Below the pieces are notes generated by a model. It had not been told where the DNA came from, made no database searches, and was given only the letters and a program-made list of their open reading frames with translations. The translations under genes and the position numbers were made by a program. From Malus domestica (taxonomy: Eukaryota > Streptophyta > Magnoliopsida > Rosales > Rosaceae), in NCBI RefSeq assembly GCF_042453785.1, contig NC_091675.1, forward strand, positions 322,501-386,500: 64,000 nt of DNA, given 5' to 3'. Of the stretch, positions 1 to 64,000 are shown in pieces. Positions within the stretch are counted from its first letter, which is position 1. Each line of letters starts with the position of its first letter.

Positions 1-1419
1 GGTGCAGAGTTTTATAATACAAAACCTCGATAACATTAGTAATTATTCTACCACTTATAAGTTAATCTACTCAGCATTTGCTCTACTAAATACGTACGTC
101 CAGTCACCCCTCCCCCCCTCTCAAAAAGGATAATCGACATTATCCTCCAAGATAAACGGGATATGGGTGATCGTATGCCTTAAGATAAAAAGAGCAATAC
201 TTATTCAAAGCTGTGTTTATAATATCAGTATTAGTAAAAACATTGATATTTAAATTTGTGAAAATATCGTTAGATATATCGAATATGGATATTGCTATTG
301 GTCTCAATAGAAATGAAGGAAATTTAAAATGAAATTTTAGAAATTACCAAACACGAGTTTGAACGAAATATAAAAGTCTTTCTAATATTTAACAAATGTG
401 TCAAAAAATATCTATCAATTTTAGTCTAAACTCAAACATTTCTCCCATATAAAATGAAGTGAAGTTCAGATTTTACCCTCAATTTAAATTTTCAATCATA
501 TTAAAGAAATTTTAAATATTAATTCTAGGCTACAGTAGCAAATAAAATTTACCACGTAACCGTCGTATTATCCCATTTCTCTCTCTGTCCATTCTCTCGT
601 AAAGTAAAGGAAGATTTTCGAAAAACACAAAGTAAAAGGTGTTTTGTTTCCTTTTCATTTTAGTGATTTTCCTTCCTTAAACACCTCAGAAAAGACGAGA
701 GAGAGAGAGAGGTGACGTATCTTATTGGACTTGTAGTGTAGGGCATCAGAAACGAGGGAGGGATGGGAAGGGAGCTGGTATGGGATGGGGTGAAGAAAGA
801 GAAATTTTTAGTTGTGACAGGAACACAAATGATACATTATGTGTTTTTCTATAAGTGGTAAAAATTTTAATTTTTAAGTTATTAACCTTTTATCACACAG
901 AATCTACTATTTATATAAGAACACGTGGTATACCACCTCAGGTGATCGTCACATTGAAAAATCTATGGTGAAGAAGGAGAAATTTTTTAGTTTGTCAGGC
1001 TAGCACATTAAACATCATTATATAAGTGGTTAAAAAGATTTTCTCAAGTATACAATCATGAAATTTTTTATTTTTTTTTTGAAGTATCTAATAATTTGAA
1101 TTATAACACTTAGTTTACCTGATTGTATTTTGATACACTAAAAAATCTCTCAGTGAAAAAGGGATTTAATTGGGTGTGAGCGAGGACAGGAAGGCAGGCA
1201 AGAAAAGAGTGAAGGGGAGGGTTTCATCAGAACCGAGGGAGGGGGAAAAGTGGGGAGAAGAATAAGTATGATGATGATACATGATAGGGTTTGATATCCA
1301 TCCTTCGTAAAATATGCCTCCTGTAGCCTTCCCTCTACGAGTAGGATTCCAACCATCCGTCGATTCTGTTCAGATTTCTTCTCTGCTGTCTTCTCTTCTC
1401 ATTTTCTTTTTGACCTAAC

Positions 1420-1458
<39 letters not shown>

Positions 1459-1590
1459 AAAAGAGTACTGAAACCTATCTCTCAATAAATTAATTACACC
1501 GACAACCTCCCATCCCATTTATTGTGAGTACGTAATAAAATAAATAGAACCATCTGCCTCTCCTAACCCTAATAAGCCTTCACTCCTCTC
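1..1590. other. AT-rich intergenic DNA
   Basis: No gene is recognisable here. The stretch is AT-rich, with two loosely similar segments around 795-900 and 965-1060 that share a purine-rich block followed by a motif reading ataagtggt. A CT microsatellite ends the interval. The right edge is the presumed promoter of the MIR394 gene. Short open frames on both strands look random: they lack family motifs and splice context. Confidence 0.6.
1435..1455. repeat. (CT)n microsatellite
   Basis: An uninterrupted CT dinucleotide tract lies about 140 bp upstream of the predicted MIR394 TATA box. CT-rich tracts are common in plant core promoter and leader regions, so it may belong to the MIR394 promoter. 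That role is inferred. Confidence 0.9.
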
Positions 1591-1593
1591 CAA

Positions 1594-1600
1594 TATATAC
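1594..1600 (+). promoter_or_regulatory. Predicted TATA box of MIR394
   Basis: The motif TATATAC lies about 95 bp before the base of the microRNA foldback. A transcription start 25-35 bp downstream would place the hairpin in the first 100 nt of the primary transcript, which is normal for plant MIR genes. The call rests on motif and position only. Confidence 0.45.
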
Positions 1601-1689
1601 GTACGTTATCGCTGTCCATCTCTATCTGTTTCTGTGTTAGAAGAATTGTATGCGTGGGTCTCGTAGCTAGCTCTGTAAACGTGGATGAT

Positions 1690-1857
1690 CACGTGGGTTT
1701 CGCAAAGCGTTTCTTACAGAGTTCTTTGGCATTCTGTCCACCTCCTCTTTCTTCGATCTCTTTCTCCCTCTCTTGCTGTGTATGTATGTGGTTTAATGGA
1801 TGGAGGTGGGCATACTGCCAACAGAGTTCTGTTGGATTCTCTTTGTAAAACCCTCGT
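1690..1857 (+). ncRNA. MIR394: MIR394 microRNA precursor
   Basis: Positions 1726-1745 read exactly as the conserved plant miR394 (TTGGCATTCTGTCCACCTCC). Positions 1804-1823 carry the partner strand AGGTGGGCATACTGCCAACA, which pairs with it leaving short 3' overhangs. The stem extends outward: bases near 1691-1705 pair with 1841-1856. The mature strand is on the 5' arm and the loop is about 58 nt, as in other miR394 precursors. The family's known target is the F-box gene LCR, which controls shoot meristem competence and leaf shape; no LCR homologue or target site is visible in this window. In Arabidopsis MIR394B is, as I recall, At1g76135, next to AMY2 (At1g76130). Here AMY2 is also the next gene, which supports orthology. 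Open frames across the hairpin are spurious. Confidence 0.95.
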
Positions 1858-2324
1858 GAGTGTATATATGTATCGTTACGCAGTACTCGATCCTCCTCAA
1901 GACACAAGGGTAAGAACTATTCATCTGCAACGGCATCAGTTTCTGGTGGTGCTGCTAATCCTGATTCCCCAGTTCATTACATTTCCCTATTTTGTACAAA
2001 TCAGATGTTTTTTTTTCATCCCATAATTTATTGGTCTGTTAATTTGCAGGGTCCAAGAATTATGTTGCCTGTTGAGCACTCTTGAACAGCGCAACCATCA
2101 CCAGTGTACTCTTGAAATTTGTTTCTCTTTGACCAATTACACTTCATTTTGTGCCTGTTGAGCACTCTTGAAATTTGTTTCTTTTTAATAATTGATTGGT
2201 GCCGCGACTGCTGATGATTGGGAAGTAGCTAGCTAATGGAGCCCTAGTTTCCGATTGTGTTTTGCTTACTTGTGTAGATATATACCCAATTTCTGAAATC
2301 TTTAGTTTCTTACCTCATCAATGA

Positions 2325-2470
2325 GGGGATCAATCTTTTACACATCCCTGTTTACTTCTCACACACCCTTTTAAATTTTCAGCCGTCGGATCAGATAAAT
2401 TGAAGAAGATTAACGGCGAAAAATTAACAAAGGTGTGAGAAATAAAAAAATGTGTGTGGATAATATCCCC
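2325..2470. mobile_element. Short palindromic MITE, family A copy 1
   Basis: A unit of about 146 bp that is largely self-complementary: the left end runs ggggat ... tacttctcacacacc and the right end is its inverted counterpart, ggtgtgagaaataaa ... atcccc. The centre has the family signature of a gtcgga-type motif followed by a gaagaagatt-like block. Three relatives occur in this window at 39307-39451, 55431-55569 and 62553-62700. There is no coding capacity, so it is a non-autonomous element. The superfamily is unassigned because I cannot fix a target-site duplication. Confidence 0.7.
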
Positions 2471-3746
2471 TTAAGGTTTTCTGAGCCTATTTCTGTTTGT
2501 TCTTTGTTTTTTACTAGGGGGCGGGACAGAGGGGCTCAAACAACATAACGAAATCAATTAACCTATAGCTAGGGTTATCAACTCCTAAGAGATCATATGG
2601 GAGGAAGCCAAGGAAGCAGGATGAGGGAGGTCAAAGACTCTAAACAAAGGTAGCATTTGATGATGGACAAGAAACATCATTAGAACGCTGTCAGAACAAA
2701 AGTGATGGCTAAGGCTTCCTCAAGTGTTGTTATCTTTGACATTAATGCTATCTTTATTAGCAGTGATTCCTGTTTCTTTTCTTTTCTTTTCTGATGTGTA
2801 ATGATGCTGATTACAAGATTAAATCAATACCAATACAAAGCGGTATATTAGTGATCATGGCATGCATGCATGCCTGCCACAGTTGTGTTTAGTGTCAGTG
2901 ATTTGTGTTTTAATTATGGTTTTCTGGTGGACCAACGTCTTTTAATGTCACGACCGATGAGGCCATTGCAGCCCTACCACTTACTCAAGTCGAGAAGAAG
3001 GAGAATGCGTTTCTACTGTCTGATATCTTCCACTCTTCTCCCCCAAGGCCTGTACCTATTGCCATAATACCTACTTAGCAACGTAGGGTTATGATTGAAC
3101 CACTGACGATGCCAATAAATAACGCAGGGAAGAAACATCATCCCACACACCCCTCTCTTGGCTCGTTCGTGATTGACGGTTAATTACCATATAACTTGGG
3201 TGATGGGTGATATTTATCACCACTCACATTTCTTCGACTTGTTTTGGAGAGTCTCTATAACGTCGTTATAAACGAATGGGGGTGGACTACTTTCAACTGG
3301 TTGAAGGCAAAAACGGAAAAGGAGAAGAAATGATTAATGCGAGCCTCCTATATACCTAATTAATTTTGAATAAACGCCATGCAAAATTGAATAATTAGTG
3401 TTTTCTGGAGTGGAGCGGGATCGCTTTCCGCTGTGGTGGGCCGGTGGCCACAATCCTTTGTTGGCTATATGCCCCTCAACGCCTTACCTGCTTACCACTC
3501 ACATGCACGTTACATCACGAGCTCAGTCAATATTCCTTCGTTTTATTCAAAGAGTAATCTTTCTTCCGTTGACCTGAATCCCAGGGCAACTGTGACCCGG
3601 GGTATTTTCTACCTCTACATATGTAGAAGACAACGTGAAAAAATAAGGAAAATTACCATGTTCTGCAAGGCTGCAAGTGATGAAAAGGGAATCCGTAAAC
3701 TAGCAAAAAGGAAATCTGCAGTTTCACTTCACTCGCATAAGATATT

Positions 3747-3899
3747 AAGAAAAATTAATGAAAAAAGTTTGAAAACTTTTTGTTTTAACGATAATGACAA
3801 AATAAATGGTAAAGTGAATAGTACTAATATTGACTTTTTAGTATAAAAATATAATTTTTCGTTAAAATAAACAATACAGAGAGCTTTTCGTTAAAGTTC
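3747..3899 (-). mobile_element. Short dispersed repeat, family B copy 1
   Basis: About 150 bp sharing an ordered set of blocks with 42588-42732 (opposite orientation) and 45238-45388. Read on the minus strand the blocks are aactttaacgaaaagctctc, a spacer with ttcgttaa-type repeats, actaaaaagtcaat, a block near tactattcactttaccattt, and cgttaaaac. No open frame is conserved, so it is probably a MITE. Confidence 0.65.
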
Positions 3900-4962
3900 A
3901 TAAGATATTATTATTTGTCTTCATGATTGATGAAAGCACGTTTAATCCCTTCATCTGTTCAAGGAAAAGCATTGGAACGAGAACCGCCACCATCACCATT
4001 GCCACGGTTTACAATAAAGTTTTGAAAAGAAGAAAGGTTTTTAATTAATAGATTAAAACTCCTCATGAACCTATATAAGTACTGCCCACAGAGACAAATG
4101 ATGTTGATTGTTGAAATCTATCCTTTAGTTTAGACATGATGATTTCTCACATCTCTGTAAACCCATTAAATACAAACAAGTCAGTATTTGTAATCCAAAA
4201 AAAAAAGTGATAGATTTACATATATCAGTCTTGTACAATAAAAAGCGCAAAACAAGTGCACTCAATGGTTATATGTTACATCACCGTTCAAGGGTCGTTG
4301 TTCTAAAAAAAAAACTTTATAGTTGTCTAAATATTTAGAAATTGCTAGACAAAACAAAAATGAAAATAAGTAAAATCAAGTAGGTAACCCAATTAATTTA
4401 ACCAAACAGAGACTATACTAGTGTACCATCTCAAGTGTCAAGTGACTCATACAAGTAATATTCAATAAGATAAATTCATTAATTTACGTGACAAGTACAC
4501 ATCACTTGTCATGTTATATGATATACCAATATTATTACCATCTGCATCTAGTATTTGGTTATTGTGAATTATAATTGTGATATCGGTGTCTTGCACATTA
4601 TTATATTTGGTGGAACTCTTTTTACCAAAAGAATTGTGCTCTTTTCACTAAAGAATTGTATGATTGCATTACATATTTGTGTCCATATGGGGGTGGGGTT
4701 GGCATCATATATTCTCTCACGGGACCAAGTTAACTTTCTCTTCGTTTTTACTATAAAATTGGATGATTGCTTTTATCGTTTCATGTCCAAGTACATAGGG
4801 TGGAGGATGTCAAAGATGAGGAAGTGGATTCTCATCCTATTTGGTGTAAACAAGTATTAGCAACCGTGGGAAGCATTGAGCCGCCAGTCAGTTCCCAGTG
4901 CGTAGAATAAATGTTGTTTCGTCTTATAAGTAGAAGCTACATCCATAATTAATCTTTCTAAG

Positions 4963-7900
4963 TTACTTGTTCCAAACAGCATATCTGTGGCCGCTGGTTG
5001 CCAGTGTCCACTCCCTACTGGCCGGGCACCATGAACCATCCCCAATTTTCATGCAGATTTTCTCCCCTATTATAGCAGAGTAGAGGTTCGGCTGGGCCTC
5101 CAGGATCGTAATAGATGATCGGCTGTGAATGTCTTGACGCTTCCTGATGTCAATCTGCAGACAAGTGCCAATGCTAACAAATGAGAAACGTTTGTTCAAA
5201 AAGCATCAAGTCCAAAAAGGGAACTGCCTATGGCCGTATACTGCATACCAGTTTCACAATCTGATCATGAATGGAGTCACCCCAATCATAGAAATGATCG
5301 TAGAAAACTGTTGGTATTCCTGGGTGCATGAGTATGTATGCGTAACCCTGCGGAAAGCATTGACGTGGAAGTTAGCGAACTTGCACTCCAATTTTTAGGT
5401 AGGTAATAAGAATTATTCCCATATTAATTAGAATATAGCAGCTGCCAGCAATAACAACAATGACAAGAATATTATGCATCTGGATTTCCCATCTAAATGC
5501 AAAGCATTTGAACTTAATAAACAAGTTTTCGTACCTCCATAATATGATTTGAAGGGAAGGGCCAATGAGCCTGCAAGACAAAATGATTATAATGTGAGTG
5601 GATTTCCTACTTTCACTATGGAGCCAAAAGGTCACTTTCTGAAATGATAGGTACCACAGTAACATAAATGAGATACTTTTGTATGCAGTGAAAATGTAGT
5701 TTTATACAGAGAAAGTATTAATCAGGGTTGTTTAGGCCCAAACTTGACCTGTTCAGCCCAAAAGATTGTAAGTCTAAGTTCTCACTTCTCAATGATATTT
5801 ACTTCAGCAGAACAGAATAGCAATCGTACCTGTGTTGAGCCTGTATCATGGTTATCAAGGAATGTGACAGCTCTCGACGGCCACCATCCAATTAAACCTG
5901 GTGGCTTCCCTTGGGGGTCACGCAGGCGCCACAATTGTCCTTTAACAGCTTCCTGCAATGAATGCATGGATAAATGTCCAAACACCAAACAAGAAAATAG
6001 GAAGGGGCGGTGGCAACCGGAAGAAAAAGGAAAGGGAAATGGTATTCGTTGATGAAGAGATATTTTGATGAGTATGGACGTTATTACAATCTAGAAAAAA
6101 GGTGGCCAGTACTACGGATACAGCAGACGGAACAGACTTGGAAGGGGTACTAGTATTCATAGAATCATAGGTGAAGAGAGATTTTGATGAAGATTGCTAC
6201 ATGTTTTCTTTTCTGATATATAATAAAAAGGTTCACCAGTACATGTTTTCTTATATATAAAGGGTTCACCAGGACTCATTATTCGTGATTGCAGACGTCC
6301 ATTCTTAACAAACTGTTATGTATGTGTGTTAAGGGATGGGCTGCAGTTGGATATGCCAGTTTGTTTGCAAATGGAAGATACCTGAAGAATTCCCTTGGTT
6401 GTGAAGTCAAACGCAGTTGATAGCTGTCCAGTGCCATTGATCCAATTTACTATCCGCTGTCTGTGGCTATCTGCATAACATTACCAATCATGATAAAGAT
6501 CAAACAGTCAGCTCAATGCTAAATCCTCAGTAGAAAGAGATTTGATCACTGAACCCATTTAAGACAGCAAATTACAATACAGGTCAAATGGAAGGGCAAA
6601 AAGGAATGCTATCAACAGGGATAAGCTACCCTTTATACGGTAGTATGCAGTGTCAAACTTATTAAGTTCTTCAAGCCCAATACCCTGCACATCTCAAAAC
6701 CATATAATCCAATACCTTGGTTGTAATCCAGGCCATGATCGTTATAGTTGCAAGAGTCCCAATACTCCCCAACAGAAAAAATTGGTTTTGCTCCTTCAAT
6801 GTATTCTTTCACATATTTTGCTGAATAACTATTGTAACATTGAAAACACGTAATGGCCAATTAAATCAAAGACAAGGAAAAAAGAGTAAGCAGTGAATAA
6901 ACCCAGTTACAAACGAAACGAAACTCAATTTTATGCATGTATATGTCTTACCCCCTTGCAAAATCAAATCGGAAATCCTGAAAACCAACATTATTACGTA
7001 GCCACTGCAGCCATCCTGTAATATCTTTTCGAACAAAAGGTTGGCTATGATCAATATTCGGAACCCCATGGAAATTGTCACCAGTACTTCGATTACCCTG
7101 ATATATAAAATACAGAGAAAAACAATGAGCTTAACAGACATTGCATCATGAATCATGCAGAGTCATTCAAGCAGTGACAGATTTCATTACCAGTCCACCG
7201 GTACAAGATGTGACAGCACGTTCATCCCATGACAATGAAATTCCATCATAGCGGTTGTACATTCCACCATGCCCTCGGGTAGTCCCAACACGATGATTGA
7301 TAACAATGTCAGCCATTGCTCTAACTTTATGTTGCTTCATTTTTTGAAGTAAAGATTTTATTAAGTTCTCGGATCCATATTTAGAATTGAGGGAATATAT
7401 GTCCTGCGGAAGGTAACCTACAATAAGAGAAAAAGAAAAAAAACATGATGGTCCAATCATCTATATGCAGAGAGAATAAGAAACCAGCCTAGAAAATTTG
7501 TGCATCCAACCTTCTGGTGCAAAGGATTGAGTTGCTGGTGGCAACCATGCTGACGTAAAACCAGATCTTCCTATATCCGGAACTTTTGTTTCTAAATTTC
7601 TCCACCAATCATGTTTATGAGACTCCCAATTGAAGGCCTGTAGATATAGTTCAGTCAAACCATATTCTTGATTAAGCTGAGAGCTATAATAGCTTTAATG
7701 CAACCAAAACAATTTACCATCATTACAGTATTAAGTAAATAAAAAAAAGTTTGAAACATACAGCTGCGACCGTTTTACTTATCCAACAATACAGAACACC
7801 GCGGTTTAATCACTTCAACTATATATTTTATGTATAAAATGGCTCCGACAAGTTGTTGTACATATCTTAGTATTATATGGAAACTGTCAAATTTACCTGA

Positions 7901-8386
7901 AAAAGGATTTCTCTTCCATTGCGCACTGCTGCACCTGCAAATGAATCCGAAAGCATACTTTAGTGTCAAGAAAAGGAAGATACGTAAAATGTTCTCAATG
8001 AACCAAGCATTCTAATGTCAGAAAATACCACATTTATATGAACACAAGATAACTAGAGAGCTTAATCTATGCCTATTCAACATGTGCAGTTATAATTCTT
8101 AATGTTCGTGATTGAAATTTCCAAATTCACAAGAGAAAGTACGATCTGCCTTTTCATACGGCCTATTTGAATCCCTTATCCCCTTTAATCACAGAGAATT
8201 AATGGAAAGCATCACCGGGCAAAAGCAAAAGCATACCAATATCATTCTGCTGCGCGTTTTCTCGTGAATCCTGCATTTTATCAAAATGGAAAATTAGAGA
8301 AAAGAAGTCCTCTACTCTTGTGTATGTGTGTGAATGAGTGAGAGAGATTGAGAAGGCGTGTATACATTGCTGCGTAGGTAACCCAT
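4963..8386 (-). CDS. AMY2: Cytosolic alpha-amylase, AMY2 type
   Basis: A glycoside hydrolase family 13 endo-amylase that cuts alpha-1,4 bonds in starch or glucan. Twelve coding exons were joined at GT-AG sites: 8386-8366, 8270-8237, 7934-7897, 7637-7511, 7417-7191, 7097-6952, 6828-6716, 6470-6382 (inner edge +/-1), 5952-5830, 5570-5535, 5347-5249 and 5154-4963. The product is about 414 residues, close to the 413 of Arabidopsis AMY2. The start MGYLRSN opens without a signal peptide, and unlike plastid AMY3 there is no long N-terminal extension, so cytosol is expected. The catalytic triad is visible: Asp194 in FRFDFARG, Glu219 in FSVGEYWDS and Asp301 in [14 protein letters not shown] supplies the metal and substrate region, and the C-terminal beta domain ends [11 protein letters not shown] noncoding first exon ends at the donor at 8800. 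The gene is divergent from the pseudouridine synthase gene across a duplicated promoter. No frame damage is seen. Confidence 0.95.
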
Positions 8387-8799
8387 TCGACTCAGGATGT
8401 AGTTTCCCAACTCGGCACCGGATTGCAAATAAGGCACCAACAGTTAATCCTACATGGATGAACAACATGAGTGCACCAAAACATTGGCCAGATGACCATA
8501 AAGCTATAAAATCACAATTGACTAGCACAAAAAATAGAGGAGAAGACATTAAAATCTTGCTGATGATAAACGTTCATCCGTTTCGTCTCATATTTCGCGA
8601 GAACAAAGTCATACAGGTTAAAATTAATAAAACCCAACACGAATGTAAGCACAAGTGTATTTAATTTGCTCAACTACAAGTCTACAACTAGAAGATGATT
8701 CCATGAGCTTGAAATGTGAAAAAATGCAGGGCTTCGGACCTTTTACGCATTCTTAAATTCTTAATAACGAATTTCAAGGGGGAGAAAATTGAGACGTAC

Positions 8800-9118
8800 C
8801 GAAGGCTCTACGGCTGGCTGCGATTGCGGTTGTGGGTTTGTGGTTGTGCCGTTGGGCAACATAAATAGCACAAACAAAAAGCTGAAAATTCGAGGGAGAC
8901 CACCGAATTCGAATCACGCCGACGAACGACACAAGTTGAAAAGGTGAAAAGAGAATATTGAAAGCTGTGCTGTAAAAGGAAGAAAAAGGATTCGATTGCG
9001 AAACGCGATGGAGGGAAGGGGAGACAAGGATTGGAGGGAATGTTCATACTCCCCGAGGCCGCTCTCATGCCTCATGCTGCAGACTGCAACATGAACCGTA
9101 GAAACGATGTACGGATAC
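8800..9118 (-). other. Noncoding first exon of AMY2 (proximal copy)
   Basis: On the minus strand this segment ends at a good donor (CTTCG|GTACG at 8800/8799), just inside the proximal edge of the duplicated unit, and is preceded by a TATA-like motif at 9145-9151. It would join to an acceptor upstream of the ATG at 8386; I could not choose that acceptor confidently. A short open frame across it has no homology features and is probably leader sequence. Confidence 0.55.
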
Positions 9119-9144
9119 ATTGAAACGTGGCATTTCACTATAGA

Positions 9145-9151
9145 CTTATAG
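9145..9151 (-). promoter_or_regulatory. Predicted TATA box of AMY2 (proximal copy)
   Basis: The minus strand reads CTATAAG, about 25-35 bp before the predicted AMY2 leader exon. The inner end of the MITE begins only 6 bp upstream, so the proximal promoter above the TATA box would be transposon-derived. The identical motif recurs at about 10178-10184 in the second unit. Assignment is by motif and position. Confidence 0.4.
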
Positions 9152-9157
9152 GGGGGA

Positions 9158-9576
9158 GGGGCGTTTGTTGCGTCGGTCTATCTCGTACTTGACTAGCTTC
9201 AAGGATTAAGTTGGACTGGCTTAGACTAGACTAAGCTGGACTAACTTAATGAAGCGTTTGGTGCAGTGTTGGACTAAAAAACTGAATAATAACAAATTCT
9301 AATATTATATTATTTAATATATAAATTATTAATATTTTATTATAATCTAGGTAACCGGAGATGACGAGGAGTCTATCGGAATGGTCGTTGAGCATGACGA
9401 GGTCGAGAGATGATAGTCTTAGCTAGTTCCATGGTTATTGGGGGGTCTCGCTAAGACCTCTTAGTGAAGGGTTTTGTCCATGCTAGTCCCCTTTAGTCTT
9501 ATCAATGTTAGTCCCAGCATGGAACAAATACAGTATTGGACTACAGCTAGTCCAGTCCAGTCCAGTTAAACGCCCC
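9158..9576. mobile_element. MITE with GGGGCGTTT termini, copy in unit 1
   Basis: Perfect 9-bp inverted ends GGGGCGTTT...AAACGCCCC enclose about 419 bp of noncoding DNA. The interior has several inverted tgga-cta type motifs (gactagactaagctgg, gctagtccagtccag) and the motif GCGTTTGGTGCAGT, which recurs in the larger TIR element at 45613-46600. No clear target-site duplication is visible, so the superfamily is open; hAT-like or PIF-like are both possible. Confidence 0.65.
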
Positions 9577-9790
9577 CCGGAGATGGCGTAAGACCTATAA
9601 CTTTAGGCCTTGGGCCTTAGTATTTCCCTTTCCAATCTGGGCCTATCTTCGGCCCAACCGAAACAGAAGGACCCACCAATGCGCGTGGGCCTGCGAGACT
9701 GACTTCGAACTTCCCAAGTTCGCTCGCATGATTCGCACAGCAAATTCAAGGGCCACTTTCAGGGGCACCCCAGTAATTAAGCCAAAACAA

Positions 9791-10818
9791 AATAACGAAT
9801 TTCAAGGGGGAGAAAATTGAGACGTACCGAAGGCTCTACGGCTGGCTGCGATTGCGGTTGTGGGTTTGTGGTTGTGCCGTTGGGCAACATAAATAGCACA
9901 AACAAAAAGCTGAAAATTCGAGGGAGACCACCGAATTCGAATCACGCCGACGAACGACACAAGTTGAAAAGGTGAAAAGAGAATATTGAAAGCTGTGCTG
10001 TAAAAGGAAGAAAAAGGATTCGATTGCGAAACGCGATGGAGGGAAGGGGAGACAAGGATTGGAGGGAATGTTCATACTCCCCGAGGCCGCTCTCCTCTCA
10101 TGCCTCATGCTGCAGCCTGCAACATGAACCGTAGAAACGATGTACGGATACATTGAAACGTGGCATTTCACTATAGACTTATAGGGGGAGGGGCGTTTGT
10201 TGCGTCGGTCTATCTCGTACTTGAAGCTAGGATTAAGTTGGACTGGCTTAGACTAGATTAAGCTGGACTAACTTAATGAAGCGTTTGGTGCAGTGTTGGA
10301 CTAAGAAACTGAATAATAATAAATTCTAATATTATATTATTTAATATATAAATTATTAATATTTTATTATAATCTAGGTAACCGAAGATGACGAGAAGTC
10401 TATCGGGAATGGTCGTTGAGCATGACGAGGTCGAGAGATGATAGTCTTAGCTAGTTCCATGGTTATTGGGGGGTCTCGCTAAGACCTGTTAGTGAAGGAT
10501 TTTGTCCATGCTAGTCCCCTTTAGTCTCATCAATGTTAGTTCCAGCATGGAACAAATACAGTATTGAACTACAGCTAGTCCAGTCTAGTCCAGTTAAACG
10601 CCCCCTGGAGATGGCGTAAGACCTATAACTTTAGGCCTTGGGCCTTAGTATTTCCCTTTCCAATCTGGGCCTATCTTCGGCCCAACCGAAACAGAAGGAC
10701 CCACCAATGCGCGTGGGCCTGCGAGACTGACTTCGAACTTCCCAAGTTCGCTCGCATGATTCGCACAGCAAATTCAAGGGCCACTTTCAGGGGCACCCCA
10801 GTAATTAAGCCAAAACAA
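9791..10818. repeat. Tandem duplication, unit 2 (AMY2/PUS bidirectional promoter)
   Basis: The second unit carries a full extra copy of the AMY2 noncoding exon with its splice donor (about 9828-10146), the TATA-like motif and the MITE, and it ends about 90 bp before the pseudouridine synthase ATG. The 210 bp nearest the pseudouridine synthase are identical in the two units. The distal AMY2 exon could act as an alternative first exon; this is inferred, and transcript data are needed to decide. Confidence 0.95.
10190..10604. mobile_element. MITE with GGGGCGTTT termini, copy in unit 2
   Basis: The duplicated partner of the element at 9158-9576, about 415 bp, with the same perfect 9-bp ends. It differs from its partner by about a dozen substitutions, mostly transitions, plus a small deletion near the left end. 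The copy arose by segmental duplication, not by a new insertion, because the flanks are identical. Confidence 0.65.
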
Positions 10819-10910
10819 AATAGCAAGTAAAACATGGTCTCGTTCTAGGGTTTTATCGGGGTACAGAGAAAACTGCAAGTTTGCAAGATGCCTACTTCCT
10901 GTTAATTGAA

Positions 10911-12741
10911 ATGGAGTGTCCTCCACCAACGTTAACAAGCCCCACTCACATCACTGACAATCCAGATACGAAACCCACTAGGTCACCGCCGTCGCCGTGG
11001 CCACAAGAGCCCGACCCCAAGAAGCTCAAAATGTCCACCACCACCACCAGCGACGACGAAGAAGCTACCGCCGCCGCCACCAACGCCGCTAAAACGCCAC
11101 GGTACAAGCGCCGAAAGGTTGCAATATTCTTCGCTTATTTAGGCGTCGGATACCAAGGAATGCAAAAGAATCCAGGCGCCAAAACCATCGAGGGGGACCT
11201 CGAAGAAGCTCTCTACCTTTCCAACGCCGTCCCCGAGCAGGACCGCAACAGCCCTAAGCGCTACGACTGGGCCCGCTCCGCCCGCACCGATAAGGGGGTC
11301 AGCGCCGTCGGCCAGGTTGTCTCGGGCCGCTTCTATGTCGATCCGCCGGGATTCATCGACCGCCTCAATTCAAACCTTTCTCCTCAGATTCGGATTTTCG
11401 GCTACAAACGCGTCACGGCGTCGTTTAACGCGAAGAAGTTCTGTGATCGGAGAAGGTATGTGTATCTGATTCCCGTATTTGCTCTTGATCCTTCTGCTCA
11501 TCGCGATAGAGGGAGCGTGTTGGCTAGTCTTGGGTCTGATCAGGAGTTTGTTAAGTGCTTGGAGTGCTCCGAGAGAGGGCGTAAAGTCGGGGGCTTGATG
11601 GGTAAGCGCACGTATGAATTGAGAGGTACGAATTTTGAGGTAAGCATTTCGTCCAACACCAATGAGTCTATGGTTGAATCTGAAATTGGTGAAAAATTTA
11701 GGGTTCTTCCCGGAAATGCTGGCTGTGATAATTTGATTTCTGAGACCAGAAATGAAGTTAGCCTTAGCATTAATGAAGAAATTAAGGTTCTTACGGAGAA
11801 TGCTGGGGTTGATAATTCGAATTCTGAACTCAAAACTGAAATTAGCATTAGTATTAATAACAATGAGGTTACTGAAATTGAGGTTGAGAATAATCGAGTG
11901 GTCCCCAATGAGGCAGAGGCTGCTGATTTGAATTCGGAGTCACTAGATGATACGAATGTTAGTTTTGGTGAAGAGAAGGCTAATGAAAAAGAGAATACAG
12001 AGGAAGGAAGTGGAAAAGGAAATGGGTTTTGTTATGGTGAGAAGGAGAGGGAAAGGTTCAACAAAATTTTGAATAGTTATGAGGGGACTCATAACTTCCA
12101 CAACTTCACCACCAGAACTAAAGCTGTAGACCCCGCTGCTCAGCGCTACATTATTTCATTCAATGCGAACACCACGGTTACAGTTGAGGGTATGGAATTC
12201 GTTAAGTGTGAGGTTGTGGGGCAGAGCTTCATGCTTCATCAGATTAGGAAGATGATCGGGCTTGCGGTGGCAATCTTCAGGGGATGTGCTCCAGAGTCAT
12301 TGCTCGAAAGAGCATTGCAAAAGTAAGTATTTGGATGATCATAGTATGTTTGTGTATGCTTTTTGTTTTTTTGATTTTGAGAAAGTATGTATGTTTAACT
12401 GAGTTTTTTATGCACAAAAATTCAGGGATGTTAACATCAATGTGCCGACAGCTCCTGAAGTTGGATTGTACTTGGATGAGTGCTTCTTTTCGTCATATAA
12501 CCAGAAATGGGGAGACAGTCATGAAGAGCTGTCAATGAAAGGCTATGAACAAGAGGCAGAAGACTTCAAGATGAAGCATATATACACTCACATAGCATCC
12601 ACCGAGCATAAAGAAGGTGTTGTGGGTCTCTGGTTGCACTCCCTCAACCACCGTAACTATCCGGATTTAGGTCCTGCTGAGAACAATGGAAATACCAGCA
12701 ACGGAATAAGTGCTGATACGGGTAATGTCGTTGCTGAGTAA
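10911..12741 (+). CDS. tRNA pseudouridine synthase, TruA/PUS1 family
   Basis: Converts specific uridines in tRNA to pseudouridine. Two exons, 10911-12322 and 12426-12741, are joined at CAAAA|GTAAGT...TTCAG|GGATG and give 575 residues. The first ATG in frame is at 10911 (MECPPPT); an in-frame upstream TTG is not used as a start here. The N-terminal 65 residues are proline/threonine rich and acidic. The TruA core follows: KVAIFFAYLGVGYQGMQ, then SARTDKGVSAVGQ with the catalytic Asp127, and later HNFHNFTTRTKA and GQSFMLHQIRKMIGL. A low-complexity acidic insert of about 150 residues, with repeated E-I-S-I-S-like segments, separates the two halves of the core. The last exon holds EVGLYLDECFF, typical of eukaryotic Pus1. 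It is next to AMY2, as I recall for Arabidopsis At1g76120. Nuclear or mitochondrial location cannot be decided. Confidence 0.93.
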
Positions 12742-13446
12742 GTTTTTTTTTTTTTTTTCCCACAGGGAATCCGATTTCTTCAATGTATGCCTTTTATTTC
12801 TTCAATGAATACAGCATCTAGCTCTAATGTCTTTTAGGGAAAACAAAAGATGTGGCCCAGTTTCATTCATGGTTTAGGTTACTTGCTGTGTAATTCTTCT
12901 TAGAGAGGAATTTATGATTACAGAAGGGTTTTAAGAAAGTTGATTTATCCCACAGGTTCCTTTCTCTCCTAATTTTTTTTTGTCCGTGGTTCATCATATC
13001 CATAGCCGATGGACGTGCATATATTTGTAAGTTGAAAATTGGGACATTGACCCTTAAACTATGGCCAATTTGTATCTTTGGCTTCTCAACTTACATTCCA
13101 TTAACATCAATATTTGAATTTGGCAAAATGAGGGATGTTGGTCTTTCACGGGAGAATTTTCATCAAAATGAAGCACGTGAGCCCTTTTTAGATAAATGGG
13201 GAAACTCAGTGTACACAGATGTCCCTTAACTTTGACAGAAGAGTTCACATAGAATTGATTAAGAAGTTACATTATGGGCCTTGGTTTAACGGCCCAGTTT
13301 CACTTCCGAATTCCAAATCGAGCGACTTTCCCAATGGTCCAATGTCAACTCGAGTGTCGTGATTCTCGTGAATAATTGTTATAGTTGGAAGGAGAGCCAA
13401 ATCTCTGGCGGGGGGCGTCGGGGGTCCTCCGTGTCTACCCGCGAAA
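12742..13446. other. Spacer between the PUS and F-box genes
   Basis: Holds the 3' region of the pseudouridine synthase gene, including a T-rich tract right after the stop, and the leader of the F-box gene. I recognise no other gene or repeat. Confidence 0.6.
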
Positions 13447-14649
13447 ATGGGGGTGGATTGGACCCAACTACCACCAGAACTCGCCGAATCAATCTCCAAA
13501 AAGCTCACAATCTACGCCGACTACCTCCGATTCCGAGTTGTGTGTCACAGCTGGCGAGCCTCCGTCCCCAAAACCCCGCACCACCTCCCTCCCCAGCTCC
13601 CCTGGCTGATGCTCCCCCAATCCCAGCCCAACCAATCCCACCGGGCCTTCTTCAACCTCTCCAACAGCAGAGTCCACTTCCTCCACCTTCCAGAAGCTTC
13701 TCACCGCAAGCGTCGCTGCGGCTCCTCCCACGGATGGCTCGTCATCCTCGACGAAACACCCTCCGTCCTCCTCGTTAACCCCCTCACGCGCGCCAGGCGC
13801 CACCTCCCTCCGCTCTCCACCTTCCCCGACGTTGTTCGATTTGATTACTCTGAAGTTGGCCGAGAATACGCCCTCCGATCCCCGTCTGGTGACGTCTACA
13901 CGCGCAGCCTGACCCAAATGCGCGATTCGTTTCTGAAAAAGGTCGTCCTTTCATCTAGTCCTCTGGAAGCCAACGGTTTCACTTTCACCGCCGTAGCGAT
14001 TGTCAATCAAACCGGCGACTTGGCGTTTTGCAGGGAAGGAGACCAGTCTTGGACTTTGATCGACGGCGCACAGTCGTATTCCGAGGATGTCATATCTGTC
14101 AACGGCTTGTTTTACGCCGTCGACAAGAAGGGAACCGTGGTGGTGTGCGATGTTAATGGTCCGTCTCCGTCTAGGGTTGGGATTATCCGAACGCCGAGAC
14201 TAGAGGAGGCCGACATGCGATATTTGGTGAGTTCAGGGGATGATTTGTTATTGGTGAGTCGGTATTTGGAGATTGATTACGGTTTTCTGGTGGACAGTAT
14301 GAATGTAAATTACAAGACAGCAAAATTTGACCTTTTTAGGATGAATTGGGCGGGGGAGAGGTGGGACAAGGTTGAGAACTTGGGTGATAGGATGGTGTTT
14401 ATTGGCGAAAACTCATCGTTTTCATTGTCGGCCTCTGATTTTCCAGGAAGTCTTGGAAATTGCGTTTATTTCACAGACGATTATTCGGAATCAAACAACG
14501 AGAGCGGAGTTGGGGGATATGATTCGGGCATTTTCAAATTATGGGATGGAACAATTCAAGAGTTGCCCCCTTATCCAGGGAATTCGAATTATGAGGTGCA
14601 TTGGCCTGCCGGCTCTCTACCTCTTTGGGTAACTCCAAATCCATGCTGA
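13447..14649 (+). CDS. F-box protein with DUF295 domain
   Basis: A single-exon gene of 400 residues. The N terminus, MGVDWTQLPPELAESISKKL followed by Y-x-x-Y-x-R-F-R-x-V-C-x-S-W-R, is a clear F-box (about residues 4-42), the segment that binds SKP1 in SCF ubiquitin ligases. The C-terminal half has the DUF295 beta-rich pattern: SHGWLVILDE, LLVNPLTRARRHLPPL, SRYLEIDY, FDLFRMNW, and ENSSFSLSASDFPGSLGNCVYFTDD near residue 325. This is the plant F-box/DUF295 family, to which Arabidopsis SDC (At2g17690) belongs; substrates are mostly unknown. A related STY kinase gene lies 14 kb away here, which fits the At2g17690/At2g17700 neighbourhood as I remember it. No intron, frameshift or truncation is seen. 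It is not the miR394 target LCR, which has kelch-type sequence. Confidence 0.93.
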   Translation: MGVDWTQLPPELAESISKKLTIYADYLRFRVVCHSWRASVPKTPHHLPPQLPWLMLPQSQPNQSHRAFFNLSNSRVHFLHLPEASHRKRRCGSSHGWLVILDETPSVLLVNPLTRARRHLPPLSTFPDVVRFDYSEVGREYALRSPSGDVYTRSLTQMRDSFLKKVVLSSSPLEANGFTFTAVAIVNQTGDLAFCREGDQSWTLIDGAQSYSEDVISVNGLFYAVDKKGTVVVCDVNGPSPSRVGIIRTPRLEEADMRYLVSSGDDLLLVSRYLEIDYGFLVDSMNVNYKTAKFDLFRMNWAGERWDKVENLGDRMVFIGENSSFSLSASDFPGSLGNCVYFTDDYSESNNESGVGGYDSGIFKLWDGTIQELPPYPGNSNYEVHWPAGSLPLWVTPNPC

Positions 14650-15679
14650 TGCAGTGAAGGCAGGTCATCATTTCAATTGAATGGTAATTAATCGCAGTTA
14701 TCAGGTGTTAATCATAATGTTAAACAACGGTTTGTACATAATATATTTTCTGTTTCATTCATTTGTTTATGATGTGTGTTAAGTGTGTACACCCGCTCTT
14801 AGAATTCCATGTAATAATTGACTCTCTGCAGTAATCCGTTATATGTCAATGTTTAATAACTGAGATACCGCCGTTGTGTATCAACTCCCTGGTAACTTTA
14901 GTGATGTTTACATGATTTAAACTCTGATGCGTCACCGGATGTGTATCTCCGAGTACAAAAGGGGATATGATCCGGTTACATGGCAGATTCGCTCGTCTCA
15001 AAGGGATTGTGATGTACAATTACAGATGAAACATTATGGTGGTGACTAGTTTTCGTTTTGCAGAATAAAGTTCTGGAGCTCTGGTAGGGAACTGGGAATA
15101 TTGGCAGAGGGATTCTCCGTTTGTGCTGAAATGATTTCATAATTGGAATTGAGCACCAAAGAGCTATGGTGATTTGCACATTACCTATTTACTTCACGTG
15201 CTTGGCCGGACGATAGGTTCCATATCTTGTCCTTTAGCTATTACAAGTGGCCTTTTGGGGCCGGTATGTTTGTCCCGGTTTGGTGCTTGTTAGTTAACCA
15301 AGACAAAACCTTTTTGTTTATTATGTGACATATAGGGAGGGCAAAAGCGATTTTGATTCTGTTTGACTGGAAAACTTACAACTTTGCTTGGCTCATTGAA
15401 TCGTTTTCTGGATACGCACCTGCATCAACAAGGGCTTGGTACAATTTTTTAGTAAAAACACTTCTAACAAAAACGCATCGGAGAACAAGGGTTTCTTGCA
15501 ACCGATTCTAGAGAGCCTAATGCGATTATGCTGCGTATAGCGCAAACATTTTAACTGAGGAACTGAGTACGAAACAGAAATCAAACCGGTTCCTTTCAAA
15601 CTTGAACTTTTTGTACAATTTGAAGTTACTGTGAACAACCTAAAGCAAACTGGTATCCTCCAATACAGGTGCACCCTAG
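14650..15679. other. Convergent 3' regions of the F-box and CRAL-TRIO genes
   Basis: About 1 kb between two convergent stops. A 99-residue minus-strand open frame at 15393-15692 overlaps the end of the CRAL-TRIO gene and looks like its 3' untranslated region. No repeat or further gene is recognised. Confidence 0.55.
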
Positions 15680-16674
15680 CTAGGCAATACAACGCATGGA
15701 GTACATGGACACAGCAGGCGAATCCAGCAAGGACGATGTCGTAGAAGACGCAAAGGAGGAAGGCCCGTAGACTCTGGGGTGATCACTCTCTAATCCATAG
15801 TCCATGATCGGACGGTACTCCAGCTGCTCATCGTAATCGTACACGAAATCCGGAACTTCCACCTCATTCCTCCGCACCTGAACCCACAGAAACTCCAGCC
15901 TTGTCACATACTTTAGCTTCTTGTACAACCTGCAGCACCACCAATAAAAACCACAAGCCACGCATCACCATCACCATTCAATGACATGCGCCGTGGCCCG
16001 TGGGTCAACGTTTGATAAAATTGTTAATTAATATTTGTCGTATTAATTATCATCTAATTAAACATGCATCGATGTTTTTTAATTAGTGTTACGTACGTAA
16101 CGTACCCTCCGGTGAAAAGGAGACGACCAAAGGTGGCAAGGAAGAGCTTGGCCTGCAATCCTGGGTGGAGAAAGTAAACGGCTTGGAGGCGATCCTTGAC
16201 GGCGGTCGGAATTGCCCCGTAGATGGATCGCAGGGTTGAAATTCCGGGAAAGTTGTCGCCGCGATTCACATCTGTGTGAACGTACACCACCGAGAAGAAG
16301 GCTTTGTCACCTAACTTTGGGAATATTTTCTCCTCCAAGTACTTGTTCACAGCCTCGTTGCTCACGCTTCGAGCTGGTCATGAACATTTAACATGATCAA
16401 AGTAAATTCAGAGTACCCAATTAGTGACGTCCTAATTAAGTAACAAATATTTGTCTGAGTTTGGTAGCGTCGGCTTATAACTAAGGAGGGCGCTAAAATG
16501 AAAAGGTATGGATTCTAGGGAATAATTACCTGGAAAGAACTTTCCGACGATGCGAAGAACCTTTCGACCATGTTTGTCCCGGCCTTGAATCTTAAAGACT
16601 TGAAGTTTCTCAAGGAGGTGTTGCTGGTCCGATATTGAGATTGTTGGTATGTAAGGAGGAGAAGAATAGTTCAT
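15680..16674 (-). CDS. CRAL-TRIO (Sec14-like) domain protein
   Basis: Three exons, 16674-16530, 16373-16106 and 15929-15680, join at GT-AG sites into 220 residues. The product starts MNYSSPPYIPTISISDQQHL. Residues about 25-150 form a compact CRAL-TRIO fold: FKIQGRDKHGRKVLRIVGKF, KYLEEKIFPKLGDKAFF, VVYVHTDVNRGDNFPGISTL, and VYFLHPGLQAKLFLATFGRL. The tail RRNEVEVPDFVYDYDEQLEY to SMYSMRCIA is strongly conserved in a small plant subgroup that I recall as At4g35750/At3g10210, annotated as Sec14p-like or GDAP2-like. These proteins are presumed to bind or move phospholipid or another small lipophilic ligand in the cytosol; the ligand is unknown. Compared with full Sec14 proteins it lacks the N-terminal CRAL-TRIO-N helices, which is normal for the subgroup. 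Confidence 0.9.
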
Positions 16675-17849
16675 TTTTACAAATTCTGAACTTTCCCGAT
16701 AGACTCGAGAGAGTGCAGTTGTGGTTATTAATAATACAGTGGAATTTGCGAAAATTAAGCAGAATAATTTCTTGAAACGGAAATCCAAAAGTGTGAAAAA
16801 GTAAGAGGAAGGGATAAGGGTTGCTTTTGCTTTTGAGTTTTGAGAGGGAAAAGATGATGAAGTGTTGCCGCAAAGTGCAAAGCATGCAGGGTTTCTGTTT
16901 GTCTGGATTATATAGTGAGGAGAAGGAGTTGCAGGATTAGGGTATGGATCATGGGACCCAAACAAAAGAGCGCGATGGAAGATGGACGGTAATGATGAGG
17001 GAGGGCATTGAGGACAATGAGGAGGGTATATTCTTAAGAATCTTCCGAATGGATATTGAGCCGATCGAGTCTGGCTAACTCTGAATGCATGGTCTGACTC
17101 GGTGCAGATACTTTGCCAAGTTTGCAAAGTGCCAGTGGATGTGGAGTGCCCTCCCATATTTGGTCTCTTGGATCGTAATTCGTATGGATATTGGATTCAA
17201 TGGATTGTTGATATTTGATCTACTTGTAATCGTCTACGTTCATAGTTGTGCTTATGATAAATACTAAGAGCAAATTACAATTCCATTACTTTGAAAAGAA
17301 AAAAAAATTACAATTCCATCACCTTGTATACTTAGAAATGGATCTTACATATGAAATGCTAGATGCTTCCACTTATCCATTTAAATTTGGGAAATTTACG
17401 CGTCCAAGATAAATTAACTTTCAATCTTTGCAGTAGGATTAAGGAAACAAATCTCTAAATAAGGGATGTTAACCCAACTAGACCATACCATTCAAATCGA
17501 TATTAGATAAATAAGTCCATATAAAACAAGTGTGTATGGTTGAGAAATGCAACAGATAAAGCGAGCCATAATGTTTTGGCAATGAAAGAGACCCACTACT
17601 ACCTGTTGAATCTCGATGGAAACTTTGCAAACCTTTCTTCTTCATAAAACACCAAACAACGCAGGCTAAATATCCAATTAATTAATGCTGCTTTTATTGA
17701 ATATAATTAAACTAAAACTGTGGTATAATCATTGATCGGCAGGCTATAATCTAACGTATATACCTAGCTAAACGATATATACAACAAGGTGTAGCATGCA
17801 TCGTTTGAAAGGTCCATGACAACTTCTTGACAATGTGGCTGGATTGTTA

Positions 17850-17994
17850 ATCAAGTTTGGTAGCATTCCTATTCACTTGTAAGTGAAAAGTTTTAGATTC
17901 GATTTTTCGTCAAATGCGAGTTTGAACCGCATTGTTAGGCTAAGCCCACCTCCTCCCTTTAGTGTAGATAATATCACTTGTTCAAAAATAAAAT
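17850..17994 (+). mobile_element. SINE-like repeat, family C copy 1
   Basis: The copy runs from a head that resembles a tRNA-type promoter (gttTGGTAGcattcct, then AGATTCGATTTTTCG as a B-box-like block) to a tail agtgtagataatatcacttgttc followed by A-rich DNA. Three more copies in the opposite orientation occur at about 35470-35645, 44461-44640 and 62214-62335. The tRNA-like head and oligo-A/T tail suggest a SINE; that class is inferred. Confidence 0.6.
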
Positions 17995-18256
17995 TTTATA
18001 TGTATGTAATGGGTTGCCCTTCCCTAAACAAAAACAAAAGAAAGGGCTGTTGGATGGTTGGACTCGGATCCATTATCCAATTGGGAGGAATGCGGAACAG
18101 AAACAGGACTCATCATTCATTTGGTGGGATAAGAGTCCCACTTCCACCATGCTTGTGTCGTATGGAGCTACGCAGCAAATATTAATATATTAATTAATTA
18201 TGAAGTAAACGATGATAGAGGTCTCTATCAAATGAATATCTGAAATCCATTCTTCT

Positions 18257-18430
18257 AATCTATATAAGCGTTTGAAGTAGACATATGTGATGTATAGCAT
18301 CAATCAAAAGAGAGGTTGAAGAATATAGGAAAAACATGAAAGGAATCTATATAAGCGTTTGAAGTAGACATATGTGATGTATAGCATCAATCAAAAGAGA
18401 GGTTGAAGAATATAGGAAAAACATGAAAGG
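18257..18430. repeat. Direct tandem repeat, 87 bp x 2
   Basis: The block beginning aatctatataagcgtttgaa is repeated immediately, with no visible mismatch, at an offset of 87 bp. It ends 11 bp before the tRNA-Pro-like gene. The near identity indicates a recent local duplication. No coding meaning is apparent. Confidence 0.95.
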
Positions 18431-18441
18431 ATAGGCCCATA

Positions 18442-18513
18442 GGGCCATTCCGAGAATCGAACTTGAAACCTCTCGCACCCAAAACGAGAATCGTACAACT
18501 AGACCAAATGCCC
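18442..18513 (-). tRNA. tRNA-Pro (anticodon UGG), probably decaying
   Basis: The minus strand gives a 72-nt cloverleaf: acceptor GGGCATT, D-arm beginning TGGTCTAGTTG, anticodon arm CTCGT-TTTGGGT-GCGAG with anticodon TGG, T-loop GTTCGATTC and 3' half CTCGGAATGGCCC. Relative to the usual plant tRNA-Pro there is a G-G mismatch at the third acceptor pair. The 5' side of the T stem has changed from a CCGAG-like to a TCAAG-like sequence, leaving one mismatch, and a wobble pair closes the anticodon stem. Several of these changes are C-to-T or G-to-A, as expected from methylated cytosine decay. It may be a pseudogene or weakly active. Confidence 0.6.
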
Positions 18514-19290
18514 TCATCGCTACTTCATTAACTTTTGAAGTTTAATATTCAAGGTATTATAAGTTGGGGAACAAAACATGCTGTGTTAAGCCTTCGTCTA
18601 ATGAGTGCAAGAAGTTGGAGTTGCTTCCAAAATGTTATGAGGCCTTTCGAGCACTGGATATTAAGCCCTAGATTACCATCCATTATCAGAGACCACAGAT
18701 GGAATAATACTAAGCTGGGAAAATTGAACCCAACTATATGTTTTGGGCTATCGATTTCGGCTCAGTTTTAAGCCCATGAAGGGCAGAAGAAGATAACATG
18801 ATTGCATCCGCCCCCTTGCATAGCTGCGTTAAGGGTGTGGGGAGAGTGGGGGATTTAAATAAAGTTATATAATAAATTGGTATTAAAATTGACATTCATT
18901 TGAGTCGAATCTAAGATTTTACATTAATAAGTGAATAAAAATATCATTACGCTGCAGTACTAAATGACAAAAAATTGGATTTACTTCATCCTTATGACTT
19001 TTAAAGGCCATAATTTCCTATTGCATCCCATTACAAGGGAATTTTTTACTTCGTTTGTTCGTAACTATAAATCACTATATGATGCGTACATAAAACTAAC
19101 TCATTAAAATTTCTTAATTTCAAACATAACAATTATGCACACATATAAAATTACGGTCTTTTTTTCAAAAAAACTTTTTAATACCATAATTACAATTGCA
19201 TCCCATTATTTAACTTAATTGTAAATCATTACTGGTCTGAAACATAGACATCATCACAACCCAGATTCGCTTTTAAGAAATAGAGGACAT

Positions 19291-20218
19291 ACAGTTGACC
19301 GGGCGGGTCTAGTGATTTTTGAGGTCTGGGAGGACGCCAAAAAAATGTGCCTTCATTTTATATAAGAAAATTATTTATTTTCACACGTAAGACATTGATC
19401 AAATTATACTTAAAAAATCATTTCAAATTTAATAATTTAGAAAACCGGAAAAACTATTTCATTTTGTATCGTGAGAAGGAAACAAAAAAACTTCAGGTTT
19501 ACAAGTACATAAATATGAGTTTTGTTTTCTATCTTTTAAAATGTTTTTGTATAAATCATGAGATGTTTTTTCTTATTTACTAACCTTGTCAATATGGGAT
19601 TAAAAAAGTAATGATGTTTTTTTTGTCTTTAATTGGTATGTATAAGTAATAAATGAGTATTAAATTAAACATTTTGATGACACGTCATATGATTTGCAAA
19701 TTTGGTCAAAACATTTGATCAACGCATTACTCTTTGTTGAAGATTAGACTTGAATTGGAACAACTGTTTAAAAATAACAATTCACATACCTACTAGCTAC
19801 TAATTAAAAATAAATTAACAACCAAACAAAAATTTGTAAAAATTGAAAAGAATAAACATGCACTTAGCATTTTGAACTTAGGACATCTTGTTAATTTTAA
19901 ACAACAAAAACCATTAATTCTAATTAAACTTCTTGATTATTTAGCCAAATTTTATATATTTATACTCTTATGAAAAGAAATTTGTAACAATTGAAAGGGA
20001 AATAAGCACACATGATGTTTTGAACCCAAGAACTCCTCATTAATATCAAACAACAAAATCATCGGTTATAGTTAAATTTTTTTTGTCATTGAACAAAGTT
20101 TTATAAATTTATACTTTTATGAAAATATATATAAATATATCACCCTAATAATTTTAGTACTCTTAATTATTTTGGACCCTAAACGGTCGCCCTGACAGCA
20201 CTAACCCTAGGCCGGGCC
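19291..20218. mobile_element. Possible non-autonomous hAT-like remnant
   Basis: The right edge reads inward as caggcccggcctagggttag, a terminus type seen in plant hAT elements. The left edge has a looser version (gaccgggcgggtctagtg). The interior is AT-rich and noncoding. I cannot show matching 8-bp target duplications, so both limits and class are weak. Confidence 0.3.
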
Positions 20219-21288
20219 TGTACCCAAGGGGTCAACTACTATTCTAAATATAGTAAGCGGAGAACTATTGTTTATTAGAAGCGCCCGAGTGATGGAGTTG
20301 TTACATCATTGAAGTCAACATTAGTCAAACAATATTTACCATAGCTCTGGTTAGACTATATGTACTGTAGTGCTGGGGGTTGAGCCTTTTGAATTTTAAA
20401 ACTACCTCATTAAAATCACACAAACTATATTTTAAACATATCACATTACGATTTGTCTACCAGAATAAAATTACTCTGCAAACATTAGGAGGCAAATGTT
20501 ACTCCTACAGGATTATTAATGATAATTGATGAGTAGTGGAGAGATAAAATGAGACTGATCAGCGTAATGATGAAAAAGGTTTTCGTGAACAGAAATCTAT
20601 TAAGATGTTTTTATAAAAAATAGGTATGAAAAAAAATTGAGCTAAAAAAAAGTGTGTTGTAAATATTTTAAAAAAAATTATTTTTATAGTTTTGAATGAA
20701 AAAAAAAAACTAAAAACGTGAAGTAGAAAAAATAAATTTATTCTTCTAGTATAAAAAAATATTTTTTTTTTCAAAACACAGAAATACCAAATCAGCCTTT
20801 AAACCACCTGCAGTGAGCACATAAATCACCAAACATATACTACCTGGTATTTGCCAATGGATAAATCCGGGCCCCAAACAGCGTATGGACGGGAGTCAAA
20901 TAGTCAAACTTAATCGACGGTCCAGTTAGCGTGCATGGATAAGCTCCCGGTGGGGTTGAATGCACTGGAAACAATCAGAGAAGGGTGGTCAGATATCTAC
21001 CAGCAGATGTACGCCAAGATTTTGTTTCAGTCAACAGTTTCATAGGCACAACAGAATCCCCTCTCCCTCCCCTCGAGATTGCATGTCAAACCTCCTCTCT
21101 CGGACTTCGCACAAAGACAAGAGAGAGAAGTGAGGTTTCTCGTTCCTTCTCTCTCTCTCTCTCCTCTGTCCTCAGAGAGATATTACAAAGAGCTAGCTAC
21201 TTACGTACAGCTGCAGAGATGTCAGTCTTCGAACAACTCAAACATTACCCGGAGGGGTGAGAGAGTAGAGAGAGACAGAGAGCAATTA

Positions 21289-22200
21289 GGCCATCTCTAA
21301 CCGAGGGCCGGTAGCCCTCTGGCTCTCCAAGATTCTCCAAGATATTAATATTTTAATGAACAGTATAGGGCCATATTTGCCTCCGTCTCCAACCGAGGGC
21401 CAGAGGGCTCGTTTTAGCCCTGTCACAAAAAACCGTCTCCAACCGAGGGCTAAATGGCCATAGGGCCAAACATAATTTATTATTTAAAAGCTACAACTTA
21501 ATTTTATTTAAAAATCATGTTGGTTAGTGTTGTATAATTTTTATGTTGGTTAATGTTATTTAATATTGTTTCATATTGTTTAATGTTGTTTCATGTTACT
21601 TAATTTAATTTAATGTTGTATAATGGCTTAGGAAGTTATAGGAAAAAAATAGAATTTAAAAAAAATATAAAACAAATTTTGTGAAATAGAAGTTATAGGA
21701 AAAAAATGGAATTAAAAAAAAAATATGAAACAAATTTTGTAAAACAGAAGTTATATGAAAAAAATATGAACCAAATTTTGTAAAATATAAGTTATAGGAA
21801 AAAAGTAGAATTAAAAAAAAATTGAAACAAATTTTGTAAAATAGAAGTTATAGGAAGTTATAGAAAAAAAAAAGAAAAAAAAAAGGGTTTACAACGGCTA
21901 GTGGCGCTAGCCATTGGAAGTTTAAATTCAAATTGTTATTTCTGTCGGTTATAACCGACAGAAATAATGTATATTATATTATTTCTGTCGGTTATAACCG
22001 ACAGAAATGAGAAACATTAAAAAAAAAAATAGCCAGCCCGGGGCTGGCTGGTTGGCCGAAAGCAGCCAGCCCTCCAGCCCTCTCCGATCCCGTGGGGCCC
22101 TCCCAGATTCCCGAGCCCTCTGGCCTAGCCCTCGGTTGGAGACGATTTTAGGGTTATTTTCGACCCTCTGACCCTCTGGATCCTTCGGTTGGAGATGGCC
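21289..22200. mobile_element. Tourist/PIF-Harbinger-like MITE, 912 bp
   Basis: The inverted ends are GGCCATCTC(T/C)AACCGA on both sides (16 bp, one mismatch). They are flanked by TTA at 21286-21288 and 22201-22203, the 3-bp target duplication of PIF/Harbinger elements. Inside are four imperfect tandem units (21633-21860) built on caaattttgtaaaatagaag, two perfect 28-bp palindromes (21938-21965 and 21981-22008), and GC-rich subterminal copies of the aaccgagggc motif. There is no transposase, so it is non-autonomous. It lies about 300 bp upstream of the HMG-box gene start. Confidence 0.85.
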
Positions 22201-22510
22201 TTAATTAATTAGCGTAAGAGGAGGTTTCGAAATGACAGAAAAAACCAATTTGGCACAAGCGTTACGTTACATCTCACGCGTCCCAATTTCTTTTTTTTTT
22301 AAATTTATTGAAAAACAGCTTTGGTCAGAGTATTTACTGTATTGCTTAATTACACCTTAAGCTTATCCCGGAAATCATCGCGTTCTTTACTCCATACACT
22401 CTTTACTCTTTACTTAAAATTGTTGCATCTCATTATTGTTTTCTTTACTTTTACCCTTGTTGGTGGTTTTCCGGCAAGGGTGTGGCGGAGAAGAAGAGGA
22501 GGAGGAGGAG

Positions 22511-25221
22511 ATGTCGCGGGTGGCGGGGAGACGGAAGCCGTGGAATGGGGGGTCGCAACTGCAGGGTGTGCATTATCCAGCACCACTTGCCACTCATGGG
22601 GAGGTCGTGAAAAACGCTGTTGTTTTTTGGGACACTCTCCGGCGCTTCCATTTCATGATCAACACCACCAAGTTTATGTAACTCTACCCTTCTTCTCCTT
22701 CTCCTATTTTTTTTTAAAAATTTTATGCTCCGCAAAATTAATTTATTCTTGGGGATTTGAGCATGATCAGAAAATTAATTTATATAACGCGGCTTTTTGT
22801 CCCATCTTTCTAATATTTGCATCTTTTGCCTTTTTTTTTCTCAAGGGTTCCTGTGATCGGAGGGAAGGAGCTAGATTTGCACATATTATATGTGGAGGTA
22901 ACAAGGAGGGGTGGCTTTGAGAAGGTTTGGCTATCTATTTTATCCAGATTTCTTCATTTCACTACATTGATTTATTATTGCCTTCAATTTAAAGATCAAA
23001 GAAATTCAAATGTGTTGATTATATATGTAGGTAGTTGCAGAGAAGAAATGGAGGGAAGTGGGCGGTATTTTCATGTTCTCCCCCACAACAACGAGCGCTT
23101 CGTTTGTGCTGAGGAAACACTACTCAACCCTTCTTTACCATTACGAACAGGTTCACTTTTTTAGGACACAGGGTCCTTTATCTACCCCAACACCCTCAGG
23201 TATTCATTTACTTCTTACTGCTCTGGTTTTTTACCCTCTTTTTTCTACTGATGCAATTGGCTTTTGCTTTTTGTATCTGGACTGCGGATATCATATGACC
23301 TTTTTGCTCATAAGTGCTTCCTTTTTCCGGTATCTTTTTGCTCTACCGGCTTTTGCCTTTATATTTTTAGTTTTTGTTTCTGCGTCTCGCATTGTTTCAG
23401 CATCTTCCATTTAGTAACCGTTCTGAGTCTGCAGAGAAACCAGAACTGGCGCTGGTGGAATATTCCCCCAAAGGCAAAGGGGCCAAAGGGGCCAAAGGGC
23501 GCAAACCCATAAATGGTTGTCCGCTTTTGGTCACTGATGAAGGTATATTGTAGGGTTCATTTTTTTCGATACCAAATCATATCGGATAAGGTGATTTCAA
23601 TACTCTTGTTTTTTATAAGGAATATGTAGCGAGGTTTATCATGTTATGTTGACCCCTGTGGTTGGTTCTCTACATGTAGGCGGTCCTTCCTCATTCACTG
23701 ATTATGTGACGTTATTAATTTTACAAACGTCGTAATTGGATTCTTATCATCATTTAAAAAGTATTTCTAAAAAAATTATTCGATTTAAAGACTGTTTTGG
23801 TCATCATATGAATTAAAAAGGTTAACGATTCATTACGAGGATGTTATTTGTTATCATATGTGTTAATTTATTTAACATATATGGATGACTAAACAATCTT
23901 TAAACTGAATAAAGTTCTTAGAGCCGACCTTTTAAGAATATTACAAAATCGAATAGTTTCAATTATAAAACGTTTAGACAATAATATAATGCAACATCAT
24001 TATAATGGGGAAGAATAAAGCTAAACACATAAGAATCTAAGTATTGTTGTTGTTACGACATTTTTGTTACTTTTTAATTATTTATTTATTTAAAATTATG
24101 TGCATGTAGAAAGCTGAGTGGATTTGAGTTTTTATTTTCCAAGGCCTCACTCCTATCTTATGTGACAAATATGCGGCTCCTAGCAATGCAGGCTCCATAT
24201 AAAATTATAACTTTTTGGCAGATATTTTGTACGTCACAATATGCATTGATGGATCGATATCACCGCACGCATATGACATGACAGATATGTTACCTCGTAT
24301 CATTCACAAATGAGGTTTTTGTTTGGAGCATGTAACTAAGATCTAGACCTGTTATCTATCTAATTTGAACTTAATTAAGGTTAATTAGCATAATAACATG
24401 TCCATGGTGATTTTTTTTTCAGGTACTGGAACAATTGATGGGAAATTCGATTGCGGCTATCTCGTTACGGTGAAATTCGGTTCGGAGACTCTCAGTGGAG
24501 TACTCTACCACCCTAACCAGCAGACTCTAGCCGCTTCTCCTAATCCAACTCCATCCCCCGAACCTGTCAATGCCATTGTACCCTACACCCCCCAAAGATC
24601 TGTTCGTGTTGCGGGTTCGAGGAGGAGGAGGAGATCAAGGAGGAGGACAGATCCCAACTACCCAAAACCCAACCGGAGCGGCTACAATTTCTTCTTTGCT
24701 GAAACGCATTTCAAGCTCAAGTCCCTCTACCCAAACAGAGAGAGGGAGTTTACCAAGATGATTGGCGAGTCTTGGAACAAACTCCCTGCAGAAGAGAGGC
24801 TGGTAACTACAGACAGATAACGTATATACTCTGTAGCAGGCATCTGTTGTACTATTGCAAAAAAAGGGGACAATGGGGCCCGTAGGAACTTTGTATTTAA
24901 CCGTATAGGATCCTTGTATTCTGAAGCAAAAAAGGAAATCAGTGAAATATACAAGAGATCCTTACGGTGAATACATGCCCCCCCCCCCAAAAAAAAAACT
25001 ATCCCCTTTTTGCTACAGTAAAACGGGATCCCAATTTAGCTGCTCCTATATATACATGGTTGCGTAATTTCCTTCTTTCATATACATATTTATCGCATTC
25101 TTTTGTCAATTATCAGGTTTACCAGAACATTGGGTTGCAAGACAAAGAAAGATACAAGAGAGAGTTAAAAGAGTACAAGGAAAATTTGCAGCTCAGGATT
25201 CAGGCTGGCCATGGAAATTAA
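22511..25221 (+). CDS. HMGB9: ARID/HMG-box DNA-binding protein, HMGB9-like
   Basis: A plant ARID-HMG protein that binds AT-rich DNA in the nucleus, as transcription regulator or chromatin factor. Six exons (22511-22677, 22846-22924, 23031-23199, 23435-23542, 24423-24802, 25117-25221) join cleanly into 335 residues. I took the ATG at 22511 (MSRVAGRRKPWNGG); an open frame continues upstream but has no family similarity. The ARID domain covers about residues 28-125, with VFWDTLRRFH, IGGKELDLHILYVEVTRRGG, KWREVGGIF, TSASFVLRKHY and LLYHYEQVHFF. A basic hinge (KGKGAKGAKGRK) follows, then the conserved GTGTIDGKFDCGYLVTVKFG block. The HMG box starts at about residue 242 (DPNYPKPNRSGYNFFF, REREFTKMIGESWNKL, YQNIGLQDKERYKREL), preceded by RRRRRSRRR. 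Its position matches Arabidopsis At1g76110 as I recall it. Intron 4 is 880 bp. Confidence 0.93.
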
Positions 25222-26181
25222 CTAGGTCGATTCCAGTTTGAGTTAGCTTTTCGGATGTTTGTCGAGAGAATAATGTAGCAGTCTCTGGTTTCCAAACAGA
25301 GTTTTTGCAACCATTTTGCTCTGAGACATGATCTAATTCTCAATCTTTAGTTTCAAACTTTCAATGCACAATGCACTTAGCAACTCCTTCCTTGTTTCGA
25401 TCTTTTTTATCGTATATTGTTAAGAGCATAGAGGGTGGATTTCAGTTTTTGTATGAAATGAAGCTCCATTGATATCTCATTTTATTGCAAATTGCGTTTA
25501 ATCCATTAGAAACAAGGGGGGAAACAGAATGTTGTATATTTACAACAATAAAGAACCAGCAATCGGGGAGCTCGTTTTTGAATAACTATTTTATCACGTT
25601 TATTTTATCCGGGAGGAAAACGTGGAATAAGAAATAGGAGCAACTGAAATGCTTATTTGGCTGAGACTTTGAACAAAATAGTAAAATTATTTTATGTTTA
25701 ATTTACTATATTGTCCATAACTTTAATTTTATTTATTTTTTGTTTGTTTTGTGAACAGGGTTAATTTGATCTTTTACCAACTTTCAATTACAAAGAGAAT
25801 TTGGTTAATAAGTAGCTTTAGAATTTTACAAGAGCTTTGTTCTCCTAAGCATCAAAAGACAGTAAAGAGAACGAATAAGATTTAGTTAAATCTCAACCGC
25901 TCACTCATAAAAATGATGCACAGGAGAGAATCATGAGGTTACCATATCTGAAATTAGTTACGACAAGTTGACCTTTAACATCAGGTATCTCATGATTTAC
26001 AAACCTCTTCACTACTCTCTCTCGCCTAATATTTTCCCCATGAAATTTTCGATCATCAAACATAATAAACCCCTCGCTGAACTGATTGGAAAACGTACAC
26101 AATCAAAGGATATTAAGGTTTCACTGATCGTGCAAACTTAATATAAAAGCAGCATCACCTTCAGGAAGATTGTTTCAGAAA
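25222..26181. other. Convergent 3' regions of the HMGB9-like and MED30 genes
   Basis: About 960 bp of AT-rich DNA between two convergent stop codons. Nothing beyond expected 3' untranslated sequence is recognised. Confidence 0.6.
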
Positions 26182-27664
26182 TCAGACGGAACAAGGACTT
26201 TGCCACGTTGAGATGTCAGTGATCAGATCCCGTAGTTGATCTATAAGAAATTTGATATACACATTCTTGTTCGTAAGCTCCTACAAAGAAAAACAACGTC
26301 AGTACAAACTTTTACAGAAATATTGGAGCAAGAAATGTAGCGCCCTTGAAAGATTAAAAATTCCAAACAAAGTCCAACCCCTCCACTAGCGAATCTATTT
26401 CTAGACATGGTATATGAGAAATCATCAACCATACCTTTCTCAAATCGGACGCTCGCTCATCCAACTTCTCAATTTCAGCTTGATCTGCCGGTGATTCTGA
26501 ACCAACAGCAGTTGAACTGGTTTTGGATGTTGCCTATTTTAAAATTTACAACTGTACGTTAGCTAACTATAAGGTTCACAAACTATGACATCTCAATGTG
26601 AAATAAAATCATTCCAATTAGATGCATACACACACATAAACTCAAGACAAACAACTATTCACGATCACAATATACCACTCTTATAACATTCCAGTTTTGG
26701 GATTTGGATCCTCTCCTGAGCTAACGGAGAGGATCCTCCTGACCAAGTGTTATGGCCCGTTGGATTTTCATCCAACGGCTACAAACAGGTGGGTCCTTTT
26801 AAAGTTATAATAATTATAGCCGTTAGATGAAAATCCAACGGCCCATAACACTTGGTCAGGAGGATCCTCTCCATTAGCTCAGGAGAGGATCCAAATCCCC
26901 AGTTTTGCACTGAAGCATTTGCTGCATTTCACGCAGTTTGGGATTACGGGTAAACGGAGCAAACATTTCGTTCAATTCAGCGGTTAAAGCTCGTCACTTT
27001 CATACACAAAATCAACAGAAATCTCTACTCATCCAGTCCAACACAGTGGTTCAATCAATCAAGAACTTCATTTATTTTCTTGATTTTTATAAATAAAAAA
27101 CACTGCACTGGATCCTCCATCACACAATTAACACTTGAAGAAATCACACTTTACAGGATCTTTGGCATTGGTTAAATATGAATACATAAACGTGATTATG
27201 CAGGCAATTTCAGTATTTAATTTGACAAGTATGGATGGAAAATTAACCAAATTAAAGAAAAGGGTGTCTGAAATCACCTTCTGAGAGTTGGGAATTGCAG
27301 CGAGAACGGCACGAAGCAAGCCCACAGAGTTCTTATACCGAAATCGAGCCTCCTCAAGAGCTCCTCCGGTGCCAGGACCACCAGCGCCAACTAAGTCTCC
27401 ATGTTGATGGGAAAAAGTGTTTTCGGAAGAAGACGAATCGCCGTTATTGACGCCGTTTGAGTGGAAAGAAGGGCCATTTGCAGTGTTAGAGGAGGCGGTG
27501 CCGGTGGTGGACCACAAGGTGGGGTTGCAGAGCTCGTCGTTCATGGAGGAGAGGATCTGGAAAGCTGCCTCGATAGTTTCTTCTAAATGCTTCTGGCCTT
27601 CCATTGCTAGCTCTTGCGTCGTCTTAGGGCTTGCTGTTAATTCATTCGAATCCTTCTCATCCAT
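26182..27664 (-). CDS. MED30: Mediator complex subunit 30
   Basis: A subunit of the Mediator co-activator that links transcription factors to RNA polymerase II. Three exons, 27664-27278, 26533-26435 and 26280-26182, give 194 residues, about the length of Arabidopsis MED30 (At5g63480, from memory). The start [10 protein letters not shown] leads into [20 protein letters not shown] and [17 protein letters not shown], the family's signature helix. A Ser/Gly-rich linker ([21 protein letters not shown]) precedes [20 protein letters not shown]. The C-terminal helix is [20 protein letters not shown], then [20 protein letters not shown] and STWQSPCSV. Intron 1 (26534-27277) carries a 199-bp hairpin MITE. 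The reading frame is intact throughout. Confidence 0.94.
26700..26898. mobile_element. Hairpin MITE with 9-bp target duplication (Mutator-like)
   Basis: A 199-bp element lies in MED30 intron 1, flanked by the exact direct repeat CCAGTTTTG at 26691-26699 and 26899-26907. The first about 82 bp and last about 82 bp are inverted copies with only about three mismatches, leaving a loop of about 35 bp. The first 25 bp of the ends are perfect. A 9-bp duplication with long inverted ends is the hallmark of Mutator-like elements. The transcript of the intron would fold into a long, nearly perfect double-stranded stem. Confidence 0.92.
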
Positions 27665-28050
27665 TATTTTCGACTCTGTTGTCTGTTGACGAACGATTGA
27701 GAAGGATTCTGAGACGAGAGAGAGAGGAGAGAGAGAGCGAGACTGCGCGACGGAGAGCGACAACGGAGAGGGGAAAAGTGTTTTGGCAGATGGGCCAAAA
27801 GCCCAATAAAACAGGAGTTTTTTACGTGTTGAGTTGTGGATCTTATGTTATTGGGTCTTTGCACTGTTTATTTATTTTTTCAAATATTGTTCGGGGACAT
27901 TCGACCGAACTAGCATATATTTTCGGCAGTAACCTACCGAAAAAAATAAAATAGATGATATTAAATCTACATTTGTGTATTTAATTTGTTTCACTGGAGT
28001 TTAGTACAAAATGGAACATCTGAATCGCCGAAGAACTACCATGGTTGAAA

Positions 28051-28090
<40 letters not shown>

Positions 28091-28800
28091 AGTCTGAAAC
28101 TGCAACCATCTTTTGTTATTTCTCATCAATCATGTGTTCCAAAGAACCCTCATCCATCATTCCCGTGCTGCAGGTCTTAGTTTGAAAGTGGCGATGGCGT
28201 ACATGAAGTATATTAACTTGCTGGCGTCGGAGCAGGGTTGTCCAATTTGAAGGAAGCTTGTCGGAGGTTAAACTTGGCATGCCTCGGACGTTGACATCAA
28301 GAGGCAGTAACCGGTACTCAATATCGAGCTCTCTGAACACTTTGAGTAACACTTTGTCCTTCCCTCGGCAAAATCGTTCCGCAATTTTGAATATTTGTAG
28401 GATAAGGATACGGGGAAATTAGGTTGGTGGCTTCTTGGTTTTGAAAAAGATGGATTTTAGTTGGGATGGTGAGATATTACATATCAGGTTGGTGTTTTGA
28501 ATGAATTTTCGTTGATTGGGCAATCTAATTTGATATATTCAAATCCAAACCAGGAGACATGAATTCAAACTTATCAACACTACGAATGGCTTCAAATAGG
28601 CACGAGACAGTTTTCCCACGAAGAGTCTGAACATTTACTTTAGATTAACAGAACAAATTCCAACGGAGCATATATAGAGTCGGAGGGAAAGAAATGACTT
28701 GTGAAGAGATGATTTACAGACGTATTAGAAACAAAATCCTCTCGCAAGTCTTTGGTACGATCAGCCGCGTCACATCACTCGTCTGCCTAAGAATTTCTCC
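27665..28800. other. Spacer between MED30 promoter and kinase 3' end
   Basis: Contains the MED30 upstream region with GA-rich leader sequence around 27700-27770, a TA microsatellite at 28053-28087, and presumed kinase 3' untranslated sequence. A 78-residue minus frame at 28116-28352 has no recognisable motif. Confidence 0.55.
28053..28087. repeat. (TA)n microsatellite
   Basis: A pure TA dinucleotide tract of about 35 bp. It is likely length-variable between individuals. Confidence 0.95.
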
Positions 28801-31800
28801 TCATTTGGCACTACCATCACCGCCTTGCTTGAAAGTAGGTACTACTTTAGCTGATTTTCCCTTTCGTCTATCCTCACTTCCCTTTGCAACCTGTAGCGTG
28901 CCAAGACATATTACAATTGCTCATTCGGAACGGAAAGGATAAGGAAGCATAAGGACGAGTGTTGGATCTTTTTCCCCGTACCTTCCTGGCCAAGTGCTGC
29001 AACATATTTACAATTTCTGAAAATTCCGGTCTCAATGATGGGTCTTGCTGCCAGCATCTCTCCATCAGTTCCATCAGCATTGGATTCGTGTGGCTCGGAA
29101 TTGTAGGCCTCAGACCCTTCTGGACTACGCCAACTGCTGCTTGTAACGGAGTTAAGTTCTCGTAGGGAAGCTGACATTTCAGTCACAAAACACAGACAGA
29201 GGATGGTGTGAAGTCTGTGCAACCATGAACTAGTTTAAAGATAAACAAAAGCATTAACCGGAATAGTTTTTCATGGTATAAAAGAGATTACCTTCCCTGT
29301 AAGCAGCTCCCAGAGAACAACCCCAAAGCTAAAAACATCAGCTTTATGATTGTATGGCCTATGTTCTATAACCTTCCGTAATCAACAGAAAGCAATCATG
29401 TGTCAGACACTAGTGTGATATCCATATGCTTAATTCCAATGAAGCAAATAAATGGTTTAATACTTAACAACAAAGGATAAATATCTAGGGAAAACAGACC
29501 TCGGGAGCCATCCAACGGTAAGTGCCAGTTTCTGCAGTCATAACACCAGACTCTGCCCGTACTCTAGCGATGCCGAAATCAGCTACTTTCACTACCTGTC
29601 AACAATAATTTCAAACTTAAAGAAAATCAAATTAATTAAATTTGATCACCATGTTAAATCTACACACACTTTAGAATAACCTGATAAGCTCCTGTCAAGA
29701 AAGAGATGTAACAAGGACAAGAACGCATGCGTCCTGCCCATGCCTCCTTTTAGTTTTGAGAAAAGTATAATAAATAAAAGCACATATAAATGCAGCATAT
29801 TTAGGAGACACAAAGAATCTATTACTCCAGTTCCGTCCATCAAAAGATTAGCAGCTTTCAAGTCCCTATGGATTATATTGTTTTGGTGCAAGTAGTTCAT
29901 TCCCCTGGAAACATCAATTGCGACTCTGAGCAAGGACAGAAGTGATAAAACACCCCTTTGCTTATGCAGAAAGTCATACATACTTCCACCAGACAGAAAT
30001 TCTGAGAACGAAAAAGAAATATAAAAAGGCATAACTCAAATTGAACAGAAAACCATGTGTGGGCATAAACAAATATAAATAAATAAATTACAAAAGCATG
30101 GTACTGAATGTGCACATAATTCATCCAAAATTACCAGTAATGATGCAAAGCTTAGGAGGTTTAGTGCATGCCCCAATAAATTGAACGACATTCTTGTGCC
30201 GAACTTTTCTGCCAAGACAAAACAAGTTTGAGAAGTGCAAGATTAAATGCATGAAACACGATTTTGAGAGCAGCCTTTCTCCCTCTTGAGCATTTACCTT
30301 ATTAATGAAAGCATTAAGATGCACAACGAGAGTGCTTAAAAAACAACAACAAAGAAAGTACAAGGGAACTCAGAGCCTGGAGTAAGGATGTGCTGTGACA
30401 TTACCGACCTCATAATATAGACTTCTTGAGTAAACTCCTTCATAGTTTCATTCAGGCGCTCAGTGCTAAGAACTTTAATAGCCACATCTCGACCACAGTA
30501 ACTACCTTGATACCTGTGTCAATTAACCTAGCTATTTAACAAGTACTCATTTACCAATTAAACATGGCCTAGCATGTTTAGTGTTGACAGAACTTACAAA
30601 TCACCATTCGATCCAGATGCAATTTTCTCCTCATATCTCAACATGCTTGCATCAATTTCCCAGACATCCTTTTCCTCATTGAGTGTGCTTACATGATCAT
30701 TAATAAACTCCATTCCAGTCTCTTGATCCGGAGGAGGAGAAATGATGTTACAGTCCAATGAAGGATTCTTCTGCAATACAAATATCATGCTTAATCGACA
30801 ATAATTAGAGAATGAAAATTGTTATCAGTAATCGGAATCTATAAAAAAGTTAAGTTCGCACTAAAGGACCTACCTCATTCCATGGTATTTGTTTTGCCAG
30901 TGCATGCCTAAGCCTCTCAGTTTCCTACAAATTTACATTAAACATGTATGTCAAGCAGTTTATCATTGTTTTGTAGCAGAATATGAACACGGCAAGCCAA
31001 TACCTCACATGGCCAACCATCAACAACAAAGACATCCAAAGAGTAGCCATCTGTTGTGGAATAAGCATGTGCTTCTTGAATGTTCAATCCAATGTCAGAT
31101 AATAAGGATGTCAACTGATGCAAAACATAAAATTTTGAACAGTAAATTAGAAACGTTGTTTGAATACACAAACTATCATTTTTCTAAAAGGAACAACCAT
31201 AAAAATATTACAGAAAACATTTCCAAACGGAACTAACTGAAATGTTCTACACATAAACATCAATTTTGTCAATTTTATCTGCAAAAATATAAAGACGAGA
31301 TTCCCTTGGGACAATTTATGGCACAAGATATGGCGGGACAAATAAAATACAGTATAGATCAACCTTGACTTTGATAGTGAACTCTACTGATAACGATTTA
31401 CTTGAATCTCAACAAACCACCCACCATGATTGACTAAACAGGCTACCTCTTATTGATAACCTGAGTGGGTTTAACATAGAGTGCCAAAGGATTCGAGACA
31501 GTCACAAGCCTTCCAGACCCTCTGAAAAGGTCAAGAATCAGAGTGAGCATCAGGGCGACGATACACTTTGAGGAAGTAATCTTTAAGCATAACAACATTG
31601 GGTGGAGGGATGGGACCAGGGCCCACTATAATTTCCTAAAACAAGTGCATGCCATCCTCACTATTTGTCGGAATTTCAAATATGAAGCTAAAGAATATCA
31701 AATATGAAGTTAAACAATAAACACCTTATATATGTCAGAAGATTCGGAACTGTAAGTGAATCACATCACATACTATGCAGAACGTATGTTGAAAGAGATT

Positions 31801-33670
31801 ATAAAAATCCTAAGAAATGCTTAACATGTTAACAATAGTTTACATCATCGGGAAATATCAACAAAGATGATGTAAATTGAAAACCACAATATATTGATTG
31901 ACATTGCAGAACAGCAATGTTAAGGATATATTAAAAGGGGGACAACAAATCTACCTCACTGAGGAGTTTGGGCTTGTCATTCGTGGAAATAGTAATTTCA
32001 TGCATCGACCTGTAAATTTGAAGTATAGCAAAGTTAATCAGATAAGAACAATGTAAAACTATAGCAATCATTTATCTGCTGTAATTCCTTCCTGTCAAAG
32101 ATCTTCTCATACACAGCGAAGTCATAGGAGACATTCCTATATACATATAGAAATGATAGGTATAGAAGGCAGTACGGATAATGTAAGTCGGGAACAGATA
32201 ACATTGTACTGCAAAATGGAGAAGTATCTTCTTTCATGTACACCATCGTGTGAAAATGATGACAATCATAAAGACCGTATTTCAGACCTACATACCTTGT
32301 AAAAAGTTGACTGGCATACACAGAGTTATCGCCCTGGTCAACGTGTAACTGTTCAGCTTCAAGAGCAAGTTGAAGGTCTGGTGACAAACCAAAAGCTGGC
32401 GGTGGATGACTGAAAGCATAAGATATGGAAAGAACGTGTCATATGAGAGATTAAAGATCAATGTATTCAAATTTCAATAGAGAAAGCGAACTCCAAATAA
32501 ATATTCATATAACCGTGCCTCTCTTTGCTGGCAGCAGCAGAACATTGAGCATTCGCTTTCCTCGATGAATTTGAGCCGGAAGCAGAACGAACCTGCATAA
32601 AAAATTGGCTAAGCAAACAACTTCCAATGCCAATAATTCCGAGACCAAGACGAACTTTACCTGCACAAGACGAACTTGGACTGCAGGTCTAGTGGCCGGG
32701 TCATGCGCCATATGCAGTAATCTCTTATGCATCAGAACATCTTGTGCCCTCTCCACATTCACATCCAACGCATATCTTCGACAACAAAATCACATCAAAA
32801 ATGCAATCGTGCAAGCAAACGTTCCGACCGAAGATTAAAAAATAATAATATACTAGCACTGATACGTATACCAACAAAAATTAATTCATTACGTAAGACA
32901 ACAAAAATAGTGAAATGGGAAACATGTGCGTGCCCGACTGAAAAAGAACAAAACATTTATATACTCGAAGGACACGTATATGTATTTGAGTCGGCGGGTC
33001 ATATGTTTTTTTTTTTTTTTTTTTAGGCAGGTGGGAAGGTGATGAATTTATAATACATACACAGCCAAATAATAAAAGTAAAAAATTAAATTGGAAAAAA
33101 AAAGTATCTTTTCACAACTTTTTGGCTTAAAAAGTTTTAAGCCTTGCCTTTCTTTCTTCCAACCAAAAAAAGTTAAAAAAGGTTTGGTTTTCTCAGCAAT
33201 CAAATTATGGCCACTTTAAATCCTTCCCTATTCAGCATCAACTGCACAATTTCAACGAAAGGTGACGAATTTACGCTCAAAATTCAAGGATTTATTAAAT
33301 TTAATCAGTCATGCGACAGTGACATCTTTTTTAATCCATCTATTTTTCCAAACAGAACCAAAAAAGAATCATCAAAGATTCTGATCAAACCAGAATCAAC
33401 AAGGAATATGCAGTTCCACCGATTACAATTTAGAGAGAGAGAGAGAGAGAGAGAGAGCGCGCGCTAGGGTTCTGAAGGTTACCTAGTGGGGAGGCGACTG
33501 AAATGGGCCCACAGTTCATCTTCGAAACCAGGAACCTTGGCCTCTCCGACATCGGAGTCCTGGAGCCGACCAAGGACTTCATTGTAAATGCTCACTTTCA
33601 GCTTCTGCTTTCGGGTCGGAGCGGGCAAAAAGTCAGCGGGCCTGTTACAGAAACTCTCGGTGTCTTCCAT
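28801..33670 (-). CDS. Raf-like ACT-domain protein kinase, STY8/STY17/STY46 group
   Basis: A cytosolic Ser/Thr(/Tyr) kinase; Arabidopsis members phosphorylate chloroplast transit peptides. Fifteen exons: 33670-33483, 32775-32661, 32592-32514, 32395(or 32409)-32296, 32009-31955, 31114-31004, 30924-30874, 30770-30598, 30513-30409, 30208-30135, 30001-29826, 29595-29500, 29372-29292, 29170-28982 and 28890-28801. The product is about 560 residues. The N terminus has the group motif [20 protein letters not shown]. The ACT domain follows ([35 protein letters not shown]). The kinase domain shows a glycine loop ([11 protein letters not shown]), VAIKVL lysine, [13 protein letters not shown] and MAPE. 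The tail is [17 protein letters not shown]. The start of exon 4 is ambiguous: the strong acceptor at 32409 breaks the frame, whereas a CAG at 32396 keeps it. Locus memory suggests STY17 (At4g35780) or STY8 (At2g17700). Confidence 0.92.
33432..33457. repeat. (GA)n microsatellite in kinase intron 1
   Basis: A GA tract of about 26 bp lies just inside the first kinase intron, about 25 bp from the exon 1 donor. It is simple sequence with no further signal. Confidence 0.9.
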
Positions 33671-35088
33671 GATTCTTCTTCGCGATCACCATCCACGGCA
33701 GCACATAACCGAGTCCGCGTAAGCAAAAGCCCCTCGGTCGGTCCCTCCCTCTGCCTCCTGGACCTGGTTAGTGCTAGTTGTACAGGAACAAAACGACAGC
33801 GGGTTTCCTAGTGTCTTCGCTTGTACGGAAAGAAACAGGAATGGCTACCGATTTTGAGCCCGTGGTTTAATTTTGGTTTCGGTTTTTGTGTGTCTGTGTC
33901 TGCCCCTTTGGTTGTCGGAATTTTTAAGAAGAAGGTTAATTAATAGTCCGTAGGGAGCGCAATGCGCACCCCACGCGAAGTTCGTGTCAATTGATGTTGA
34001 CGTGGATTCTTAACAATTGCCTTATTCTTCTTCTCTTTGCTTTGCTTATATCATCCACCACTCACCGAAACACCGCCTGCTCTTATCGTTATTGGATTCA
34101 TCCTCCATTAAAAAACTACTTAACGATAATCCTTCAGTAATTAAGATTATATTTGTTTCCTATTGGATTAGGACCTTTACAAGTTAATTAAATTAGAGTT
34201 ATTAATTCTCTAGCTTCATTCGTTGATAGCATCACCACGGGGCCCCGCCTCCACTCAAAGCCAATCAGCTTCGCCGGAGTGTCTCATTTCCACGCAACCT
34301 TATGCGTTTGGTAAAATATAGGTCTTTGTTTATTGGTCTGTCAACTTCAATTTTTTTCTTTCTAATTGGTGGAGGTTTATCCAAGCTCACCTATTTTATA
34401 CTCGGCTGTATAAGAAAAGGATTTTGATAAAAATGATATATTGTCATTGTGATGTTTGAGCTACGAGTTATGTAAAATAAATCTTATATTAATGGTTGGA
34501 GACTTTGCATAACGAAAGTCCTCGATAAACACCAAGACATTTCTCTGTTATTCGTTTGGCTACATTTTTAATATAAACTTTTGTTTTAATCTGTCACTTA
34601 GGTTTTTTTGTGAACTCTGATCAAATCGCATACGTTCGATACTAAAATGTCCGTGCTTAGAATCCTCTGTGATACCATACCATAGTTCCCCTGGAAACTT
34701 GCCTGATACATTTACTGCTTGTTTGCAGGAGATGTTTTATTTATTTTATTTGGATGCGAGTAACAATTTTCATAGGCATTCATGCAAGTCAATTGTGGTA
34801 TGGTGGGTGCTATTTCATGAAGAAACCAAAGCTTTACTATTTTATTGGATAAAAAAGATGATTGATTAATCTAATCTAAGATTCTAAATAGTAAATAGTG
34901 GTATGAAACATGCAGCATGGTTGTGCTTGTGGATGAGATTATCGGACCCACGTGTCTGACATTGGCAAACATCTTGGCCACTTGGCGGACACGCACCAGG
35001 CTCCAAAGAACTACTACTACTCATCCAATCTGAATATGATGATGGCCACTGAGGTAGCAGTTATTCACATTTTAGTCCTCAAACAAAA

Positions 35089-35114
35089 TAATAATAATAA
35101 TAATAATAATAATA
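35089..35114. repeat. (AAT)n microsatellite
   Basis: A trinucleotide AAT/ATA tract of about 26 bp in intergenic DNA. Confidence 0.9.
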
Positions 35115-35469
35115 GTTAATTGTGTTGTTTGAGCATTTTAATCAAGTAATGGGGGTTTCAGCCAATTATAATCGGCCATTATATACATTATCGGGCTCAG
35201 TACAGGCATGACCAATCCAGAGGAGATGATGGAGATTAGAGATTGGGTCTCTTACCTTATAAAAAAGGTTGGGCTAGCTTCTTTTTTAAATTTTAAATTA
35301 AGTAGGCCCACAAATTAAGGTTGGGCTGGCTTCGCCTTGAGGCTGTTTTCAGGCTCCTGGAGTTCGGGTTAGGTCCGCAAGTGACAAAAGTCAAGCGGCC
35401 AGGTCAAAGTTATAAGCCCATATTGAGTTTGGAGAGTAGGTCAATACATGTTTTGTGATGTAAAATTGG

Positions 35470-35645
35470 TTTTTTTTTTAACAAATGATATTATCTATAC
35501 TAAGATAGCGAGAAAGTGGACTAAGTCTCACAATAGACTAATAATAATATGATTCAAATTCACCTTTAATGAGAATTGAACCTAAAATATCTAACTTACA
35601 AATGATGATGAATACCACTAAACTGTAAACTGTAGTACTAAGTGG
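35470..35645 (-). mobile_element. SINE-like repeat, family C copy 2
   Basis: Minus-strand copy of the family seen at 17850. On the plus strand it begins with a T-rich tail and aacaaatgatattatctatac, passes a block similar to gagaattgaacctaaaatat (B-box region), and ends near gtagtactaagtgg (head). Confidence 0.6.
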
Positions 35646-35740
35646 CGATGTAAATTTGGTTATTGAATTGAAAACAATATGGTCATCGAACAGTCCCTTA
35701 AGGAGCTAAACAATATTTTTACATTTGTAAAGAGTTCAAT

Positions 35741-35860
35741 GTTCTTAAACATCATCACCTACCTAGTCTCCTAAATTTTTGACCGGAAAATGTATCAGAT
35801 GTTCTTAAACATCATCACCTACCCAGTCTCCTAAACTTTTGACCGGAAAATGTATCAGAT
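35741..35860. repeat. Direct tandem repeat, 60 bp x 2
   Basis: Two adjoining 60-bp units start gttcttaaacatcatcacct and end gaccggaaaatgtatcagat, with two substitutions between them (cta/ccc and attttt/actttt regions). The event is recent and local, with no coding role visible. Confidence 0.95.
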
Positions 35861-36594
35861 GTTCAAAATGAATTTCCTCAACTAAAGAATTAATGAATTA
35901 ATTACAAGGCTTGGCTAACTCAACTGAAGTCAGTCTCTCTCCCTCTTCCAGTCTCCATATCCCGCGGTTATTAACTAGTAAACAGAAAGCAATAAGGGAC
36001 AAAAATGGCATCGCAACTGTGAATACTGACGAGATTCCACAACTAGTTATTAAGATGGATCAAGTAGTTGGTTCAGTAAAGAGGGAGATAATAATTAAAA
36101 GCAAGCGTTTTAGTGGGAGGTGCATGGTGGGGGCGTTACTTTGACAACTCATTTGATATTCCTTCCTTTTACTTTTATTTAATTTTTAATTTTGATTAAC
36201 GTGTTTGTGTTTTTGCTAGTGCTACAGCCTGCACAGAGATAAATAGATGTTATCATATTAGATAGCTGGGTGTGTGCCTATGGGTCTGCATGTTCTGTTA
36301 GTAATAAGAAGAAGAGTAAAAAAATAAAAAAATAAAAAAAAATTCTGCAACCAAGCAGAGCGCGAGATTCCGTTATTAATGTGGAGGCCCTGCAACTGCA
36401 ACCTTGTTGTTTATGCGCTTCGCTAGCTTCTGCAGAAGTGTGGATCACAGAGAGAGAAGAATATTATGGGCCGGGCGGATGGGACGTTGGCATGGTATTG
36501 AATGCTGCTATGGTCCTTTGGCATTAGGGTTTTAATTCGGTAGCTGCGGGTTTTTAATGCACCACCAGCACCCTGCAACAACTGCAATATGCTT

Positions 36595-36597
36595 CTC

Positions 36598-36628
<31 letters not shown>
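36595..36628. repeat. (CT)n microsatellite
   Basis: A CT tract of about 32 bp in the MIR171 upstream region. Confidence 0.9.
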
Positions 36629-36631
<3 letters not shown>

Positions 36632-36717
36632 TTCCTTAAATTGATCCATGACATCCCCAATTTTCTTCTCATTGCTTTCACTACACCCTCTGCCCTCAAT
36701 TTCACCATCATCATTAT

Positions 36718-36719
<2 letters not shown>

Positions 36720-36761
<42 letters not shown>
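36720..36761. repeat. (TA)n microsatellite
   Basis: A pure TA tract of about 42 bp, 130 bp upstream of the MIR171 hairpin. Confidence 0.95.
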
Positions 36762-36763
<2 letters not shown>

Positions 36764-36819
36764 TCCTCAGCAGTCAGTCCTCTTCAACTTCTTTGTTTTC
36801 TTCATTTGCTAAATAATTC

Positions 36820-36827
36820 TATATATA
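36820..36827 (+). promoter_or_regulatory. Predicted TATA box of MIR171
   Basis: The motif TATATATAG lies about 70 bp upstream of the base of the MIR171 foldback. Position and motif only; the nearby TA microsatellite makes chance possible. Confidence 0.4.
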
Positions 36828-36892
36828 GTTGATGCAGCATGCAGGAAAAATATAGTGATTTGCGTATATATAATTACCTTATTGAAATAGTT

Positions 36893-37020
36893 ACTGTGAT
36901 GTTGGCCCGGTTTCACTCAGAGAGGAAGACTGCTTACTGCTGCATCTGCATGTACGTAGGAACGTACGTTGTGGTTGGTCTCCTGAATCTGATTGAGCCG
37001 CGCCAATATCTCAGTGCTCT
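36893..37020 (+). ncRNA. MIR171: MIR171 microRNA precursor
   Basis: Positions 36990-37010 read TGATTGAGCCGCGCCAATATC, the conserved miR171 core sequence (family form with GCGCC). The 5' arm at 36900-36921 carries the partner strand TGTTGGCCCGGTTTCACTCAGA, resembling the usual miR171 star with one extra T. The stem continues outward (gat...atc) and inward (gagg/cctg), around a loop of about 65 nt. Mature strand on the 3' arm is standard for MIR171. The family targets GRAS transcription factors of the HAIRY MERISTEM/SCL6 group, none of which is in this window. Which cleavage register is used (TGATTGAGCC... or the 3-nt shifted TTGAGCCG... form) cannot be told from sequence. An open frame over the hairpin is spurious. 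Confidence 0.92.
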
Positions 37021-38337
37021 TTCATCCTCTCACGTCGGCTGCCTCCGCCTCCTTCCTTGCTTGCTCGATGTCGATCGATCTGGTCAGTATTTCAATTTTT
37101 TTCTTAATTTCAGTACTCCCCTTTTGATTTTATCCATAATATTCAAACGCATGTTTTATTGTTTTAAAAAATAATTGACATATTATTAACTTTTTTGGTC
37201 TTTAGAAAATAAGAAGCAGTGGCTTTTTATTGGGCCAAATTAGAAGGTGAGTACATAAATTACTCACAATTGAATACCTATGTATTATTTTTTTGCGTAT
37301 TACACTCGCTCAGCTGATGTGACATAAATTACTTCACTCTTCGGTTTTGCTTCGACCGGCGACCATCTTCGTTAATGTAATTAACAGACAACAGTAACCA
37401 GAAATATGCTTTATTGGATTGCCAATGTTATCGTGTGAGTCAGTTACTGATTGGACGTTGATGCCTACTTGGTTGCCCGTCCAATTGTAACTAACGTATT
37501 TTCACCGTATACATGTCGCTTCATAGCATGTGTAGTTACTATGGAATATTGGAAAAAATTGTTAATGCTGGGAGTAGTAGTACTGAGAAGCAAGAAGGAG
37601 AAGAAATGGTTGGAAGTGTAAATGCAGCAGGGGGGAGCGTTGGCCAACGTAATTGCCACGTAAGTACGGACTGTCGGTCGGCTAGCTACTGTTAATTTTC
37701 CTCTTGCAAGTCGGAAGCAATTTTAGCATTGAAGGGAAAAGAAAGTATTCGGTTCATATTTATTTGTTATTTTGCTAAGTGACACTTCAAAAAAGGTCAT
37801 TCAACACTTTTATTAATGTATTTGAAGTGTATGTTGACTTTTCTGAAACCGTAGTTAATGAAATTTGTATTATAATTTCATTTCATCCAATTAGTTAACT
37901 TGACGCGATGTAGGCTTTGAATTTATGTTGCCCCATTCGACTTGTATTAGGAAATATGTAAGGATATTTGTTAACAATTTGCGAGTTGGTGATAAAAACC
38001 ACTAATTTCCGAAAAGATGAAGCATGGAAAATGAAAAAAAAAATCACTAAGAAAAATAACATAAATCCATCACTTGTGGTAACTAAAATTTGACACAACT
38101 AACTCTAGTAGCTAAATTTAATCATATATTTGGTTAATTTTGCACCAAGAAACTAAACTAATTTAGTTCCAAATAATATCTTGGAACGTCCATATTCTCA
38201 CACATGAACCAAATTAATCCCAACTATAAGCCTAGCCACTCATTCGTATCATATGTAGATCATAGATTGTTTGTCCCCATCACTAGTTTGACATACTTGC
38301 AAGCTCTCACTCTCCACCTCCCATCACTAAATCCATT
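37021..38337. other. Intergenic region, MIR171 to plastocyanin promoter
   Basis: About 1.3 kb of AT-rich DNA. It should contain the remainder of the MIR171 transcript. No gene or repeat is recognised; frames at 37465-37695 and 37895-38098 are short and motif-free. Confidence 0.55.
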
Positions 38338-38520
38338 GCCACGTCATCGATAGCATCTCCCCCAGCCAATCAGACCCATCCTCACCGGATAACCCTGCCT
38401 CCACCTCACCCCCAATGCCACTCGTTCACTATATTCAATCACCAATTCCTCCACCACACAAAACCAATCCCCTCCCACCCTATTAAAACTCACCCTTCCT
38501 ACCTTCCCCTTTTGATCATC
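38338..38520 (+). promoter_or_regulatory. Predicted light-responsive promoter of plastocyanin
   Basis: Ordered upstream of the ATG at 38576 are an ACGT-core element (CCACGTCATCG near 38338), a CCAAT box (AGCCAATCAG, 38364-38373), an I-box-like GGATAA at 38387-38392, and a TATA-like TATTAAAA at 38481-38488. ACGT plus GATA-type I-box pairs are typical of nuclear photosynthesis genes. The function is inferred from that pattern and from the gene product. Confidence 0.5.
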
Positions 38521-38575
38521 CCTTTTAAAACTTGAGGCGACCGCTCCCTAGAACACATTCACTCAACTACACACA

Positions 38576-39076
38576 ATGGCCTCCGTCACCCCCGCCGCCG
38601 TCACTATCCCATCATTCACCGGACTCAAGTCCTCTGGCGCAGCCAAGGTTAGCGCTGCCGTTAAGGTCTCAGCCTCCCCAAGGCAGATGTGCGTCGTCAA
38701 GTCATCCCTCAAGGATGTCGGTGTGGCCGTCGCCGCCACCGCAGCCAGCGCTATCCTCGCCAGTAATGCCATGGCCATTGAGGTCTTGCTCGGCAGCGAT
38801 GACGGGGGCTTGGCCTTCGTCCCCAACAGCTTCTCCGTCGCCCCCGGCGAGAAGATTGTGTTCAAGAACAATGCTGGATTCCCACACAACATTGTCTTCG
38901 ACGAGGACGAGGTTCCCAGCGGTGTGGATGCCGGAAAGATATCGATGAGCGAGGAGGACCTCCTGAATGCCCCCGGGGAGACCTACGCCGTCACCTTGAC
39001 CGAAAAAGGTTCATACTCTTTCTACTGCTCTCCTCACCAGGGAGCTGGCATGGTCGGTAAAGTTACCGTTAACTAA
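38576..39076 (+). CDS. PETE: Plastocyanin, chloroplast precursor
   Basis: The copper protein of the thylakoid lumen that carries electrons from cytochrome f to photosystem I. It is intronless, 166 residues. Residues 1-67 form a bipartite transit peptide: a Ser/Ala-rich stromal part, then an Ala-rich lumen-transfer segment ([20 protein letters not shown]) ending at the processing site AMA|IEV. The mature protein is 99 residues, the usual size. All four copper ligands are present: His104 in GFPHN, and Cys151, His154 and Met159 in [12 protein letters not shown] (mature 37, 84, 87, 92). The acidic patches DEDE and SEED, used for docking cytochrome f, are also present. The gene is GC-rich relative to its AT-rich flanks. 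It sits where Arabidopsis PETE1 (At1g76100, from memory) would be expected in this gene order. Confidence 0.97.
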
Positions 39077-39851
39077 TTCAGTTGTGTCTGATGAATTGTA
39101 TTTATGCTTCCTTTTTTGGGAGGTAAAGTAGGGCTTCTGTACTCATCAGATTATATTGCCACGAGAGACAATGTGCGAGGTGAAACCATTTATATATTGA
39201 GCGCCTTCCTGTTTTTTCATCATTCTTCTTTGTTTAAAGTTGTTCATTTTGTGTGCTAGCTTTGATTTCATTTCGTTACTTATGGTTGTGCCAGTTAGTT
39301 AGGATAGGGTACTGCTATCTGCACCGATTTTTACTTCTCACACATCCTTCTAAATTATCAATCGTCTGATTGAATGAATCGAAGAAGATCAATGACAAAA
39401 AATTAACAAGGCTGTGTGAGAGGCAAAAATAAGTGTGTGAACGGACTATCCATTAAGATAATATGTACGACGCAGTGTTGCATCCTAGTTCAGTCCCCTT
39501 CTTTATTCAGGGTAGGTTAGGATATTAACTTAAAGAAGGAAAAAAATGTATTAGGTCTACATTCTGAGGGTAAACCAAAAGCAAAAAAGAAATGAAGAAA
39601 TAAATTGAATTAATTTCAATAGGGTATACACTATTGAGGTGATAAATTACAAGAGCTATGTACCCTAAATTCATTCAAGTAATGGGGTGCTTGCGATCGA
39701 TCTGTCACTAATACTTGTACGCTCCCACACCTTTTGTATAGTATAGAACCCCTTCTTTCAATCAGGTCAGCATTTTCGGATCGAATGGTGATGAAAATAT
39801 AAGCATGGGAGAAAAAATTGAAGGAGTCTGCAGCCTGCCTAATGTTTAAGG
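39077..39851. other. Convergent 3' regions of plastocyanin and PLD delta
   Basis: About 775 bp holding both 3' untranslated regions and one family A MITE (39307-39451). Confidence 0.6.
39307..39451. mobile_element. Short palindromic MITE, family A copy 2
   Basis: About 145 bp with the family ends: left gggtactgctatctgcacc, inner tacttctcacacatcc; right gtgtgagaggcaaaaataag and ggactatcc. It lies about 230 bp after the plastocyanin stop, and may fall in or near its 3' untranslated region. Confidence 0.7.
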
Positions 39852-42800
39852 TTAAGTAGTGAGTGCATCAGGAAGGGTAGTTCGGCCTCCGAGGATCTTA
39901 CCACCGACGTCAGGGAAACTCTCTCGTCCAGGAATTGCACTTACCTTCCCATTGACATCTACCGCAACCGGGTATTTCATCAAATGCCCTTGTAATGGTG
40001 CAAAGTCATCCGCCACAAACCTCGTCCAGTTATCTCCAGCGATAGCGTTCACGCACTTCACACAGTCCAACGTTTCAGCCTCCTTGAAGCATTTGTCCAC
40101 CATCCCCAAGTGTTCTGCCCAAAGTGACATTCTATACCCATACACCTGGCCACGAGGATGACGCTTCTTCTTACCCCAAGTGTGGTGGGGCTGGTATGCA
40201 CCCATGGCTATCTCGGTGTCTCTAGAACCCGCCATAGATCGTTGGTTGATATTTGCGGAACCTATGATCACATACTCATCATCTACCACCATTCCCTTGG
40301 CATGTACGTAAATCATAAACCGTTGAAACTTTTGGGAAGCCGAAACCTGAAGGAACTTGCACAGGTTGGTATGCAAAAGGCCCAACTTAATTCAACTTTT
40401 ATGAAGTTATGTTGCAAATGTATAATTACCGTGTGAGATTCTCCGTTTCTGTCAGTTTGATTCACGTGACAGGATAGCGTGTCCGGCAGTGTCTCCCGAT
40501 TTCCAAGACAGTAGAAGTTTAGGTAGTCATGCGGATGAGCATTCTCCACTTTCATGGCTTTCAGCTCTTTTGCTACGACTTCATACATCATTTGCATTGT
40601 CTGTCCCTGTAAACCATCAATTACAAGGCAGTGAGAATTAATTAAGCCGACTTTGTATGAAACTAAAAGACTTCAGTCTTTAATTACCTGCCAATAGAGA
40701 ATTTCTTGCACAGAAGCAGAGGAGGGAACACCCTCTGGCCACATTGGTATGACGATATAAACTGCGAATCTCTCGTCTGCTCTTATCTTGCTCGCAATCT
40801 TTAATGCCAATTCCATCGGGATTAAATTGTCAGCACCTGAATCAAAACATATTTGTTAAGAAATTTAATTTATTGGAACACCCCTTGTTACTAATTAATT
40901 GGAATTCATATTTAGTAATAGTATATGAACCTGCTTCTTTGTAAGCTGGCCATCCATACGACGATCCGACAAAATACTGATTCTCAATGTATATGAAGTG
41001 TTGTGCAGATCGGATTGCATCGATGTATGCTGTTTGTATGCTCTTGTCTACTACCAAATTCTTGGCACAAACAAGATTCTGCAGCAAAACAGAATACCAA
41101 AAAATTCACTGATTAATTTCTGCAGTAAAAATAACTATGTTGCGAAGTAAGATCATGCCGTCTGAAAGAATAGCCAACCTGAGCCTCTGCTTTATAAACA
41201 TCCTTAGGAAATCCCTTCAGAGATCCAGAATCTATGGATCGAAAAACCTGTCAATTTACCAATCGAATAATCAAACAACTGCTAATTAAGGCCTAGTATG
41301 GTTAGGATATTTGATTAGTATTTATATGTAAGCCATGTGGTTGCAGGAAATGCAGTTAGATAGTAGTACCTGAACATGCCAGTTTTGAGGGTCATTTTCA
41401 TCTGAAACCCATAAGGCGGGATCATCCTTGGCAGTTGATGGGGAGGGACTAAGTATCCATGAGATGCGCTCCAATTTTATCAAAGCATCGTCATGCCAGC
41501 GAGATACTCTTTTGAATCGTTGGCCCAACTCCGACCATTTTGTGGCTTTTCTCCAACGCTGCTCAAAATTGGTAAGCACATCATAGGCAGCCGGCCCTTC
41601 TATCTTGCAATGCAAATCATGCCACGGTTGCCTTGGACCCTTTGTTCCTCCCTACATACATACGTGACATACAATCTCATTTAGCTAAGGTTCGTTTAAT
41701 AACTATTTCATTTATAGTTATTAGATTTCAAAACGGAAAATGCAATTTTTTTACTCACAGAAAGTGTGGGATTATGATAATCATCCTGGAAAACACTGTC
41801 GAGGTCTCGAAAGAGGCGATGCTCAGGAGTATCATAGCGGCCATCACAAAGGTCTAGACCTCCTATGAAGGCGGTTATCTTTCGGTTATTTCCAGATGCT
41901 TGTGTATCCACAATCACACATTTCTGGTGATGTGTAAACAGGGTTCCAACAACCTACACAGAAGAAGATCATGTGTGAGAACGTATTATAGGTAAATCTG
42001 GTCCGTAAATTATTATTCATACTTAAACTCTGTTCATATATGTGGATCAATAGATAAATGAAAAGCTAAACAGTGAGTGAACCATGGTTTAAGGCATGCC
42101 TGTTGCTTGAAAATGCTAAGCTTACTGCTCGCATATCGAGGTGCAAGCACGCATGAAACCGAAGAGTGCTTAAAGAACTTGCGGGTCTCTTCGTCATGAG
42201 TTTGCATCACTCCATTCTGCATACACAAGTAACAGAACTCAGTATTCCAAATCAAAATCAATTTTTACAAGATGTAGTATCAACTTAAAATGGTAAATAT
42301 ATTCGACTAATTATAACATGCTCGTTTGGATTGTTTATGTAAGAAGCACTACTGCGCATAAGTGATTTTAATTAGAAAGATTCAATTTTTACTCAACTCG
42401 AGTTCAAATAGTATGCTTTCTAGAGTACTTCTATGATCTACATGCATTTTAAGCTTTTATACCAAATATGGGTAGATGGCTTTTGGTTTAAATATTTATA
42501 AATGCATTTGGCACAAAAATTTGAAACGCTTTTGTGCCAGTTTGGTAAAAGAAACTCAGGTTTGGAAGAGTTTAGCAGAAAAATTTAGGGAACTTTAACG
42601 AAAAACACCTGGTACTGTTCACTTTAACGAAAAACCACATTTTTACACTAAAAAGTCAATTCTGGTACTATTCACTTTACCCTTTATTTTGTCCTTATCA
42701 TTAAAACTCAAGCTCTTTTCATTAGTTTTCCTAAAAATTTATGATGCTTTCGCTGCATTTGACGAACACGAAAGCATTTTAATTTTTTTTATTTTTCCTA

Positions 42801-43859
42801 CCAAATGTTTGTACCTTCATTCAGCTGAATTAATTGCTCCATTTTCATGCAATGGTTGTTTAACTCAAAACTTTGTTTTGTGACTCATTGCAAGAACGCC
42901 ATTGAAGAAGAAAACGAAAAAAAAAAAAAAATCAATAAAAAGGGTACCGTATTGATGAAGAATTTGCTGTGAGAAGTCTTGTCATCCCAAACGAGCAGCA
43001 GAACTCGCAAGCCTTCTTCGGACTTGTACTTCAGCAGCTCCCCCAGGTTCAAATTCCCGCCGCTCGGCAGCGGCTTCGTCGGTTCTCGCACCAGCTTCAC
43101 CTGATGATAAATTGACCATCCCACAATATAAACCAAATGATGCGCCTCCAATATCGCGTGGCAGATATCCTCCCAGCACCTCCCGTGCTGAAAAGTAACG
43201 CCGTCGTCCAGTTCAATCTCCTCCAGCATCGCCTCCGGCACGTGCGCGTCCTGGTACAGCGTCACGTGCCCTCCCTGCCGAACCGGAAAATAACAGTTTC
43301 GGATCCCGAAGTGGTCTGGATCATTCGAAATACCGTGCCGGTACATGGGATTGTCCTCGCATTTCGTGAACCGCATCTCGAGCTTAACGGCCGCGTCGGG
43401 CTTCGGCGGCTTGCCCAACGGCCCGATGATCGGGAACCAATCGCTGATCGTTTCGCCGGAAAGGATTCTAACCGCCGAGACGGACGCGACGCCGATTAAA
43501 TCTGCGCCAAACATGTCGTTGTCTTTGACGTAGAATTCGACCTGCGAGACGGGGTGGGCCAGGGGGATCTTGAAATGCTCTTTCCAGACGGGGTTCTGGG
43601 AGTTGGAAATGACGCGGGTGCGAGCCACTGTGGCACCGGCGAGGCAGACGGTGACGTAGGGGTCGCTGGTGATGATTTTTCCGTGGGAGTGGTGGGCCGC
43701 CGGGCGTGTAAAAGGCTTGCTACAGGCCGAGAAGAAGCGGCGGAGGCGCTCCGAGACCATATCCATGTTGGGCAAACATCGAGCCTCGAGAATTTTCAAA
43801 TCAAGGTCGCCGTGGAGGTAGACAACCATCGTCTGAGATTTATCTTCTTCTGCCGCCAT
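39852..43859 (-). CDS. PLDDELTA: Phospholipase D, delta type
   Basis: Hydrolyses membrane phospholipids to phosphatidic acid, a stress signal; Arabidopsis PLD delta acts at the plasma membrane with microtubules. Nine exons: 43859-42948, 42216-42100, 41953-41759, 41651-41370, 41247-41179, 41078-40931, 40836-40688, 40606-40430 and 40346-39852, giving 847 residues (Arabidopsis 868). An N-terminal C2 domain (about 10-165) has [42 protein letters not shown] and [16 protein letters not shown]. Both HKD catalytic motifs are complete: His352-Lys354-Asp359 in HHQKCVIVD and His698-Lys700-Asp705 in HAKGMVVDD, followed by GSANINQRS. Intron 2 starts with GC instead of GT (CAACAG|GCATG), yet the frame needs this junction. 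The long [22 protein letters not shown] insert in the C2 domain is typical of the delta type. At4g35790 is the expected Arabidopsis relative. Confidence 0.96.
42588..42732 (+). mobile_element. Short dispersed repeat, family B copy 2 (in PLD delta intron 1)
   Basis: Runs from gggaactttaacgaaaaaca through cactaaaaagtcaattctgg and tactattcactttaccct to cattagttttcct, in the orientation opposite to the copies at 3747 and 45238. It lies in the first PLD delta intron, between exons 42948 and 42216. Confidence 0.7.
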
Positions 43860-44460
43860 TAGTTATACAATGCAAGCACTAAGAGGGATGAATGTGAGAG
43901 CTGCCGTTGGCTGTTGCCGGAGGAACCAGGAGTTGGAGAGTTTTAGGAATTGGCCGACGTTGACTTTGTGGAACCGTCAGAAGGTGGAAAGTGTTGTCTC
44001 GTTTAGGCTTCGGATCCTCCGACGAAGCCAACGGCGAAAACCGGTGGCGGTGAAAGGCAGGAAAAATATGGGGGAGGTTGCGATCCTCCTACGAGGGAAA
44101 ACGTGAGTGGTGGTGTGTCGCGGCATATATGTAAAAATTCGTATGGGACGCGTGGAGGGCGACGTACGCGAGGATTATGAAGAGAAGGTTTTGAGATTTG
44201 ACCATTTTTAGAAAATTAGTAGCTTAATTAAGGGATTTTGTGGGTTGGCGCCTTGGTGGCATTTTTCTGTTTTACTGTGTGATCGTTATATTTGATGCCA
44301 CAATCATTTTCAAAATTAGGTAGAAAACTGAAATGTTGTTTTTTAAAGAGTGTGAACTAATATCGTTTGTAATAAAATGATGGAACAAGTAATACACCGT
44401 GATAATATTCCAGCAGTTTATCCAACAAAAATAAAATAGAATTAGATTATCCAAGCCTTC

Positions 44461-44640
44461 TATTTTTTTTTTTTAACAAACGATAGTATCTACACTAAAA
44501 GGTCAGAAAATGGGCGAAACCTCACAATGAGCTAGCAATGATATGGTTTAATTTAATTTTTGGCGAGAATCTAACCTAAAACCTCTCACTTACAAGTGAA
44601 AAAGAATATTACTAGACTGTAGTACTAATTCACGATTATC
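44461..44640 (-). mobile_element. SINE-like repeat, family C copy 3
   Basis: The most complete copy on this strand: T-rich tail, aacaaacgatagtatctacac, cctcacaatgagctagcaat, ggcgagaatctaacctaaaa, ctctcacttacaagtgaaaa and gactgtagtactaattca. The order of blocks is identical to the other three copies. Confidence 0.65.
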
Positions 44641-45237
44641 CATGCTTTTTAAATCTAGATATTTAGGGCGAATTAATTACAATATCATAGGGATTTTTTT
44701 TCTTTTTTAAAAAGGAAAATTAGGGAAGGAGTGCAAGCTTTAGGCATATAACCTTGAAATTAATCAAGACATTATTGTAATTAGCACTTTTGGTCTGTTC
44801 TTATGAACAAGAATATTACATGAGTTTTTGACTGCCACTTTTGCCCTTGTTCAGAATATACCTCCACGATGTAAAGAAAGTTGTCTTTTTTTAATCTAAA
44901 ACAAAATGGTTTCTCTTTTTTTTATATTGTTAATTTGTTCTTAATCCCACGCAATTGTCCGCCACGTTTTGGTGTTGCCGTCTCGGTAACATTGTGGTAG
45001 TGAAATTCTAATATTAATTAGGTTTGAATTGGTGTTATCTAGATCATAGAAAATGAGTTGTCTAACTCTAATTTAATATGCTCCCTTTTTTGGGGGGAAC
45101 CTTGATCATATGTTGACTTGAGATTTGAGACCATATTCAGATACATACCACCCCAAAAACAAAATAGGGAGCAGAGAGAGATGTTAATGTGATGGGACAT
45201 GGGAGCCCATTATCGGTGATCCCATAAATCTAGAATA

Positions 45238-45388
45238 AAACTAAAGAAAATGGTTTAAAATTTTTGAATTTTAACAAAAATGATAAAAAATTGTTGTAAG
45301 TGAATGATACCATAATTGACTTTTTAGAGTAAAAATATATTTTTCGTTAAACTAAATAGTATCGAGAGCTTTTCGTTAAAGCTCCCTA
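45238..45388 (-). mobile_element. Short dispersed repeat, family B copy 3
   Basis: Shares with copy 1 the blocks gactttttagagtaaaaata, tttttcgttaaactaaatag and gagagcttttcgttaaagct, in the same orientation. Confidence 0.65.
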
Positions 45389-45612
45389 AATCTAGAGATT
45401 TTTCAATGTTTAAAAAAATAAATTTAGAATCACTTATATTATAACAGATGATGTACTAAATCGTGTTCCGACAATCGTAAAAAATATATCTCATAAACCT
45501 TGCATGTGCCTCTCCCATAAACATTACATGTGCCTCGCCAAAATACAGTTAGCGAAACAGCCAACAAAAATAAAAAAAATCATTTAGAAAAAAACCAATT
45601 CCAAATGCCGGC

Positions 45613-46600
45613 CTCGTTTGGCAGTTCGGACTGTACTGACTATTTCTGTCGGATAAGATAAATAATCACCGGATAGTACTGACTAAATTAGTCAGGCGTT
45701 TGGTGCAGTATCGAATTAATGACCGTATTATTTATACTGTGTTTTGAACCGGATAAGACAAGAGAAAGAAAATCAACAATTCTATTCAGTGTAAACCACA
45801 ACAAAGCAATACTTCAACACCCAATCAACAATTCAACAACCCTAGTCCAAAATTATTCACACATATATGGAGCACAATTCCAGAAGTTCAGCTCCACCCC
45901 CAGGTCCCCCACTCGATTACAGTTCTCCAACTGTTGCAGCGGAAATTGGATTGGACAAATAGATAGGAATAAAGAAATAAAATTTTAATATCATTCAACG
46001 AAATTGTTCATAATTTTCGTCATCCAGCCAAAACCAAAATTGGGGAAAACGAAAAGGGGCTGGGTTTGGGTGGAGCAGGTAGAGAAGATGAAGAAATTTG
46101 CAGGTGGGGTTGGATGGCAAAATTAGGGAAAACGAAAAGGGGCTGGGTTTTGGCGGAACAGATGGAGAAGAAGAAGAAATTTCTAGTTACAAAATTGGGG
46201 AAAACGAAAAGGGGTTAGGTTTAGGCAGAACAGATAGAGAAGAAGAAGAAATTTGCAGGTGGGAACAAAGAAAGAAGAAGAAGAAATTTGCAGGTGGGGT
46301 TGGATAGAAAAATTGGGGAAAGCGAAGAGGGGTTGGTTTTGGCAGGAGCAGGGAGGGGATGAGGAGGAGGATAAGAAGACGCAGGGCGCGATGCGAGATG
46401 GGAAGGAGAGAGCAGAGGAAGTGAAACTACCCGACCAATAATACAGAGGATTTTGGGAGGATAATTTAGCGGGCGCACACAGTATAAAACGTGTGGGGCC
46501 AGTTTAATTAATCCGGATACTATTTAGTACAAATTTGCACCAAACACCTGCGTCCGTACTATTTATCCTATCCGGTGTGTTATACGGGTTGCTAAACGAG
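45613..46600. mobile_element. TIR element of about 988 bp with internal purine-rich minisatellite
   Basis: The ends are inverted copies, CTCGTTTGGCA on the left and CTCGTTTAGCA (complement) on the right. Similarity continues for about 110 bp through blocks such as cggataagataaata/cggataggataaata and gcgtttggtgcagt/gtgtttggtgcaaa. The interior (about 46029-46330) has four imperfect copies of a unit of about 75 bp starting with a variant of aaattggggaaaacgaaaag. A lysine/glutamate/glycine-rich frame across these is a by-product of the repeat. No transposase is present and no target duplication is clear. Confidence 0.7.
46029..46330. repeat. Minisatellite of about 75-bp units inside the TIR element
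   Basis: Four imperfect units share aaattggggaaaacgaaaag, a ggttaggtttaggcagaaca-like block and gaagaagaagaaatttgcag. Unit three has an extra partial repeat of the gaagaagaagaaatttgcaggtggg section. Confidence 0.85.
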
Positions 46601-47151
46601 ACTTATATGTATGTTTTAAGCTTATTGTACGAGGAAAGGAAACAAGATTCCACTCTATGCTTTGCTTTCTTTTGCTTAAGTTTAATGCACGGCTCCATTA
46701 CCAAAAAACTTGAGTAAAGGTGTTCGACTATATCATTCGTAAAACACTTTTCACAAACACAAACATGAGATTTTATTTGTTAACTTTATTTATGCGAGTA
46801 CTCACTTTAATCAGGCAACTAAACTTGATTAGTAATATCAAGCATCTAAAGTTTTTCTCTTGGAGAAAATAGATGCTTAATATTCATAGATAACAGTTTT
46901 ATAGTTTAATCATTGATTAGTAATATTCACTAAGCTTCATCAAAGTTCCATCAATTCAATTATATAAAGAACCCCACCCCCACCAAAACAAAAACAAAAA
47001 AACCAAAAAAGAGACATGAAAAGTATAATTTCACTCTGTTACAGACCAGAGCATGTTTCTGAACCTCCTCTCTTCATATGATCGGAGAATTTCAAGGATT
47101 GGGATTCTCGGCGTCATGTTTACTGCCAGTGCCGAAGGTGACTTGAGTAAA
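46601..47151. other. Spacer and 3' region of the MFS gene
   Basis: About 550 bp of AT-rich DNA, with a run of A/C-rich sequence near 46975-47010. No gene is visible other than the presumed 3' untranslated region of the MFS gene. Confidence 0.55.
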
Positions 47152-50100
47152 CTAGGGCTCCGTGTGATTGCAATTGCCGCTGTTCCGTTGGCTCGAAAGG
47201 GAAGGAGCAGCCCTTATCATCACGCTTTGAATAAAGGCTATCATCTACAAATTAATGCCAATTGCCAAATACAAAGATGAAATAATAAGTCGATGCAGAA
47301 CATATATAACAGATACAAATAACTTGGTTGGTTCTTACCGCAGCAAATCCAACGCAAATGAGACTAAATCCAGGGAAATTAAAGGGTGCCTTTTCGGACA
47401 GAAACAAAGCTGCAAGAACGGCTTGAATTTCTCAGTTCGAATTAGCTTTTGGCCGGAAAAACTAGTATTGGAATTACAATTCACCTGTGAGAGGAGAGAA
47501 AGCAATCGGAGATATCACATTTGCAAGTGAACATATGCCTGAAATGCATCCTTGAGCCTTCCCCTGAAAACAATGTACAAGAAAGTCATGCATTGCCAAA
47601 AGAATTGGAGCCCAAGGGGCAGGGCAAGGGAAGCAACATCCGAAATGCATATAGAAATTTACCTGCTCGGACGGACCAATTTGTTTCGATACAATGCTTC
47701 GCATCTGTGAAGTTTGAACTGAATCGCTTTAAATACAACATTTGAGTAACGTTTAACTTGCAAAGTTTGACGAATCTTACGCATGGTTGTGCGAACACAA
47801 AAAAGATGGAAAACATGGCAGCAGCATATGGCACCCAGAAGGACCACGCAATGCCATAAAGAAACATCTGCACTCGATTAGTAAATGGTTAGCTAAAATG
47901 GACATGTTACTTTCGGTGAGTAAATAAAAGACGGCTAGATATTACATGTGCACAGCTAAAAAGGAGGCCTATCGAAAGTAGCCTTTCCTCTCCTAAAGCC
48001 GGAGCCAGCAAGGGCATTAGAACCAGCTGCGTCAAGGTTTATTTTTAGTACCATGGAAAATAAAACCAAAACTGCGGAAAAAGGAGGTATGCGGAGTATC
48101 AAAAGACAGTAAAACAAATGCAGTACCTGTGAAACGGTGCCTGCTACCCCGGAAATAACCATCAGGTCCGCAAACTGATCCTTGTTGAAGTGAAACCGCG
48201 CCTTTAGAAAGTACTGCTCAACAAACAATGATTTTCGATCTCAGCAGCATTTCTAATGTTCAATTTAGCTTACCGCTACATAATTAGATGCAAATCATCC
48301 ACAAACAACGAGTTTTTTGTGAACTAATCACACTAATGTCCGCATTGTAAAAAACTGAAAGCAAACGACAATAAAAAGTGCAAAAAATGGAAATTAAATA
48401 GATAATTACTAATTCGTAGGATGAGAGACGTACCATCATTGAAGCATGAAGGCCAACATCCGCAAGATTACTGAAAAACGCAACAATTGCAGCTTGCGAA
48501 AACGTCGTGCTGCAAATTAATTAAAGTGTAAGCACTTACTTGAACTACAAGTCTGCAAATTAAGTAAGAGCAACCCTTTGCAGGAAAGTGACTGACCTGG
48601 TTTTCAATAAGGAGATAAAATCACTTAAGGAAGGCAATGTTTTGGCTGGCTGCAATATCTGAGCACTTGAACTTTCAGCTGAATCCTTAATTTTGATCTT
48701 TTCATCCGACAGTAACGGAGCGGAAAGGTTATTGTCTCTGTTGGAATCCGGTAGGAAAACCCTCATGTACATTACTGCCACAACCGCCACCACTGTCGCA
48801 ACCTAATAATAATAATGTTAATGATTATAAAAATAATGCAATCATATCACAATTATGCATGTTAACGGAGAGGACAGAGTCCTGGAGAGAGATTATTGGA
48901 CCTGAAAAGCGGAGGAAGTGGAGACGAAACGAGTGAATAAGGTTCCGCAGACAAATGCAGAGGAACTAATCCCCGATAGGACTCCGAACGTCGAGGCTCG
49001 CCGCCCTTCTGCCACATTATCTGCCTGAAAATCATTGATATTTCACACCTTCATCAAAATTTCAAATCAAACAACGAACAATATGAACTGCACACCGAGG
49101 CCGATTTACGGCCTAATAGTCGGTGACTAATGGGCCTGATATCCTTAGTAAGCCCAAAAACGACAGAAAGATTAGAAAGTTACCACATAGGCAAGGGCGA
49201 GGCACTGAACGCTGCCTTCACAAAGCATGGCGGTTAGAGTTTTGACCGCGAAGTAGACGTAGAAGAAACTCTTACTCCTGCTGTATCCCAATATCCCTGT
49301 AAGCGTTCAATTACCCCATTTCTTGATCAATCGTTTATTGGTTACTTTTCGGAATTGTTATTAGTAATCTAAAATAGTTATCTCAAACTCGTTACTCTTT
49401 TAATTTTTTGAATTAAAAAAATATATATAGTAACTAATTTGAAGTGTCAATAACAACCACGTCAAATTGTCGAGAAATCAAAATTTAGAATGAGAGCTTG
49501 ATGTTAAGCAAAAAGAAAAGAAAATAAATAAAGCCAAAGTATTGTCATTAAAGTTCTCTAAATATCATGTGTGACTTTTATCTTTGTTAGTAGTTGGTTT
49601 GGATCTAAAGAGTTGAAAGATTACCCAAGGGGATAATTGTGGAGATCATTGGCAGTGTAAGCAAAGCTTTTCTTCCACACTTGTCTGAGAGATTACCTAC
49701 CAATGGCATCATCACTAGTGTTCCCAGCCCTACGATCTGAATCAATCATGCACAAATCAGTGTATTTTCAACCAAAGATCATTGACAAAGGATGGGCTAA
49801 TTGTTACGTTCTACCCACTTTCTTTTTTTATTCAGTTAAAACCCTCCATCCATTCCTAATCAAATTTTCCAAAGGAAAGTGATTTTCGAACATTGTTTTC
49901 TCCGCATGCATGCATTCGTTTATTTTTAACATTTAGATTGAATAAATTAAAAGTGAATTTTATGAACAAAAATAAACACATGATTTAGGAAAACAAAAAG
50001 AAAAAAAATGCAGATTTCAGTTTACATTTTTCAGTTGTGGAGATGTTTGTAAAGATTTCAGTTTACATTTCTCTTTTTATTTTTGCAATTTTATTTTGGT

Positions 50101-52002
50101 CGGGGGCTAAGAAATTGAGGTTTGATGATATTTTTTAGGGACACTTTGGATGCGGTCCCTATCAATTAATATTATTTGGCTGAAACCTTGTATGTTTTTA
50201 GTTTTTTATCGAAGTTCCTTACATTAATGTAATATTGTAAGTTATTATATTTTTTAAATTAAAAATTAAAAATTAAAAATTGTATTTGTTTATATTAATG
50301 AGATTTTAAATATAACCCATAATTTGTGGGATTAAAAATAATAAAATATAAATTATACTCTCTATTATATTGTGTGTGTGTGTGTGTATGGGTACATTCA
50401 TCAAAATTAACAAAAAAAAAATTATTTCACCAAAACATGGATACATTCTTCAAAACACACCCAAAAAAAAAAAAAAAAAAGATATTAGGCTTAATAACAT
50501 TAGTAAATTTCTTCAATTAAACTTGACATAAATACATTCTCAAATCAAGCAAAAAAGAATGTATCCATTTAAGTTTAAAAATGGATTTAAAAAATTGGAT
50601 ACATTTTATATTAAAAAAAAGGTACATTTTACATATAACAAATTGTATGTTTAAGAATGGGTACATTTAATATTAAAAAAAATATATGAATGGGTACATT
50701 TAAGATTAAAAAATTGAGAATCTTTTCATAAAAAACTAATGGGTACAAACTTATTCTAATTTAATTTTTCTTTATTTTGGAAATGTTTGAATTGAAAATT
50801 AATTAGGAGTTTAATAGAGCTGTGAGTATTAAAACCCTAAATTAATTACTAATTTTTATTTTAAAAAATATGTAATAAACATGTAAATTCATTATCACAT
50901 TAATGACAGGTACTTCAATAAAAATTTGAAAACTAAGAGCATCTCCAAGGGAGATGTCAAAATTGCCACATAGGCATACAACAGTAAAAAATGGCAGCAA
51001 ACTCTTTCCAACCGAGCCTTTAATTTCTTAGGTGGCGCTCAGTCATATGAAGGCAAAGCCTTTTGCTATCAAATTTGATAGCAGATGTCAAATCTATCCC
51101 GTGTTATGTGGATAATAACAAAAAAATAATGTTAGGGAGACTAAATTTGTAAACAAAATTTTGTAAATTAAATGACATGGAAATTGATGATAAGATCATT
51201 ACTTAACCGTTGATAAACGTACTCATTTCCTATTGATGACATATCATTTAGTTTGTAAATTTTGTGTATAAATTTAAGCTATCTAACATTACTCGTAACA
51301 AAGAAAGAGAGACAATATATATATATATATATGTATATGTGAATAGTTACATATGAAGCGGGGGGTGTGGTGGACAGCATTTCAGTGAGATAACGAGAGC
51401 GATGAAAGCAGAACAGAGAAGGGACTCGACTGAACTCGTAAAAGTGTGGGTGTGGGGCCATGATTTTGAAATTTTGCTCCACTTCCTTGAATTGAAAGAC
51501 CTTTCTTAAATTGAAAGATTAATATTATTGAATCTGAAAGTTGATTAGAGCCCAAGCAAAGGAAATGGAAGTTTCTTTTAAACAAAAACAAAGTTTTGTC
51601 GCTTCAGTTACCATCACTTGAGTTAGTTTAGCTGATCAAATCCTTTCATGGACATTTGGTTTGATGCAGTACTAGAAGCCTAGAGCTAGATGATATGATA
51701 TCAATTTGCTTCTTGCGGGAATAATCAAACAATTATGAATGTTAAAAATGATATGTATTTAATTAGACGTCGACAATTAAGTTGATTAGTTGGTCATTTG
51801 GGTTATAGCATCTAAGTCAGAAATTTGCACGTACCGCTTGTTGAAATCCGGTGAGGTAGATAGCGATGGAGCACTCATCTCTTCCAGGACAAAGGGCAGA
51901 CATTGTAACGTCGGTGATGGCCGGGATCACCATGAACGTGGCGAAGTTGTGCAGAAAGACTGTCATGAAGAGGTGGCTCAACCCTGCCGAAAGCCTTTCC
52001 AT
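47152..52002 (-). CDS. Major facilitator superfamily transporter, MFSD14/HIAT1-like
   Basis: A 12-helix membrane transporter of the DHA/TetA-like branch, annotated in plants as hippocampus-abundant-transcript-like; the substrate is not established. Thirteen exons: 52002-51835, 49736-49625, 49296-49184, 49024-48902, 48802-48597, 48509-48434, 48213-48127, 48026-47946, 47867-47781, 47704-47663, 47563-47485, 47409-47339 and 47244-47152, giving 445 residues. Helix 1 is SHLFMTVFLHNFATFMVIPA. The inter-helix 2-3 MFS motif appears as GNLSDKCGRKALL, with conserved D and RK. A central hydrophilic loop (PDSNRDNNLSAPLLSDEKIK to FISLLK) separates the two six-helix halves. Later helices include MFLYGIAWSFWVPYAAAMFS and FPGFSLICVGFAAMIAFIQS. 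The first intron is 2.1 kb, AT-rich, with microsatellites. At2g16970-At2g16990 are the nearest relatives I recall. Confidence 0.92.
50371..50388. repeat. (TG)n microsatellite in MFS intron 1
   Basis: A TG tract of about 18 bp, inside a low-complexity AT-rich stretch that repeatedly uses a gggtacatt-like motif (50388-50760). Confidence 0.85.
50936..51115. mobile_element. Possible truncated MITE in MFS intron 1
   Basis: Begins gagcatctccaagggagatg, a terminus style of plant MITEs, and includes ttccaaccgagcc and a small hairpin ctatcaaatttgatag. The opposite end is not found, so it may be truncated. Confidence 0.3.
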
Positions 52003-54739
52003 CTTGCGATCACACCACTCTTTAATTGGTCAGTAACTAAATTGAGAAGTGAGGAAAAAGGATCGACAGCTCAAACGAACGACACCGCCCACTGCTTCCC
52101 TGACCGAACTGGCTTAGCTACTATTTGTACATAATCAGGAAAAAAGGGGTTATATTTAAAAGAATTAAGAAATGCGTGCAGTGTGTGCCGTACACTTTTT
52201 GTCTTGAAATATTTGCTATATACAGAGATCGGGAGCCGGGAGGGGAGTACTTAACTGTGTAAATAGGATGTTTAAGGGAAATGAATTGCCCAAAAGCAAC
52301 AGAGTGGGAAGGTGAAGCAAAAGGATGCGTAGCTTGTAAGTTAATTGCCTTAAATATGTATAGGTCCCATTTCCTAAGCGTGTGGAATGTAATTACGTTT
52401 TGATGCGTCCAAGTCTCATCTACTATCTCCCTCCTCTCCTCTCAGTCACCTTTCTACGTGCTGCTGTCCATTTGTTTCCAATGAGTTTTGTAGGTAAAAT
52501 TGGGGGTGAATTTTAAAATTTAAAATCTATTGAGGAAAGACCACCTTAAATGCGAATACCTTTCTACTTTCTTTTTTAGCTTTTTATGGTAATGTTTACT
52601 CTATCGTTATGATTTATGACGTTATCATGCATTTCTGTTAGTAGGTTCAACACAAGAAATCGATTACTTGAATAATTATTTAAGAAATCGCCTAAGACTG
52701 GTAGTTTATATCTCATACTTGAACAATCAAGTATTGTTTCGATTTATGACTCCAAGCATGTGAACATCCACACCTGGATAGTAGCACCCATTTTCATGTT
52801 ACTTTGACGACAAAGTTTGAACAAAGGATTAGAGCAATTACGAATAAATAACTATTGCATGTTTTAGATTGTTTATGGGAATATTAAATGTGCTCTAACA
52901 AAATAACGTTTATTATTGCATTTGTCAGAAAAAGTTAAACATGTTTATCGGTCATATAAACACTTTATAAAGAAGCACTTGCTACATTCGTTGTATTCAT
53001 GTCGGACTGAAATAATCGGCCCATTCGAGGGCCCAAGGAACGAAAAATGCCAGTTTAGACACTTGCTAGTTCACATTAAGCATTAGAGGGCTTGTGGGCC
53101 GTGCCATTCCCTTTCCCTGGTTGGGTTTTGACTGAACGCAGCAAGCCCTAGTTTGAGATACCCAAACATACATGCGACCAGGCATTGGCCCAGTTTGAAT
53201 CGAGTCCGAACCATGTATGAAAAAAGACCAACTAATTTGCGTGGTCACTTCTTTGGAGTTTATCGTACAATTATGTGAACTTTGTCCAAGCAAACTAAAA
53301 CATATGTTAAGAGTGTGAACTCCGAGCGAATTTTATAAGTTGAGTCATTATTTTCATTGTCAATTAGTTTTAAGATAGAAGTTCATGATATCAGAGTAAG
53401 TTAGAGCACATATCGAGCTTAACGCTGCACGTGAAATCAAAATGAAACAAAAATGATGAAATGATTAGACGAGGAAACTAGAAAAACAAATTAAATTAAG
53501 TGCTGCAATTACTGTATAATGGAAATGAGGAAAACACATCCGATTGCACAAAACGAGCGGAGATTGGAAAAAGGAAAGACTCATTGGAATATTCTTAATT
53601 ACCTAAACAAGAAAAAGAAAAGACGGGCAAATATTTAGAGACCCGAAAGCAACTTTTTGATTTATTTTTTCTTGATTCAGGAAAAATAGAAGCAAAGAAA
53701 AAGAAGAAGTAGGAAAATCAGCAAAGTCCGTGGAGTCACTGTTTGATAAAGAAGGTTCCACGTGATTGGCTCGTTACCATGTGGTCCGCCGCCTACGACA
53801 AAACTGAAAGATCAAAGTCCAGCCATATGGAGATTCTGGGTCCATAGGATAGGACTGTTTTGATTTTTTTTTGGCCGAGGGGCATTTTCGTCCTACGGTT
53901 TTTGTTGAAGCCAGTGACATCAAAATGGAGCTCTAGCGTTATATACAAGACATGTATGTATGCGTCTATTGCAATATTTTTTTTTCTCCAAAACAACTAG
54001 AAAAAATGTTTTGGAAAAAAAAGGGAGCTGGCGCTCTTATCCTATTGATCCAGAATCTCCCTTTCAGCCAACTTGAGTAGGCAAGAAATAAAATATTTAA
54101 AGCGAAGTTGGTTTCTCTCATGGGTCATGAGTGTGCAAAATTGCCCCCCAAAAGCTTACAAGTGATATCGTATATCACGTGGAGTTGCGATCTGGCCGGC
54201 CTGTGTTATACAGTACTATTGTATTGGTGGTTTTGATGAATATGAACAATATTCACCCTTCACTCCTTCAGTTGAGTGTGTGTGTGTGTATATATATATA
54301 TAATAAAATAAAACTCACACTCACTGTCCACTGGTGTGTGAAAATACTTCAAATATGAACAATATACATGTTTTTAGTTTTGATAAATAATAATTTTAAT
54401 ATTAATTAGTAGTGAATCATTGAAACTGCTTTAAAAAATGAAAAGTATAATTAACAGAGTCTAAAATCTGGAATTGAGAGATATTAATTAACAAAGTATA
54501 ATCAATCTGTTTTTAATTAGTAGTGAATCGTTGATTCAGCTTTTAGCAATCTCTGGTCCTCAGTCAACTCAAGTCTGAAATCTGGATCCACACTTGAAAC
54601 TCCAGACTCCAGAGGAGCAAAATATATTTATTTGTTTATTAAAATGAAAGGAAACACCAACAGCAATAACATGTCACGCTGCAGCACTTTGAGAAAATAC
54701 ATTAAAAATAACACAAGATTCTTTACTCTACTACTCTGT

Positions 54740-54744
<5 letters not shown>

Positions 54745-54770
<26 letters not shown>
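54745..54770. repeat. (AT)n microsatellite
   Basis: An AT dinucleotide tract of about 26 bp in the SMT2 upstream region. Confidence 0.9.
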
Positions 54771-55430
54771 CTGGGCATGTGTCATAAGAATTGAGAAATA
54801 ATTGATAAACATGGTTGGAAAATGTATGAGTTTGTGAGATGAGGATTGAGGGATGCATGTGCATGTGCATCAGTGCATGCATATATAAAGTGATACATTA
54901 CAGACCCACACACAAAGAGACACAGTCACACACAGAGCCTCTTTGTCTTTCGGAAATTAACATCATCAACGGCCACAATTGCACGGCATTAGATTCAAGC
55001 CGGCCAACAAATCTAGTGGTCCCCCTACCATTTTATCATTTCTTAATTATTAAGATTAATTCAAAGAAGGGAATTGTTATCAGTACTTCAAAACTCGTAT
55101 TCTACATTCCTCACAAATGTATTTTTCTTTTTAATTATAAAAAGTTTGGAGTGCAAACTGAGATTTTTGGAATGCCGATAACAATTCTCTCTTAAAGTGC
55201 GATTCTCTATTAACTCTTTACTATCTCACCCGTTAAATTTAATTATTGTACCAACATTTAAAAACATTGTACAAAAAGATGAAGTGACAGATAGTCTAAC
55301 TTTTGATAATCTCCTTAGCATTTCTCTCTTCTCTTTTTAAGTGTTTGTACATTGTTTTAAAAACAAGAACGTTCTGTACTCACTCTTTTGTATGCCATAC
55401 GTTTAATCAAAATATATACTAGGATAATGC

Positions 55431-55569
55431 TATTAATATACCCATTTTTATTTCCCACATACCTTTATTAATTTTTTGTCATTTATCTTTTTCAATTTAT
55501 TCGATCCAACAGTCGAAAATTAAAACAGTATGTAAAAAATAAAAATTAATGTGTGGATAGCACTATCAT
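55431..55569. mobile_element. Short palindromic MITE, family A copy 3
   Basis: About 139 bp: left ggataatgctattaatatac then ttttatttcccacatacctt; right gtatgtaaaaaataaaaatt then gtgtggatagcactatc. The central ccaacagtcgaaaattaa block matches the other copies. Confidence 0.75.
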
Positions 55570-56383
55570 GTGTTTCCTATCCACTAATTGTTACAATTTT
55601 TTTTAATCATTAAAAATAAAATTCAACCATCAACAACCACATCATATAATTGATAAAATATCGTCTAAAAAAATGGTTTATAAAATATAATATAAAAAGA
55701 TATTCTTGTTCATACTTTTATAAAGTTTGTAATCCTACATTCAATGGACCATGATTTTCATAATCTACAAAACCTTTCCACCTTCAATGAATTCCATATT
55801 GAAAGGATTGTGTTTCCATATGTATGTTTTTTATTTCCTAATTCTTCTAACTTCTAAATATCACAGATGTGTTTTGAATTACAAAAGCATGCACTTTGTA
55901 ACGTTTTTCATAAATTATCCTTCACCAACATAAACACGGCTCGGGAATTGACACAGGATATTATTTATGCTAGAATTATTTCTTTATTAATTTTCAATTT
56001 GTGGTATGTGATAAAATCAACGTACAATAATTTTAATCGGGCAATACCAACAATACTTTTTGGTTGAGAAGAACGACCATTATCAGAAAAAGATAAAAGT
56101 AATTTACAGAAAGTCCCCTAGATTTATTTAAATTACAGTCGCTGAAGGTAATCGGAAAAAAACCTCACAGAGTTGGAACTCCCCTTTGTCGCCTTCTAAT
56201 TCCACGTGTTAAAAAACAGATACCCGGATCCACGCAAGAAGCTACGCGCGTGCAATTAGCAATATTGAATGCAATAATAAAAGTTAAATACTCGTACGTT
56301 GCCAAACACGATTATAGGGAGCGACTCAAAAATTTCTCCCAGTCTTTCAGTCCTTTCCGTCTTCGCCATTCCTCTCCTTTCCA

Positions 56384-57466
56384 ATGGACTCTCTCACTCT
56401 CTTTTGTACGGGCGCTCTCCTCGCCGGCGGGATCTATTGGTTTGTCTGCATTCTTGGCCCTGCCGAGCGAAAAGGCAAACGTGCCATGGATCTCTCCGGT
56501 GGCTCCATCTCCGCCGAGAAAGTTCAAGATAGCTACGACAAATATTGGTCCTTTTTCCGCCGCCCAAAAGAGATCGAAACGGCCGAGAAAGTCCCCGACT
56601 TTGTGGACACCTTTTACAACTTAGTCACCGATATTTACGAGTGGGGTTGGGGCCAGTCCTTTCACTTCTCCCCGCACGTCCCCGGCAAGTCCCACAAGGA
56701 CGCCACGCGCCTCCACGAGGAGATGGCCGTCGATCTCATCGACGTGAAACCCGGAGACCGAATTCTCGACGTCGGATGCGGCGTAGGTGGGCCTATGCGT
56801 GCCATCGCGGCCCACTCGCGCGCCAACGTCACCGGGATCACGATCAACGAGTACCAGGTTAAACGGGCGCGTCAGCACAATAAGAAGGCCGGCCTCGAAT
56901 CGCTCTGCGAGGTCGTCTGCGGGAACTTCCTCGAGATGCCGTTCCCGGAGAACAGCTTTGACGGCGCGTACTCAATCGAGGCGACATGCCACGCGCCGAA
57001 GTTGGAGGAGGTGTACGCTGAGATCTTCAGGGTTCTGAAGCCGGGGGCTCTGTACGTGTCGTACGAGTGGGTGACGACGGACAAGTACAAGGGTGACGAC
57101 GCCGAACACATGGATGTCATTCAGGGGATCGAGAGAGGGGACGCCCTGCCGGGACTCAGGAGCTATACGGATATTGCGGAGACGGCGAGGAAGGTCGGGT
57201 TCGAGGTGGTGAAGGAGAAAGATCTGGCCAAGCCGCCGGCGCAGCCGTGGTGGAATCGATTGAAGATGGGGAGGATCGCATACTGGCGCAACCACATTCT
57301 GGTGACGGTGCTCGCCGCCGTCGGAATTGCACCGAAAGGAACCGTGGATGTGCACGAGATGCTGTTCAAAACCGCGGACTTTTTGACCAGGGGCGGCGAA
57401 ACCGGAATCTTCAGTCCGATGCACATGATTCTCTGCCGGAAGCCCGAGACAGCCAAATCATCTTAA
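56384..57466 (+). CDS. SMT2: Sterol C-24 methyltransferase 2 (24-methylenelophenol methyltransferase)
   Basis: Adds the second methyl group to the sterol side chain, directing flux to sitosterol over campesterol; an ER membrane enzyme using S-adenosylmethionine. It is intronless, 360 residues, like Arabidopsis SMT2/SMT3. Residues 4-24 (LTLFCTGALLAGGIYWFVCI) are a membrane anchor. The sterol-binding aromatic segment FYNLVTDIYEWGWGQSFHFS is followed by the SAM motif I, LDVGCGVGGPMR (Asp129 onward), then GITINEYQVKRA, YSIEATCHAP and EIFRVLKPGALYVSYEWV. The C-terminal SMT domain ends in EMLFKTADFLTRGGETGIFS. IEATCHAP and the N-terminal hydrophobic stretch place it in the SMT2 branch, not SMT1. 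It sits between plastocyanin and CDSP32, as I recall for At1g76090 (SMT3). The GC-rich coding sequence contrasts with AT-rich flanks. Confidence 0.96.
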   Translation: MDSLTLFCTGALLAGGIYWFVCILGPAERKGKRAMDLSGGSISAEKVQDSYDKYWSFFRRPKEIETAEKVPDFVDTFYNLVTDIYEWGWGQSFHFSPHVPGKSHKDATRLHEEMAVDLIDVKPGDRILDVGCGVGGPMRAIAAHSRANVTGITINEYQVKRARQHNKKAGLESLCEVVCGNFLEMPFPENSFDGAYSIEATCHAPKLEEVYAEIFRVLKPGALYVSYEWVTTDKYKGDDAEHMDVIQGIERGDALPGLRSYTDIAETARKVGFEVVKEKDLAKPPAQPWWNRLKMGRIAYWRNHILVTVLAAVGIAPKGTVDVHEMLFKTADFLTRGGETGIFSPMHMILCRKPETAKSS

Positions 57467-60400
57467 TTTCCGGTATCGCCGGTGCACCCCCGCGCCCCTC
57501 TAGCCCCTTTTTGTTGTATTTTATTTTTGTGTTATCCTATTTTAATTATCTTTCTAATCTAGGTTTGTTTTCCTTTTTTTTCTTCGTTTACTTGACCCGC
57601 TAATTTATTATCATTCTCATGTAATTTTGTTTTGGAATTATTTAAGTTTGTGGTTGGATGGATTGGATCTTTGCTCCGTTTTGTTTAATTTCTTTGATAT
57701 TTTTTATTTCAGTATTGCCTTAAATGATGTGCCTAATTTCTTGTGTGCATTGTCTTTTGAATTTGACGTTTCAAAATTCATAAGTTAATAATGAATTTGT
57801 GCCACATAAAGACAATGCTAAGCTGTTAATTGCGATGTATACAATACATTGATGTACTCTAGGACTTTTGTCATGTAAATGTAATGAGACGACAGGATCA
57901 AAGGGTTATTGTGTATTTGTGATTTAGCGATGAGAAATGAAGTGAACACGTTCATAAACTAAATACCGATGCAGTAACGATTAGTTCAATAACATAATTT
58001 GAAGTATTAATTTTTGTTTGCATATGATTGTGTTATTGACTAGACATAAATGTATCCAGTAAGTGTAAGTAATTCTCTCATTTCCGCCAAGAAAAATGCA
58101 GGGATGAAGGGGTGTATGGTACAATTGGCAAGCAGTGTGGAAAGTCGGGGGGAGCCCCTTGACTCTTGTGTTGTTGGCTGTAGGAGTAGCGGAGTGAGTT
58201 CAGATTTCAGAAACTGAGTGTCAGTCACAGTGGCGCCAAATCTGTGTTGGCACTTGGCAGTTTGTTTGGCTCTGTGTCACGTTGCTCTTGATGTTTAGCT
58301 ACGCCTGCCAACATGCCGACATATCTGGGCCCACACCCACCCGGGTTTGGTTTGGTTTAGACTGAGTTGGTTGGGTTGGTTTGGGTTTGGATCTCTCTCA
58401 TCTCATCCCACCCCGGTTGTTTTCTTTGTTTTCCATGCTACTTTGCCAGCCGCTGCTACTGCCACTCCCACCGGGTCTGTTCATTTTCTTTATAATTTTC
58501 GGCACGTGACACGCCACCCTGTATTTGTTGGCACGTAATAATAATATTATTAATGGCTTATTCTTTTCCCTACAGTTATAATTATATTATTTGTTGGCAC
58601 ATAATTATATCAATGTGGTAGAGTCTCACATTGAGAGAGTCTCTTTAGCATTTCTCTTTTGTATGTGTATTGAATAATTTGAATATGAGTATTATCTTGC
58701 CTTGTTATCTACGTTCCACTTTGGTGCTACGTACCAATAAATACTCTGAGTATTGAATAATTTAAATTCACGACACCATAATTAAAGTCATAATCTAAAT
58801 AATTATTCAATACTCGTAACATTTTATATTACGTAACATGCAATAATTTTCTTTATTGTCTGTCCTGATTCATAAATATATGTATTGAATAATTTGAATA
58901 TGAGTATTATCTTGCCTTGTTATCTACGTTCCACTTTGGTGCTACGTACCAATAAATACTATGAGTAATGAATAATTTGAATTCACGACACCATAATTAA
59001 AGTCATAATCTAAATAATTATTCAATACTCGTAACATTTTATATTACGTAACATGCAATAATTTTCTTTATTTTTAGTCCTGATTCATAAATATGAGTAA
59101 ATGCATTAATTAATATGTTTATTGAAGTGGCACTTGAAATGCTTTGCCAATTGCCATATGGGAATATTTTTGCTCATTACTTTCAAGTGATTGTGATGCT
59201 CATCACTCAATTCATCATCGTTAGATGAGTTTAATTTTCGAAATTTGTATTATAGATATATACAAATTTCTAAATTTTAACTCATCCAATAATAATAGAT
59301 AAGGTCGTGAGCATTACGACCACTTAAAGGTGGTGAGTCTGATATTTTGAAGGGGCACAATTCAATTACAAATTTGGAAGAAAAACTTTGTGAAAGGCGA
59401 TTGGTGTTTTTTGACTAAGCCATCCCCCAAAGGCCCTTAATTTGTACACAAAAAAGATGGGTGTTCTCACTAAGCCTGGATATTTTTTGGGTCTGTGGAA
59501 TTGAAGGTTCATTTATTCATGTTTGATTAGTCAAAACTCAAAGTTGTGGTTCTAGCTGATTGCGTGAATAGCAAACATTGTTCCTACCCAAAAATATCCG
59601 GTGATGTATGTTAGTGTTATATCCAGATTCCAAATGGCTCTAAACTTCCAAATCCAATACTTCTAATTTCTATTTGATTATTCTAGCGGCGTATCCTAAC
59701 TGATATGAGAATCTTTCTTCTCACTACACTTCTGTCCAAGCGTTTTCACTAAAGTAATTTTTTTGTGTGGAAGACCCTAAAGTACTAGAGATTTTTTAAA
59801 ACTATTTGTGGCATAAACGCTTATGAGCACAAGTTTTTGAGAGCTCCTATTATGTTGGGGTTGATTTGTGGAGTTCTTGGCACCTTTTGATTGAAATTAG
59901 ACAGTGCAAGTTAAAACTAGGTGTATGGTACGAGCGAACACACTATAGTAAATGGAGCGATACAAACGTCGTTAACTATGATACATCAATGATGTTAATA
60001 CATCGTTATGTTGACGTATTGATACCAATTATAGATGTCACTATCAATAATGTCTACCCAATATCAATTGTAACTTCTCAGATCTCATTTCCCGGTCTTT
60101 CCTTTCTTCATCGTGTCCACTTTCATCGCAACTACCATTGAAAACATCGCCAACTTGATTTTCTTAGCCACCACCACGACGATCTCCATGGTTCCTCTCT
60201 AATCCAATGTTGTTTGACCTTTTGTACACAACTATTTGTTTAACCTCATATGTTGGTTTGAATTTAACGACAAGAATTCGATTTCCAAAACGTCCCTCAT
60301 TATAAAAATACTTCCAAACGGACCATTAAAGTATAACTTGAAGGTGGATGTCCGTTGTTCAACAATTTGTTGTTACTCAAACCCATTTGAATGAACATGC

Positions 60401-60737
60401 AGTAGTACCGTAGTATTATAAGCCCAAATTTTGTGGATCAATGATTTTAGCCTACTATCACAACCTTCATCTGATATTATGGGCCGGTTTCATATCAAGA
60501 CAGTTTGAAAACCACAAAAGAAGATATTTTGGGCTGCAAAGAGAATGAATGATTGAATATGCCAAGGATATTTTCAAAAAAACTCACCCATATATTCCGT
60601 CAGTGGATAAGACGAATCACAAAAAGCAGTGGCCACTGAGATTTCAAGATAATTCCACACCAGAGCCTCCTACCACTCTCATAGGTTTGAATAAGCAAAT
60701 TAAGCAACACAAACCAAATCTTCCGACCCTGTCTTCA
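57467..60737. other. Intergenic region between SMT2 and CDSP32
   Basis: About 3.3 kb. The first few hundred bases are the SMT2 3' region, with a T-rich stretch. A 215-bp tandem duplication sits at 58666-59095. The last part includes the CDSP32 promoter and leader. No gene is recognised; frames at 58347-58538 and 59866-60141 lack motifs. Confidence 0.55.
58666..59095. repeat. Direct tandem repeat, 215 bp x 2
   Basis: The block starting tgtattgaataatttgaata is repeated head-to-tail at an offset of 215 bp (58666-58880 and 58881-about 59095), with only a few substitutions (for example ctctgagtatt versus ctatgagtaat). Each unit also has an internal inverted motif: gtattgaataattt and its complement aaataattattcaatac. 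Confidence 0.95.
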
Positions 60738-61637
60738 ATGGCGACCGTCACAAATTTCATAGTCAAACCACCTTCGTCATCTCAATCTTCAATCCCAAAA
60801 ACAAGTTGTTTTGTTGCTAAAGGTTTAAGTTTGGTGACGAAGCTTAAACCTTTAGCAACAAAACTTGAAACAAAAAAAAATCAATTCCGCAACTTCACCA
60901 TCAAGGCCACAGCTGCCGCCGGCACTAAAAAGGTCGAAAGTGACGACAGAGTTCAGCAAGTGCACAGCATCCAGGAATTCGATGAGGCCCTAGGGTTGGC
61001 AAAAAACAAGCTCGTTGTCGTCGAGTTTGCCGCCAGCCACAGCGCCGAGAGCAGAAAAATGTACCCTTTTATGGTCGACCTCAGCCGCACATGTAACGAT
61101 GTCGAGTTTTTATTGGTCATGGGCGACGAGTCGGAAGACACCCGAGAGCTCTGCAGGAGAGAGAACATCGACAAAGTCCCCCACTTCAGCTTCTACAAGA
61201 GCATGGAGAAGATTCACGAGGAGGAAGGAATCGATGGTGATCGGCTGAGGGGGGACGTGTTGTACTACGGCGACAACCACTCCGAGGTGGTGCAGCTGCA
61301 TCAGAGGGAGGACGTGGAGAAGCTGATCGAGGAGCATAAGGCGGACACCAAGCTGATTGTGCTTGACGTGGGGCTCAAGCACTGTGGGCCCTGTGTCAAG
61401 GTATATCCGACGGTGGTGAAGCTGTCGAAAAGAATGTCGGACACGGTGGTGTTTGCGAGGATGAACGGCGATGAGAACGACAGCTGCCTGCTGTTCCTCA
61501 AGGACATGGAGGTGGTGGAGGTACCTACTTTCTTGTTCATTAGAGACGGCGAGATTTGTGGAAGGTATGTGGGTTCTGGGAAAGGTGAGCTTATTGGTGA
61601 AATTCTAAGATACCAAGGAGTCCGTGTGACTTATTAG
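60738..61637 (+). CDS. CDSP32: Chloroplast drought-induced stress protein, two-domain thioredoxin CDSP32
   Basis: A plastid stromal thioredoxin that reduces 2-Cys peroxiredoxins and methionine sulfoxide reductase B1 under oxidative and drought stress. It is intronless, 299 residues. I start at the ATG in CTTCAATGGCG (60738); an in-frame stretch upstream lacks family similarity. Residues 1 to about 62 are a Ser/Thr/Lys-rich transit peptide. Thioredoxin domain 1 (about 75-180) has [19 protein letters not shown], where the CxxC is replaced by S102-A-E-S105. Domain 2 (about 190-299) has the active site Cys216-Gly-Pro-Cys219 in [13 protein letters not shown] and the cis-proline in [12 protein letters not shown]. 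Loss of the first active site is normal for CDSP32. The order beside SMT2 fits At1g76080 as I recall it. Confidence 0.96.
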
Positions 61638-62213
61638 GATAATTATCAACAAATTAGAAAAATGTAAATTTAATTTTACAAAATTTGTACTTTATTTTTT
61701 AATGAAGTTGAATTAGTCTTCAGATTTGAACTAATTTTTGAATGAAATGGGTTTTTTTTTATTAAGGTTAATATGTTTTAGCCCAAGAAAAGAGTATTTA
61801 GCTTTAACCTTAATTATGAACCTAGTATATAATACTCTTGAATGAGATAAACTTTTATATGATTGTCTTATATGAGCAACGCTCACATAAAGTCAGATAC
61901 CAGAATAAAAAAAATTTCTCATGCTTTGTATGAGAGATGACCTACATGTACGTGTTTCGGCCTTCCAGTAGAGAGAAATTATGTACTTGTTAATTAAGGA
62001 GATAGGAACTTAGGACTATAGATAAAGGTCTTATAAAAAAGGAACAACAAAAAAATACATACTATCACTACGGATTAAGGTTTGCAACAGTTTGTTCATT
62101 GCCAGAAAAATCATTGGGCCAAAAGCCGAAACTTATTCAGCAATATCCACCCGGTTGTGTGACTCGGCATGTCATAGATTCGGAAGAAGTTGCCTAGTTG
62201 TTTACAAGGATTG

Positions 62214-62335
62214 GATCCAGAACAAACAATATTATCTACACTAAAGGAGATAGGCGCGCGAGAATCGAATCTAAGATCTCTCACTTACAAGTGAAGAGGA
62301 ATATCACTAGACCGGAGTACTAAGTGGCAACTGTG
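62214..62335 (-). mobile_element. SINE-like repeat, family C copy 4 (internally deleted)
   Basis: Has the tail aacaaacaatattatctaca and the head half gcgagaatcgaatctaagat, ctctcacttacaagtgaaga and gagtactaagtgg, but lacks about 60 bp of the middle found in copies 2 and 3. Confidence 0.6.
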
Positions 62336-62552
62336 TATTATTATTGAGAAAAATAATGGATATGCAGGTATGCTATGGAGTATAGTACTGATTGCAAGGG
62401 TCACCGAATCTCACAGTATCCAAACATGGAGGGCACCAATTGATCTTTACTTGTCACCTTATTTTTGAGAATTGAAACTGTAATCGGTGTTATAAAGTTG
62501 CAAATCTTGGTTAAATGCATTCTAGCCCTTCTTTCAAGTATCAATATTACTA

Positions 62553-62700
62553 GGGGTAGTGCTATTCGCACATCATGTTTTACTTCCCATACATTTTTAT
62601 TAGTTTTTGTCCATTAATTTTCTTCAATCCATTCGAACCAACGGTCGAAAATTAAGAAAAGTGTGAGAAGTAAAAATAGGTATGTGAATAGCTCCACCCT
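62553..62700. mobile_element. Short palindromic MITE, family A copy 4
   Basis: About 148 bp and the best preserved copy: left ggggtagtgctattcgcaca, inner ttacttcccatacattttta, centre ccaacggtcgaaaattaaga, right gtgtgagaagtaaaaatagg and gtgaatagctccaccct. Confidence 0.8.
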
Positions 62701-63584
62701 ATTACCAAGTTCAAGCCCCAATTCTACCATTTGCGAGAAAATATTTACAACAATGACAATTTCCCAAATAAAAAGGAGAAAATTTTCACTCTAGTCAATA
62801 AGATTTTGTGTCGGAGTGTTTTGGATGAAACCCAAATAGAGGTATCAGATTACGTAATTAATAAAGCACATTTCATAAAAAGAAAATAAATAAACTACAG
62901 TAAATAGTTATTTTGACATATGACCTCAATCTCATTTCATAGGGCGTGAGACATGTCATACTAGAAATAGCTCTATAAAATTGTCAAGCTGCGGTCCAAA
63001 TGTGAATCTTTTGCATGAAATCATATGTGAAATCAGCATAGAGTCGTTCCAAAAAGCTGTTAGGTGTAAGTAAACAGTGTGATGGCATTATTTTATTACA
63101 ATAATTAATCTCAATTATGAACTTCATCCCCAAAAGGGGCCGGGATCGTCGAGTCATCCAAAAATCCAGTGGCTCCGGCTAAAGACAGATTGTAGCATCC
63201 CCAATTAATCTTACAATAATTTGGAATTGACAGGGAAACCACCAATCTATTAGTTAACCTTATTCAGTTGTGGCAGCTACCTCACTGATATGTATTACCC
63301 AAATTTGACCTAATTATTTTTATATAATTAATGGTCAATTTCCATCAATTAGAAAAAAGAAGAATAAATTAAACATCTTGCACCACTTCCAAATAAGCAA
63401 ATTAAACATCATCAAAAGTTATTTATTTTTTAATTTTTTTATATAGAAAAAGTACGATATTCATTAAAGATGAGAAACACGTATAAATTGAGGATATGAT
63501 GGTTTATTGGTCTCGATAAAAATCTTGCTAGATATTTCAACTCGGATGAAGAAAAAAAAACGTCCCGCACATTGTTCTTCTCTT

Positions 63585-63747
63585 CCATGTGACCAAAAAG
63601 ACCTTGTGGATCCGAACTTTTGTCTCATACATGTGTCTGTATTAAGTAACGTAACCAAAAGCGTAGTTGAGCACAAGAAAACTAAACCATGTGATAAAAA
63701 AGACCTTGTGGATCCCAACTTTTGTCTCATACATGTGTCTGTATTAA
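63585..63747. repeat. Spaced direct repeat, about 61 bp x 2
   Basis: The block ccatgtgaccaaaaagacct to catgtgtctgtattaa (63585-63645) recurs at 63687-63747 with few changes, an offset of 102 bp. The preceding phrase attgttcttctcttccat (about 63571) also recurs at about 63965 at the window edge, hinting at a longer, partly cut array. Confidence 0.9.
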
Positions 63748-64000
63748 CATAATTACCCATCAAAGCAGGGAACAATTCAAACTTCTTCACAAATTCTTTC
63801 ACCCTAATTTACATATTTGGGAACAAATCTAATTAAAAAGAGGAGGGCAACACTAGTCTAAAAAAGAAATAATGTATATGATAAACCGCAACAATTACGA
63901 ACAATTTAATTTAATTAATTTGCTCTGACCATGGGTTTCAATTCTAGAGGACTAGGAGGAGCCATTGTTCTTCTCTTCCATAGATTGATTTCTTTCCTTG

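Follow-up and report, generated by a model that had tools for sequence, protein, structure and literature searches.

A 1,028-bp tandem duplication between divergent alpha-amylase and pseudouridine synthase genes of apple carries a second AMY2 first exon

The sequence that lies between an alpha-amylase gene (AMY2) and a divergent tRNA pseudouridine synthase gene (PUS) on chromosome 15 of apple (Malus domestica) is present twice, raising the questions of whether the duplication is real, how it arose and whether it changes the expression of either gene. Within the window (the whole stretch of 64,000 nucleotides that was analysed), the first unit (8763–9790) abuts the second (9791–10818) in direct orientation, each being 1,028 bp long. 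Their alignment has 1009 identical columns out of 1034, the remainder comprising 13 substitutions and five gaps that total 12 columns, and the initial 300 bases of the two units show no difference. Identity over the 1022 ungapped columns is 98.7%, confirming a preliminary description of two adjoining units of about 98.5% identity, and chance cannot account for a 1-kb match at such a level. A search of the assembly (651 Mb, 19 contigs) with the AMY2 exon-1 half of the unit (8763–9157) recovered five matches, with only the two units being near-identical; the other three were the chromosome 8 ohnolog (85% identity over partial length) and a short fragment each on C2 and C1. We consider it likely that the locus records a real, one-step duplication of 1,028 bp that came after the insertion of a MITE, gave AMY2 a spare first exon and is most probably tolerated.

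The alpha-amylase gene, which we presume from its resemblance to be of the AMY2 subtype, was modelled on the minus strand with 12 exons and a 428-aa frame, and its product contains the Pfam domains Alpha-amylase and Alpha-amyl_C2. Exons 2–12 occupy positions 4963–8270 (from 8270–8237 down to 5154–4963), with AG/GT borders read, and the 63-bp coding exon 1 (8800–8862, minus strand) is in frame with the 11 downstream exons. Unit 2 contains an identical copy of this exon (exon 1', 9828–9890, minus strand), and the donor (GTACGT) is intact in both. These features bear out the claim that each unit has a whole AMY2 first exon and splice donor, and they support the possibility of two alternative first exons. 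Because the two units have the same exon 1 and a first exon has no acceptor, the same protein would result whichever donor is spliced to exon 2 (8270). Transcripts started in unit 2 would splice exon 1' past unit 1 to exon 2 and would thereby alter only the leader; the AMY2 leaders of the two units are a 5-base insertion (10090–10094, in unit 2) and one substitution apart. The long intron that exon 1' RNA must traverse contains an AATAAA at 9341, which could terminate this RNA early. A sigma-70 and terminator scan was set aside because it applies a bacterial model.

The fragments on C2 and C1 support the exon 1 donor as real, since they break exactly there. In these fragments (L016, 4776–4976 on C2; L017, 4858–5051 on C1), the AMY2 leader and exon 1 are joined at the donor point to window positions 8446–8375, which lie in intron 1 of the model, in the manner of a spliced RNA. 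The C2 and C1 sites are 87% identical over 748 columns and may hold one captured AMY2 fragment that was duplicated between them. The stretch at 8375–8446 is a possible alternative AMY2 exon within intron 1; reading on into it from exon 1 leads to an immediate stop.

The first open stretch of PUS runs from 10911 to 12326 on the plus strand, with the gene extending downstream. Its product has the Pfam domain PseudoU_synth_1, and the best matches in a PDB sequence search were PUS1-type enzymes (4iqm, E 9e-58). Together with the Pfam domains of AMY2, these results support the alpha-amylase/pseudouridine synthase gene pair proposed earlier. No other unbroken PUS copy turned up in the genome. Chromosome 15 has two further, partial copies that contain stops, at a distance of 1.6 Mb (C15:1,932,455–1,952,344; L020, L021 and L068–L071), and the PUS coding sequence in the window includes an 84-bp tandem repeat (11690–11858) with two copies of 79% identity.

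On the PUS side, each unit has a cluster of four TGGGCY/RGCCCA motifs within approximately 80 bp (9611–9691 in unit 1 and 10639–10719 in unit 2); the window has 61 such motifs, and nowhere else do four fall within 100 bp. The PUS leader contains the motif TAGGGTTT (10846–10853, plus strand). We take the clustered motifs to be site II elements and the leader motif to be a telobox. Both the telobox and the leader lie beyond the end of the unit, so the PUS half appears to have been copied incompletely. The notion of a complete bidirectional promoter in each unit is unsupported, because these two PUS features are not included and the MITE had separated the two sides before the duplication. PUS would retain one intact start region, formed by unit 2 and the leader, plus an extra, distant site II cluster that has no leader. 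Twenty ATGs, including two that belong to the normal leader, precede the PUS start in an RNA begun at the right end of unit 1, and such an RNA would probably support poor PUS translation unless spliced.

Chromosome 15 shows collinearity with chromosome 8 across the AMY2 region, and 08-15 is an ohnologous pair listed for apple in the cited section of a genome study (PMC13334179). The chromosome 8 ohnolog keeps AMY2 with exon 1 once. PUS is absent from it: a comparison of C8:499,505–501,134 (L014/L015) with the window found no homology, and chromosome 8 homology picks up again at window position 13076. Decoupling of AMY2 and PUS, which had been suggested as an effect of the duplication, is unsupported as such and is seen instead at this ohnolog without PUS. 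Upstream of AMY2, a 38-bp block (9084–9121, with its unit 2 copy at 10117–10154) is 89% identical on chromosome 8 and adjoins the AMY2 start proposed in the preliminary description (9118). The gap from the preceding match to this block is 225 bp on chromosome 8 versus 73 bp here. Conservation of the block favours its role as a putative functional upstream element of AMY2. For a TATA-like box beside the MITE we saw no counterpart on chromosome 8, where the alignment is poor.

The MITE makes up approximately 40% of each unit (9158–9575 in unit 1 and 10186–10603 in unit 2, right ends approximate) and went unmentioned in the first reading. Dispersed copies are numerous: scoring 40 of the 1640 first-look candidates gave 42 matches, a minimum for the family, and most of the copies listed have the ends GGGGGCGTTTG and CAAACAAACGCCCCC. 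In 21 of 37 copies the 3 bp on either side match, being TAA or TTA in most cases. Terminal inverted repeats and a 3-bp TWA target duplication are features of PIF/Harbinger (Tourist-like) elements; the family shows both in its ends and 3-bp flanks, which suggests that it is PIF/Harbinger-like. The copy between AMY2 and PUS is, judging from its sequence, a damaged relative of the family. Its right end is shortened, and no matching 3-bp flanks were seen beside it. Furthermore, the unit copies stand 5.0% and 7.3% away from the family majority versus 0.75–3.2% for 37 other copies that were chosen as best matches. Elsewhere in the genome, two adjacent copies of the MITE occur in opposite orientation (C1:7617711–7618516, L065).

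Both units carry the MITE at the same place and with common derived changes, which indicates that its insertion predates the duplication. We propose that the element inserted between AMY2 and PUS and that a single repair event, by microhomology or end joining across the intergenic region, then produced the tandem units. The four bases AATA at the left breakpoint (8763–8766) recur at 9791–9794 and 10819–10822, leaving the unit boundaries uncertain by 4 bases (unit end at 10818–10822). Four or more shared bases were found in 2.0% of 20,000 random breakpoint pairs spaced 1028 apart. Unequal recombination mediated by the MITE was rejected as the origin, given that the breakpoints lie outside the element and share only 4 bases. 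End joining is likelier because the outer breakpoints have only AATA in common. Error-prone break repair can likewise leave small tandem duplications with abutting copies, and with junction microhomology in the polymerase-theta type; the cited portion of that work concerns mouse and human cells (PMC8355091), and the repair pathway proposed at AMY2 is putative.

Substitutions between the units are concentrated in the MITE, which has 11 of the 13. The MITE thus differs at 11/409 positions versus 1/617 in the flanks, a rounded length (Fisher p = 0.0003, or 0.0012 with position 9578 put in the flank). When the MITE changes were polarised on the 37 copies, nine were derived in unit 2 and two in unit 1 (p = 0.065). 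Ten of the 11 were C>T or G>A and, among the nine given a context, eight were CHH and one CHG. The unit flanks have at most one such change, at position 9578, and its polarity is ambiguous. The C>T/G>A bias is common to the MITE family (208 of 280 changes), which makes the unit differences look like natural divergence, and would be the expected outcome of transposon methylation generally. Local silencing as the source of the C>T excess is unsupported, the family being strongly biased too.

Outside the exons, 290 of 2435 sites in the AMY2 region are different between chromosomes 8 and 15 (JC 0.13; 88% identical). At the age of 27 My given for the apple genome duplication in the cited section (PMC13334179), this divergence corresponds to a rate of 2.4e-9 per site per year. 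The age of the tandem duplication is then approximately 0.3–0.7 My by the flanks (1–2/617), 5.6 My by the MITE (11/409) and 2.7 My by all sites (13/1022). These central estimates are older than apple domestication, which the same source places 4,000–10,000 years ago (PMC13334179), the flank estimate being built on a single change or two. If the MITE-based age were right, the flanks should have changed more, so the ages conflict within a single unit. Reconciling them would need hypermutability of the MITE, constraint or conversion.

Gene conversion would imply that the duplication is older and that its flanks were subsequently made uniform while the MITE was left divergent, a history compatible with the favoured reading as regards the nature of the locus but, in our judgement, quite unlikely. 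It fits the contrast between the MITE and the flanks, and strong constraint explains the quiet flanks poorly, since the chromosome 8 flank of exon 1 (85% identical) shows no clear excess of constraint over non-exon sites in the same region (88%). However, conversion requires two tracts, one on each side of the MITE, and methylation-driven mutability of the element could account for much of the contrast. The units could also be an assembly artefact, with two haplotype versions of the region placed end to end, a reasonable concern of the preliminary description, and their 13 differences over 1022 ungapped columns are at a level that alleles could show. This explanation, too, appears rather improbable, as the window has no Ns and AATA is common to the breakpoints. 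Long reads far exceed 2 kb, which counts further against an artefact if the assembly is long-read based.

A real one-step duplication would most likely be tolerated with little or no effect on expression. The same event could, however, have created a regulatory allele that raises or alters AMY2 or PUS expression, an outcome that we consider unlikely. Such an allele would be consistent with the doubling of the site II cluster and of the sequence upstream of AMY2. There are precedents in the spring-type VRN1 alleles of wheat, which include a promoter duplication, although the cited text does not show the duplication alone to be causal (PMC3095301), and in core-promoter duplications that activate TERT, as described in the cited excerpt (PMC9481613). 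The tendency of derived changes to fall in unit 2 argues against a regulatory effect. Head-to-tail duplication of a divergent promoter also makes the inner pair convergent, which could lead to RNAs that overlap, to small RNAs and to methylation across both units, an outcome that we regard as very improbable. The PUS half of unit 1 faces the AMY2 half of unit 2, so the geometry follows if both halves are active, and the C>T/G>A changes of the MITE, largely in CHH context, are of the expected type. Yet the family-wide bias makes local silencing unnecessary, the unit flanks are nearly free of such changes, and the PUS half of unit 1, which is without leader and telobox, may not initiate RNA. That the inner pair drives antisense RNA over exon 1' together with small-RNA-directed methylation seems slighter still in probability; if true, a self-made epiallele would govern one AMY2 ohnolog as well as PUS, of which no other intact copy was found.

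We regard the duplication as ordinary to mildly interesting, most likely providing two redundant AMY2 first exons for the same protein. Its kind is already known from wheat Vrn-A1a, for which the cited sections mention a proposed duplication of the promoter and first exon and describe a foldback element in the allele and in its duplicated promoter sequences (PMC3095301). The AMY2 units are likewise direct abutting copies with upstream region, whole first exon and donor, and a transposon is involved in both cases. In the same sections, the authors think that the wheat duplication preceded the transposon insertion and that the element is possibly Tc1/Mariner, whereas at AMY2 the MITE came first and is PIF/Harbinger-like. 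Furthermore, the AMY2 region is common to a divergent gene and has no known phenotype. At TERT, native core-promoter sequence is also duplicated in tandem, but the tumour duplications of the cited excerpt are somatic and activate via paired ETS motifs (PMC9481613), whereas the AMY2 duplication is found in an assembled plant genome, spans 1 kb and includes an exon. The R6:MYB10 promoter minisatellite is another example, from apple itself, of regulatory repeats preceding a gene, although R6, as presented in the cited passages, multiplies a short motif (PMC5671642, PMC11321683) and the AMY2 segment is 1 kb long with an exon and a MITE. We found nothing in the literature that combined a tandem duplication, a bidirectional promoter and an alternative first exon; what is new is the example at a divergent gene pair, probably with little or no effect. 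The locus offers a natural case of a tandem-duplicated divergent promoter region, for which the chromosome 8 ohnolog, having one AMY2 first exon and no PUS, can serve as a control from the same genome. It is also a case of a transposon diverging faster than its flanks within one duplicated unit. Its practical weight is small unless expression differs. The window contains two further tandem duplications of high identity, at 58662–59094 (two copies of 215 bp, 96%) and 18257–18431 (two copies of 87 bp, 100%).
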